Source: a virus
Length of the DNA stretch: 32,884 bases
IMG/VR virus record: IMGVR_UViG_3300035670_000831
Location: 1 to 32,884 of that record
Strand: one strand, 5' to 3'
The notes under the pieces are model-generated. The model searched no databases, had not been told where the DNA came from, and worked only from the letters and a program-made list of their open reading frames with translations. Position 1 is the first letter of the stretch, and each line of letters starts with the position of its first letter. Of this stretch, positions 1 to 32,884 are shown piece by piece. The translations under genes and the position numbers were made by a program.

Positions 1-1704
1 GGGATAAAGCCAACAAATGACCAGTTAAGAGATTTAATTGCATTAAATAGCGAGGCAAGATTAAAGCTTGAAATTTTAAATGAAAAAAATGCTGGATTGA
101 CAAAAGTCTATACTGAGCAAATTATCGAACAGCGGAAACTTGCAGAAGAACAAAGAAGATATGACGCTCAAACGAATGAGCGACTAAAGACGGATCAACA
201 TCTAATCGCAGCTCAAATGAGATTGGCAGAAGCTGATAAGGCGGTTGCTAAGGCACAAGATGAATTGACTAAAGGCTATGAGGTAGCACTTCCAGCAATT
301 CAAAAAGCTCAAGAGTATCAAAGAAGTTTGGCAATGACTGAGCAAGAGGCAACCGATGCACTTAAAGCACAATTAGAAATACAAAAAGAATATGATGATC
401 TTTTGCTCAATACCTCCACTCTATCAGCTCATGAAAAATCAATCCTACAAAAAGAAAGAGAATTGAGCATTGAAAAGAGACTTGCAGATCAACATGGTAA
501 GACCAGCAAAGAAATTCAAGCGCTGACTAAAGTTATTGAAGATGAGAATAAGGCTAGATCAGCCGGCGATTTGCTCCAGCTAAAAGAAATCAAAAATCAA
601 CAAGAGATCGAGCAAATAAAAAGGGCTGAGGCTGACCGCTTAAAGAGTGAGCAAAAGGCCAGATCAGACGCGCTCAAGGCAAGACAAATGCAAGTGATAT
701 CGGAGCAATCCCAAATCAATGCACTTGAAATTCAATTGACCAAATCCGGCCTTGATGAGCAAATAGCACTTGCTGAAAACAACTATAAAACAGCTCAGCA
801 ATTAAATAAAAACAATAAAAATCAATTGTTGATTGCTGAAAAACAATATCAGCTAGCAATCAAGGATATCAATGATCAACAGTTGGCGCAGGAGCAGGCC
901 AAAGTTGCAGAGCAAGCAAGGATCAATCAAGAATTAATCAGCCAACAAATCGCACATGAAGAAGCAACATATCAAGCAAGCATTCAATATCAACAAAAAC
1001 AACAAGAGTTAAGAGATAAGATTGCAATTCTAGATATTGAAGCTGGCAAAGATGCACATCAAAAACAACTCGATTTATTGGCAAAAAATCAAGAGATTGA
1101 ATTGAGATCAGTTGAGAATAATGATCTCGCCAAAGCTGAAATTCAAAAAAGATACGCAAATGAAAGAGTGAAGGTTGAAGATTATGCAGCGTCTCAAATG
1201 GGAGAGATGGCAATGGCCACCACTCAAGCATTTGCTGCATCGGTAGCAGGCGCAATCATGGGAGCACAATCAATGCAAGAGGCTATCAAATCAACTCTTG
1301 AAGGATTGGCACAAGAGGCAATCACCAGATCAATCTTCGCAACTGCAATGGGCTTTTCTGCTTTGGCTTTAGGTCCTATCGGTGGCGTGTCTGCTAGTCA
1401 GTATTTCAAATCAGCCGCTTTATTTGCTGGCGTTGGTGCCGTTGCTGGCATCTCATCAAAGGCTATGGGAGGCGGTGGAAGTGGTGGCGGTGGATCTGCC
1501 TCAAGTGTCTCCCCCACTGGTCTTGCTCAAACTCAAGCACCATCAAGACCAGAAGCAAGTAAAGCCGAACCTATGATTTTTAATATTAACCTTGGCGGTA
1601 GTGTGATCTATGATACAAAGGCCGCCGCCGAGCGTGCATTTGCTGACAAAATTGTAAGAACCATCAATAACGGTGGTAGAGGAATGGTAAGATTAAATGC
1701 CTAG
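1..1704 (+). CDS. Tail tape measure protein, C-terminal part (5' end outside window)
   Basis: The frame is open from base 1, so this is the end of a longer gene; 567 residues are visible. The first ~370 residues are rich in Gln, Glu, Lys and Ala in long amphipathic runs, typical of the coiled-coil rod that sets tail length. A hydrophobic Ala/Gly/Met-rich segment follows (coded at about 1200-1470), then a Gly/Ser linker at about 1470-1510 and a compact end containing NINLGGSVIYD. This order of rod, membrane-active-like segment, Gly linker and conserved tail matches lambdoid-type tape measures. In the tail it would act as ruler, and it may help DNA enter the cell. The TTG at 97 is only an internal codon. 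The stop overlaps the next start by 8 nt, suggesting translational coupling into the tail-tip genes. Confidence 0.88.
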   Translation, partial: GIKPTNDQLRDLIALNSEARLKLEILNEKNAGLTKVYTEQIIEQRKLAEEQRRYDAQTNERLKTDQHLIAAQMRLAEADKAVAKAQDELTKGYEVALPAIQKAQEYQRSLAMTEQEATDALKAQLEIQKEYDDLLLNTSTLSAHEKSILQKERELSIEKRLADQHGKTSKEIQALTKVIEDENKARSAGDLLQLKEIKNQQEIEQIKRAEADRLKSEQKARSDALKARQMQVISEQSQINALEIQLTKSGLDEQIALAENNYKTAQQLNKNNKNQLLIAEKQYQLAIKDINDQQLAQEQAKVAEQARINQELISQQIAHEEATYQASIQYQQKQQELRDKIAILDIEAGKDAHQKQLDLLAKNQEIELRSVENNDLAKAEIQKRYANERVKVEDYAASQMGEMAMATTQAFAASVAGAIMGAQSMQEAIKSTLEGLAQEAITRSIFATAMGFSALALGPIGGVSASQYFKSAALFAGVGAVAGISSKAMGGGGSGGGGSASSVSPTGLAQTQAPSRPEASKAEPMIFNINLGGSVIYDTKAAAERAFADKIVRTINNGGRGMVRLNA

Positions 1705-2878
1705 AAATGAATTTGCTCCTAATTTTTGCTTGATGACTGATTTTGATGCAAGGCCTTTCACTGGCACATTGTACACAGCAGAAGGACAAAACATCAGCTT
1801 GCCATCAGCATCTCAGATTGTTTTTGATAATCCTATTCAGTTTCTAAACGGTCAAGGGATGAGCTCAAGCTATTCCCTCAAACACGATTTAGAAGCTGAT
1901 AAAGGTGGCACATTTACCATCTCAATTGACTCACAAGACCGGATCAAGTGGCTAGCGTCTCCAGGTGTCAATATGGATATCACAACTGACGCCGGCGGTG
2001 GTCAGATTTGGGGATTGAATTTCGATTATTATGAGATGATTTCAACTGAGCCGGCTATCTTCCCAAATGACTGGCAAAGGGGGAATTTGGTTTTATGGCA
2101 AAGTGGCAATGTAAATTATGGTAAAATAAATTATTCCGGAGCTGGTACGGTCTCGCCGTCTTTATATCCAGCCTTTCCATTTGCTCAAGATATGGTCTCC
2201 CTATTGTCTGTTAGATCTGGCAATGGTCAATACTGCTTACAATCAAGAGATGAATTCTATTTTGCACAAGCTCATCAATGGATTTTGCGAGATGATGGTC
2301 ATGTTGTCAGAATGTCAAGTTTTACAAATCCTTCCTTTTCATGGGTAGATACTGCATTTAGAGACCGGCTTGGCTTTAGTGGAAATGAGCAATGGATTTC
2401 TCTTTATGGAAGAAAGGCTTTAATCGCTGATCATGTGATGCCTGGCGTTTTATATCCATCAAGACCAGTGCAAGATCATCATATTTCTTTTGATCGAGTC
2501 AGTGAATATCAACGCAAAATTGGCGGCGGATTTACATCCAACTTCATTGGGAATTATGTTAAATCAAATCTCAGCTTTCATTTAGATGCATATGCAGACA
2601 TCCAGAATGATTATCGTTTCTTTAGCGATACCTTGGGAGTTTATTTCTATAAAGGCGCTAAGATCAATTTCTTTCAAGGTGTTGGAGATCCTAGACTAGC
2701 AAGAATAACAAATGATATCACCTCATCAAATCCGGCCTATTCGCTCACTCATACAAGTGAAAACAACGGAGATCAAGGTGTTATTCGTGGCACAATCACA
2801 AACATCACTTCTGAGTTGTCTTATGACGGAATGATTAGGCGAAGAGTGCCAATCACAATGGAGATTGAACATGACTAA
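1697..2878 (+). CDS. Tail-tip structural protein (distal-tail-like position)
   Basis: This 393-residue protein follows the tape measure directly, with its ATG overlapping that gene's stop by 8 nt. The sequence is mixed and beta-rich, with many aromatic residues and no predicted membrane segment or catalytic motif that I recognise. The C-terminal third includes FYKGAKINFFQG and ends in an alternating strand-like stretch (VPITMEIEHD), compatible with a distal tail or baseplate beta-sandwich. Gene order (tape measure, this gene, two further small tail proteins, large hub) is the usual siphovirus tail-tip order. The role is therefore inferred from position; no family was recognised with certainty. 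Confidence 0.6.
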   Translation: MPRNEFAPNFCLMTDFDARPFTGTLYTAEGQNISLPSASQIVFDNPIQFLNGQGMSSSYSLKHDLEADKGGTFTISIDSQDRIKWLASPGVNMDITTDAGGGQIWGLNFDYYEMISTEPAIFPNDWQRGNLVLWQSGNVNYGKINYSGAGTVSPSLYPAFPFAQDMVSLLSVRSGNGQYCLQSRDEFYFAQAHQWILRDDGHVVRMSSFTNPSFSWVDTAFRDRLGFSGNEQWISLYGRKALIADHVMPGVLYPSRPVQDHHISFDRVSEYQRKIGGGFTSNFIGNYVKSNLSFHLDAYADIQNDYRFFSDTLGVYFYKGAKINFFQGVGDPRLARITNDITSSNPAYSLTHTSENNGDQGVIRGTITNITSELSYDGMIRRRVPITMEIEHD

Positions 2879-3938
2879 CTCAATCCTTGATCCGATTATT
2901 TCGCTTGATCCTTTTGTCTATGTATCTGGAAGAGAGATCTCAAATGATGCTGCTGCATTGGCCAATATTGGCAAGATGCAAAACTTTTTACACGCCAATT
3001 ATGGTGCTGGTGTAGTCATTGAACAAAACTTTGATGATGGTGTATTTTACTATAATTCGGCATCCCCAAAACTTGCGTGTTTTTGGCGTATTCCAGTTGT
3101 TAGCGTTAATCATAAAACTTTTAGAGTTAATATTAACGCACGCGCTGACACTGGATTGAATTTTGTGTCAATTAAATTCACTGCTGGAGCAAGCAACAAC
3201 ACTTTATCATTTACGCTTACCCCGAGCGTAACGGCTTGGTATTCTGGCAATGCAACACTAGCCAGCATCAGCAATTCAACGCAGTATATTGATGTTGAAT
3301 TAACCGTATCGGGACATCTTCAAGTGAATTCGATTTGCGTTGAAACATTGCCTTTATCATCAGTTGGTGATGGTGCAGTCTATCAGCCAAATGGATCAGA
3401 TTATTTCTATCCGGTAGGAGATACCACGCTTGAAAGTGATAAGCCTTTATCATCAGCCAAAGGAAGACAACTATTAAGCAATCTCCGTTTATTGCAGAAG
3501 AGACCTAGATCTTTATTTTGTGCATCTGGGATTGATGTGAATGCAGACGGCGGGACAACAAATTCATTTAATACCGGCTCAATTCATCCTCAAAAAACTT
3601 TCACTTATCAAGATTTAATCGCTATGGTTGCCAATATTCCAAAGTGGGAAGGCTCAACAACACTGGGATTAAATCTGACAATCCATCTCTATGTTGTTAA
3701 TCCTTCAGCGTATGATTATGTATTTTTCATATGGTCCGGAAAAGTGACGGTATCAGCAGGAGAAACGGGAAAGTGGCTTGTTATCACTGGAAGATATCCG
3801 GCTGATTTCGGTGCGTTTCTTATTGATTTAACCTATCAATTAACTGCATTTAGAGTAAATCCCAAATTATCAGCAGACATCTTAAATCCAACATTAATTT
3901 CATCTCCAATCAAATCAATTTCCATGTGGGGATCATAA
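2871..3938 (+). CDS. Tail-tip structural protein, beta-rich, unknown family
   Basis: A 355-residue protein. A TTG six bases further upstream is possible, but the ATG at 2871 has a GGAG element about 9 nt upstream and gives the same 8-nt overlap with the preceding stop as at the previous gene junction. The sequence is rich in Ser, Thr, Asn and Val, with strand-like alternation, e.g. FRVNINARAD and TLSFTLTPSV at about residues 87-120. That suggests one or more carbohydrate-binding or jelly-roll-like beta domains. There is no signal peptide, membrane segment or catalytic signature. Position between the probable distal-tail and hub genes implies a tail-tip or baseplate part. I do not recognise the family. 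Confidence 0.55.
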   Translation: MTNSILDPIISLDPFVYVSGREISNDAAALANIGKMQNFLHANYGAGVVIEQNFDDGVFYYNSASPKLACFWRIPVVSVNHKTFRVNINARADTGLNFVSIKFTAGASNNTLSFTLTPSVTAWYSGNATLASISNSTQYIDVELTVSGHLQVNSICVETLPLSSVGDGAVYQPNGSDYFYPVGDTTLESDKPLSSAKGRQLLSNLRLLQKRPRSLFCASGIDVNADGGTTNSFNTGSIHPQKTFTYQDLIAMVANIPKWEGSTTLGLNLTIHLYVVNPSAYDYVFFIWSGKVTVSAGETGKWLVITGRYPADFGAFLIDLTYQLTAFRVNPKLSADILNPTLISSPIKSISMWGS

Positions 3939-4555
3939 TGGCTTTCATATCTCAAACAACAAGAAAAGCGCCGCTAGATCAAGAAGTTGGCATCACTCAG
4001 CCAGTACTTGGCGCAACGATTTCACAAATCGCCAACGGCTTAAATCATTTGGCATTTGCCAAAGGCAGAAGATCAGCGATAGCGTACACTTCAAGAGATA
4101 ATCCTCACTCTTGGAATTATAATCAAGCACATGTTTTATCTGATATAACCGAGCTAAGACATATTCCAAAGGGAAATCAAACTTATATCCACCTGCATCA
4201 ATCATCAAAAACTTGCGAGCATATCGGATTTATATTGAGATATGCATCAAGCGGTCAGCCTATTTCTATCACAATTTCACTGGTTAGAAATCCAACAACA
4301 ACTCAAGACATTATTGACAATGGTTGTGTTTTGTCAGATGGAAATGGTGAATTGGTCATATTGCCTGGATTTAAATCAGCAGTTGTTTCAAGCTCAATAG
4401 ATACTACTGGCTCATCAATCGTTCAAACTGACTTCTCAAGGCCTTTGTTTTTACCTAGTGCATATCGTGGCGAATTGCTAGCTTTAAAAATCGCTTGTGT
4501 TGATTGTAAGTTAGATATGATAGGATCTTATGAGCTTTACAAGGAGCAAGTTTAA
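3938..4555 (+). CDS. Small tail-tip protein, unknown family
   Basis: A 205-residue protein whose ATG shares its A with the previous TAA stop (TAATG). A GTG four codons upstream is in frame, but the ATG is better placed relative to the GGGG tract at 3928-3931. Beta-rich with no membrane segment; it contains a central strand-like block (IGFILRYASS, ISITISLVRN at about residues 96-118). Its own stop again forms TAATG with the hub gene. It lies in the tail-tip series and is probably a structural or assembly component there; no family recognised. Confidence 0.55.
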   Translation: MAFISQTTRKAPLDQEVGITQPVLGATISQIANGLNHLAFAKGRRSAIAYTSRDNPHSWNYNQAHVLSDITELRHIPKGNQTYIHLHQSSKTCEHIGFILRYASSGQPISITISLVRNPTTTQDIIDNGCVLSDGNGELVILPGFKSAVVSSSIDTTGSSIVQTDFSRPLFLPSAYRGELLALKIACVDCKLDMIGSYELYKEQV

Positions 4556-7176
4556 TGAGTACCAAACTAGAAGATGAGCAGGGGTATCGAGTCTTTGGCT
4601 TAGAAATACAAGGCCTAATGACTCGGTTTTATATGGGATATAATCCATTTCCCACTTCATCGCTTTATGATCTTCAATATACCGATCTAGACTGCATCCA
4701 GTCAATTTCACCATATCAAGCCAGTATAGAGCCATCTGGAGGAGTGGCAACATATCAGCCAATTTCAATATCTTTGGCTATGGATAGAATGAGAGGATCA
4801 AGCGTTGATCCACATGTGATTTTTAGCCGTCTATCAAGATCAAGCTCCATTTGGAATGGTCAGCTTGTCGCCAATGTTTTGCGATCAGATGATACTCCCG
4901 ATCTGGTGGTTGATAGTGATCCATCGATTTGGTACCCACATCTTTTGCATATAGGATCAGAAAGTTTTTATTGCACTGGTCAATCAGAAGATGCTGGCAT
5001 CTATACAATCACGACAACGCACCGGATGGGATTTAGGCAACAACATCAAATCTATCTCGGGGGCACTGATACGCCAATTGTATCAAGCGAGCTAGTATCT
5101 TGGAGAGGCAGGCAGGCCAAAGTTTACGCTTGTGCAGTCGATCAGAACGGCCAAACTTGGGATAATCAAATTATTTTTCAGGGTATTATTGAAAGCTCCC
5201 CAACAATAGAAGGCCTAAACTCAATCACTATTTCAATTCTTCCTATCATCTCCATGCTAGACAATAAGGTCTCATCTGGCACTCAGAAAACTAAATTGGC
5301 TTATGGGATGCACTATTATGGAGATATAAGAAATCAGATCAACAATTTGATTTATCGCTATCCCAACGCGTCTGCTTATGGATATAATCCGATTGATCTA
5401 GGATCAGGCCTAAAGACTCATGATGAAACAATTGATTTGATAAATACCTACGGCAATTCAATTGCAGAAAAGTTTTCAATCATCAAGAGAAGCGGCCGAT
5501 ATATGCTCAGACTGGCAGAAGATGCAACGAATGCAAATCTTGTGTTTTCTGATAATGCTGATCTCTTAATTCAAGCTAGCAATGAAACTTATGCATTTGA
5601 TGTGCCATTGCCTTTCATTGCAGAAGATCCACAAGCTCAATCGTTTGGCATCAGCTTTTTAGGCTCACTTGCACCAATTCGAGAGAAGGTAGACGATAAG
5701 ACTTATCAAGCGGATTTAGGCTTGAAATTTACTGTCACCGAATTCCCTTATGGAATAGGCCAGCCTGCATTTTATGATATTAAGGGATTTGCTTTAGGCT
5801 GGAGAGATAGAGATGAATATCATATCTTAATACAAGACTCTCTAGGTCTACCAACTGAAGCAGATGGCAATCAGTACGCTATTCAGATCAAGATCGGCGA
5901 TCAAGTCATGAATGCACTGGCCACTCATGAACAAGATTTAGGCAATGCATTCTTAGTTTATCTAGATAGAAATGCGGATGAAAATAGAAGACTTCCACCA
6001 TTCGGAGATTTTCTAGGAGAAGCGTCACCAGTTGAGATTTCTAAAGGCATGATCATCACCAGAAGACCAGCCGGCGAAGTCATTTTACAACTGCTTGAAA
6101 GTGGTGGAGGTGGTGCAATCAATGGAAGTTATGACCTACAATTGACGGGATGCAATTTGAATTCAAGCATGATTGATGAGGAGTCATTTTTAAGCTTGAA
6201 TAGCGCATCAGGCATCACTGATTGGATGTTTTCTTTGCCAGCTGATGAGCTCACTTTGAGAGAGATACTTGATCCTATGCTCAAGACGGCTGGCGCTTGT
6301 ATCGTGATGAATAGGGATAGCTATAATCCTAAAATCTCTTTGATGCTGCTAGGACATGAGGCAGATGAAGATCAATTGTCTTTGTCAGATGATCACTTCT
6401 TAGTAAATAAGCCTCCATACTGGTCAAACTTTGAAGATATCGTCACTCAATTCAAATTCAATTATGACATGCATCAAGAAAATCCAACCTCAAGAATTGT
6501 CAACAATTATGACGCGATCAACCGGCTAGCAGGTGAGACCAAATCAATGGAATTGAATTTATATGGCATCACTAGCGACATTCTAGGGGGTACAAATGCA
6601 AGTGACTTTCTAGAGAATTTTCTTCCAACTTATGCAAGACTCTTCAGGCTATATGGTCAAGCCGTCAGAATGTGGCATCTATCCATCGGCACTGGCAAGG
6701 CGTTGACTTTAGATGTTGGTGGATATCTAAGAATAACAAGCCGATTTTTAAAGGGATATTCAGACGCTTATGGAGTGGCAAATAAAGTGGCTATGATACA
6801 AGAAATCAGTATTGACCTTATGGGGGAAGGTGCAGATTTAAAGCTTGTACACTTGGGGGATTCATCGCCATCTTGGAATGCGTCTGCTAAAGTGAAAACA
6901 ATCATCAATTCAACCACTTTAGAGATTGAGACTGCATTTTATTCAGATGCTGATATAAATTATTTTCAAGTTGGGGATGTGATAAGCTATAGCATGTCAG
7001 GATCTGATGACACGATATCGACAAAAACAATAAGCGCAATCAGTGGCAATCAGATCACTTTTACATCAAATCATGGCGCTAGTGTTGGCGGTGTCATCCA
7101 GCCTGCAACCTTTTCCAGTGCACCGGCTCATCACACAAAAAGAGCTTATATAGATAGGAGTTTCATCTATGAGTGA
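4555..7176 (+). CDS. Large tail hub / baseplate protein
   Basis: At 873 residues this is the largest tail-tip protein, placed where siphophages encode the central hub that caps the tail and carries the fibres. The N-terminal ~250 residues are beta-rich and reminiscent of phage hub domains, with repeated strand patterns such as ITISILPIISMLD near residue 222. The C-terminal ~90 residues have the pattern of a small beta-barrel (VGDVISYSMSG near residue 810, then ISGNQITFTSNHG). No lysozyme or peptidase motif is seen. Coupled by TAATG to the gene before and by an 8-nt overlap to the small gene after. Assignment rests on size, order and general character. Confidence 0.65.
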   Translation: MSTKLEDEQGYRVFGLEIQGLMTRFYMGYNPFPTSSLYDLQYTDLDCIQSISPYQASIEPSGGVATYQPISISLAMDRMRGSSVDPHVIFSRLSRSSSIWNGQLVANVLRSDDTPDLVVDSDPSIWYPHLLHIGSESFYCTGQSEDAGIYTITTTHRMGFRQQHQIYLGGTDTPIVSSELVSWRGRQAKVYACAVDQNGQTWDNQIIFQGIIESSPTIEGLNSITISILPIISMLDNKVSSGTQKTKLAYGMHYYGDIRNQINNLIYRYPNASAYGYNPIDLGSGLKTHDETIDLINTYGNSIAEKFSIIKRSGRYMLRLAEDATNANLVFSDNADLLIQASNETYAFDVPLPFIAEDPQAQSFGISFLGSLAPIREKVDDKTYQADLGLKFTVTEFPYGIGQPAFYDIKGFALGWRDRDEYHILIQDSLGLPTEADGNQYAIQIKIGDQVMNALATHEQDLGNAFLVYLDRNADENRRLPPFGDFLGEASPVEISKGMIITRRPAGEVILQLLESGGGGAINGSYDLQLTGCNLNSSMIDEESFLSLNSASGITDWMFSLPADELTLREILDPMLKTAGACIVMNRDSYNPKISLMLLGHEADEDQLSLSDDHFLVNKPPYWSNFEDIVTQFKFNYDMHQENPTSRIVNNYDAINRLAGETKSMELNLYGITSDILGGTNASDFLENFLPTYARLFRLYGQAVRMWHLSIGTGKALTLDVGGYLRITSRFLKGYSDAYGVANKVAMIQEISIDLMGEGADLKLVHLGDSSPSWNASAKVKTIINSTTLEIETAFYSDADINYFQVGDVISYSMSGSDDTISTKTISAISGNQITFTSNHGASVGGVIQPATFSSAPAHHTKRAYIDRSFIYE

Positions 7177-7330
7177 AAAACCACAATTGACAATGCGATA
7201 TCTTGCCGATCTTATCGAGAGGCTTGAAGAGAGAATTGCTATTTTAGAGCAAAAGAATGACAATAAGAAGACTACTAAAAAAATTGTTATCATTGAAGAT
7301 CAACCTATCATTATAAAGAAGGCAAAATGA
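7169..7330 (+). CDS. Small coiled-coil protein (53 aa)
   Basis: A short gene wedged between the hub and the next structural gene, overlapping the hub stop by 8 nt (ATGAGTGA) and the next start by 4 nt (ATGA). An AGGAG tract lies at 7156-7160. The product begins MSEKPQLTMRYLADLIERL. It has a heptad-like helix over residues 10-30 (YLADLIERLEERIAILEQK), a Lys/Asn hinge, and a hydrophobic strand-like end (KIVIIEDQPIIIKKAK). The exact tiling between two real genes makes it a convincing small gene. It may be a trimerising adaptor or chaperone for the tail tip or fibre, but that is only a guess. Confidence 0.65.
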   Translation: MSEKPQLTMRYLADLIERLEERIAILEQKNDNKKTTKKIVIIEDQPIIIKKAK

Positions 7331-7707
7331 ACCGTCTCCAATACCAGATCCAAACCGGCGAATTTATCGCTTGTAAAAGTACATCAGCCAACGCATCCAC
7401 TGACTGGACCGATTTGAATTCTAGCGATTTCATTGATAGCACAACCGGATCAGCACTTGATGCAGATTTAGCGTTTTGTGATGTCAGTGTGTACAATCCA
7501 GGATCATCAACGGCTTTTTTAAAGCTAAGACCTCGCACCACTGCATCAGATAGCACAACCAATGAAATTTTTGTTTTAGCTGGTGGCGCTATTGATCTTC
7601 AATGTGGAGGCACAAAAGGCGGAGCAATCACAACTATCGCCTATAAAAAAGGCGCAAGCGGTGATGATTTAAAGTTGATTTGTGCATTTAATAGAAAGGT
7701 TGTTTAA
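7327..7707 (+). CDS. Small virion protein ahead of the tail fibre, unknown
   Basis: A 126-residue protein starting within the previous stop (ATGA) and ending 2 nt before the fibre start. It looks like a single small beta domain: a Ser/Thr/Asp-rich N-terminal half (ANASTDWTDLNSSDF), then VSVYNPGSSTAFLKLRP and IFVLAGGAIDL, a pattern seen in fibre-associated or virion decoration folds. No catalytic or membrane features. Position between hub and fibre suggests a fibre-attachment or baseplate accessory role (inference). Confidence 0.55.
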   Translation: MNRLQYQIQTGEFIACKSTSANASTDWTDLNSSDFIDSTTGSALDADLAFCDVSVYNPGSSTAFLKLRPRTTASDSTTNEIFVLAGGAIDLQCGGTKGGAITTIAYKKGASGDDLKLICAFNRKVV

Positions 7708-7709
7708 TC

Positions 7710-10160
7710 ATGGCAATTATTATTAAGCCTCCAGTAAGTGGCGGCGGTGGCGGTGCAGTTGATTCAGTGAATGGAGAGACTGGCGTTGTTGTTTTAACTA
7801 CTGACAATATCGATGCTGGCGTAAATGCAGATCGTCAATATTTCACTGCTGCACTGCAAACCGATCTAGATGCTAAAGCTGATCAAACTGCTTTAGATGC
7901 AGTACAAGACAAGACTCTTTATTCTAATTCTTATTATGTAAATGATGGAGTCAACGATATTCAAGCGATCTTAGACGATATTGCCGGATCAACTGGAGTA
8001 AGTGCAATTTATGTATCTGCTGGATCTTATGGCGGCTCAACGGTCACAATCTCAGATCATGCAAATGTCAACATTTTAGCGCCAGAGTCTCCAACCGGCG
8101 TGCATGGTTGCGAGTTGCTATCTCGAGGCTTAACCATATCAGGTGCAAGTACAACAAGAATTAAGATTGAAAATCTCAACATTGAGGGAGCTTTCTTGAT
8201 CAATGGCACTCAAGGCCGGCACTATTTCAAAAATGTTATCTTTGATAGTACCGTTACGATCAACAATTCAACGGCCAATTTTGTCACTTTTGAACAATGC
8301 TCATTTGCTGGTGGCATCTCTATTGCATCCAATGTGACGGCGACAATTTATTTTGATAGATGTGCTTTAGGAAATCAATTTATCACCTCATCAAGATCTG
8401 GCGCCGGATCACCATTGTTGACAATCTTGACTGAATGCAGCGGGGTAAATGCACTGCAAACTAATCTGGCAAGTAACGTTGCTTTGGTTGGTCGCACCGG
8501 CTTTAATAGTGGTGCAGTTGTGCAGTATCAAAATTCTGATAACTATGTTTATGATCTCAATAATGGTCTTTCTACTTCTTTCAGTGGATCATATAGCGAG
8601 CTCAGAAACAAGCCAACTATTCCAACTTCAAGCGATGATTTGACCGAAGGATCAAGCAATTTATATTATACCAATACGAGATTTGATAATAGGCTTGGCA
8701 CAAAAACAACCGATAATTTAACTGAAGGCTCAACTAACATCTATTTCACCACTGCACGAGCTAAAACGGCGGCGGTTGTCAATAGCATGGCAGACAATCA
8801 AACTGATCAAGCTCCATCAGTTTCATCGGTTAAATCGTATTATACCGCTGGCACTGGCATCTCTCTCTCTAGTGGTCAAATTTCATCAACAATCACTCAA
8901 TACACTGATGCGGATGCAGATGCAAGGATCACACTTCAAAAAGGTGCAAACAACGGGATTTGCGAGCTTGATGCAAATGGTCTTGTGCCTACAAATCATC
9001 TTCCACCTTTGGCAATAACGGATGTGCATGTTGTGGCTGATGAAGCTGCTAGACTTGCGTTGATCGCTCAAGAGGGGGATGTTGCTATTCAAACTGATAA
9101 CTCGTCATCTTGGATTTATGACGGTAGTGCGTGGGTAGCCTTTGGCGTAAGTGGCGCAGTCTTGTCAGTTAATAGTCAAACCGGTACAGTTTCACTTGAT
9201 ACTGATGATATTTCAGAGGGATCAACAAACAGATATTTTAGCGATACACTGGCAAGAACGGCCTCCGTTGTTGATAGCACATCAGGCACTGAGACAAATC
9301 AAGCTCCATCAGTGGCGGCGATGAAATCTTATGTTTTGGCCAATGCTGGCGCAGTCAATTCGGTCAATTCGGTCTCTCCAGTTTCTGGCAATGTCACATT
9401 GACAACTGACAATTTAACCGAAGGATCAAGCAATTTATATTATACCAATACGAGATTTGATAATAGGCTTGGCACAAAAACAACCGATGATTTAAGTGAA
9501 GGATCAACTAATCTCTATTATACAAGTACAAGAGTTAATAGTGCGTTTGATACAAGACTTGCGACAAAAACAACTGATAATTTAACTGAAGGAACAACCA
9601 ACAAGTATTTTTCAGATACACTTGCAAGAAATGCGTTTAGTGCTGGCACTGGCATCACAATCACAACCGGCCAAATCGCTACAACAATCACACAATACAC
9701 CGACACACTAGCAAAGGCGGCGGCGGTTGTGAATTCAATGGCAGGATCTCAAACTGATCAGTCTCCATCAGTTTCATCGGTTAAATCGTATTATACCGCT
9801 GGCACTGGCATCAGCATCACAAACGGCCAAATCTCTGCCACTGGCGGAGGTGGCGGCGGATCAAGGCCAACATACAGCACTGAGTCATCTTTTCCATTGA
9901 ATTTGGGAGGTGTTGATTATACTGGAGTTATTAAGAGAAGATATTATATCAGTAACGGAGCATCGGCAGTGACAATCAATCTTCCGGCAGTGGCATCAAA
10001 TGACGGCTTAGAATTGACATTTAAATTGCTTGGTACTGGCGCTGCTACAATTGACGCAAACGCAAGTGAAACAATCGACGGCGCTCTAACTCTTGTACTT
10101 TCAGCACAAAATTCAGCAGTTAATTTGATTGCAACAAGTGCAGGATGGAGGATTGAATAA
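7710..10160 (+). CDS. Tail fibre / receptor-binding protein with repeats
   Basis: An 816-residue protein. It opens with a Gly-rich stretch and a VNGETGVVVLTTDNI motif common at the start of phage fibre repeats. Residues ~65-275 look like a right-handed beta-helix (repeated short strands such as IKIENLNIEGAF, VTINNSTANFVTFEQC). Residues ~305-690 hold six imperfect copies of a repeat centred on TEGSSNLYYTNTRFDNRL (variants IYFTTARAKTA, RYFSDTLARTA and others), a known shaft motif of phage fibres. The C-terminal ~100 residues follow a Gly linker and form a small beta-rich tip ending in GWRIE. No endosialidase-type autocleavage motif is evident. It would bind the host surface. DNA repeats inside the gene are listed separately. 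Confidence 0.85.
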   Translation: MAIIIKPPVSGGGGGAVDSVNGETGVVVLTTDNIDAGVNADRQYFTAALQTDLDAKADQTALDAVQDKTLYSNSYYVNDGVNDIQAILDDIAGSTGVSAIYVSAGSYGGSTVTISDHANVNILAPESPTGVHGCELLSRGLTISGASTTRIKIENLNIEGAFLINGTQGRHYFKNVIFDSTVTINNSTANFVTFEQCSFAGGISIASNVTATIYFDRCALGNQFITSSRSGAGSPLLTILTECSGVNALQTNLASNVALVGRTGFNSGAVVQYQNSDNYVYDLNNGLSTSFSGSYSELRNKPTIPTSSDDLTEGSSNLYYTNTRFDNRLGTKTTDNLTEGSTNIYFTTARAKTAAVVNSMADNQTDQAPSVSSVKSYYTAGTGISLSSGQISSTITQYTDADADARITLQKGANNGICELDANGLVPTNHLPPLAITDVHVVADEAARLALIAQEGDVAIQTDNSSSWIYDGSAWVAFGVSGAVLSVNSQTGTVSLDTDDISEGSTNRYFSDTLARTASVVDSTSGTETNQAPSVAAMKSYVLANAGAVNSVNSVSPVSGNVTLTTDNLTEGSSNLYYTNTRFDNRLGTKTTDDLSEGSTNLYYTSTRVNSAFDTRLATKTTDNLTEGTTNKYFSDTLARNAFSAGTGITITTGQIATTITQYTDTLAKAAAVVNSMAGSQTDQSPSVSSVKSYYTAGTGISITNGQISATGGGGGGSRPTYSTESSFPLNLGGVDYTGVIKRRYYISNGASAVTINLPAVASNDGLELTFKLLGTGAATIDANASETIDGALTLVLSAQNSAVNLIATSAGWRIE
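8643..8714 (+). repeat. 72-bp exact direct repeat in fibre gene, copy 1
   Basis: Identical over 72 bases to 9417-9488, 774 bp downstream and in the same reading frame. It encodes one TEGSSNLYYTNTRFDNRL unit. Exact identity at the DNA level implies recent duplication or gene conversion. Confidence 0.9.
8812..8861 (+). repeat. 50-bp exact direct repeat in fibre gene, copy 1
   Basis: Identical to 9763-9812 (951 bp apart, in frame). It encodes PSVSSVKSYYTAGTGI, a second repeated module of the fibre shaft. Confidence 0.9.
9417..9488 (+). repeat. 72-bp exact direct repeat in fibre gene, copy 2
   Basis: Second copy of the repeat at 8643-8714. Recombination between the two would delete 774 bp in frame (258 codons), shortening the fibre. 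Confidence 0.9.
9763..9812 (+). repeat. 50-bp exact direct repeat in fibre gene, copy 2
   Basis: Second copy of the repeat at 8812-8861, near the end of the fibre shaft and just before the Gly linker. Confidence 0.9.
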
Positions 10161-10540
10161 TGGCTCATAATCTAACCAAAGAGGTCACTCCAGAGGTTGC
10201 GTTATGTAGTTTTACATCACCGGGCTCAGGAGGAGTATTCCCTGTTTTTGTGAACGGTACATTTACCCCGTCAATCTCTAATGCTATTATTACCTTAGCC
10301 GCCGGCTATGAATACCACATAATCAGCTCCACTTCCGCACTAAGCCTTCCCAGTACCGTCACTCACTTTGTAAATAATGTTGCTGAAACGGGATACGCTA
10401 TTATTTCAACGGCTTTTGCATCAGGCTTGGATCAAATTCAAAGCTCAATCATTGCTGATTCTAGTGTGAGTTTTTACATTTCATGCAATGGGGCCACCGG
10501 CGTTAATAGCCGTATTCAGATTTGGAGGTTTCCGCTATGA
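10160..10540 (+). CDS. Small jelly-roll-like tail protein 1
   Basis: A 126-residue protein coupled to the fibre by TAATG. It has the rhythm of a single beta-sandwich: an N-terminal strand around ALCSFTS, a central ITLAAGYEYHIISS and a final strand ending RIQIWRFPL. The two genes that follow share this outline (a xxGxxYxxxS strand in the middle and a terminal strand with Trp and Arg), so the three look like diverged paralogues. Candidate fibre-tip, fibre-decoration or C1q-like trimeric binding proteins. The function is inferred from context; no named family was recognised. Confidence 0.55.
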   Translation: MAHNLTKEVTPEVALCSFTSPGSGGVFPVFVNGTFTPSISNAIITLAAGYEYHIISSTSALSLPSTVTHFVNNVAETGYAIISTAFASGLDQIQSSIIADSSVSFYISCNGATGVNSRIQIWRFPL

Positions 10541-10917
10541 GCTATCATCCCAGCCGAGAAAATGGATGCAAGGCGATTCAACTTGATCAGAATGCTACTG
10601 CAATTTTAAGTCAAGACTTTACTGAAAAGACAACCGAGACACTAACTTCTAGCGGTAAATATTTTATTGAGTCAAGAAAATATGCTGTAGTTAATACAAG
10701 CTCCAGCGGCTTAGTTTTGTATAGGAATTGGGCTGGATTTGATTGGGCTGGCGCTACAATAAGATGCAACCTAGTCTCAACAACATCAACAATCACCGAT
10801 GAATGTTATATTGGAGCAAACACGCCAAATGCGCAATTGACGACGTCAAGCAATGAAATTGGTGCTGCCAACATAGTATCGCAAACACACATTAATGCAT
10901 TTTGGAGGTTGTCATGA
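10537..10917 (+). CDS. Small jelly-roll-like tail protein 2
   Basis: 126 residues from the ATG at 10537, which has a GGAGG ribosome site at 10524-10528 and overlaps the previous stop as ATGA; a TTG at 10522 is rejected. It contains GCKAIQLDQNATA near the start (the next gene has SCSAIQLNSTQS), a central SSGKYFIESRKYAVV strand pair and an end HINAFWRLS. These shared landmarks support common ancestry with both flanking genes. Likely a fibre-associated beta protein; unknown function. Confidence 0.55.
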   Translation: MSYHPSRENGCKAIQLDQNATAILSQDFTEKTTETLTSSGKYFIESRKYAVVNTSSSGLVLYRNWAGFDWAGATIRCNLVSTTSTITDECYIGANTPNAQLTTSSNEIGAANIVSQTHINAFWRLS

Positions 10918-11420
10918 GTTTCTTCGGATTTAAAAAAAAGATCATGATGTCTTGTAGCGCTATTCAATTAAATTCAACTCAATCAATTGGGACAACCATC
11001 ACAGATGTGACGATATTTGATACTGCAACAATTAATCAGATTTCATCAGAGATTGGCTATCCTACAATCTCAACAACTGCCAATCAAATCACACTTGAAG
11101 GCGGCTGGAAGTACTTCCTAGAAGTCAGATCAAAAGTAAGCGATTCTGATGCAAGCGCGTCAGAGAATTTTGCTTATTGGCTCACAAATACAAGCGATAC
11201 TCAATTCTCATCAACTGGATTTTCAGCGATTTATTCAGACTCAACTCCCAACCGAGCGCAAGAGGCTTGCTTATCATACATAGATGCAACATCATCAGAT
11301 TTTGTTTTTAAGATGCGAGCTCAAAAAACCGGAACGGGAACGAATATCACTTTTAACTCCAATATCGATGCAGGCACCGCAAACTTTAGAGCATATATCT
11401 TGATTAGAGCATGGAGATAA
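10914..11420 (+). CDS. Small jelly-roll-like tail protein 3
   Basis: 168 residues from the ATG at 10914 (GGAGG at 10904-10908, ATGA overlap with the previous stop). Longer than its two neighbours but with the same landmarks: SCSAIQLNSTQS near residue 13, a central EGGWKYFLEVRSKV, and a terminal strand RAYILIRAWR. The basic start (FGFKKKIMMS) is not a convincing signal peptide. Probably a third member of the tandem beta-sandwich set after the fibre. Family not recognised. Confidence 0.55.
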   Translation: MSFFGFKKKIMMSCSAIQLNSTQSIGTTITDVTIFDTATINQISSEIGYPTISTTANQITLEGGWKYFLEVRSKVSDSDASASENFAYWLTNTSDTQFSSTGFSAIYSDSTPNRAQEACLSYIDATSSDFVFKMRAQKTGTGTNITFNSNIDAGTANFRAYILIRAWR

Positions 11421-11422
11421 AA

Positions 11423-11800
11423 ATGCAAGTAACAAAAAACTTCAAATTATCTGAGCTTGAATTTTCAGATGCAATCCCCCCCGAGCTGGTGGCCAATGCG
11501 ATTGAATTGCTGAAAAATCTTCAAGTCATTCGAGATCATTTTCAAAGGCCTATCGTCATCATCAGCGGGTATCGTTCACATGCTAGAAATACGGCGGTTG
11601 GTGGTGCTGACAAGTCAAAACACTTGGAGGCCAAAGCGGCAGATATCAAGATTTCTGGCGTACCAACTGAAGAGATTTACAATAGAATTGATAAGCTTAT
11701 TGCTCAAGGCCTAGTCAAGCAGGGAGGCCTTGGCAAGTATATCAAATCTGGTTTTGTGCATTATGATATCAGAGGCTCTAAAGCCAGGTGGGAGGGATGA
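11423..11800 (+). CDS. Endolysin, M15-family zinc peptidase
   Basis: 125 residues, a compact single-domain peptidase that would cut the peptide part of peptidoglycan at lysis. Motifs in order: start FKLSELEFS, then ISGYRSHARNTAVGGADKS, SKH with His67, AADI with Asp74, and GFVHYDIRG with His113. Together these give the His/Asp/His zinc site of the M15 (D-Ala-D-Ala carboxypeptidase-like, M15_3) family. The ATG at 11423 is preferred over 11411 because GGAG at 11413-11416 lies 6 nt before it. There is no signal peptide, so a holin is needed; the next gene is a candidate. A role in the tail tip is the alternative. Confidence 0.87.
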   Translation: MQVTKNFKLSELEFSDAIPPELVANAIELLKNLQVIRDHFQRPIVIISGYRSHARNTAVGGADKSKHLEAKAADIKISGVPTEEIYNRIDKLIAQGLVKQGGLGKYIKSGFVHYDIRGSKARWEG

Positions 11801-11802
11801 TC

Positions 11803-12045
11803 ATGAATAGTGATATGATTTCAATCAGCGCTTTAACGGCGGTGATAACTGCACTTCTGCCAGCTTTCAAGATCTTCTCATCTTACGATAAGCGAATTGC
11901 ACTTTTAGAGCATCAAACTATGGCGCTACTGGTCAAGCAAGAAAAGACCGATGCAGAGCTTGATATGATCAACAAGACTTTAAATCAACACACAGTAATT
12001 CTTGAAAGAATAGAAACAAATTTAGATTTTTTAAAAAACAAGTAA
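11803..12045 (+). CDS. Holin-like protein, one TM segment plus coiled coil
   Basis: 80 residues. The ATG at 11803 has GGAGGG 6 nt upstream; the ATG at 11797 abuts that site and is less likely. A single hydrophobic helix (about residues 6-26, SISALTAVITALLPAFKIF) is followed by a heptad-like helix to the end (RIALLEHQTMALLVKQEKT onward). Directly after the M15 endolysin this layout suggests a lysis protein, either holin or spanin-like. The order of domains is opposite to XhlA-type proteins, which carry the membrane helix at the C-terminus. Function by context only. Confidence 0.6.
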   Translation: MNSDMISISALTAVITALLPAFKIFSSYDKRIALLEHQTMALLVKQEKTDAELDMINKTLNQHTVILERIETNLDFLKNK

Positions 12046-12087
12046 GATTTGTGTTTTAATGATCATCCCCTTTACATGGAGAAGATC

Positions 12088-14028
12088 ATGTCACAAAATT
12101 CACTTCTTGGCAAAGTTGCATTTGCTACCCAATACGCACATATCAAACCGGATGGAAAAAGAGAAACTTACATTGATGCAATGCGAAGAGTCAAAAATAT
12201 GCATCAAGAAAAATTCCCCTATCTATCATCGAGCATCGATCAAGTTTTTCATAAATTCGTATATCCTGGCCTAGTGTTTCCATCTCAAAGAAGCACTCAA
12301 TTTGCGGGAATTGCTATCAAGCGCAACAATATGCGTATGTATAATTGCACTGCATCATATATCGATAGAGTAAGATTTTTCGCTGAAGGTTTTTGGCTAC
12401 TCATGAGCGGATGCGGTGTCGGTTTTTCAGTGCAAAAACATCATATTGGCAAACTTCCAAACCTCATTTCTAAAGATCAAAGAGACTCAAGATTGAAGAA
12501 AATTCATGTTGTTGAAGACTCAATCGAGGGATGGGCTGAAGCTATCAATTCACTCATGAAAAGTTATCTGCCAGTCAATGAAGATGAAGCCGGCTACTGC
12601 ATAAATTTTCATTATGATCAAGTCAGACCAGAAGGGGCCTCCATCTCTATTGGTGGCGTTGCTCCAGGTCCCAAAGTGCTTGAAACTGCGATTGAAAAAG
12701 TCAGATCCATTCTTGATGATGCAGTCAATCAAGGTCAAGCAAGACTCAAGTCAATCCAGTGTTTTGACATCTTCATGCACATAAGCCATGCAGCACTTTT
12801 AAGCTCAAGACGAGCGGCGACAATCGCACTCTTTTCACCAGATGATGATGAGATGATGACCGCTAAAACTGGCGATTGGTGGAAGGATAATCCACAAAGA
12901 GCTTATGCAAATATCAGCGCTCAAATTGTACTAGACGGATTTGAGAAAAAAGAGACCTTTACAACAATCATCGACAATGCAAAACAATACGGTGAGCCTG
13001 GATTTTTCTTTGCATCTAGTAAAGATTTTGCGACAAATCCGTGCGGGGAAATAGGTCTTTACCCCACCTATAAAAATGAAGATGGAAGCACTGAAAGCGG
13101 TTGGGCCGTATGCAATCTGAATGAAATTGTTGTCTCTAAAATTGACAATGCGGATCAACTTAAAGAAGTATGCGCCGCCGCTGCCTTCTTAGGTACTCTT
13201 CAAGCCAGCTACACAAACGCCGGCTATCTCGGAGAGACCACTAAAAAGATCATTGAAAGAGATGCGCTTTTAGGCGTCTCTATGACTGGCATCATGAGTG
13301 CACCAGGAATGATATTTGATGAATTTCTGCTGAAGTCTTGCGCTCAAATCGTGATTGATGAAAATAAGTTGATTGCAAAAAAGATCGGTATAAATTCAGC
13401 GCTTAGAGCAACAACAATCAAGCCGTCTGGCAATAGCTCAACGGTGGCCGGTTGCTCAGCCGGCATCCATCCGTATCATGCTAGAAAATACATTCGCACC
13501 ATGAGGATAAATAAGATCAATCCGATTTGGCAAGAGATCATCAGCCAACTGCCGGAAGTTTGCGATGATAGAGATCCCCAGGTTGGTATTGTGTCTTTTG
13601 CTTGTGAAGCGCCAGCCGGTGCGATTGTCAGAAAAGACTTATCAGCGGCCGAATTTTTGGAGAAGGTTGAATTTATTCAAAGGTACTGGGTAAAACCAAC
13701 AACACAACTCAGGGAAAAGGATCAATTTGGATTGACTCACAATGTTTCAAATACATGTACTGTCAAGGCTGATGAGTGGGATGATCTCACATCCAGGATT
13801 TGGCGTCTTAGAGATAGCGTTAAAGGGATCTCTCTTTTGTCTGATTATGGCGATCATGTTTATGAAAATGCACCATATCAGACGGTTGATGATGATAATG
13901 CTCAAATGATTGAAAAATATAATAAATTGCTAAATGCTGACTGGTCAAAGGTCAATCTCAATGTCGGCGGTTTCAAGGAAAATCCGGCAGTTGAACCAGC
14001 CTGCGCCGGCGGAGTCTGCCTTATTTAA
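12088..14028 (+). CDS. nrdJ: Ribonucleotide reductase, class II (B12-dependent), monomeric type
   Basis: 646 residues from the ATG at 12088 (GGAG at 12078-12081). It reduces ribonucleotides to deoxyribonucleotides using adenosylcobalamin to make the thiyl radical. Visible active-site features: MYNCTAS with Cys87, FFAEGFWLLMSGCGVGFSV, NPCGE with the radical Cys319 flanked by Asn317 and Glu321, AVCNLNE with Cys342 (partner of Cys87), and KPSGNSSTVAGCSAGIHPYH. The C-terminal CAGGVC gives Cys639 and Cys644, the swinging disulfide pair. Length and order fit the monomeric RTPR-like branch. It sits at the end of the late rightward genes rather than with ThyX. No intron or intein interrupts it. Its stop overlaps the convergent recT stop by 8 nt. 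Confidence 0.93.
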   Translation: MSQNSLLGKVAFATQYAHIKPDGKRETYIDAMRRVKNMHQEKFPYLSSSIDQVFHKFVYPGLVFPSQRSTQFAGIAIKRNNMRMYNCTASYIDRVRFFAEGFWLLMSGCGVGFSVQKHHIGKLPNLISKDQRDSRLKKIHVVEDSIEGWAEAINSLMKSYLPVNEDEAGYCINFHYDQVRPEGASISIGGVAPGPKVLETAIEKVRSILDDAVNQGQARLKSIQCFDIFMHISHAALLSSRRAATIALFSPDDDEMMTAKTGDWWKDNPQRAYANISAQIVLDGFEKKETFTTIIDNAKQYGEPGFFFASSKDFATNPCGEIGLYPTYKNEDGSTESGWAVCNLNEIVVSKIDNADQLKEVCAAAAFLGTLQASYTNAGYLGETTKKIIERDALLGVSMTGIMSAPGMIFDEFLLKSCAQIVIDENKLIAKKIGINSALRATTIKPSGNSSTVAGCSAGIHPYHARKYIRTMRINKINPIWQEIISQLPEVCDDRDPQVGIVSFACEAPAGAIVRKDLSAAEFLEKVEFIQRYWVKPTTQLREKDQFGLTHNVSNTCTVKADEWDDLTSRIWRLRDSVKGISLLSDYGDHVYENAPYQTVDDDNAQMIEKYNKLLNADWSKVNLNVGGFKENPAVEPACAGGVCLI

Positions 14029-14863
14029 TCCCCCATGATGCTTTCCAATCTCTGGCATCATCCTCATCCATATCGTCATCTATCCACTCTTTTCTCCTTG
14101 ATGTGTCATCGTACGCTCGTTGAGTGATGGCGGATTTTTGCTCACTTGGGAAAGGCTCAGGTTGTGGCGATTTGCTTTGTGCTGGTGGTACTTGTGCTGG
14201 TTGCACTGGTTGCACTGGTTGCACTGGTTGCACTGGCATTGGCTGAGTCTTGGCGGGAGTCTTTTGCTTAGCTGGTGCAGTTTGTCTTGTACTGGTGATT
14301 TGAGTATCAAGCTCACTATTCAAGATCTCTAAGCGCTCATCTTCTGACATGTCCATGCTATCAGCAATCTCAACTGCATCATAGCCACTGATCACATCGC
14401 CAAAGACATCTCTGACCGCCATGGATTTGCATCTGGCCATGAGCATTTGCTTTGGCATGGTCTGCCATTGTCTATTATTTGTAAGGCCTTGGCGCTGCGC
14501 CATTTCAATGGTGAATTGCACTGTATATTTTTGATTGTTGTCAGCACGAACGAATTCAAGAGAGCATTCAACATCGGAATTGGTCAACACCTTCCAGGAT
14601 TTGCACTTAGAAGAAGCAATCACGATGCCAAACATAGTGGCGGCTTGATAAGTGATCTTTCCTTTAATGACATTCATTTTTTCCATTGTTTGTGCGATAT
14701 TCCATCCATGCATCATGCCATAAGAAAGATAGGCAGTTACAAGTTGTTGAGCATTCCAGTTGGTGCCACCAGTGAGATAGCCAGCGAGCTTTACGAGTTG
14801 ATCCATGCTGTCAGCGATTGCATTGATATCTGACAAAGAGTCTAATAATTTTTGAGAAGCCAT
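14021..14863 (-). CDS. recT: RecT-family single-strand annealing protein
   Basis: 280 residues. RecT-type proteins coat single-stranded DNA and anneal complementary strands during phage recombination. The core spans residues ~10-170. AYLSYGMMHGW and ITYQAATMFGIVIAS match the family's early helices. WQTMPKQMLMARCKSMAVRD, then DVISGYDAVEIAD, is the typical RecT signature. Residues ~195-245 form a Pro/Gln-rich linker with four Pro-Val-Gln repeats, followed by an acidic C-terminal tail (DDDMDEDDARDW) that may bind partners. Last gene of the leftward operon; AGGA lies upstream of its ATG. No partner exonuclease is visible in the window. Confidence 0.82.
   Translation of the reverse strand: MASQKLLDSLSDINAIADSMDQLVKLAGYLTGGTNWNAQQLVTAYLSYGMMHGWNIAQTMEKMNVIKGKITYQAATMFGIVIASSKCKSWKVLTNSDVECSLEFVRADNNQKYTVQFTIEMAQRQGLTNNRQWQTMPKQMLMARCKSMAVRDVFGDVISGYDAVEIADSMDMSEDERLEILNSELDTQITSTRQTAPAKQKTPAKTQPMPVQPVQPVQPVQPAQVPPAQSKSPQPEPFPSEQKSAITQRAYDDTSRRKEWIDDDMDEDDARDWKASWGIK
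14201..14236. repeat. 9-bp tandem repeat (4 copies) in recT
   Basis: Four perfect copies of TTGCACTGG in + orientation, each encoding Gln-Pro-Val on the minus strand. Likely slippage-prone, so the linker length of the RecT-like protein may vary between relatives. Confidence 0.9.
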
Positions 14864-14872
14864 TTTAGTTTC

Positions 14873-15091
14873 CTATTGTGCGAGTTGGTTTAGTTGATTG
14901 TTGATTGCAGCGATGATCTGATCAGGTGATGCAGATTGATCTAGGGAAAGAGAAGCGATCTTGACTGTGATTGTGTGAGTGCCAATTGTGAAAATGACAT
15001 CATCACAATCGATTTCCCAGTCTTCAAAGAAGTCATCAAACTGGTGCATAAGTTTTGCAGTTTGATCAAGTTGAGTAAGGTTGAGTTTCAT
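14873..15091 (-). CDS. Small acidic early protein, unknown
   Basis: 72 residues beginning MKLNLTQLDQTAKLMHQFDD, with an AAGG ribosome site upstream (AAGGCAACCAAATG). A helical N-terminus is followed by an acidic patch (FFEDWEIDCDDVIF), two strands (TIGTHTITVKIA) and a Gln/Asn-rich helix. Ends 9 nt before the recT start. No family recognised; an early small modulator of replication or host processes is possible. Confidence 0.55.
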   Translation of the reverse strand: MKLNLTQLDQTAKLMHQFDDFFEDWEIDCDDVIFTIGTHTITVKIASLSLDQSASPDQIIAAINNQLNQLAQ

Positions 15092-15115
15092 TTGGTTGCC
15101 TTATGGTTTTTGTGT

Positions 15116-15280
15116 TTAAGCTGCTAGCCAGTACATTGTGCAGATGATGCCAAATGCGCCAACTGATGCAAAGAAGAGATAAGCGAGAACGGTTTCAATG
15201 AAGTCTCTTAGAGCGCTTTTCTTGGCCACTGGTCTTGCTACGATTGGAAACAATCCACATTCTGGAGAACGATTTTGCAT
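15116..15280 (-). CDS. Small one-TM membrane protein (54 aa)
   Basis: A short gene starting MQNRSPECGLFPIVARPVAK, with a ribosome site AAAGGATT just upstream of the ATG. Residues ~27-53 form one hydrophobic helix (FIETVLAYLFFASVGAFGII, then CTMYWLAA), preceded by a basic segment (RPVAKKSALRD) that would favour a cytoplasmic N-terminus. It fills an otherwise empty stretch between two leftward genes in the same orientation and ends 24 nt before the next start. Function unknown; possibly superinfection exclusion or another host-membrane effect (guess). Confidence 0.6.
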   Translation of the reverse strand: MQNRSPECGLFPIVARPVAKKSALRDFIETVLAYLFFASVGAFGIICTMYWLAA

Positions 15281-15311
15281 TTTTTAATCCTTTGTGTTTT
15301 TTGTTTTAGGT

Positions 15312-15569
15312 TTAGAGGCCAATGCTTGACATGATTTTAACGATTTCGGACACAACATCGCCGTCTTCTGGCATATCGTATTCATCCCAAACACTGCCGT
15401 CTTCTCTGAGCATAAAGATTTCACATTCGGTGACTCTGAACAATGGTCTGCCATAAGAAGAAAATCCATTTGTTGGGATAACTAGAGCATCGCCTTGGCT
15501 GTATTCTGCATCAAACTTGCTGCTGGTTGCGTTGAGGATTTGATCTACTGGGGAGAGGTTTAAAAACAT
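15312..15569 (-). CDS. Small early protein, unknown (85 aa)
   Basis: 85 residues starting MFLNLSPVDQILNATSSKFD. Mostly beta-like and acidic, with EYSQGDALVIPTNGF, a strand FRVTECEIFMLREDG and an acidic DEYDMPEDGDVVSEI helix at the end. No catalytic or membrane signature. First gene after the internal leftward promoter at about 15634-15662. The ribosome site is weak (GTGAA upstream). Unknown function. Confidence 0.5.
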   Translation of the reverse strand: MFLNLSPVDQILNATSSKFDAEYSQGDALVIPTNGFSSYGRPLFRVTECEIFMLREDGSVWDEYDMPEDGDVVSEIVKIMSSIGL

Positions 15570-15633
15570 TTTTGTGTTTCACTTTCTGATCTGATTGATC
15601 AAGATTGACTTACTTGTCTTTGTTGATAAATAA

Positions 15634-15662
15634 TGTTTAAACTATTTTGTTTAATGTGTCAA
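15634..15662 (-). promoter_or_regulatory. Leftward sigma70-type promoter upstream of the 85-aa gene
   Basis: On the minus strand a perfect -35 TTGACA (15662-15657) is separated by 17 bases from TAAACA (15639-15634), a weak -10. The palindrome at 15638-15653 fills most of the spacer and reaches the -10, so a bound repressor would block RNA polymerase. Confidence 0.5.
15638..15653. promoter_or_regulatory. Palindromic operator candidate O1
   Basis: TAAAC-N6-GTTTA, perfect 5-bp arms, overlapping the promoter at 15634-15662. Same architecture as 15681-15696, 17764-17779 and 17808-17823. Confidence 0.5.
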
Positions 15663-15680
15663 TAAAAAAGTTTAAAATTT

Positions 15681-15696
15681 TAAATAAAATAATTTA
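15681..15696. promoter_or_regulatory. Palindromic operator candidate O2
   Basis: TAAAT-N6-ATTTA, perfect 5-bp arms, 28 bp from O1 and just upstream of the -35 of the leftward promoter. Very AT-rich surroundings make a chance match easier here. Confidence 0.4.
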
Positions 15697-15703
15697 AATA
15701 CTC

Positions 15704-17482
15704 TTACCACTTGTAAGAATTTCGATTGATATTTGATATTTTTTGAGTCTCACGATTGAAGTCAACGACAGCGGTCCCCAGTGATCCATGCCTATTTTTA
15801 GAGACAATGATTTCAAGATCAGAAGGTGCATCTTTATCATAATAGTCTGCACGATAAAGCATCAGCACTGCATCAGCATCTTGCTCAAGAGATCCAGACT
15901 CACGAAGATCACTTAATCCAGGTCTCTTATCAAGCCGGCCTTCAACTTGTCTATTTAATTGAGTAAGGCAAATGACTGGACAATCGCAGGCCTTGGCAAG
16001 AAGTTTTAATGCTCGGCTGATCTCGCTCACTTCCTGCTCCCTCATCTGATTTCTATTCTTGCTTGTGCCTTTTAGAAGCTGGAGATAATCAATGATGATC
16101 AAGCCAACTTCTCCATCCTTATCCTTTACTTGCTCGCAAATGGTTTGCACTGATGCAATGGTCTCAATACCAGTATCAACCAGATGAATGTTGAGCGATT
16201 TGATCTCATTTGATGCCTTCTGATAGGCCAATCTTAGATCATGATCAAATTCGCTTAGTCTTTTGTCTTTGATCGCACTGGCATTGATCTCACCAACTGA
16301 GCAAACAAGCCGATGAATAAGCTGCTCTTTGCTCATCTCTAAGCTAAAAAACAAAGTCTTTTTCTTATTCTCTCTAAGCTGGGACAACTGGAGAAGATGA
16401 AGAGAGAGCGCCGTCTTTCCCATACCAGGCCGGCCGCCGATATAATAAAGACATCCCCTTCTTAGCTTGAGCATATAATCGAGATCAGTCAGATCGGTGC
16501 TAAGTGCATCCGATTTGGTCTCCAAAGAAAAAATAGCGCTCTCCACTTGATCAGAAAAACTTTCCAGCTTAACGGGAATGCAGGCCTTTAATTCCTGAAT
16601 TTTAGCTTGATATCTTTGATCAATCCACTCTTTGCTGACTCCCTGCCTAAGAAGTGTTGATTTTAGATCATCATAGAATGAAGTCTTGGCGGTCACATAC
16701 CAATGCAGATGCTCCATGATGCACTGCTCAACATGCCAGGGAGTGACAAGAGTTTGATATTCTGACTCAATTGTTGTCAGAATAGTACCGATATAATCAG
16801 GATCAGACATCTCTGGCAATTCGTTCTTAAAGTCTTGAAATTGGCGTCTATACTGATCATGCACATTGCAAAGATCGATCATCTTGCCAGCATCATTCAG
16901 TGTCTTAGATGCTCTATAAATCGCAATGAATGTGTCATTAAAAAAGATATCTTCATTCTTGATCAACCTAAAAACCGCCGCTTTACATGGATGATCTTTG
17001 ACTTTTGAGAAGCTGACTCGGTCAAGATTATAGAGCAATCCATTATCACCAGATACAAATTCCGGCAGACTTTCATCAATGCTTGTTTCTGAAGAAATCA
17101 TCCACATCGTTTTAATCAGCTTAGCAGCTCGGATGAATGGAATGTATAAATCTTCTTTTGTGAAGAAACCATAGGAGTTGCAGATCTTTCTAAGTGTGTA
17201 TTTAAATTGATCTTCGGCCTTGGTGATCACTGCAACATACTTTTCTCTTTCTGCCTGCTGGTGCTTATCTTCTTGATGATTTGGCCTAATGCTGGCACCT
17301 GGAAATCTTTCCATAAATTCATTGTATGAGGTGGGATTATTCTTCTCAATCTCATCATTTTTTTTGCACCAAACAGCATATTCATTGTTGAACCTAGCTG
17401 GATCAGCCATCCTTAACTGGCTGGCGTAAGACTCCCATTCTTTCCATGCTCCCCAATGAGCAATCTCATAATCGGTCAACAT
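15704..17482 (-). CDS. dnaB: DnaB-type replicative helicase
   Basis: 592 residues. The C-terminal ~270 residues are a RecA-fold DnaB helicase: Walker A GGRPGMGKT (349-357), LFFSLEMS with the catalytic Glu (382), Walker B LIIIDYLQLL (461-470), then CLTQLNRQVEGR, DLRESGSLEQDADAVL and VSKNRHG, all diagnostic. It unwinds the fork as a hexamer. The N-terminal ~320 residues are longer than the usual DnaB N-domain plus linker and I recognise nothing in the first ~170; an extra domain is likely. Second gene of the leftward operon, 11 nt after the HTH gene. It would be recruited by the divergently encoded initiator. Confidence 0.92.
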   Translation of the reverse strand: MLTDYEIAHWGAWKEWESYASQLRMADPARFNNEYAVWCKKNDEIEKNNPTSYNEFMERFPGASIRPNHQEDKHQQAEREKYVAVITKAEDQFKYTLRKICNSYGFFTKEDLYIPFIRAAKLIKTMWMISSETSIDESLPEFVSGDNGLLYNLDRVSFSKVKDHPCKAAVFRLIKNEDIFFNDTFIAIYRASKTLNDAGKMIDLCNVHDQYRRQFQDFKNELPEMSDPDYIGTILTTIESEYQTLVTPWHVEQCIMEHLHWYVTAKTSFYDDLKSTLLRQGVSKEWIDQRYQAKIQELKACIPVKLESFSDQVESAIFSLETKSDALSTDLTDLDYMLKLRRGCLYYIGGRPGMGKTALSLHLLQLSQLRENKKKTLFFSLEMSKEQLIHRLVCSVGEINASAIKDKRLSEFDHDLRLAYQKASNEIKSLNIHLVDTGIETIASVQTICEQVKDKDGEVGLIIIDYLQLLKGTSKNRNQMREQEVSEISRALKLLAKACDCPVICLTQLNRQVEGRLDKRPGLSDLRESGSLEQDADAVLMLYRADYYDKDAPSDLEIIVSKNRHGSLGTAVVDFNRETQKISNINRNSYKW

Positions 17483-17493
17483 ATGTTTTATTC

Positions 17494-17730
17494 CTATCTC
17501 TTAGGCAAGAATTGCAATGCAGTTGGTACTGGATACATAAAAAATTGATGGCTAATTCCATTTGTTGCACGCTCAAGTTTCTCAGCAGTGGCCAGCTTAC
17601 AACTCTTTTCATCATCCAAATATTTGTAAACCTGCTGGACAGTGAGATCCATTCTTTGAGCGATTTCTTTGACGGTAAGGCCGGAATACATTCTGATCTT
17701 ATTGATCTTGATTTGTGATTTTGTTGTCAT
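17494..17730 (-). CDS. Small HTH regulator (Cro/repressor-like)
   Basis: 78 residues, with a helix-turn-helix around residues 18-45 (LTVKEIAQRMDLTVQQVYKY). It is the first gene of the leftward early operon, with a strong AAGGAG site just upstream of its ATG. It faces the initiator gene across a 125-bp region holding two palindromes, the classic place for a phage switch regulator acting on its own promoter and the opposite one. The C-terminal 30 residues (ISHQFFMYPVP) are not a recognised oligomerisation domain. It could be a Cro-like, autoregulatory or replication-associated protein; the target sites are inferred. Confidence 0.7.
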   Translation of the reverse strand: MTTKSQIKINKIRMYSGLTVKEIAQRMDLTVQQVYKYLDDEKSCKLATAEKLERATNGISHQFFMYPVPTALQFLPKR

Positions 17731-17763
17731 GTGTTATCTCCTTGATTGACAATCTAAATCAAT

Positions 17764-17779
17764 TAAACACTTTCATTTA
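17764..17779. promoter_or_regulatory. Palindromic operator candidate O3
   Basis: TAAAC-N6-ATTTA (arms match except the innermost pair). Overlaps the -10 and spacer of the probable leftward promoter for the HTH gene. Confidence 0.45.
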
Positions 17780-17807
17780 AAAAAATCAACAAAAAGATTT
17801 ACTTATT

Positions 17808-17823
17808 TAAAATGTTTTGTTTA
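17808..17823. promoter_or_regulatory. Palindromic operator candidate O4
   Basis: TAAAA-N6-GTTTA (one mismatch between arms). Lies in the spacer of the rightward promoter and touches its -10 at 17822-17827. Confidence 0.45.
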
Positions 17824-17855
17824 TAGTGTGATGACTCAAGACAAAAGGAGAGAAA

Positions 17856-19283
17856 TTGAGCAAACTTTTTTCAAAACAGATCACTAGCTGGGGAGTGGCC
17901 TGCAATATCAGCAGATGCAAAACCATGGCAACAATCCCAAATGGTCAAAGAATTGTCATGTTACTTTTAGAGCTTTATGATGTCATGCCTATGTGTAGTC
18001 AGCTGGCAATCACTCAAAGGTATATGGAAATTGCAAACATCTTGGGAATTGCTGAAAGACCGGCAATGAGGGGATTGACTGCACTTTGTGATCATGGCTT
18101 TCTAGTAAAAGAAGCAAACGCACATGAAAAAGAAAAGAAGGCAAATACTTGGTGTTTTACCTCTAAAATGATTGTCAGATACTGGCGATCTTGGGGAGAC
18201 TTTAAAGATATCAATCTCAGTGCATTGCCTCCAGAAGACAAAGATTTAAAGATCAGGCTAGAAGCTCAAGCAATCTTAAATAGCATCCTAAATTCAAATA
18301 ATTTAAGCCTCCCCCCCCTGGTGTCACCAATAGCACCACCTAGTGCCACCAATGGCACTACCCTGGTGTCACCAATAGCACCACCTAGTGCCACCAATGG
18401 CAGAAAACTTGCCACCAGTGGCAGAAATCTTGCCACCAGTGACACCACATTATTAAGAGAGGAAGATACTTCTATTAAGAACAGGATTAAGGAGCATCCA
18501 CCAACCGACAAGCCTTCTTCATCTGGATTTGCTGATTTGGATTTACCTAGATGGAATGACATGAAGCATCTTTTCAAAGAAGAAATGATCAAGGTGGATG
18601 ATATGACTCAAATCAAAATTGTTTCATCTTGGCCAGATCCTCCAGCTGGATATAAAATCAATCAAGAGGCTGGCTATTGCAATCACAATTTCAAGGCCAA
18701 AGATTTTGATAGAGAAGTCTCCAGGCAATGCAAAATCATAAAGGCCTTAAATGGTCAAAAAACTCTCTTGCTTAAAAGACAAATGGACATGACTTTGCAA
18801 AACTTTGGCGGATTGCTCTCAGATGATGAAAAGAACGCCATAGAAACATCAATCACCATCCCAACAGGTCAAAGGCTATTCATCTATGGAGAACGCGCCA
18901 AAGGTGAGCATTTAGCAGCAGGCATTTTTAAGCATGCACTCTTTCAGATGGAGAACGGAAATGATCGCCAATTTGGATGCTCATCCATCTTCTATGGCGG
19001 ATTTGAATTTCTGATTGAAACAAGAAAAAACATGTATGAAAAGTATGGAAGAGAAAATCCTGGTGGCTTTCCAACTGCTCAGCTGTTGACTGACAATGTT
19101 GAATACATGATCATTTACAACCACTCAAATGCAACAAATAAAATGCTGATGCATGTACACAATGACATTGACCAGATCATCCTCAATAGACCAACAATGA
19201 ATTTCATCATCTGCTCAACTTCTCATATCAGCCAGTGCTCTAAGGCAATTCAAGACAACTTCATAAATATTCAAATCAAGTAA
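17856..19283 (+). CDS. Replication initiator: winged-helix domain plus degenerate ATPase domain
   Basis: 475 residues, starting at a TTG that is the only start with a ribosome site (AAGGAG 5 nt upstream). Residues ~28-105 read as a winged helix (ITQRYMEIANILGIAERPAM, then GFLVKE). Residues ~153-200 are a Pro/Ala/Ser/Thr linker encoded by the iteron array. Residues ~335-475 resemble a helicase-loader ATPase (DnaC/IstB type) by outline: LFIYGERAKGEHLAAGIF in the P-loop place (345-352), EYMIIYNHSN in the Walker B place and FIICSTSHI as sensor-like strand. The P-loop lacks GK[ST] and Walker B lacks its acidic pair, so ATP hydrolysis is doubtful. By analogy with lambda O it should bind the iterons and recruit DnaB. 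The ATPase comparison is by eye. Confidence 0.72.
   Translation: MSKLFSKQITSWGVACNISRCKTMATIPNGQRIVMLLLELYDVMPMCSQLAITQRYMEIANILGIAERPAMRGLTALCDHGFLVKEANAHEKEKKANTWCFTSKMIVRYWRSWGDFKDINLSALPPEDKDLKIRLEAQAILNSILNSNNLSLPPLVSPIAPPSATNGTTLVSPIAPPSATNGRKLATSGRNLATSDTTLLREEDTSIKNRIKEHPPTDKPSSSGFADLDLPRWNDMKHLFKEEMIKVDDMTQIKIVSSWPDPPAGYKINQEAGYCNHNFKAKDFDREVSRQCKIIKALNGQKTLLLKRQMDMTLQNFGGLLSDDEKNAIETSITIPTGQRLFIYGERAKGEHLAAGIFKHALFQMENGNDRQFGCSSIFYGGFEFLIETRKNMYEKYGRENPGGFPTAQLLTDNVEYMIIYNHSNATNKMLMHVHNDIDQIILNRPTMNFIICSTSHISQCSKAIQDNFINIQIK
18322..18444. repeat. Replication origin candidate: six iterons inside initiator gene
   Basis: Six copies of TGYCACCARTRRCA, an imperfect palindrome, at 18322-18335, 18344-18357, 18367-18380, 18389-18402, 18410-18423 and 18431-18444. 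Start-to-start spacing is 22, 23, 22, 21 and 21 bp, about two helical turns, so all would face one side of the helix. Copies 1-2 and 3-4 lie in a 42-bp exact direct repeat (18316-18357 and 18361-18402, period 45). AT-rich DNA flanks the array at about 18270-18310 and 18447-18480. This is the arrangement of the lambda origin within gene O. Confidence 0.8.
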
Positions 19284-19364
19284 AAATTAACATTCTAGAA
19301 GAATATTTGATTGATATGTGTTTTAGTGATTGAAAATGCTCAAACACAAAACAAGGATTTTAAA

Positions 19365-19673
19365 ATGAAAGATATCACTTTCAACCAGACAATCAATGAA
19401 GATCTATATGAAATAAAGGCAACTAAAATCGTTGATGAAGCTAAATATCTTTCAACTCTTAGATCTAAGACGCTAAGAGAAAAAGGATGGAAACTTGGAA
19501 AACTTGCCAGTAAAGTTGGAATTTCTTCGCAATATTTATCTGACATACTAAGCGGGAGAAAGCAGCCTTCATACCCTCTTTGTATGAAGCTGGAAGAACA
19601 AACTGAAATCACCTTTCTTTGGTTTATCTTGCCACCTAGCAAAGCAAGATATTTCTGCCTAGATAAATTCTAA
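19365..19673 (+). CDS. XRE-family HTH regulator
   Basis: 102 residues from the ATG at 19365, supported by AAGGA at 19353-19357; a TTG at 19311 is rejected. The helix-turn-helix is clear at about residues 44-75 (KLGKLASKVGISSQYLSDIL, then SGRKQPSYPLCMKLEE), with the XRE-style end TEITFLWFILPPSKAR. It lies on the other side of the initiator gene from the first HTH gene, so the replication gene is flanked by two small DNA-binding proteins. Possibly the maintenance repressor or a second early regulator; which operators it reads is unknown. Confidence 0.75.
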   Translation: MKDITFNQTINEDLYEIKATKIVDEAKYLSTLRSKTLREKGWKLGKLASKVGISSQYLSDILSGRKQPSYPLCMKLEEQTEITFLWFILPPSKARYFCLDKF

Positions 19674-19707
19674 GCATCAAATTTATTGAAATCAATTAAG
19701 GCAACAC

Positions 19708-20451
19708 ATGAAAATCAATCCAACCTACTCATCAGGCGATATCAATTTTATCCATGATGAAGCTCAAATCTTTGTTGAAAGCATCATCAACAATCTTGAT
19801 GATAATATCACTCCAGTCTTGGGAGATGATGGCAAATATCATTATGTTTATCTCACTGTCAATAAGGCCAATGGATTTTTCTATATTGGGAAGATAACAG
19901 CCGGCGGAGTCAATCCAAAGACACAGAGAAAAAATAAAGGTCATACAGTTGAGGCACGATTAAATTTTTATTTAAAAACCTATTACGGAAGCGGATTAAA
20001 AATTCAGAAGGCAATTGAATCAGAAGGCAAATCTAATTTCTTAAAATTTGTTATCAAATTCTGTAAATCTTCCGAAGAAGGTTTTGATCTTGAAAATCGT
20101 TTAGCAGATGAAGAAACACTAAAACAATTCTTTCATCTCCAATGTATGTATAATATACGCACTGGAGGAAGAGGCGGAGTTGATATTGAAGAGAAAGAAA
20201 AAAGGGAAAAGCAAACACGACTTAAAAAGAAAGATGAGATAATTTTAGTTAACAATGAAGATGTCTTATCTTTTTTGAAAAATGGATATTTACCAGCCAA
20301 TGCATATATCCATCTTTACAATGAGAACAGCATTTTTAAGGTGTATAGACTTAAATTTTCAGATGGCGATTGGAGACTAAATTGGCTTATCAGCATGTTA
20401 GAAGAGGGATGGCAAATCATAAGCAATCAGAAATATCAGAGTTTGAAATAA
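19708..20451 (+). CDS. GIY-YIG family homing-endonuclease-like protein
   Basis: 247 residues. The N-terminal nuclease domain (residues ~43-155) shows HYVYLTVN (45-52) and FYIGK (58-62) in the GIY and YIG positions, YYGSGLKIQKAIESEGKSNF (92-111), and a likely catalytic Glu at about 129 in DLENRLADEE. The Asn-containing MYNIRTGGRGG closes the domain, as in phage Seg-type endonucleases. The C-terminal ~90 residues are Lys/Glu-rich then aromatic and may bind DNA. Free-standing, not inside an intron that I can see. Such enzymes cut a site in phage relatives lacking them. It sits just before the stem-loop gap. Confidence 0.82.
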   Translation: MKINPTYSSGDINFIHDEAQIFVESIINNLDDNITPVLGDDGKYHYVYLTVNKANGFFYIGKITAGGVNPKTQRKNKGHTVEARLNFYLKTYYGSGLKIQKAIESEGKSNFLKFVIKFCKSSEEGFDLENRLADEETLKQFFHLQCMYNIRTGGRGGVDIEEKEKREKQTRLKKKDEIILVNNEDVLSFLKNGYLPANAYIHLYNENSIFKVYRLKFSDGDWRLNWLISMLEEGWQIISNQKYQSLK

Positions 20452-20478
20452 ATTTTAAATGCAATTTGTTTAATCATC

Positions 20479-20546
20479 GCCAGCTCATCCTAAGCGAACC
20501 TTTTTTAGTGAAAAACCTCTTAGTGCGTAGTACCTTTAGAGCTGGC
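20479..20546. ncRNA. Stem-loop element A (possible structured RNA)
   Basis: GCCAGCTC (20479-20486) pairs perfectly with GAGCTGGC (20539-20546). Inside, CTAAG (20490-20494) pairs with CTTAG (20519-20523), and a TTTTT/AAAAA hairpin lies within. Strand is unknown because the stem is symmetric. Element B repeats the outer stem with a compensating base change. Confidence 0.45.
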
Positions 20547-20557
20547 AACTTTAAATC

Positions 20558-20615
20558 GCCGGCTCATTTGGTTAAATGGAAATCACAAAATACGCTAAAC
20601 TAAAACCGAGCCGGC
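20558..20615. ncRNA. Stem-loop element B (possible structured RNA)
   Basis: GCCGGCTC (20558-20565) pairs perfectly with GAGCCGGC (20608-20615). An inner stem TTTGGTT (20567-20573) pairs with AACTAAA (20598-20604), with one G-U pair if the RNA is read rightward. Compared with element A, the fourth pair is G-C instead of A-T on both sides of the stem, a covariation. Confidence 0.45.
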
Positions 20616-20683
20616 ATCTATCTTAAATGAAAGAAATTATTGCTCTCATGTGTTTTATCGTTACCTCATACAAGGAGATAACG

Positions 20684-21775
20684 ATGAGCGTAGATTTTGA
20701 TTATAAAAAGGCTGCTACTTTTTTTAAAACAGCAGAAAATCAAGGAAGTAAAGAAGCTAGAAATTTTTTTTGCGAAGTATCAAATTTTCTTAAAAATAAT
20801 ATTCCTGAAGATAGATGGCGATCTCATTCATTGCACCAGAAGCAACCAGGCGCAAGAATTAGTATAAATGACTGGCTTGATAACGAATTGGAAGTTTTAT
20901 TCTATAATGAAGCGGAAGAATTGATTGCCAGTTACACAATGCCATCCCCACGCCACTGTAAAATAATGGAAGATGGTAGATCTTTATTTAGGTTTAAATT
21001 CTATGCTAAGAATTGCGATAATCGTTGGCTTTGGGAAGATAGAAGCTATAATAATGCTTTATATATTGATCGCTTGAATTATTATAAGCCTACTGAATGG
21101 GATCGAAACAATAATTATTTCATCTCTTTGAGTAAGGCAAATGAAGATCCCAGTGAAGATAAAGCTCAACCTCGAAGAGAATTCGGAGTAGATATAGAAT
21201 CATATCCAAATAACTTGCCTTATGTTGCAGGTAATTTTTATTTAAACTTTGATGAATTCAAACAGATGGTAAAAGACATTTGTGATGGGATTGTAAAAAG
21301 GCCTTCAAATTTTTTGATTGATATTTGGCCTTCAAGTGTAATTCAAAAACTTGCATCAAAACTTGAAAGCGTTTCTCAATGCCATCTTTTGGATGAACAA
21401 AATTATCATTTGATCGCTAAATATCTATTTTATTCAGCTATTATTCAAAATGAAGGCTATTGTGATGATGTTATAGATAAAATCTGGCCTAGTGAAAAAT
21501 GTTTTGACTCTCTTTTTAAAACAAATTTCAAAGATCCATTTCCCAATCTTTATAAAGAAGAAGGATATGAAGTCTCTCGGTTTTGGAGTTTGCAAACTTT
21601 GATCATGAGAAAAGATGCGTTAAAAAAGATCATATTCAAAGACATGAAAGAATATCTTAAATTTAAATCTGATCTTTATACACAAGATGAAAATGAGCTC
21701 AGAATGCTTTTTAATAAGCAGTTTTTAGGTAGCTTTATTGATTTAAATTTTAAAGGTATCAATACCATTGGCTGA
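20684..21775 (+). CDS. Unrecognised 363-aa cytoplasmic protein
   Basis: Start at 20684 because AAGGAG (20672-20677) lies 6 nt upstream; an upstream ATG at 20627 has no ribosome site. The sequence is charged and aromatic-rich with no membrane segment, signal peptide or nucleotide-binding motif. Features include DYKKAATFFKTAEN at the N-terminus, a Trp-rich central part (NRWLWEDRSYNNALYIDRL), EFGVDIESYPNNLPYVAG, and a helical C-terminal half with many Lys/Asp/Phe. It stands alone with its own leader next to the stem-loop region. Its stop lies 33 nt inside the end of the convergent dCMP deaminase gene. It could be a moron or host-interaction gene; I do not know its function. Confidence 0.7.
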   Translation: MSVDFDYKKAATFFKTAENQGSKEARNFFCEVSNFLKNNIPEDRWRSHSLHQKQPGARISINDWLDNELEVLFYNEAEELIASYTMPSPRHCKIMEDGRSLFRFKFYAKNCDNRWLWEDRSYNNALYIDRLNYYKPTEWDRNNNYFISLSKANEDPSEDKAQPRREFGVDIESYPNNLPYVAGNFYLNFDEFKQMVKDICDGIVKRPSNFLIDIWPSSVIQKLASKLESVSQCHLLDEQNYHLIAKYLFYSAIIQNEGYCDDVIDKIWPSEKCFDSLFKTNFKDPFPNLYKEEGYEVSRFWSLQTLIMRKDALKKIIFKDMKEYLKFKSDLYTQDENELRMLFNKQFLGSFIDLNFKGINTIG

Positions 21776-22183
21776 TAAATATTCCTCGCCGGTTGAGATC
21801 CATCTATCACTTTTATTTTCATAGACCACTGACTTGATACCAGCATGATGAATAAGTTTTGCACACATCAAACAAGGTGGAGCAGTCACATAAATCGAGC
21901 ATCCCTCAGTAGCGATCCCACATCTGGAAGCGTTGGCAATTGCATTAAATTCAGCATGATGACAACCAATTTGCGTATCTGAGCCACTTGGTATTTTATT
22001 TGCATCTCTAAGGCAACAATCACCGCCACAAAGGCCGGCCTGCTTTCTAGCAATTCCATTGAACGATGACACTACTGGCACATCTCCCCGAACGATAATC
22101 GCACCTACTTTGGCTCTACTACATGGAGAGAGACTAGACATGATCCCCGCCATATCTAAAAATGCTTTATCTTTAGCAGTCAT
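21743..22183 (-). CDS. Deoxycytidylate (dCMP) deaminase
   Basis: 146 residues from the ATG at 22183; an ATG three codons upstream (22192) is too close to AAAGGA and would add three residues. It converts dCMP to dUMP, the substrate for ThyX encoded upstream in the same operon. Catalytic zinc motif: CHHAEFNAI with His76, Ala, Glu78, then APPCLMCAKLI with Cys104 and Cys107. A Cys-rich insert (LCGGDCCLRDAN, about residues 51-62) is typical of T4/ComEB-like dCMP deaminases, where it can hold a second structural zinc. Last gene of its operon; the start overlaps the transglycosylase gene end. Confidence 0.88.
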   Translation of the reverse strand: MTAKDKAFLDMAGIMSSLSPCSRAKVGAIIVRGDVPVVSSFNGIARKQAGLCGGDCCLRDANKIPSGSDTQIGCHHAEFNAIANASRCGIATEGCSIYVTAPPCLMCAKLIHHAGIKSVVYENKSDRWISTGEEYLSANGIDTFKI

Positions 22184-22649
22184 GACAATCATTATCCTTT
22201 GATGCAAGACAAGCCAAATCAGACGCAAGTTTGATAATTGCCTTTGACCTCTTCCCGCACTGGCCTTTATTGCCTACTGTATATCTTCCTAAAGCAAGAC
22301 AAGTATCCCCTTCACTTTTAGCAAGCCAAATCTGATAGGCCTTGATACCATACTCAATTTCACTGCATCCAGCACAATCAACAAACTGACGCTTGACCTG
22401 CATCACACCTTTTGCGCCGGCTGAGGAAGTCAAGCCAGTCTCAAAACGGCTTTCATGATAGGCTAGAGCAATCATCAAATATGGATCAATCTCAAACTTA
22501 TCGGCGGCCTTGGCTACCATTTCACACTGTTTCATCCTAGCGGGGATTGATGCAGATATCATCTTCTCCCATCTGGCGCTCTGAAGAGACTGGCTAGGAT
22601 TAAAGATCAATCCCATGACATGCCAGCAGATTTCAAAATAGCTACTCAT
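22173..22649 (-). CDS. Lytic transglycosylase (SLT/lysozyme-like)
   Basis: 158 residues from the ATG at 22649 (GAGG 6 nt upstream, 8-nt overlap with the zinc-ribbon stop as ATGAGTAG). It cleaves the glycan backbone of peptidoglycan. The SLT signature is LMIALAYHESRFETGLTSSA with catalytic Glu66, followed by AKGVMQVKRQF and a later GRYTVGNKGQCGKRSK. Cys is frequent (pairs near 92/95 and at the C-terminal end). No clear signal peptide; the N-terminus is only mildly hydrophobic. Its place between nucleotide genes, away from the M15 lysin, is odd. It may be virion-associated or a second endolysin. Confidence 0.78.
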   Translation of the reverse strand: MSSYFEICWHVMGLIFNPSQSLQSARWEKMISASIPARMKQCEMVAKAADKFEIDPYLMIALAYHESRFETGLTSSAGAKGVMQVKRQFVDCAGCSEIEYGIKAYQIWLAKSEGDTCLALGRYTVGNKGQCGKRSKAIIKLASDLACLASKDNDCHDC

Positions 22650-22824
22650 CTTCATCCTCGCTCTTGGTGATATCATCCCACTCATAGGAATAATTCACAT
22701 CATCAAAAGAAAGTACAATTGCATCTTGATCGAGGATAGCGCGGCACTTTTTGCAGTAGTGGTATTCAATACTGGATCCGGCTAGGTTTGATTTAATTTC
22801 ATTCTGGCATCTTAGGCACTGCAT
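22642..22824 (-). CDS. Small zinc-ribbon protein (60 aa)
   Basis: 60 residues with two knuckles, Cys3-x2-Cys6 and Cys24-x2-Cys27 (MQCLRCQNEI, EYHYCKKCRAIL), then an acidic tail rich in Asp/Glu (DDITKSEDEDE). It starts 26 nt inside the end of thyX with GGAG seven bases upstream, and ends by overlapping the transglycosylase start. The four Cys should bind one zinc. It may bind nucleic acid or a protein partner such as host RNA polymerase; the role is unknown. Confidence 0.7.
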   Translation of the reverse strand: MQCLRCQNEIKSNLAGSSIEYHYCKKCRAILDQDAIVLSFDDVNYSYEWDDITKSEDEDE

Positions 22825-23470
22825 TGATCAGCTCCATCGTCTTGGGGAAAATCGTTGATGCAATAGTATATACAGCTTTTGCAAATTCCTGCATTTCAAA
22901 TTGTGAATGATGATCCATTCTTAATTTTAGAAAGTGCATCACCGCCTGAGTACTAGCAGACCAGATACATTCGCTATAAGTACCAACTGGGAGAACGATT
23001 CTAGCCTGCTCCCTACATACTCCCAACTCAAGCAATTTTTGATAGTTGCAATAAGCGATTGTATAGGTCTCACTCAGCAAAGCCAGTGCATCCATATCAG
23101 CAGCATCATCTAGGTAGCCAAATGAAGATTGTTTGTTTTTAGTGTCTTGTAGTCTGAAGTGCTCCGGATAAAAGAAGCTCTCTTTGATCTCGGTATATCT
23201 TGCACTTTGCTCATTCCACGCACAGCCGATTTGATGTTTCATCCATTGCCTCAGTACAAAGATTGGCGCTTTAATTCTGAATTTGAGATTGCCATGTCTA
23301 AAGGGGGATGAGTGATTATGATCCCAAAGGTATCTTAAAAGTTTCTCATCTTTGCCGGTCCATTCTTTACTTTCTCCAGCATAAGAGACGCGAGCGGCAT
23401 TCACGATTGCCAGGTCATCCCCCATGTGGTCAATCAATTCAACAAATCCATCGTTCACTTCTATTTTCAT
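22799..23470 (-). CDS. thyX: Flavin-dependent thymidylate synthase ThyX
   Basis: 223 residues from the ATG at 23470, which has AAGGAG 5 nt upstream; a longer frame to 23542 lacks support. It makes dTMP from dUMP using FAD and methylene-tetrahydrofolate. Family features: AIVNAARVSYAGESKEW, SPFRHGNLKFRIKAPIFVLR with the conserved RH, WNEQSARY, and FLKLRMDHHSQFEMQ near the C-terminus. The usual RHR-x7-S signature reads KHQ-x8-S here (residues 78-89), a notable departure. First gene of the leftward operon that ends with dCMP deaminase, giving consecutive pathway steps. Confidence 0.9.
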   Translation of the reverse strand: MKIEVNDGFVELIDHMGDDLAIVNAARVSYAGESKEWTGKDEKLLRYLWDHNHSSPFRHGNLKFRIKAPIFVLRQWMKHQIGCAWNEQSARYTEIKESFFYPEHFRLQDTKNKQSSFGYLDDAADMDALALLSETYTIAYCNYQKLLELGVCREQARIVLPVGTYSECIWSASTQAVMHFLKLRMDHHSQFEMQEFAKAVYTIASTIFPKTMELINAVPKMPE

Positions 23471-23554
23471 GATACTCCTTAAAAAAATATTATATATTAT
23501 TATATAATAATTGCGTTTCATGTGTTTATATAACACACACAACAGGAGAAAATT
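23471..23554. promoter_or_regulatory. Divergent promoter region with TGTGTT palindrome
   Basis: An 84-bp gap between thyX and the rightward operon. It contains a long A/T run (about 23480-23510) and the perfect palindrome TGTGTT-TATAT-AACACA at 23521-23537, which includes a TATATAA -10-like core, followed by AGGAG before the 23555 start. Probable operator/promoter for the rightward operon; the thyX promoter must lie in the A/T run. Confidence 0.5.
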
Positions 23555-23830
23555 ATGTTGAATACTTCTTTAATCAACCGTCTCATCAGCCTTGAGGGAG
23601 TTGTAGACGCGATGTTTAAGATCGAGGCGCCAGATATCGCGGCCGCTTTAAAGATCTGCATCAGTGACATCTTTTCAGATATGATCAAAAAACATGGTGA
23701 AGATCTTGAAAGACAATTCATTTTTGATCAAGAGATTGAGAATAGAATTAAGGATCTATCCGGCCAGAAATCATATGAAAGCGTCAAGCAAATCAAAGAA
23801 ATCTATGATCAACTAAAGGCCAAAAAATGA
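23555..23830 (+). CDS. Small helical protein, unknown (91 aa)
   Basis: 91 residues with AGGAG well placed before the ATG. Almost entirely helical: LINRLISLEGVVDAMFKI, then ALKICISDIFSDMIKKHGED, ending in a charged coiled-coil-like helix (VKQIKEIYDQLKAKK). No catalytic motif. First gene of the rightward middle operon that leads to SSB and terminase; it overlaps the next start by ATGA. Unknown function. Confidence 0.6.
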   Translation: MLNTSLINRLISLEGVVDAMFKIEAPDIAAALKICISDIFSDMIKKHGEDLERQFIFDQEIENRIKDLSGQKSYESVKQIKEIYDQLKAKK

Positions 23831-24273
23831 GAGAGTTTTCAGTTTATAAATTGCATGTGTCAATGGATGCCTTTAAAGGTGATTCCGTTTGCCTTCACAA
23901 TTTTTTCAAGACAATTTGTCTAGTCAAGAACTCCGGCGCTTTCACTTACAAAAGTACTGATGCTGGCTTTGCTATCGGCTCAACAACATCAAATATTATC
24001 CTTGATGTATGCATTGATGACTATGAATATACAAACGAATATTTTGATCTGATGCTAGACAATAAAACCATCTCAATGAGATATCTTGTTGAAAAAATGG
24101 TGACCATCTCTTTAAAGGTCGTTCGCAATCGCAGTTATTGCAAACAAGTTTTAGCCGCTCAAGATCCAGAAAAGGAATTGATCAAGCTGGCAAATAAATT
24201 TTACAAAACACTTTACATTTCAGCAGTGGATAATCTCCATCGCACAAAGAGAGTCTTAAAAAATGCTCAATAG
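23827..24273 (+). CDS. Unknown protein upstream of ssb (148 aa)
   Basis: 148 residues, ATGA-coupled to the gene before and overlapping the SSB start by 11 nt. Mixed composition: strands near the start (FSVYKLHVSMDAF, then FTYKSTDAGFAIGS), an acidic stretch (DVCIDDYEYTNEYF), and a basic helical C-terminus (FYKTLYISAVDNLHRTKRVL). No recognised domain. The coupling with SSB suggests a DNA-metabolism role, but nothing in the sequence proves it. Confidence 0.6.
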   Translation: MREFSVYKLHVSMDAFKGDSVCLHNFFKTICLVKNSGAFTYKSTDAGFAIGSTTSNIILDVCIDDYEYTNEYFDLMLDNKTISMRYLVEKMVTISLKVVRNRSYCKQVLAAQDPEKELIKLANKFYKTLYISAVDNLHRTKRVLKNAQ

Positions 24274-24547
24274 AATGCACTTAATTGGCCGCGCTGGCAG
24301 TGATCCACAAATCAAGAAAATCGGTGAAAAAGATCTTGCTACTTTCTCCGTTGCCTATTCCGAACGATACAAAGATCAAGATCAAGTCACTTGGTTTAAT
24401 TGTGAAGTCTGGGGACAACTTGCCAATCTCGTCTCAACTCAACTTAAGAAGGGGGATAAGGTCACCGTTATCGGCAAGATCCAGATCAACCAACATGAGG
24501 GAAAGACTTATGTCAAACTTGTTGCCAGTGAGATTATCTTTCTATGA
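24263..24547 (+). CDS. ssb: Single-stranded DNA-binding protein, OB-fold, no acidic tail
   Basis: 94 residues covering one OB fold: MLNRMHLIGRAGSDPQIKKI at the N-terminus, then ATFSVAYSER, TWFNCEVWGQLANLV, KGDKVTVIGKIQI and TYVKLVASEI, all characteristic of bacterial-type SSB. It coats single strands at the replication fork. Compared with the usual ~170 residues it stops right after the OB fold, lacking the Gly/Gln linker and acidic tip that recruits repair proteins. An alternative start at 24275 would remove four residues. It sits between an unknown gene and an RHH-like gene with short overlaps. Confidence 0.88.
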   Translation: MLNRMHLIGRAGSDPQIKKIGEKDLATFSVAYSERYKDQDQVTWFNCEVWGQLANLVSTQLKKGDKVTVIGKIQINQHEGKTYVKLVASEIIFL

Positions 24548-24780
24548 AAATCAAAGATAGAAAATCAATCCTCAATCTGTATGTGTCAACAAAATTGATC
24601 AGCCTTCTAGATGCTTTCAGTGATAGGCACTCTATCAAAGTTTCAAAGCTGGCTGAAAAGCTGATGCTTGACGGTCTCAATAAGTCTGATCTTGATCAAG
24701 TCTTGTCTATCGATGATGATGATGCTATTGAGAAAATCACTACTAAAATCATTCGGGAGCTGGATCATGGCAAAGACTAA
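24544..24780 (+). CDS. Small ribbon-helix-helix-like protein
   Basis: 78 residues. The N-terminal third, SILNLYVSTKLISLLDAFSD followed by KVSKLAEKLMLDGL, has the strand-helix-helix pattern of RHH/CopG-type DNA-binding proteins. The C-terminal part is an acidic linker (SIDDDDAIEKI) and a helix. Starts by ATGA overlap with ssb and ends 14 nt inside the terminase small-subunit gene. Possibly a regulator of the packaging genes; weak assignment. Confidence 0.5.
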   Translation: MKIKDRKSILNLYVSTKLISLLDAFSDRHSIKVSKLAEKLMLDGLNKSDLDQVLSIDDDDAIEKITTKIIRELDHGKD

Positions 24781-25285
24781 AGCAATCGCTAAAAATGATA
24801 CGGTTGATTCTAAAGCCGGCAAAAATAGCACTGCACTAACGAAAAAGCCAGAAGAAGATAAGGCTGAAATCGCAAAGAGAAAGAGGCTGATCTCAACTGA
24901 GCAAGTACTTGATTTTATCTCTCAAGGCTTATCCCAAACTGATGCTTTATCTCTTGTTGGAATTGCTTATAGCACTTGGAATGGATGGATGAAATCTGAT
25001 CCGGATTTGGTGGCAGACATCAAACGAGCTGAAATCTCATTGAAGATCAAGCATCTTCAGAATATCCAAAGACATTCTGAAAGTGATGTTCGTGCAAGCC
25101 AATGGCTGCTTGCTCGCAAATTCCCCTCTGAGTTTGGGGAGAAATCAACGATTGATATGAATACAAAATCGGATGACTCAAAGGTGATCATCAATGTGAT
25201 CCAGCAGGTGCAAAAAGAGAAGCATGCTCAAGTCATACAAGTAACGCACGAATTGCCAGAAGAAACCGAAGATGAAGAAGACTGA
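24767..25285 (+). CDS. terS: Terminase small subunit
   Basis: 172 residues starting MAKTKAIAKN at 24767 (GGGAGC upstream); a frame extending to 24668 is not supported. After a Lys-rich unstructured lead, an HTH at residues ~44-75 (EQVLDFISQGLSQTDALSLV, then YSTWNGWMKSDPDL) should recognise the packaging site. RAEISLKIKHLQNIQ and the hallmark RASQWLLARKFPSEFG (109-124) follow, and an acidic tail (LPEETEDEED) would contact the large subunit. The next gene, overlapping by 14 nt, is the large subunit. Confidence 0.85.
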   Translation: MAKTKAIAKNDTVDSKAGKNSTALTKKPEEDKAEIAKRKRLISTEQVLDFISQGLSQTDALSLVGIAYSTWNGWMKSDPDLVADIKRAEISLKIKHLQNIQRHSESDVRASQWLLARKFPSEFGEKSTIDMNTKSDDSKVIINVIQQVQKEKHAQVIQVTHELPEETEDEED

Positions 25286-26663
25286 TATTGAGCTTAAACT
25301 TAATCCTTTGCAGATCGATCTGATCGACAAATTGATTTATTCAAATGATCCATTCATTGCCGTTAGAGCCGGCTGGGGTAGTGGTAAGACATCTGCTTTA
25401 GTATTCGCTCTATGGACCTGGTCAAGCATCCATCCAAACAAGTCATCTCTTCTGATCACCGACACGGCGCCGCGCTATCGATCGGTCTTAGGTCCAGAAA
25501 TTGAAAAGTGGCTTGTGCCTTATGGCTGGATATACCACCAGCAAGAAGGCAAGTGGACGGCTCCAAATGGCCATGTCGTTTGGTGCAGATCGTATTTCAG
25601 ACCAGGTACAAGAGACGCAACACATAATCCACTTGAAGGCCTTAACATCACAAGCGGATTGGCGTTGATTGATGAATGTCAGACTCTATCCGAAGAAGTG
25701 GCTCAAAAGACTTTAGGCCGTCTTCGATCTGGTCCATCTCCGAAGCTCGTTATGGTTGGCCTGCCAGTTTGGGGGGCGTGGTGGGTAGACTTTGCGGAGA
25801 AAGCCGGATGCTCACCAATCTTCTATTCAAGCCATGTCAACAAAAACAATCTATCTGAAGCATGGTTTGAAGCGGTCAAGAACCTACCGGAGGCCGAACG
25901 GCTGGCAATGGTGGAAAATCAGCCAAAGCCACCTCAAGGTGTGATCTATTCAGAATGGACAGCCAGCCACATCATCGATGATTGGCAATATCATCCATCT
26001 ATGTCATCGAGACTTGTTGTTGACTTCGGCTTTAGAAAGCCTTCAGTTTTGATCTTAGCTCATGATCCAATCTTAGAGGCTGATGTGATATGTGCTGAAA
26101 TCAATCCTCAAGAAATCACTTTGAGCGGTCTAGCAAAAGAGATCTTAAAGATTGCAGCGCCGAGACATTTGGCAAAACTTCATCAAGGCAAAATCTTGCT
26201 AGATGGTGCATCAGGTGATAAGGCTGGATCAGCTAGATCAGATCGAACCGCTCAATCTGCATTTCATGAGCTGTCTAAACCTATCGATCAAGGTGGCATC
26301 GATCTGCCTTTTAGATGGTGCACTGATCCAATACGAACGGACATCTTAAACGGTATTCAAAGAGTCAAGCGCTTGATCCATCAACGCAAGATTTTATGCG
26401 CCAAAGAGGTTTGGGATAGAGGTGGATCTGCTCAAGGCAATTCATTCAGAAAAGCAATCTTGTCTTATGCTTGGGATGGTAAAGAGACGCCAAAGAAAGA
26501 CGGGAAGGAGGATCCTCTAGACGCTCTAAGATACGATGTCATAAATTGGCGCTGGAGAGATAGCGAAATTCAGCCAGATAAGCCAATTCCTCCAGCATCC
26601 CCCACGGTCAAAAGTAAGCTGCATCAAGTCAGCTCACATATAAAGATGATGAGGAGTCACTAA
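25272..26663 (+). CDS. terL: Terminase large subunit
   Basis: 463 residues. Packaging motor: ATPase domain with Walker A AGWGSGKTS (33-41), Walker B ALIDE (131-135), and motif-III-like LVMVGLPVWG. The C-terminal nuclease has LVVDFGFRKPS as its first acidic strand (about residue 245), ILLDGASGD further on, and a late DALRYD acidic site. It cuts the concatemer and drives DNA through the portal. The usual early adenine-binding segment is present as LNPLQIDLIDKLI. The stop forms TAATG with the methyltransferase start. The end-forming mechanism (cos or pac) cannot be told from the sequence. Confidence 0.93.
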   Translation: MKKTDIELKLNPLQIDLIDKLIYSNDPFIAVRAGWGSGKTSALVFALWTWSSIHPNKSSLLITDTAPRYRSVLGPEIEKWLVPYGWIYHQQEGKWTAPNGHVVWCRSYFRPGTRDATHNPLEGLNITSGLALIDECQTLSEEVAQKTLGRLRSGPSPKLVMVGLPVWGAWWVDFAEKAGCSPIFYSSHVNKNNLSEAWFEAVKNLPEAERLAMVENQPKPPQGVIYSEWTASHIIDDWQYHPSMSSRLVVDFGFRKPSVLILAHDPILEADVICAEINPQEITLSGLAKEILKIAAPRHLAKLHQGKILLDGASGDKAGSARSDRTAQSAFHELSKPIDQGGIDLPFRWCTDPIRTDILNGIQRVKRLIHQRKILCAKEVWDRGGSAQGNSFRKAILSYAWDGKETPKKDGKEDPLDALRYDVINWRWRDSEIQPDKPIPPASPTVKSKLHQVSSHIKMMRSH

Positions 26664-27421
26664 TGCTAAAAGAAAACACGATACACTTGGGAGACTGCCT
26701 TGATCTGATGCCATCCATCCCCAGTAAATCAGTTGATATGATCTTGTGTGATTTGCCTTATGGTACAACTGCCTGCGAATGGGATTCTATTATTGATATG
26801 ACTAGACTTTGGCAAGAGTATGAGAGAATTATCAAGGATAACGGCGCTATCGTTTTGACGGCCAACTCAGTATTTACTTTCAAACTTTGGTCAAGCAATC
26901 CATCCCTTTTTAGATATAAATGGATATGGCTAAAGAGTCGCAAAACAAGATTTCTTGATGCCAATAGAAAGCCGTTGGGAAATCACGAAGACATATTGAT
27001 TTTTTATAAGTCTCAACCTTGTTACAATCCGCAGATGACAAAGGGAGATCCCTATTTTCAAAGTCATGAGAAAAGTACAATGGGAGGGGGAAGCGTGAGC
27101 GGTGACTTGACTTTAAAGAGAAGGCCAACCATAAATAAAGGCTTGTATTATCCTATTGATGTTTTGAGCGTCCCAAATGAATCAAGCATCCATCCAACAC
27201 AAAAGCCAGTAGCCTTGTTTGAATACCTAATCAAAACCTACACCAATGAAAACGAATTAGTCTTAGATAACTGCTCAGGCAGTGGCACCACCGCCGTTGC
27301 CTGCATAAATACAAACCGCCGGTTTATCTGCATTGAAAGAGATGAGACTTATCACAAGAAGAGTCTTGAGAGACTGGCAAATCATGAACCGCTGTTGCAC
27401 ATGCTTTCTGCATATAAATGA
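26663..27421 (+). CDS. DNA methyltransferase (N6-adenine/N4-cytosine, beta class)
   Basis: 252 residues. Motif IV DLPYGTTACEWD (30-41) comes before motif I DNCSGSGTTA (202-211), the circular order of beta-class amino-methyltransferases. The target-recognition region lies between (KSRKTRFLDANRKPLGNHE). It would transfer a methyl from S-adenosylmethionine to an adenine or cytosine amino group. No partner endonuclease is next to it, so it is an orphan enzyme, probably shielding phage DNA from host restriction. Recognition sequence unknown. It lies between terminase and the two HTH paralogues. Confidence 0.9.
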   Translation: MLKENTIHLGDCLDLMPSIPSKSVDMILCDLPYGTTACEWDSIIDMTRLWQEYERIIKDNGAIVLTANSVFTFKLWSSNPSLFRYKWIWLKSRKTRFLDANRKPLGNHEDILIFYKSQPCYNPQMTKGDPYFQSHEKSTMGGGSVSGDLTLKRRPTINKGLYYPIDVLSVPNESSIHPTQKPVALFEYLIKTYTNENELVLDNCSGSGTTAVACINTNRRFICIERDETYHKKSLERLANHEPLLHMLSAYK

Positions 27422-27447
27422 ATTGAAAATGTGCAGAAAGGAGAAAG

Positions 27448-27858
27448 ATGATGCACAAAGAAATGACCGATGATGAGAGAGTTTTGATGATCGAGGAGAT
27501 GATTGAGCGCGGGGAAGTTTATCATGGATACAAAAATGAGATAAGAGTTGCTTGTGCTAAGCAACACAAGAGACGAACCTCATGCACCAAAGAGATGTTT
27601 ATGAGCGCTTATTCCCCCGAATTGCCTTGGCGAGTGATAGCCGAAAAACTCAAGATCAGTGAGTCTTTTTGTCTCAAGCTGAGTCATGAATACCTGGATT
27701 ATAGACGGCCATCCGTTTGGATAAAGGTGACTGATGAGCAAATCATTCAAGCATTCAAAGACCATGCTGGTGACAAGCTGATCACCATCGCAAAAAAGTT
27801 AAATATTCATTCCAGCTCATTGCTAGCCAGAGCAAGAAAATTGAAGATAAGACCATGA
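27448..27858 (+). CDS. HTH protein, paralogue 1
   Basis: 136 residues (AAGGAG just upstream; the second ATG at 27451 is equally possible). The start carries DERVLMIEEMIERGEVYHGY, almost the same as in the next gene. The middle (PWRVIAEKLKISESFCLKLS) and end (LITIAKKLNIHSSSLLARAR) each look like a helix-turn-helix, giving two DNA-binding units. A late-gene regulator placed just after packaging genes is plausible. Family not recognised. Confidence 0.65.
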   Translation: MMHKEMTDDERVLMIEEMIERGEVYHGYKNEIRVACAKQHKRRTSCTKEMFMSAYSPELPWRVIAEKLKISESFCLKLSHEYLDYRRPSVWIKVTDEQIIQAFKDHAGDKLITIAKKLNIHSSSLLARARKLKIRP

Positions 27859-28292
27859 GAAAAGATATGACTTCAGATGAAAGAATTTTGATGATCGAAG
27901 AAATGATCGAGCGGGGGGAGGTTTATCATGGCTATCGTGCGAATAAATACCCATCAACACTTCCAGAGACCAGCAAATCAAGTGTAAAGTACAAACCTAG
28001 AACGGCGGTTGAATGCTCCAAAGACAAATTCATGAGCATCTATTGTGCTGAAAAAAGCTGGGATACTATGGCGCAAGAGTTGGGAGTCAGCCGGCAGACT
28101 TGCATCAGACTGGCCTTTAAGTTTGGCATTGATGCAGGTGCAAAAGAACGAGCTTATAAAGTGCCTGATTCACAAATCAAGCAGGCCTTGATTGATCTTC
28201 CAGTAAAGGGATTGACTGGCATCGCAAGGGAATTAAAGATGAGTGTTCACACTCTGAGATATAGGATGAAAAGGCTTGAAATGATATGGTGA
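27855..28292 (+). CDS. HTH protein, paralogue 2
   Basis: 145 residues, ATGA-coupled to its paralogue. N-terminus DERILMIEEMIERGEVYHGY is near-identical to paralogue 1, then the sequences diverge apart from a shared middle HTH (SWDTMAQELGVSRQTCIRLA) and final HTH (LTGIARELKMSVHTLRYRMK). It probably arose by tandem duplication. Ends 1 nt before the end of the convergent gene 28294-28890. Likely DNA-binding; target unknown. Confidence 0.65.
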   Translation: MRKDMTSDERILMIEEMIERGEVYHGYRANKYPSTLPETSKSSVKYKPRTAVECSKDKFMSIYCAEKSWDTMAQELGVSRQTCIRLAFKFGIDAGAKERAYKVPDSQIKQALIDLPVKGLTGIARELKMSVHTLRYRMKRLEMIW

Positions 28293-28293
28293 C

Positions 28294-28890
28294 TTAAAGA
28301 GATAGATTGATCTTTTTAATCTTATCTTCCACTCTATCCAGTCGATCGGCCAATTCGTTATCACCGATCAAAATTCTAGTTTGATCTTTGGCTTGTGCAT
28401 CGATCTTGCTTTCTAAAATATTGATCTTCTTTTCAATCTCTTGTCTCTCAAAGTCACACACCAAAGCATGATCCTTATCCTCTCTCTCTTTCTTTTGCAT
28501 CTTCTGAAACATCAAAACAATTAAGATGATTAAAGCAAGTGGGGTATTGTCTTTAGTGATCTTCATGAGCTGCTGAAACTGATCAATTTCTGGCGGTAGC
28601 TCAATGAGTGATTGCGTTTGAGCTGGTGAAGGTGCATCAGCTTGAGCGATGAGCATTTGATCTTCTATCGGATATAAAAACATATCTTCTTCTTTCTGAT
28701 AAATGAATTGGTCTGGTACCATCTTTATTTTACCGTCTTTTTTAAGTAGCTTTTCAATTCTTTTTTCTGAGTAGTGGATAACCACTTTTGAGCCTTCCAG
28801 AAACTCGCAATCTTCCAATTCATATACTTGACCTTTGAAAAAGATCTTGCCGGAAGTAGTGATAAAAAATTCATCATCTATCTTGCACAT
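28294..28890 (-). CDS. Membrane protein with C-terminal coiled coil, unknown
   Basis: 198 residues. The N-terminal ~80 residues form a compact beta-like domain (EFFITTSGKIFFKGQVYELE). A Pro/Gln-rich linker follows, then one hydrophobic helix at about 116-128 (TPLALIILIVLMF), and a charged coiled coil to the end (ILESKIDAQAKDQ, ADRLDRVEDKIKKIN). It would sit in the inner membrane as an oligomer. It is the only leftward gene between the terminase block and the head genes, with AAGGTG before its ATG. Candidates are lysis control or superinfection exclusion; neither is proven. Confidence 0.6.
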   Translation of the reverse strand: MCKIDDEFFITTSGKIFFKGQVYELEDCEFLEGSKVVIHYSEKRIEKLLKKDGKIKMVPDQFIYQKEEDMFLYPIEDQMLIAQADAPSPAQTQSLIELPPEIDQFQQLMKITKDNTPLALIILIVLMFQKMQKKEREDKDHALVCDFERQEIEKKINILESKIDAQAKDQTRILIGDNELADRLDRVEDKIKKINLSL

Positions 28891-28934
28891 ATTTTCACCT
28901 TGAGTGTGTTTATCAATTCGGTTGCTTTATGTTT

Positions 28935-28967
28935 CTAGGTGCAGTTTTTCTTGCTTTCTGCACCTAG
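28935..28967 (+). terminator. Hairpin with T-rich tail (terminator-like)
   Basis: CTAGGTGCAG (28935-28944) and CTGCACCTAG (28958-28967) form a perfect 10-bp stem with a 13-base loop, followed on the + strand by TTTTAAATTTTATTTG. The T tract suits a rightward rho-independent terminator that would insulate the head operon from upstream read-through. The stem also sits just upstream of the head-gene promoter, so an operator role is possible. Confidence 0.55.
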
Positions 28968-28981
28968 TTTTAAATTTTATT

Positions 28982-28990
28982 TGATATAAT
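28982..28990 (+). promoter_or_regulatory. Extended -10 promoter for head genes
   Basis: TGATATAAT: a consensus TATAAT at 28985-28990 preceded by the extended TG. No good -35 is found at the expected distance. Transcription would begin near 28997, giving a ~40-nt leader and AAGGTG before the portal start at 29037. Confidence 0.55.
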
Positions 28991-29036
28991 CATATTTTGT
29001 GCAATAAGATATAAGTTAATTGATTAAGGTGAACAA

Positions 29037-30446
29037 ATGACTTCATTCCCATATATGACCATGACAAGATCAACTCAAGAGATGCCGTATCTATCTCAAG
29101 AAAGACCACATTTTCAATCTTATGGGATCAGTGGAACATCTATTCAAGGCGGGTATATCACTGGCAAGGAACAAAATCCGGCGCTATCTGGTAGATCATG
29201 GACCAGAGAAGCGGAGGATATGCTGGCCACTGATCCAATCATCAGACGGTCTTGGAGCTTGGTCAAACAAACTTTGTTATCTGCAAAGTGGGAATTTAAG
29301 GCTGGCAGAGACGGCGATCAAACCAGTGAGGAGCTTGCCAGATTTGCCAATGAAGCATTCGGATTTAAGGGGTACCCTGGGATGATGGAATTGTCTTTTG
29401 AAGATCAATTGAATTATCTTCTGGAATTCATTCCTCATGGCTGGAGATATGCAGAAGAAATTTATTGTGTTGCTAAAGACTCACTAGGAAAAGAGAAGGT
29501 CTTTCTCAAAAGGTATGCTGACCGTGAGCCTTCATCTCATCAACAATGGTTATCGGCTGACAAGCAGAATTTAGATGGTGTTATTCAAATTATGGTCGGC
29601 GGGGTAAATCCCGAACCTATTCCAGCGTCGAAACTTTTACTTTTGACTCTCAATAGAACCGGATCAAACTTTGAAGGGATTGGCTTATTAAGGCCATGCT
29701 GGTGGTGGTGGAAAGAAAAACAAAGATCTGCCACTCTCATGGCCATCGGTTTGGAGAAGTGGGCCGTGCCTACTCCAATTGTCAAAGTCAATCGTCAAGC
29801 AATCGATCAGATGGGAATTTCAAGCGGTGATGTTGAGGCAATGATCAATGAGGCTCAGCAACAAGCGCAGGCTTATGTTGTGCAGGAGCAAAGCTATCTA
29901 GTTGAAAACAATATCGTTTCTTTTGACACCTATGGAGGATCAGCCGGCTTTGATGCTGGCGGCGCTTTACAAGTCATTCAAGAGTGCGACAATCAAATCT
30001 CTCAAGCCTTCATGGCTCAATTTATGAATTTGGGAATATCCGACACCGGATCAAGATCAGTCGGTGAAGTGCATCTATCCGTTTTTAGAAGAGCGTGTAT
30101 CAATTTTCTTGACCTGGTGGCCAGTGCAATCAGTGGACAAGATAGACGGGGAGGCGGCACAATTGGCCGTCTTATTCGTTGGAATTATGGAAACATCGAG
30201 ACAACAAAACTCCCCCGCTTAGTGCATACCGGCCTAGATGCTGATGCACTTGCAGACGCTTTGATCTCATTGCCTTCTTTAGTACAAGCTCAACTACTGA
30301 CGCCAGATGATGATCTTGAGCGTGCTATCAGACAAAAGATCGGCGCCGGTCAGTTGCCAATGGAGGCCACTAGAACCGCACAAGATCGAGCAGTTGCACA
30401 AAATCCAGCCTTGGCGATGGCTGAAAGATTGCGAGCTATCAGATGA
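29037..30446 (+). CDS. Portal protein (DUF935 / Mu gp29-like)
   Basis: 469 residues. The portal forms the ring at the head vertex through which DNA passes. Family-like features: WTREAEDMLATDPIIRRSW near residue 55; the LLLLTLNRTGSNFEGIGLLR to WWWWKEKQRSATLMAIGLEK core at about residues 201-242, the most telling part; AVPTPIVKV; and a later helical region with FMAQFMNLGISDTGSRSVGE. Ends with helices rich in Ala and Gln. First gene of the head operon, ATGA-coupled to the protease/scaffold gene. Position before protease, cement and capsid fits. Family call by eye. Confidence 0.85.
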   Translation: MTSFPYMTMTRSTQEMPYLSQERPHFQSYGISGTSIQGGYITGKEQNPALSGRSWTREAEDMLATDPIIRRSWSLVKQTLLSAKWEFKAGRDGDQTSEELARFANEAFGFKGYPGMMELSFEDQLNYLLEFIPHGWRYAEEIYCVAKDSLGKEKVFLKRYADREPSSHQQWLSADKQNLDGVIQIMVGGVNPEPIPASKLLLLTLNRTGSNFEGIGLLRPCWWWWKEKQRSATLMAIGLEKWAVPTPIVKVNRQAIDQMGISSGDVEAMINEAQQQAQAYVVQEQSYLVENNIVSFDTYGGSAGFDAGGALQVIQECDNQISQAFMAQFMNLGISDTGSRSVGEVHLSVFRRACINFLDLVASAISGQDRRGGGTIGRLIRWNYGNIETTKLPRLVHTGLDADALADALISLPSLVQAQLLTPDDDLERAIRQKIGAGQLPMEATRTAQDRAVAQNPALAMAERLRAIR

Positions 30447-32071
30447 ATGAAAAACAAATCTCTTTGGCAAAACAAAGATTGATGAATAGACGCTTTGGCG
30501 CTTATCTCAATGCTCCTAAAAAATATGAGGGAATTGATTTTACTCCACCTCAAGGGGTAAGAGACGCAGCGATCAGGGCACTAAAGAAACGGGCTGAGCA
30601 ACCACCTTCAAAGCGTGGCATGACGGCGGTGGGTATTGCTCGAGCAAGAGATTTATCAAATGGAGTCAGCCTATCACCAGAGACCATTAAAAGAATGGTG
30701 GCCTATTTTACAAGACACGAAGTCGACAAACAAGGCTCCACTTGGGAAGAGTATGGCAAGGGAAGGCAGGCTTGGGATGGTTGGGGAGGTGATGCAGGTT
30801 TCACTTGGTCAAAGAAGATTTTAGCACAAATGGAGAGAGCCGATGCGAAAGAGAAAGCATTGTCAGAGACTTCCATGCAGGCCGCCAATCGTACTGACTT
30901 TAAGACATTTAGAGAAAGAATCCGGTTGGGGGAAGTTGCTTTATATCCAGGACAAGACATTAAAGTGCTTTCTTTGGGTAAGGTCAACAGCCGGATCAAC
31001 GGCGAGACTATTCAAGAAATTTCAATTGATATCTTGCAAGAGATGGTAAGAGTTTTTAAAGATAGAAAAGAGACTGATCCGGTCATCATTGACTGGAATC
31101 ATCAATCATCTCCCTTTATGAATAACGGACCAACGGCGCCAGCTCAATCCATGGCGTATGGTGAGATTGCAGATGTGTATATCAAAGAAGATGCACTTTT
31201 TGTAAAGCCACTATATACTCAAGCTGGTCTTGATCTAGTGAAGGCCAGTGAAGGCGTTTTATATCCATCACCAGAATTCTTAGTTGGTGAAGTCTTTGCA
31301 AGAGAAGGCGATCCGAAGCCGATTGGTTTTGCTCAACTTCAAGCTGTGACTTTGACCGCTAGACCAGCACAATCTAAAAATAAAATCAGTCGTGTTTTAC
31401 TCATGGAGAACATAATGAATCCAGACGAATTAAAAGCTATGACAGTTGATCAACTGGCCACTTTGGTGCTAGAAAAAGATCAACTCGTCAAGCAGTTAGA
31501 AGCTCAAATTGAAGGCTTAAAATCTGAAAATGATCAGCTTTCAGCGCCAGAAGATGATGCCAGTATGGCAGACGGTCAAAAGGTGGAGATCGAGCTTGAA
31601 GGTGAAAACCTAGACAAGAAAAAGATGATGGAAGATGAGAAGAAGATGTCAGAAGCCGCCGCTTTGTCTGAGATGGCAAGCGCTAAGCTGATGAACGAAT
31701 TGAATGCTCAAGTTACTTCCTTATCTGAGCAAGTGAAGGCTTTGACCGCTCAAAAACATCAAGCAGAAAGAAAGCTTGTTGTTGACGGTCTTCTCAACAC
31801 TGGCAAGATCGCACCTAGTGAGATTTCAGCAGTTGAATCAGCCTATGATATCAAAGATAAATTCCCCGCTATCTGGCAATCCTTCAGCGAAAGAAAGGCA
31901 AATCAAGCCGTCAATCTTTCTGAAAAAGGACACGCCAGCACTGCGCAAGAAATCAGCTTTATTGATCAAGTAAATGAAATCAAGAAGGCCAAAGGGATCA
32001 CATTTTCAGAGGCTTTAAATGTGATGAGAACCGAACAACCAGACGCTTACATCAAGCATTTCAAAGGATAA
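30443..32071 (+). CDS. Head maturation protease with scaffold (Mu gpI-like) and N-terminal extra domain
   Basis: 542 residues in three parts. Residues ~33-130 contain the GMTAVGIARARDLSNGVSLS, YFTRHEVDKQ and WDGWGGDAGFTWSKKI features of a domain found in many phage virion proteins. Residues ~160-312 resemble the Mu I-protein protease: IKVLSLGKVN, PVIIDWNHQSSPF (catalytic-type His220 region), EGVLYPSPEFLVGEV and FAQLQAVTLTARPAQ. Residues 325-542 are a charged coiled-coil scaffold. In Mu, gene I carries the scaffold as its 3' part, expressed separately; the same is likely here (next entry). It would cut the scaffold during head maturation. Confidence 0.82.
   Translation: MNEKQISLAKQRLMNRRFGAYLNAPKKYEGIDFTPPQGVRDAAIRALKKRAEQPPSKRGMTAVGIARARDLSNGVSLSPETIKRMVAYFTRHEVDKQGSTWEEYGKGRQAWDGWGGDAGFTWSKKILAQMERADAKEKALSETSMQAANRTDFKTFRERIRLGEVALYPGQDIKVLSLGKVNSRINGETIQEISIDILQEMVRVFKDRKETDPVIIDWNHQSSPFMNNGPTAPAQSMAYGEIADVYIKEDALFVKPLYTQAGLDLVKASEGVLYPSPEFLVGEVFAREGDPKPIGFAQLQAVTLTARPAQSKNKISRVLLMENIMNPDELKAMTVDQLATLVLEKDQLVKQLEAQIEGLKSENDQLSAPEDDASMADGQKVEIELEGENLDKKKMMEDEKKMSEAAALSEMASAKLMNELNAQVTSLSEQVKALTAQKHQAERKLVVDGLLNTGKIAPSEISAVESAYDIKDKFPAIWQSFSERKANQAVNLSEKGHASTAQEISFIDQVNEIKKAKGITFSEALNVMRTEQPDAYIKHFKG
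31415..32071 (+). CDS. Nested in-frame scaffold protein (internal start)
   Basis: The ATG at 31415 (residue 325 of the protease gene) has GGAG at 31405-31408 with a 6-nt spacer and opens MNPDELKAMTVDQL, exactly where the protease-like region ends. The 218-residue product is a Lys/Glu/Gln-rich coiled coil (LATLVLEKDQLVKQLEAQIE) with an acidic middle and a helical C-terminal end that may touch the capsid protein. This mirrors the Mu I/Z arrangement, in which Z is the internal-start scaffold. Separate expression is inferred from the sequence. Confidence 0.65.
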   Translation: MNPDELKAMTVDQLATLVLEKDQLVKQLEAQIEGLKSENDQLSAPEDDASMADGQKVEIELEGENLDKKKMMEDEKKMSEAAALSEMASAKLMNELNAQVTSLSEQVKALTAQKHQAERKLVVDGLLNTGKIAPSEISAVESAYDIKDKFPAIWQSFSERKANQAVNLSEKGHASTAQEISFIDQVNEIKKAKGITFSEALNVMRTEQPDAYIKHFKG

Positions 32072-32075
32072 AATC

Positions 32076-32468
32076 ATGAGTCTTAATAATCATGCTATCT
32101 ATAAAACATTCATTGCATCTGCATCCGTCACTGCCTTGACTCTTGTCAAACTCGATAGCGCTGGCAAAGTTACACCTTGCACCGCTGCCACTGATATCCC
32201 CGTTGGCGTTGCTCAACTCACTGGCGCAAGTGGTGATGCAATCAATGTGTGCATCAGCGGTGTTTCTCGTGTCGTTGCTGGTGGCACAATCACCGCCGGC
32301 ACTGACTTTTTTGTGATGCCTGGTCTTGCTGGCAAAGTTTATGCTTATGACGGCTCAGCCGGTAGCACTCAAATTATCGCAGGCCGTTTCTTGCCAAATG
32401 TTGCAAACACCGCAGCAAGTGCCAATGAAGAAATCGAAATCCTTGTCAATGTATCTTTAGGAGTCTAA
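32076..32468 (+). CDS. Capsid cement/decoration protein (DUF2190-like)
   Basis: 130 residues, Ala/Gly/Thr/Val-rich beta protein. It begins MSLNNHAIYKTFIASASVTA, and has VKLDSAGKVTPCTAATDIPV, GVAQLTGASGDAINVCISGV and FVMPGLAGKVYAYDGSAGST, the repeating pattern of DUF2190-type head cement proteins that sit on the capsid surface and stabilise it. Preceded by AAAGGA, 4 nt after the scaffold stop, and followed 3 nt later by the capsid gene, which is the normal place. Confidence 0.82.
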   Translation: MSLNNHAIYKTFIASASVTALTLVKLDSAGKVTPCTAATDIPVGVAQLTGASGDAINVCISGVSRVVAGGTITAGTDFFVMPGLAGKVYAYDGSAGSTQIIAGRFLPNVANTAASANEEIEILVNVSLGV

Positions 32469-32471
32469 TAA

Positions 32472-32884
32472 ATGGCAAATCCATCTTATAGCAATATCCA
32501 TCCAGTCAATGAAATCCTTCGCAGTCTTGCCATTGAAGCAATTCCCAGCGATAGCCAGCTGATTGCTGATCAAGTGATTGAAGCAGTTGACATCAAAGCA
32601 ATCGGACCAACTGGCACTCTTCTTATTGAAGAGACTCGCAACTTTATGGGATCCCCCGACGTTGATGCTCAGCGTGCACCTGGTGCCAGCCGTCAAAGAA
32701 TTGGCAATTTTGACCGTTCAAGCACAACATTCTCCGCTAAAGTATATTCTTTGGCTGATGAAATCGCACTTGAAGATATCAAATACTCTCAATATCCAGG
32801 CAGTGAAGAACAAAGATCTTTTAAAAAAGTGCAAAGATCTATGTTGTTAAATCGTGAAAGCCGTTTAGCAAATCTCTTGTTTGG
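32472..32884 (+). CDS. Major capsid protein, N-terminal part (runs off window)
   Basis: The open frame from the ATG at 32472 (AGGAG upstream) continues to the last base with no stop; 137 residues are visible. It starts MANPSYSNIHPVNEILRSLA and continues with EAIPSDSQLIADQVIEAVDI, an Ile/Leu/Val and Asp-rich strand-helix pattern, then SSTTFSAKVYSLADEIALED and NRESRLANLL. This fits the N-terminal arm and first helix of an HK97-fold capsid protein. Position after protease/scaffold and cement protein is standard for the Mu-like head order. The other portion is needed to confirm. Confidence 0.78.
   Translation, partial: MANPSYSNIHPVNEILRSLAIEAIPSDSQLIADQVIEAVDIKAIGPTGTLLIEETRNFMGSPDVDAQRAPGASRQRIGNFDRSSTTFSAKVYSLADEIALEDIKYSQYPGSEEQRSFKKVQRSMLLNRESRLANLLF

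Follow-up and report, generated by a model that had tools for sequence, protein, structure and literature searches.

The window analysed here is the whole 32,884-nt stretch of an IMG/VR virus record. It contains a putative replication initiator gene of 475 amino acids, adjoined in divergent orientation by a gene for a phage DnaB-type helicase, which is also its neighbor in distant relatives. The initiator starts with TTG in the window, whereas its relatives, which begin MSKLFSK, have an ATG at this position. The main features of the locus are as follows.

15704 to 17482, minus strand: phage DnaB-type replicative helicase with intact Walker A, GGRPGMGKT (PF03796, E = 3.8e-77)
17494 to 17730, minus strand: small HTH regulator separating the helicase gene from the initiator gene; L025 and L029 have a counterpart in the same position
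17731 to 17855: divergent promoter region
17856 to 19283, plus strand: putative initiator gene (ORF, 475 aa), with a predicted winged-helix N-domain, an iteron-encoding linker, and a probable AAA+-like C-domain
17946 to 18170, plus strand: predicted winged-helix region, about residues 31-105 (family matches in relatives; hhalign)
18051 to 18086, plus strand: predicted recognition helix, about residues 66-77, within the winged-helix region
18546 to 19280, plus strand: C-terminal domain, probably AAA+-like, of the DnaC/IstB/DnaA type (weak hhalign match to DnaC; Foldseek of a low-confidence model)

The motif TGYCACCARTRRCA has six perfect matches on the plus strand (at 18322, 18344, 18367, 18389, 18410, and 18431), with spacings of 22, 23, 22, 21, and 21 bp and a total span of 18322-18444. 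No seventh perfect match occurs across the whole 32,884-nt window. When up to two mismatches were permitted, the window contained 13 matches versus 2.4 expected, and 0 of 100 shuffles reached 13. The array is located in the linker-coding part of the ORF at 17856-19283, placing tandem iterons within the initiator's own gene.

18322 to 18335, plus strand: iteron 1, TGTCACCAATAGCA (motif search and frame analysis)
18344 to 18357, plus strand: iteron 2, TGCCACCAATGGCA (motif search and frame analysis)
18367 to 18380, plus strand: iteron 3, TGTCACCAATAGCA (motif search and frame analysis)
18389 to 18402, plus strand: iteron 4, TGCCACCAATGGCA (motif search and frame analysis)
18410 to 18423, plus strand: iteron 5, TGCCACCAGTGGCA, the most symmetrical of the six, with 6-bp arms
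18431 to 18444, plus strand: iteron 6, TGCCACCAGTGACA (motif search and frame analysis)
18450 to 18489, no strand: candidate DNA-unwinding element with TTATTAAGAGA at its start (only 2% of the contig's 40-bp windows have lower stability)

These results agree with the initial annotation, which had placed six phased copies at exactly these positions and spacings inside the initiator gene and proposed that the same DNA encodes a Pro/Ala/Ser/Thr linker. A single ORF spans the array, and a 45-bp unit within it encodes such a peptide. The AT-rich flanks proposed there were likewise borne out, as both 18450-18489 and 18270-18309 are less stable than most 40-bp windows; for the left flank, the share of windows with still lower stability is 4.5%. 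The array, in contrast, exceeds the contig average in stability. TTATTAAGAGA is common to all family members read, at a fixed 12.5 bp from the last dyad center.

Known members of this family amount to only 13 contigs in two groups. Five contigs of the close group carry the initiator gene at 87-99% identity, each with six iterons in the same places, and seven contigs of the distant group (L025-L030 and L037) carry it at ~50% protein identity. No relatives of the initiator were matched among annotated phages and none of its C-domain among plasmids, while a close-relative search of solved structures returned nothing usable. Domain-by-domain scans of viral contigs recovered the same five contigs without additions, and a DnaB-profile scan gave no extra relatives able to add alignment depth. 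The sole match in genome contigs (L016) was rejected, as its ORFs resemble typical genes of bacteria and that genome contains no match to the alignment profile.

Several other genes in the window were recognizable. A putative large terminase (25272-26663) was assigned by gene position and an ATPase-like motif, with no Pfam match. Because it has one weak match only in 50,697 annotated phage records, the lineage appears poorly sampled. An N6/N4 DNA methylase gene (26663-27421) lies between this terminase and two overlapping consecutive genes (27448-27858 and 27855-28292) with similar N-termini (ERVLMIEEMIERGEVYHGY and ERILMIEEMIERGEVYHGY), which form a tandem paralogue pair. Nucleotide metabolism is represented by a ribonucleotide reductase barrel domain (12049-14028), a dCMP-deaminase-like protein (21743-22228), and ThyX (22799-23542). 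A RecT-like annealing protein (14021-14863) has a linker with a VQP-type repeat (PVQPVQPVQPVQP). Downstream of the initiator is a GIY-YIG (SegE-like) homing endonuclease-like gene (19708-20451 in the window, 5394-6149 in L025), whose first ~60 residues are nearly identical between the two contigs and whose remainder has diverged, as though the C-terminal portion had been swapped.

The initial annotation attributed a winged helix to the initiator. Pfam matched no family to the window's protein alone. In relatives, residues ~31-105 gave weak matches to HTH/winged-helix families, below Pfam cut-offs, and likewise weak ones to the PHROG categories 'replication initiation' and 'O-like' (best E = 8e-5). 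Comparing the N-domain with a profile of lambda O and O-like proteins using hhalign resulted in a score of 35.7 (P = 4e-5), whereas the highest of 150 shuffles scored 20.9. The winged helix is therefore undetected by Pfam in the window protein but visible in relatives and through the O-like profile, and the N-domain is probably an O-like winged helix.

Part of the array consists of a repeat with a period of 45 bp:

18316 to 18357, plus strand: 45-bp repeat copy 1, holding iterons 1-2 (42/42 identical to copy 2)
18361 to 18402, plus strand: 45-bp repeat copy 2, holding iterons 3-4 (42/42 identical to copy 1)

This repeat raises the alternative that the linker is a low-complexity protein segment grown by replication slippage, with the DNA motif as a by-product of the peptide repeat. 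The perfect identity of the 45-bp unit and its repeated Pro/Ala/Ser/Thr peptide are what such slippage would leave. However, iterons 1 and 3 are read in another frame than iterons 2, 4, 5, and 6, and the motif consequently specifies two different peptides, VSPIAP in the former and SATNG/LATSG in the latter frame. Synonymous recoding of the array peptide with the phage's own codons (n = 20,000) produced at most 3 motif copies versus the 6 observed. Synonymous sites are also conserved in the array: between the window and L004 (87% identical), the same codon was used at a fraction of 0.94 of unchanged residues in the array versus 0.72 outside (p = 2e-4), and the corresponding values for the distant-group pair L025/L028 were 1.00 and 0.69 (p = 5e-6). 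This excess was absent between pairs of close relatives of the distant (~50%) group. Further against slippage, the same DNA spacing recurs in relatives whose linker peptide is unrelated. Because the motif occupies two frames, synonymously recoded sequences do not regain the array, and synonymous codons are conserved, the constraint on the array acts on DNA. Growth of the linker by slippage is already disfavored, and we consider it extremely improbable as an explanation.

The initial annotation had also interpreted the 45-bp repeat as an in-frame duplication that added two iterons, and suggested comparing iteron number in related phages. This comparison gave six iterons in the 87-99% relatives and 6-7 in the ~50% relatives, the latter with the same 23/22/21/21 spacing. 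The repeat is indeed in frame and its copies are identical, but a recent addition of two iterons does not fit, as the 87% relatives share the repeat in homogenized form: both of their copies show identical changes specific to that lineage (TGTCATCCATAGCA in iterons 1 and 3). In these relatives, iterons 1-3 fit the window consensus less well. Since the distant group has the same spacing, a six-like array is probably older than the split of the two groups. Ongoing homogenization would explain the identity of the 45-bp copies better than a recent gain.

The distant group has a different iteron, TATGGACAAAAATGNCCATA or TAGGCAAAAATGCC, in 6-7 linker copies, the last of which is degenerate by eye in L037 and L025. 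The dyad centers nonetheless lie 99.5, 76.5, 54.5, 33.5, and 12.5 bp before the shared TTATTAAGAGA in either group. Differences are confined to the outer iterons, with a center at 121.5 bp in the window's group and at 120.5, or at 123.5 and 144.5, in the distant group. As the dyads of the two groups had been defined separately, we made a motif-blind profile of self-complementarity as a control. These profiles correlated best at zero shift in 7/8 comparisons, with r of 0.35-0.55 among those seven. In the protein, 33/45 of the first 45 residues are kept between groups, and the predicted recognition helix (AERPAMRGLTAL versus NERTIRRTCEML) is identical at 4/12 positions.

We read these differences as a joint switch, in which initiator and iterons would have changed specificity together. 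Type-specific pairing of O with its origin is known among lambdoid phages. Hence, the principle of a joint change is not new, and the striking part is base-pair-exact geometry maintained through complete replacement of the iterons. A simple code from recognition helix to iteron was dropped, as L035 pairs a helix resembling that of the distant group (PERTIYR, by eye) with iterons resembling those of the window's group. Natural origins with different iterons and the same geometry make it possible to separate what the initiator reads from the site placement needed for melting. As paired origins, they also allow a direct test of how a full set of iterons and the winged-helix initiator that reads it change specificity jointly.

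The identity of the protein that would bind these sites deserves consideration, as two small HTH regulators (17494-17730 and 19365-19673) flank the initiator gene. Either could bind the iterons and regulate transcription through the gene. However, the sites are inside coding DNA and far from both promoters, and from one group to the other, iteron identity changes along with the recognition helix of the initiator itself. We judge regulation by another HTH protein to be very unlikely.

Plasmid iteron arrays often control copy number, and this general knowledge favors a different alternative, in which the array serves as an operator or copy-control element: the gene product would mainly repress itself or handcuff origins, and replication would start elsewhere. 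Consistent with such a role, plasmid-borne lambda iterons inhibit an infecting phage (PMC3349717). Yet the promoter region at 17731-17855 contains no iteron, and the fixed distance to a melt-prone flank together with an O-like domain is better suited to an origin. This alternative is improbable as the main function, although origin and copy-control roles can coexist.

We next consider the C-terminal domain. Against DnaC-like loaders, hhalign gave a score of 27.7 versus a shuffled maximum of 25.6, at a probability of 12%. A predicted model of the full-length initiator was unusable (pLDDT 28.8), and an AlphaFold model of the C-domain had a mean pLDDT of 50, which is low confidence. With the latter model, Foldseek matched PDB entries for DnaA domain III, DnaC, and the AAA+ domain of IstB, and, from phages, DnaC proteins. 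Two degenerate motifs could be placed:

18888 to 18911, plus strand: degenerate Walker A, GERAKGEH, residues 345-352 (7-member alignment; placed by hhalign to DnaC)
19095 to 19124, plus strand: degenerate Walker B-like strand, NVEYMIIYNH, residues 414-423 (alignment and hhalign to DnaC)

At the Walker A place, the members have GERAKGEH or a similar sequence, or GSKSATEH in distant relatives, and both a canonical Walker A (GxxxxGK[TSN]) and an acidic Walker B are absent in all aligned members (n = 7). The C-domain is probably AAA+-like but lacks a canonical ATP site. In the window, the initiator is not directly followed by a P/DnaC-like gene, and no PF01695 loader was found elsewhere in the contig, the C-domain itself being below detection with PF01695. 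Given an AAA+-like domain, an adjacent dnaB, and no other PF01695-type loader, we tentatively suggest that initiator and helicase-loader functions may be combined in one protein. A narrow literature search found no paper on initiator-loader fusions in phages. Should the C-domain prove to be a loader that lacks an ATP site, such a compact initiator-loader would bear on how far helicase loading depends on ATP.

A scan of viral contigs for pairs of neighboring TGCCA-N4-TGGCA dyads returned 41 stretches, five of which are contigs of the window's family. We chose 20 array-bearing ORFs from the remainder, which represent fewer independent lineages, as some are close relatives. Among these, the raw count of ORFs matching replication-initiation families in PHROG with E <= 0.01 was 11/20, and ten of the 11 had E < 1e-8. 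O-like genes with tandem dyads occur in diverse phages (L105, L106, L114, L117, L126, L127, L131, L136, L138, L139, and L140). The dyad pattern alone was rejected as proof of an origin, as arrays also occur in non-initiator repeat-coding genes (L111 and L124, and by eye L109, L113, and L137). In L035, an unrelated GC-rich phage contig, eight dyads of the TGCCACCAGTGGCA type with spacings of 15-21 bp (926-1068) lie within the coding sequence of a small HTH protein, and a primase-helicase gene follows immediately downstream. TGCCA-N4-TGGCA is possibly a common iteron half-site of O-like initiators, and its recurrence offers an easy way to look for origins in phages that have not been cultivated.

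Cumulative GC skew, proposed in the initial annotation as a check, on our reading follows gene direction, making it uninformative, and we rejected it for placing the origin. The lambda-like origin first proposed for this locus is supported at the sequence level by the array and its conservation as DNA, the frozen geometry, the O-like N-domain, the melt-prone flank, and the adjacent dnaB. A lambda-type origin passed every sequence test run and appears well supported as the best reading. Under this reading, the initiator would bind through its N-terminal winged helix to the six dyad iterons within the gene that encodes it. With iterons about two helical turns apart on the same face, an O-some-like complex could form, which would strain and open the adjoining AT-rich stretch at 18450-18489. 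The C-domain, with a DnaC/DnaA-like AAA+ fold lacking a canonical ATP site, might then bring phage DnaB onto the melted DNA. We infer binding, melting, and use of the array as an origin, and more weakly helicase loading by the C-domain. As a whole, a theta origin at which the initiator binds, the AT-rich stretch opens, and the C-domain brings DnaB is an explanation in which we have considerable confidence. The further proposition that one chain does the jobs of lambda O and P, with an ATP-dead loader recruiting phage DnaB, and that in this family the joint switch of initiator and iterons at frozen geometry yields orthogonal pairs of origin and initiator in nature, strikes us as plausible but somewhat short of an even bet.

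One of the nearest known systems is lambda gene O with ori-lambda, where dyad iterons about two turns apart also lie in the stretch of a winged-helix initiator gene that codes for the linker, use several frames (four iterons, spacings 20/24/23), and have an AT-rich tract on the right side. In contrast to the six in the window, the four lambda iterons are of unrelated sequence (ATCCCTCAAAACGAGGGA type), and lambda relies on the DnaB of its host and has its loader in a gene of its own, P, rather than having a phage DnaB and an AAA+-like domain within the initiator. The array may thus work like ori-lambda, yet with no loader gene of its own beside the initiator, the locus is not a lambda O/P module. 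Six iterons have a precedent: the O-gene origins of Stx phages 933W and P27 also contain six, with evidence that an early iteron pair repeats the first (PMC7466680). Those phages, however, are close lambda relatives with lambda-type iterons and have no sequence relation to the window's family. DnaC/DnaI/IstB loaders (PF01695) show weak profile and fold similarity to the C-domain, which differs from them in lacking the lysine of Walker A and the acidic residues of Walker B and in being fused to an initiator. Finally, the O-like initiators of L105, L106, L126, L138, and L140 have the same dyad half-site in tandem, mostly 21-24 bp apart, but those with TGCCA-N4-TGGCA are shorter and have no detectable kinship to the window's protein outside the winged helix. 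The half-site common to these unrelated O-like initiators may be due to convergence.

Follow-up and report, generated by a model that had tools for sequence, protein, structure and literature searches.

Several described systems resemble the locus studied here. The c4 antisense RNA (RF01695) and similar phage sRNAs are short and structured and lie between phage genes in single or few copies. ToxI, the antitoxin RNA of type III toxin-antitoxin systems, is a tandem structured RNA 5' of a protein gene. Integron attC sites also fold, vary in sequence and lie between exchangeable genes; their core boxes are R'' (RYYYAAC) and R' (GTTRRRY). TIGR-Tas systems include phage tandem stem-loops whose arms are variable and always palindromic, each hairpin holding two guides, or spacers, of 8-12 nt between box C (CCA) and box D (UG) (PMC12045711).

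The 32.9-kb stretch of DNA analyzed here, which we call the window, is a virus record with DnaB helicase, RecT, ribonucleotide reductase, ThyX, dCMP deaminase and portal genes. It carries two stem-loops, elements A and B, which we assign to families alpha and beta of a hairpin array found in related phages. Rfam 15 gave no covariance-model match at gathering score in the window, and permissive Rfam scans of the window region and of phage contig L254 returned weak, chance-level matches only. Unlike c4-type RNAs, the array has no covariance match, a stem free in sequence, a conserved loop, and other hairpins in tandem. It is like TIGR-Tas in being a tandem set of phage stem-loops with variable palindromic arms, and a related RNA-guided system with two guides per hairpin would account for such an outline. 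However, array loops are conserved and units few where TIGR-Tas has variable spacers; alpha contains a conserved 12-nt motif, and we could place no consistent CCA and UG boxes with 8-12 nt spacers between them. Neither Nop (PF01798) nor IS110 (PF02371) proteins were found in 12 phage records, with positive controls, in a search that a very divergent Tas could escape. We regard this relationship as extremely improbable; TIGR-Tas arrays are a look-alike in outline only.

The likeness to ToxI is limited in that the array does not repeat a single sequence and the downstream gene changes or is missing. No ToxN-like protein was recognized at the locus. A type III toxin-antitoxin system was rejected since the elements differ in sequence and the 363-aa gene downstream is optional and without a family match. 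In contrast to attC sites, the constant part of the array is the loop and not the ends. No R' and R'' boxes were seen at both ends in register (by inspection only), and no integron integrase was recognized among the genes scanned.

An earlier note had placed two stem-loops in this gap, and both were recovered exactly at its positions, on the + strand. Element A (20479-20546) matches our model R1 with 72.7 bits and pairs GCCAGCTC (20479-20486) with GAGCTGGC (20539-20546) around a 52-nt loop, which includes the conserved alpha motif GCGTAGTACCTT (20525-20536; family form GCGWAGYACCTT). Element B (20558-20615) pairs GCCGGCTC (20558-20565) with GAGCCGGC (20608-20615) around a 42-nt loop with the conserved beta segment TACGCTAAACTAAA at approximately 20590-20604 (TACTAAACTCAAA in other phages). 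5' of A lies TTTGTTTAATCATC (20465-20478, + strand) with a TGTTTAA box, a possible -10-like element that stands immediately 5' of alpha in most of the related loci described below as group 1. 3' of B lies ATCTATCTTAA (20616-20626, + strand); the flank 3' of beta, gamma and delta in relatives is TCTATCTGA, and that 3' of alpha in L246 is CTATCTGA. A scan of the window called no sigma-70 match and no terminator.

Within the window, A and B are the sole perfect 8-bp inverted repeats of their class (at least six G/C, loop of at most 60 nt). The mean number of such repeats in order-1 shuffles was 0.61, and two occurred within 150 nt in 13 of 200 shuffles. Within a single genome the pair is notable, not decisive; the decisive support comes from relatives. 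Both elements had also been credited with inner stems. For B this agrees with the predicted fold, UUUGGUU with AACUAAA (20567-20573 and 20598-20604, + strand), while the inner stem of A is uncertain. Folding differed likewise: B is strongly stable (z = -4.4, none of 200 shuffles equally stable), whereas A shows a slight excess over shuffled sequence (z = -1.2).

Seven relatives of the 363-aa gene were found among viral contigs. One is near-identical and its contig ends inside element B; the other six have three stem-loops in the same gap, with arms TCCGCTC, TCAGCCTC and TCAGCCTC. A search with the dCMP deaminase gave 45 loci, here called group 1. Of these loci, 32 cover the region over more than 600 nt; together with the window they make 33 sequences, and 29 of them have alpha. 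The array is retained at the deaminase junction in nearly all relatives. One to four stem-loops stand beside the deaminase gene in the order alpha, beta, gamma/delta, running in the same direction as neighbouring genes. The carriers are related uncultured phages; a search of cultured phages with the region gave no match. A belongs to alpha by the loop motif GCGWAGYACCTT and B to beta by TAC(GC)TAAACTMAAA; beta was found, among the matches listed, in group 1 only. The two had been taken for copies of one element, which does not hold: they are two families with unrelated loops that coexist with different arms, as in L005 (alpha TCCGCTC, beta TCAGCCTC). Setting the A-T of one stem against the G-C of the other consequently compares two families and is not evidence of covariation.

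Other searches yielded little. A viral-contig scan for GCCGGCTC..GAGCCGGC gave one true relative, L015, recognized by its loop, and its remaining matches were mostly chance. A genome-contig pattern scan gave a single match, which was put down to chance, as it showed no arms that pair. L190, L199 and L239 were rejected as members for weak AT arms apparently within a reading frame, and L030 (R1 match, E 0.0013) was taken as false because the loop motif is missing.

Evidence for structure comes from the stems of the relatives. At least nine unrelated classes of arm sequence, 7-14 bp long, occur in alpha, and the arms are paired almost throughout. The loop is conserved as CCTT...GCGWAGYACCTT, with CCTT near the 5' arm and GCGWAGYACCTT beside the 3' arm. 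Because MAFFT over all 16 alpha elements misplaced the arms, counts were made on inner-anchored arms and on two alignments, A8 and A9. When the arms are anchored at the loop, 98.6% of cells are paired. Shuffling 3' arms among elements lowers this to 55%, and the observed pairing was not reached in any of 100,000 shuffles. The MAFFT alignment A8, not fitted to the structure, has 100% of cells paired and four of eight pairs changed on both sides. A9, in which sequences were aligned to the model and which is hence biased toward the structure, has 97% of cells paired, all eight pairs changed on both sides, and a covariation score of 0.61 against 0.15, with slid controls near zero. In beta, matched deletions in both arms drop one base pair and turn GCCGGCTC into GCCGGTC; the beta of L137 is a half-way state of this deletion. 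Compensatory stem change across relatives, the mark of a structured RNA, is present, and covariation is seen within each family separately. The proposal of selection for structure is strongly supported by these results, since arms change on both sides while pairing is retained.

The inner fold of alpha is inconsistent between members. A coding role for alpha, in which ATGCGTAGCACC would read MRST, was rejected because several members, the window included, have stops in that frame. Two non-Watson-Crick pairs were found, in the alpha of L256 and the gamma of L154. Both are G-U on the + strand and A-C on the - strand, which favours folding of a + strand RNA.

Genes around the array vary. Those coding for a 94-aa protein, a 363- or 403-aa protein, thymidine kinase (by inspection) and others occur optionally after the array or between its members, and in L132, L138, L140, L158 and L162 the array abuts the end of the deaminase gene directly. 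The array is the constant part of the locus and the genes are the variable part. With neighbouring genes turning over around a stable array, we reject a role as the leader of any one gene. In L149, L154, L160 and L164, genes are inserted among the alpha, beta, gamma and delta hairpins in a cassette-like exchange. L160 and L139 hold half elements, just the 3' half of beta or gamma, beside the deaminase gene.

Hairpins that flank each gene of a variable cassette region could be intercistronic mRNA elements that end, process or protect messages. The alternation of elements with optional genes (L149, L154, L160, L164) would suit such a role, as would their position between convergent genes where no gene intervenes, and several loci with the array and then just the end of the convergent gene would allow a function in 3'-end formation or processing. 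Yet loops of mostly 33-60 nt with conserved sequence are not what terminators have, neither alpha nor beta is followed by a U-tract, the terminator scan was empty, and a generic stabilizer would have no need for GCGWAGYACCTT. We consider this explanation unlikely. An intrinsic terminator in particular was rejected for the window, given loops of 52 and 42 nt, no T-run and the empty scan.

Alpha was also detected in a second group of phages (L184, L234, L246 and L253-L257; contigs up to 72 kb), whose portal gene belongs to a different family from that of group 1. Members of group 2 were collected by a loop-motif search, so that motif conservation there is partly a selection of matches, whereas group-1 loci were collected via the deaminase and are free of this bias. 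With model R1, one or two alpha elements were found in all 12 phage records tested. The position of alpha varies among group-2 phages, and the gene 5' of it differs from phage to phage. L184 has two alpha elements with different arms flanking a serine recombinase gene. Best matches between the groups have approximately 60-88% identity for methyltransferases, 50-57% for ThyX and 40-46% for the deaminase, and some contigs of both groups come, by identifier, from the same metagenomes (3300044675, 3300032323). The two groups likely share a host pool. A long hairpin, ATCTTTGTTT...AAACAAAGAT, also occurs in group 2 just 5' of the ribosome site of the portal gene (L254, approximately 5745-5800).

In L253-L257 and L184b, TTGNNN-16/17-TANATT-GCT stands directly 5' of the arm, and alpha begins 3 nt after TANATT. 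A second hairpin with a T-rich tail follows 3' of alpha; its stems (AGCCCGC, AGGCCCGT, AGTATCAAGGCACTTG) differ yet are complementary. These promoter-like and terminator-like calls were made by inspection, and an automatic consensus scan, with limited loop size and 9 of 12 matches demanded, called neither in L254. With such flanks, group-2 alpha looks like a stand-alone small-RNA gene. On this basis we prefer a small phage RNA among the possibilities raised earlier for A and B.

A DNA-level element could also be considered, a folded single strand serving replication, packaging or cassette exchange. GCGNAGC is known as a very stable DNA mini-hairpin sequence and occurs in nearly all alpha elements (GCGTAGT in the window), there are one or two copies per genome, and the site is a hot spot for gene gain and loss. 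On the other hand, alpha always has the orientation of the genes around it, only a + strand RNA fits the two wobble pairs, and group-2 alpha has promoter-like and terminator-like flanks of its own and varies in position. We judge this explanation quite improbable.

We think it somewhat probable that the array is a + strand tandem set of small structured phage RNAs, in which alpha probably acts in trans through its loop; A and B would be members of unnamed structured-RNA families that very likely do a job. Alpha would be transcribed as a discrete + strand RNA of approximately 50-80 nt, closed and protected by a terminal stem of 7-14 bp, with beta, gamma and delta as companion hairpins 3' of it. 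The stem, whose pairing is constant and whose sequence is free, is read most simply as a scaffold and may be nothing more; the loop, constant in sequence, is read most simply as the working surface, here presumably CCTT and GCGWAGYACCTT. During infection this loop could bind a host factor, protein or RNA; that the target belongs to the host is suggested by the retention of the loop in two groups whose hosts are probably shared. The alpha loop pairs no better than shuffled sequence with E. coli 16S, 23S and 5S rRNA, with three tRNAs or with start sites in the window, which would leave protein binding or another RNA target.

A more specific proposal, which is tentative and which we hold to be possible though rather doubtful, is that alpha represents a new class of phage RNAs that use their conserved loop to capture a nuclease or RNA-binding protein of the host. 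Two otherwise different phage groups with a common gene pool would share this class, and two or three more RNA families, likewise unnamed, would accompany it in tandem. To our knowledge, phages have seldom yielded new families of structured RNA that show clean compensatory change. The design is simple, a free stem and a fixed loop. That two phage groups with accessory genes in common both retain this loop points to one host target for the two. If true, the proposal would explain why a gene-exchange hot spot retains its hairpins while genes turn over.

The neighbours named by the earlier note, a GIY-YIG endonuclease and the 363-aa gene, are optional and not part of the element. The SegE-like GIY-YIG gene (19708-20451, + strand) has counterparts 5' of the array in many loci and is absent in L004. 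Its first ~190 nt (19708-19901) have 82% identity to L005 and the remainder has diverged, which suggests domain swapping at the N-terminal region. The 363-aa protein (20684-21775, + strand) has no Pfam, PADLOC or NCBIfam match and no match among cultured phages, nothing further was gained by a distant-relative search with its alignment, and its predicted structure has a mean pLDDT of 50. A hairpin separate from A and B, ATCGTTACCTC/GAGATAACGAT (20657-20685, + strand), conserved in L003-L008, spans the ribosome-binding site of this gene and is likely a translational switch for it. The conserved neighbour is the convergent dCMP deaminase gene (21743-22228, - strand), the bait for collecting loci. 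Elsewhere in the window, an exact 42-nt tandem repeat with 45-nt spacing (18316-18402) lies within a 475-aa gene, and diverged repeats of 90-154 nt (8629-9835) lie within the gene for an 816-aa tail or structural protein.
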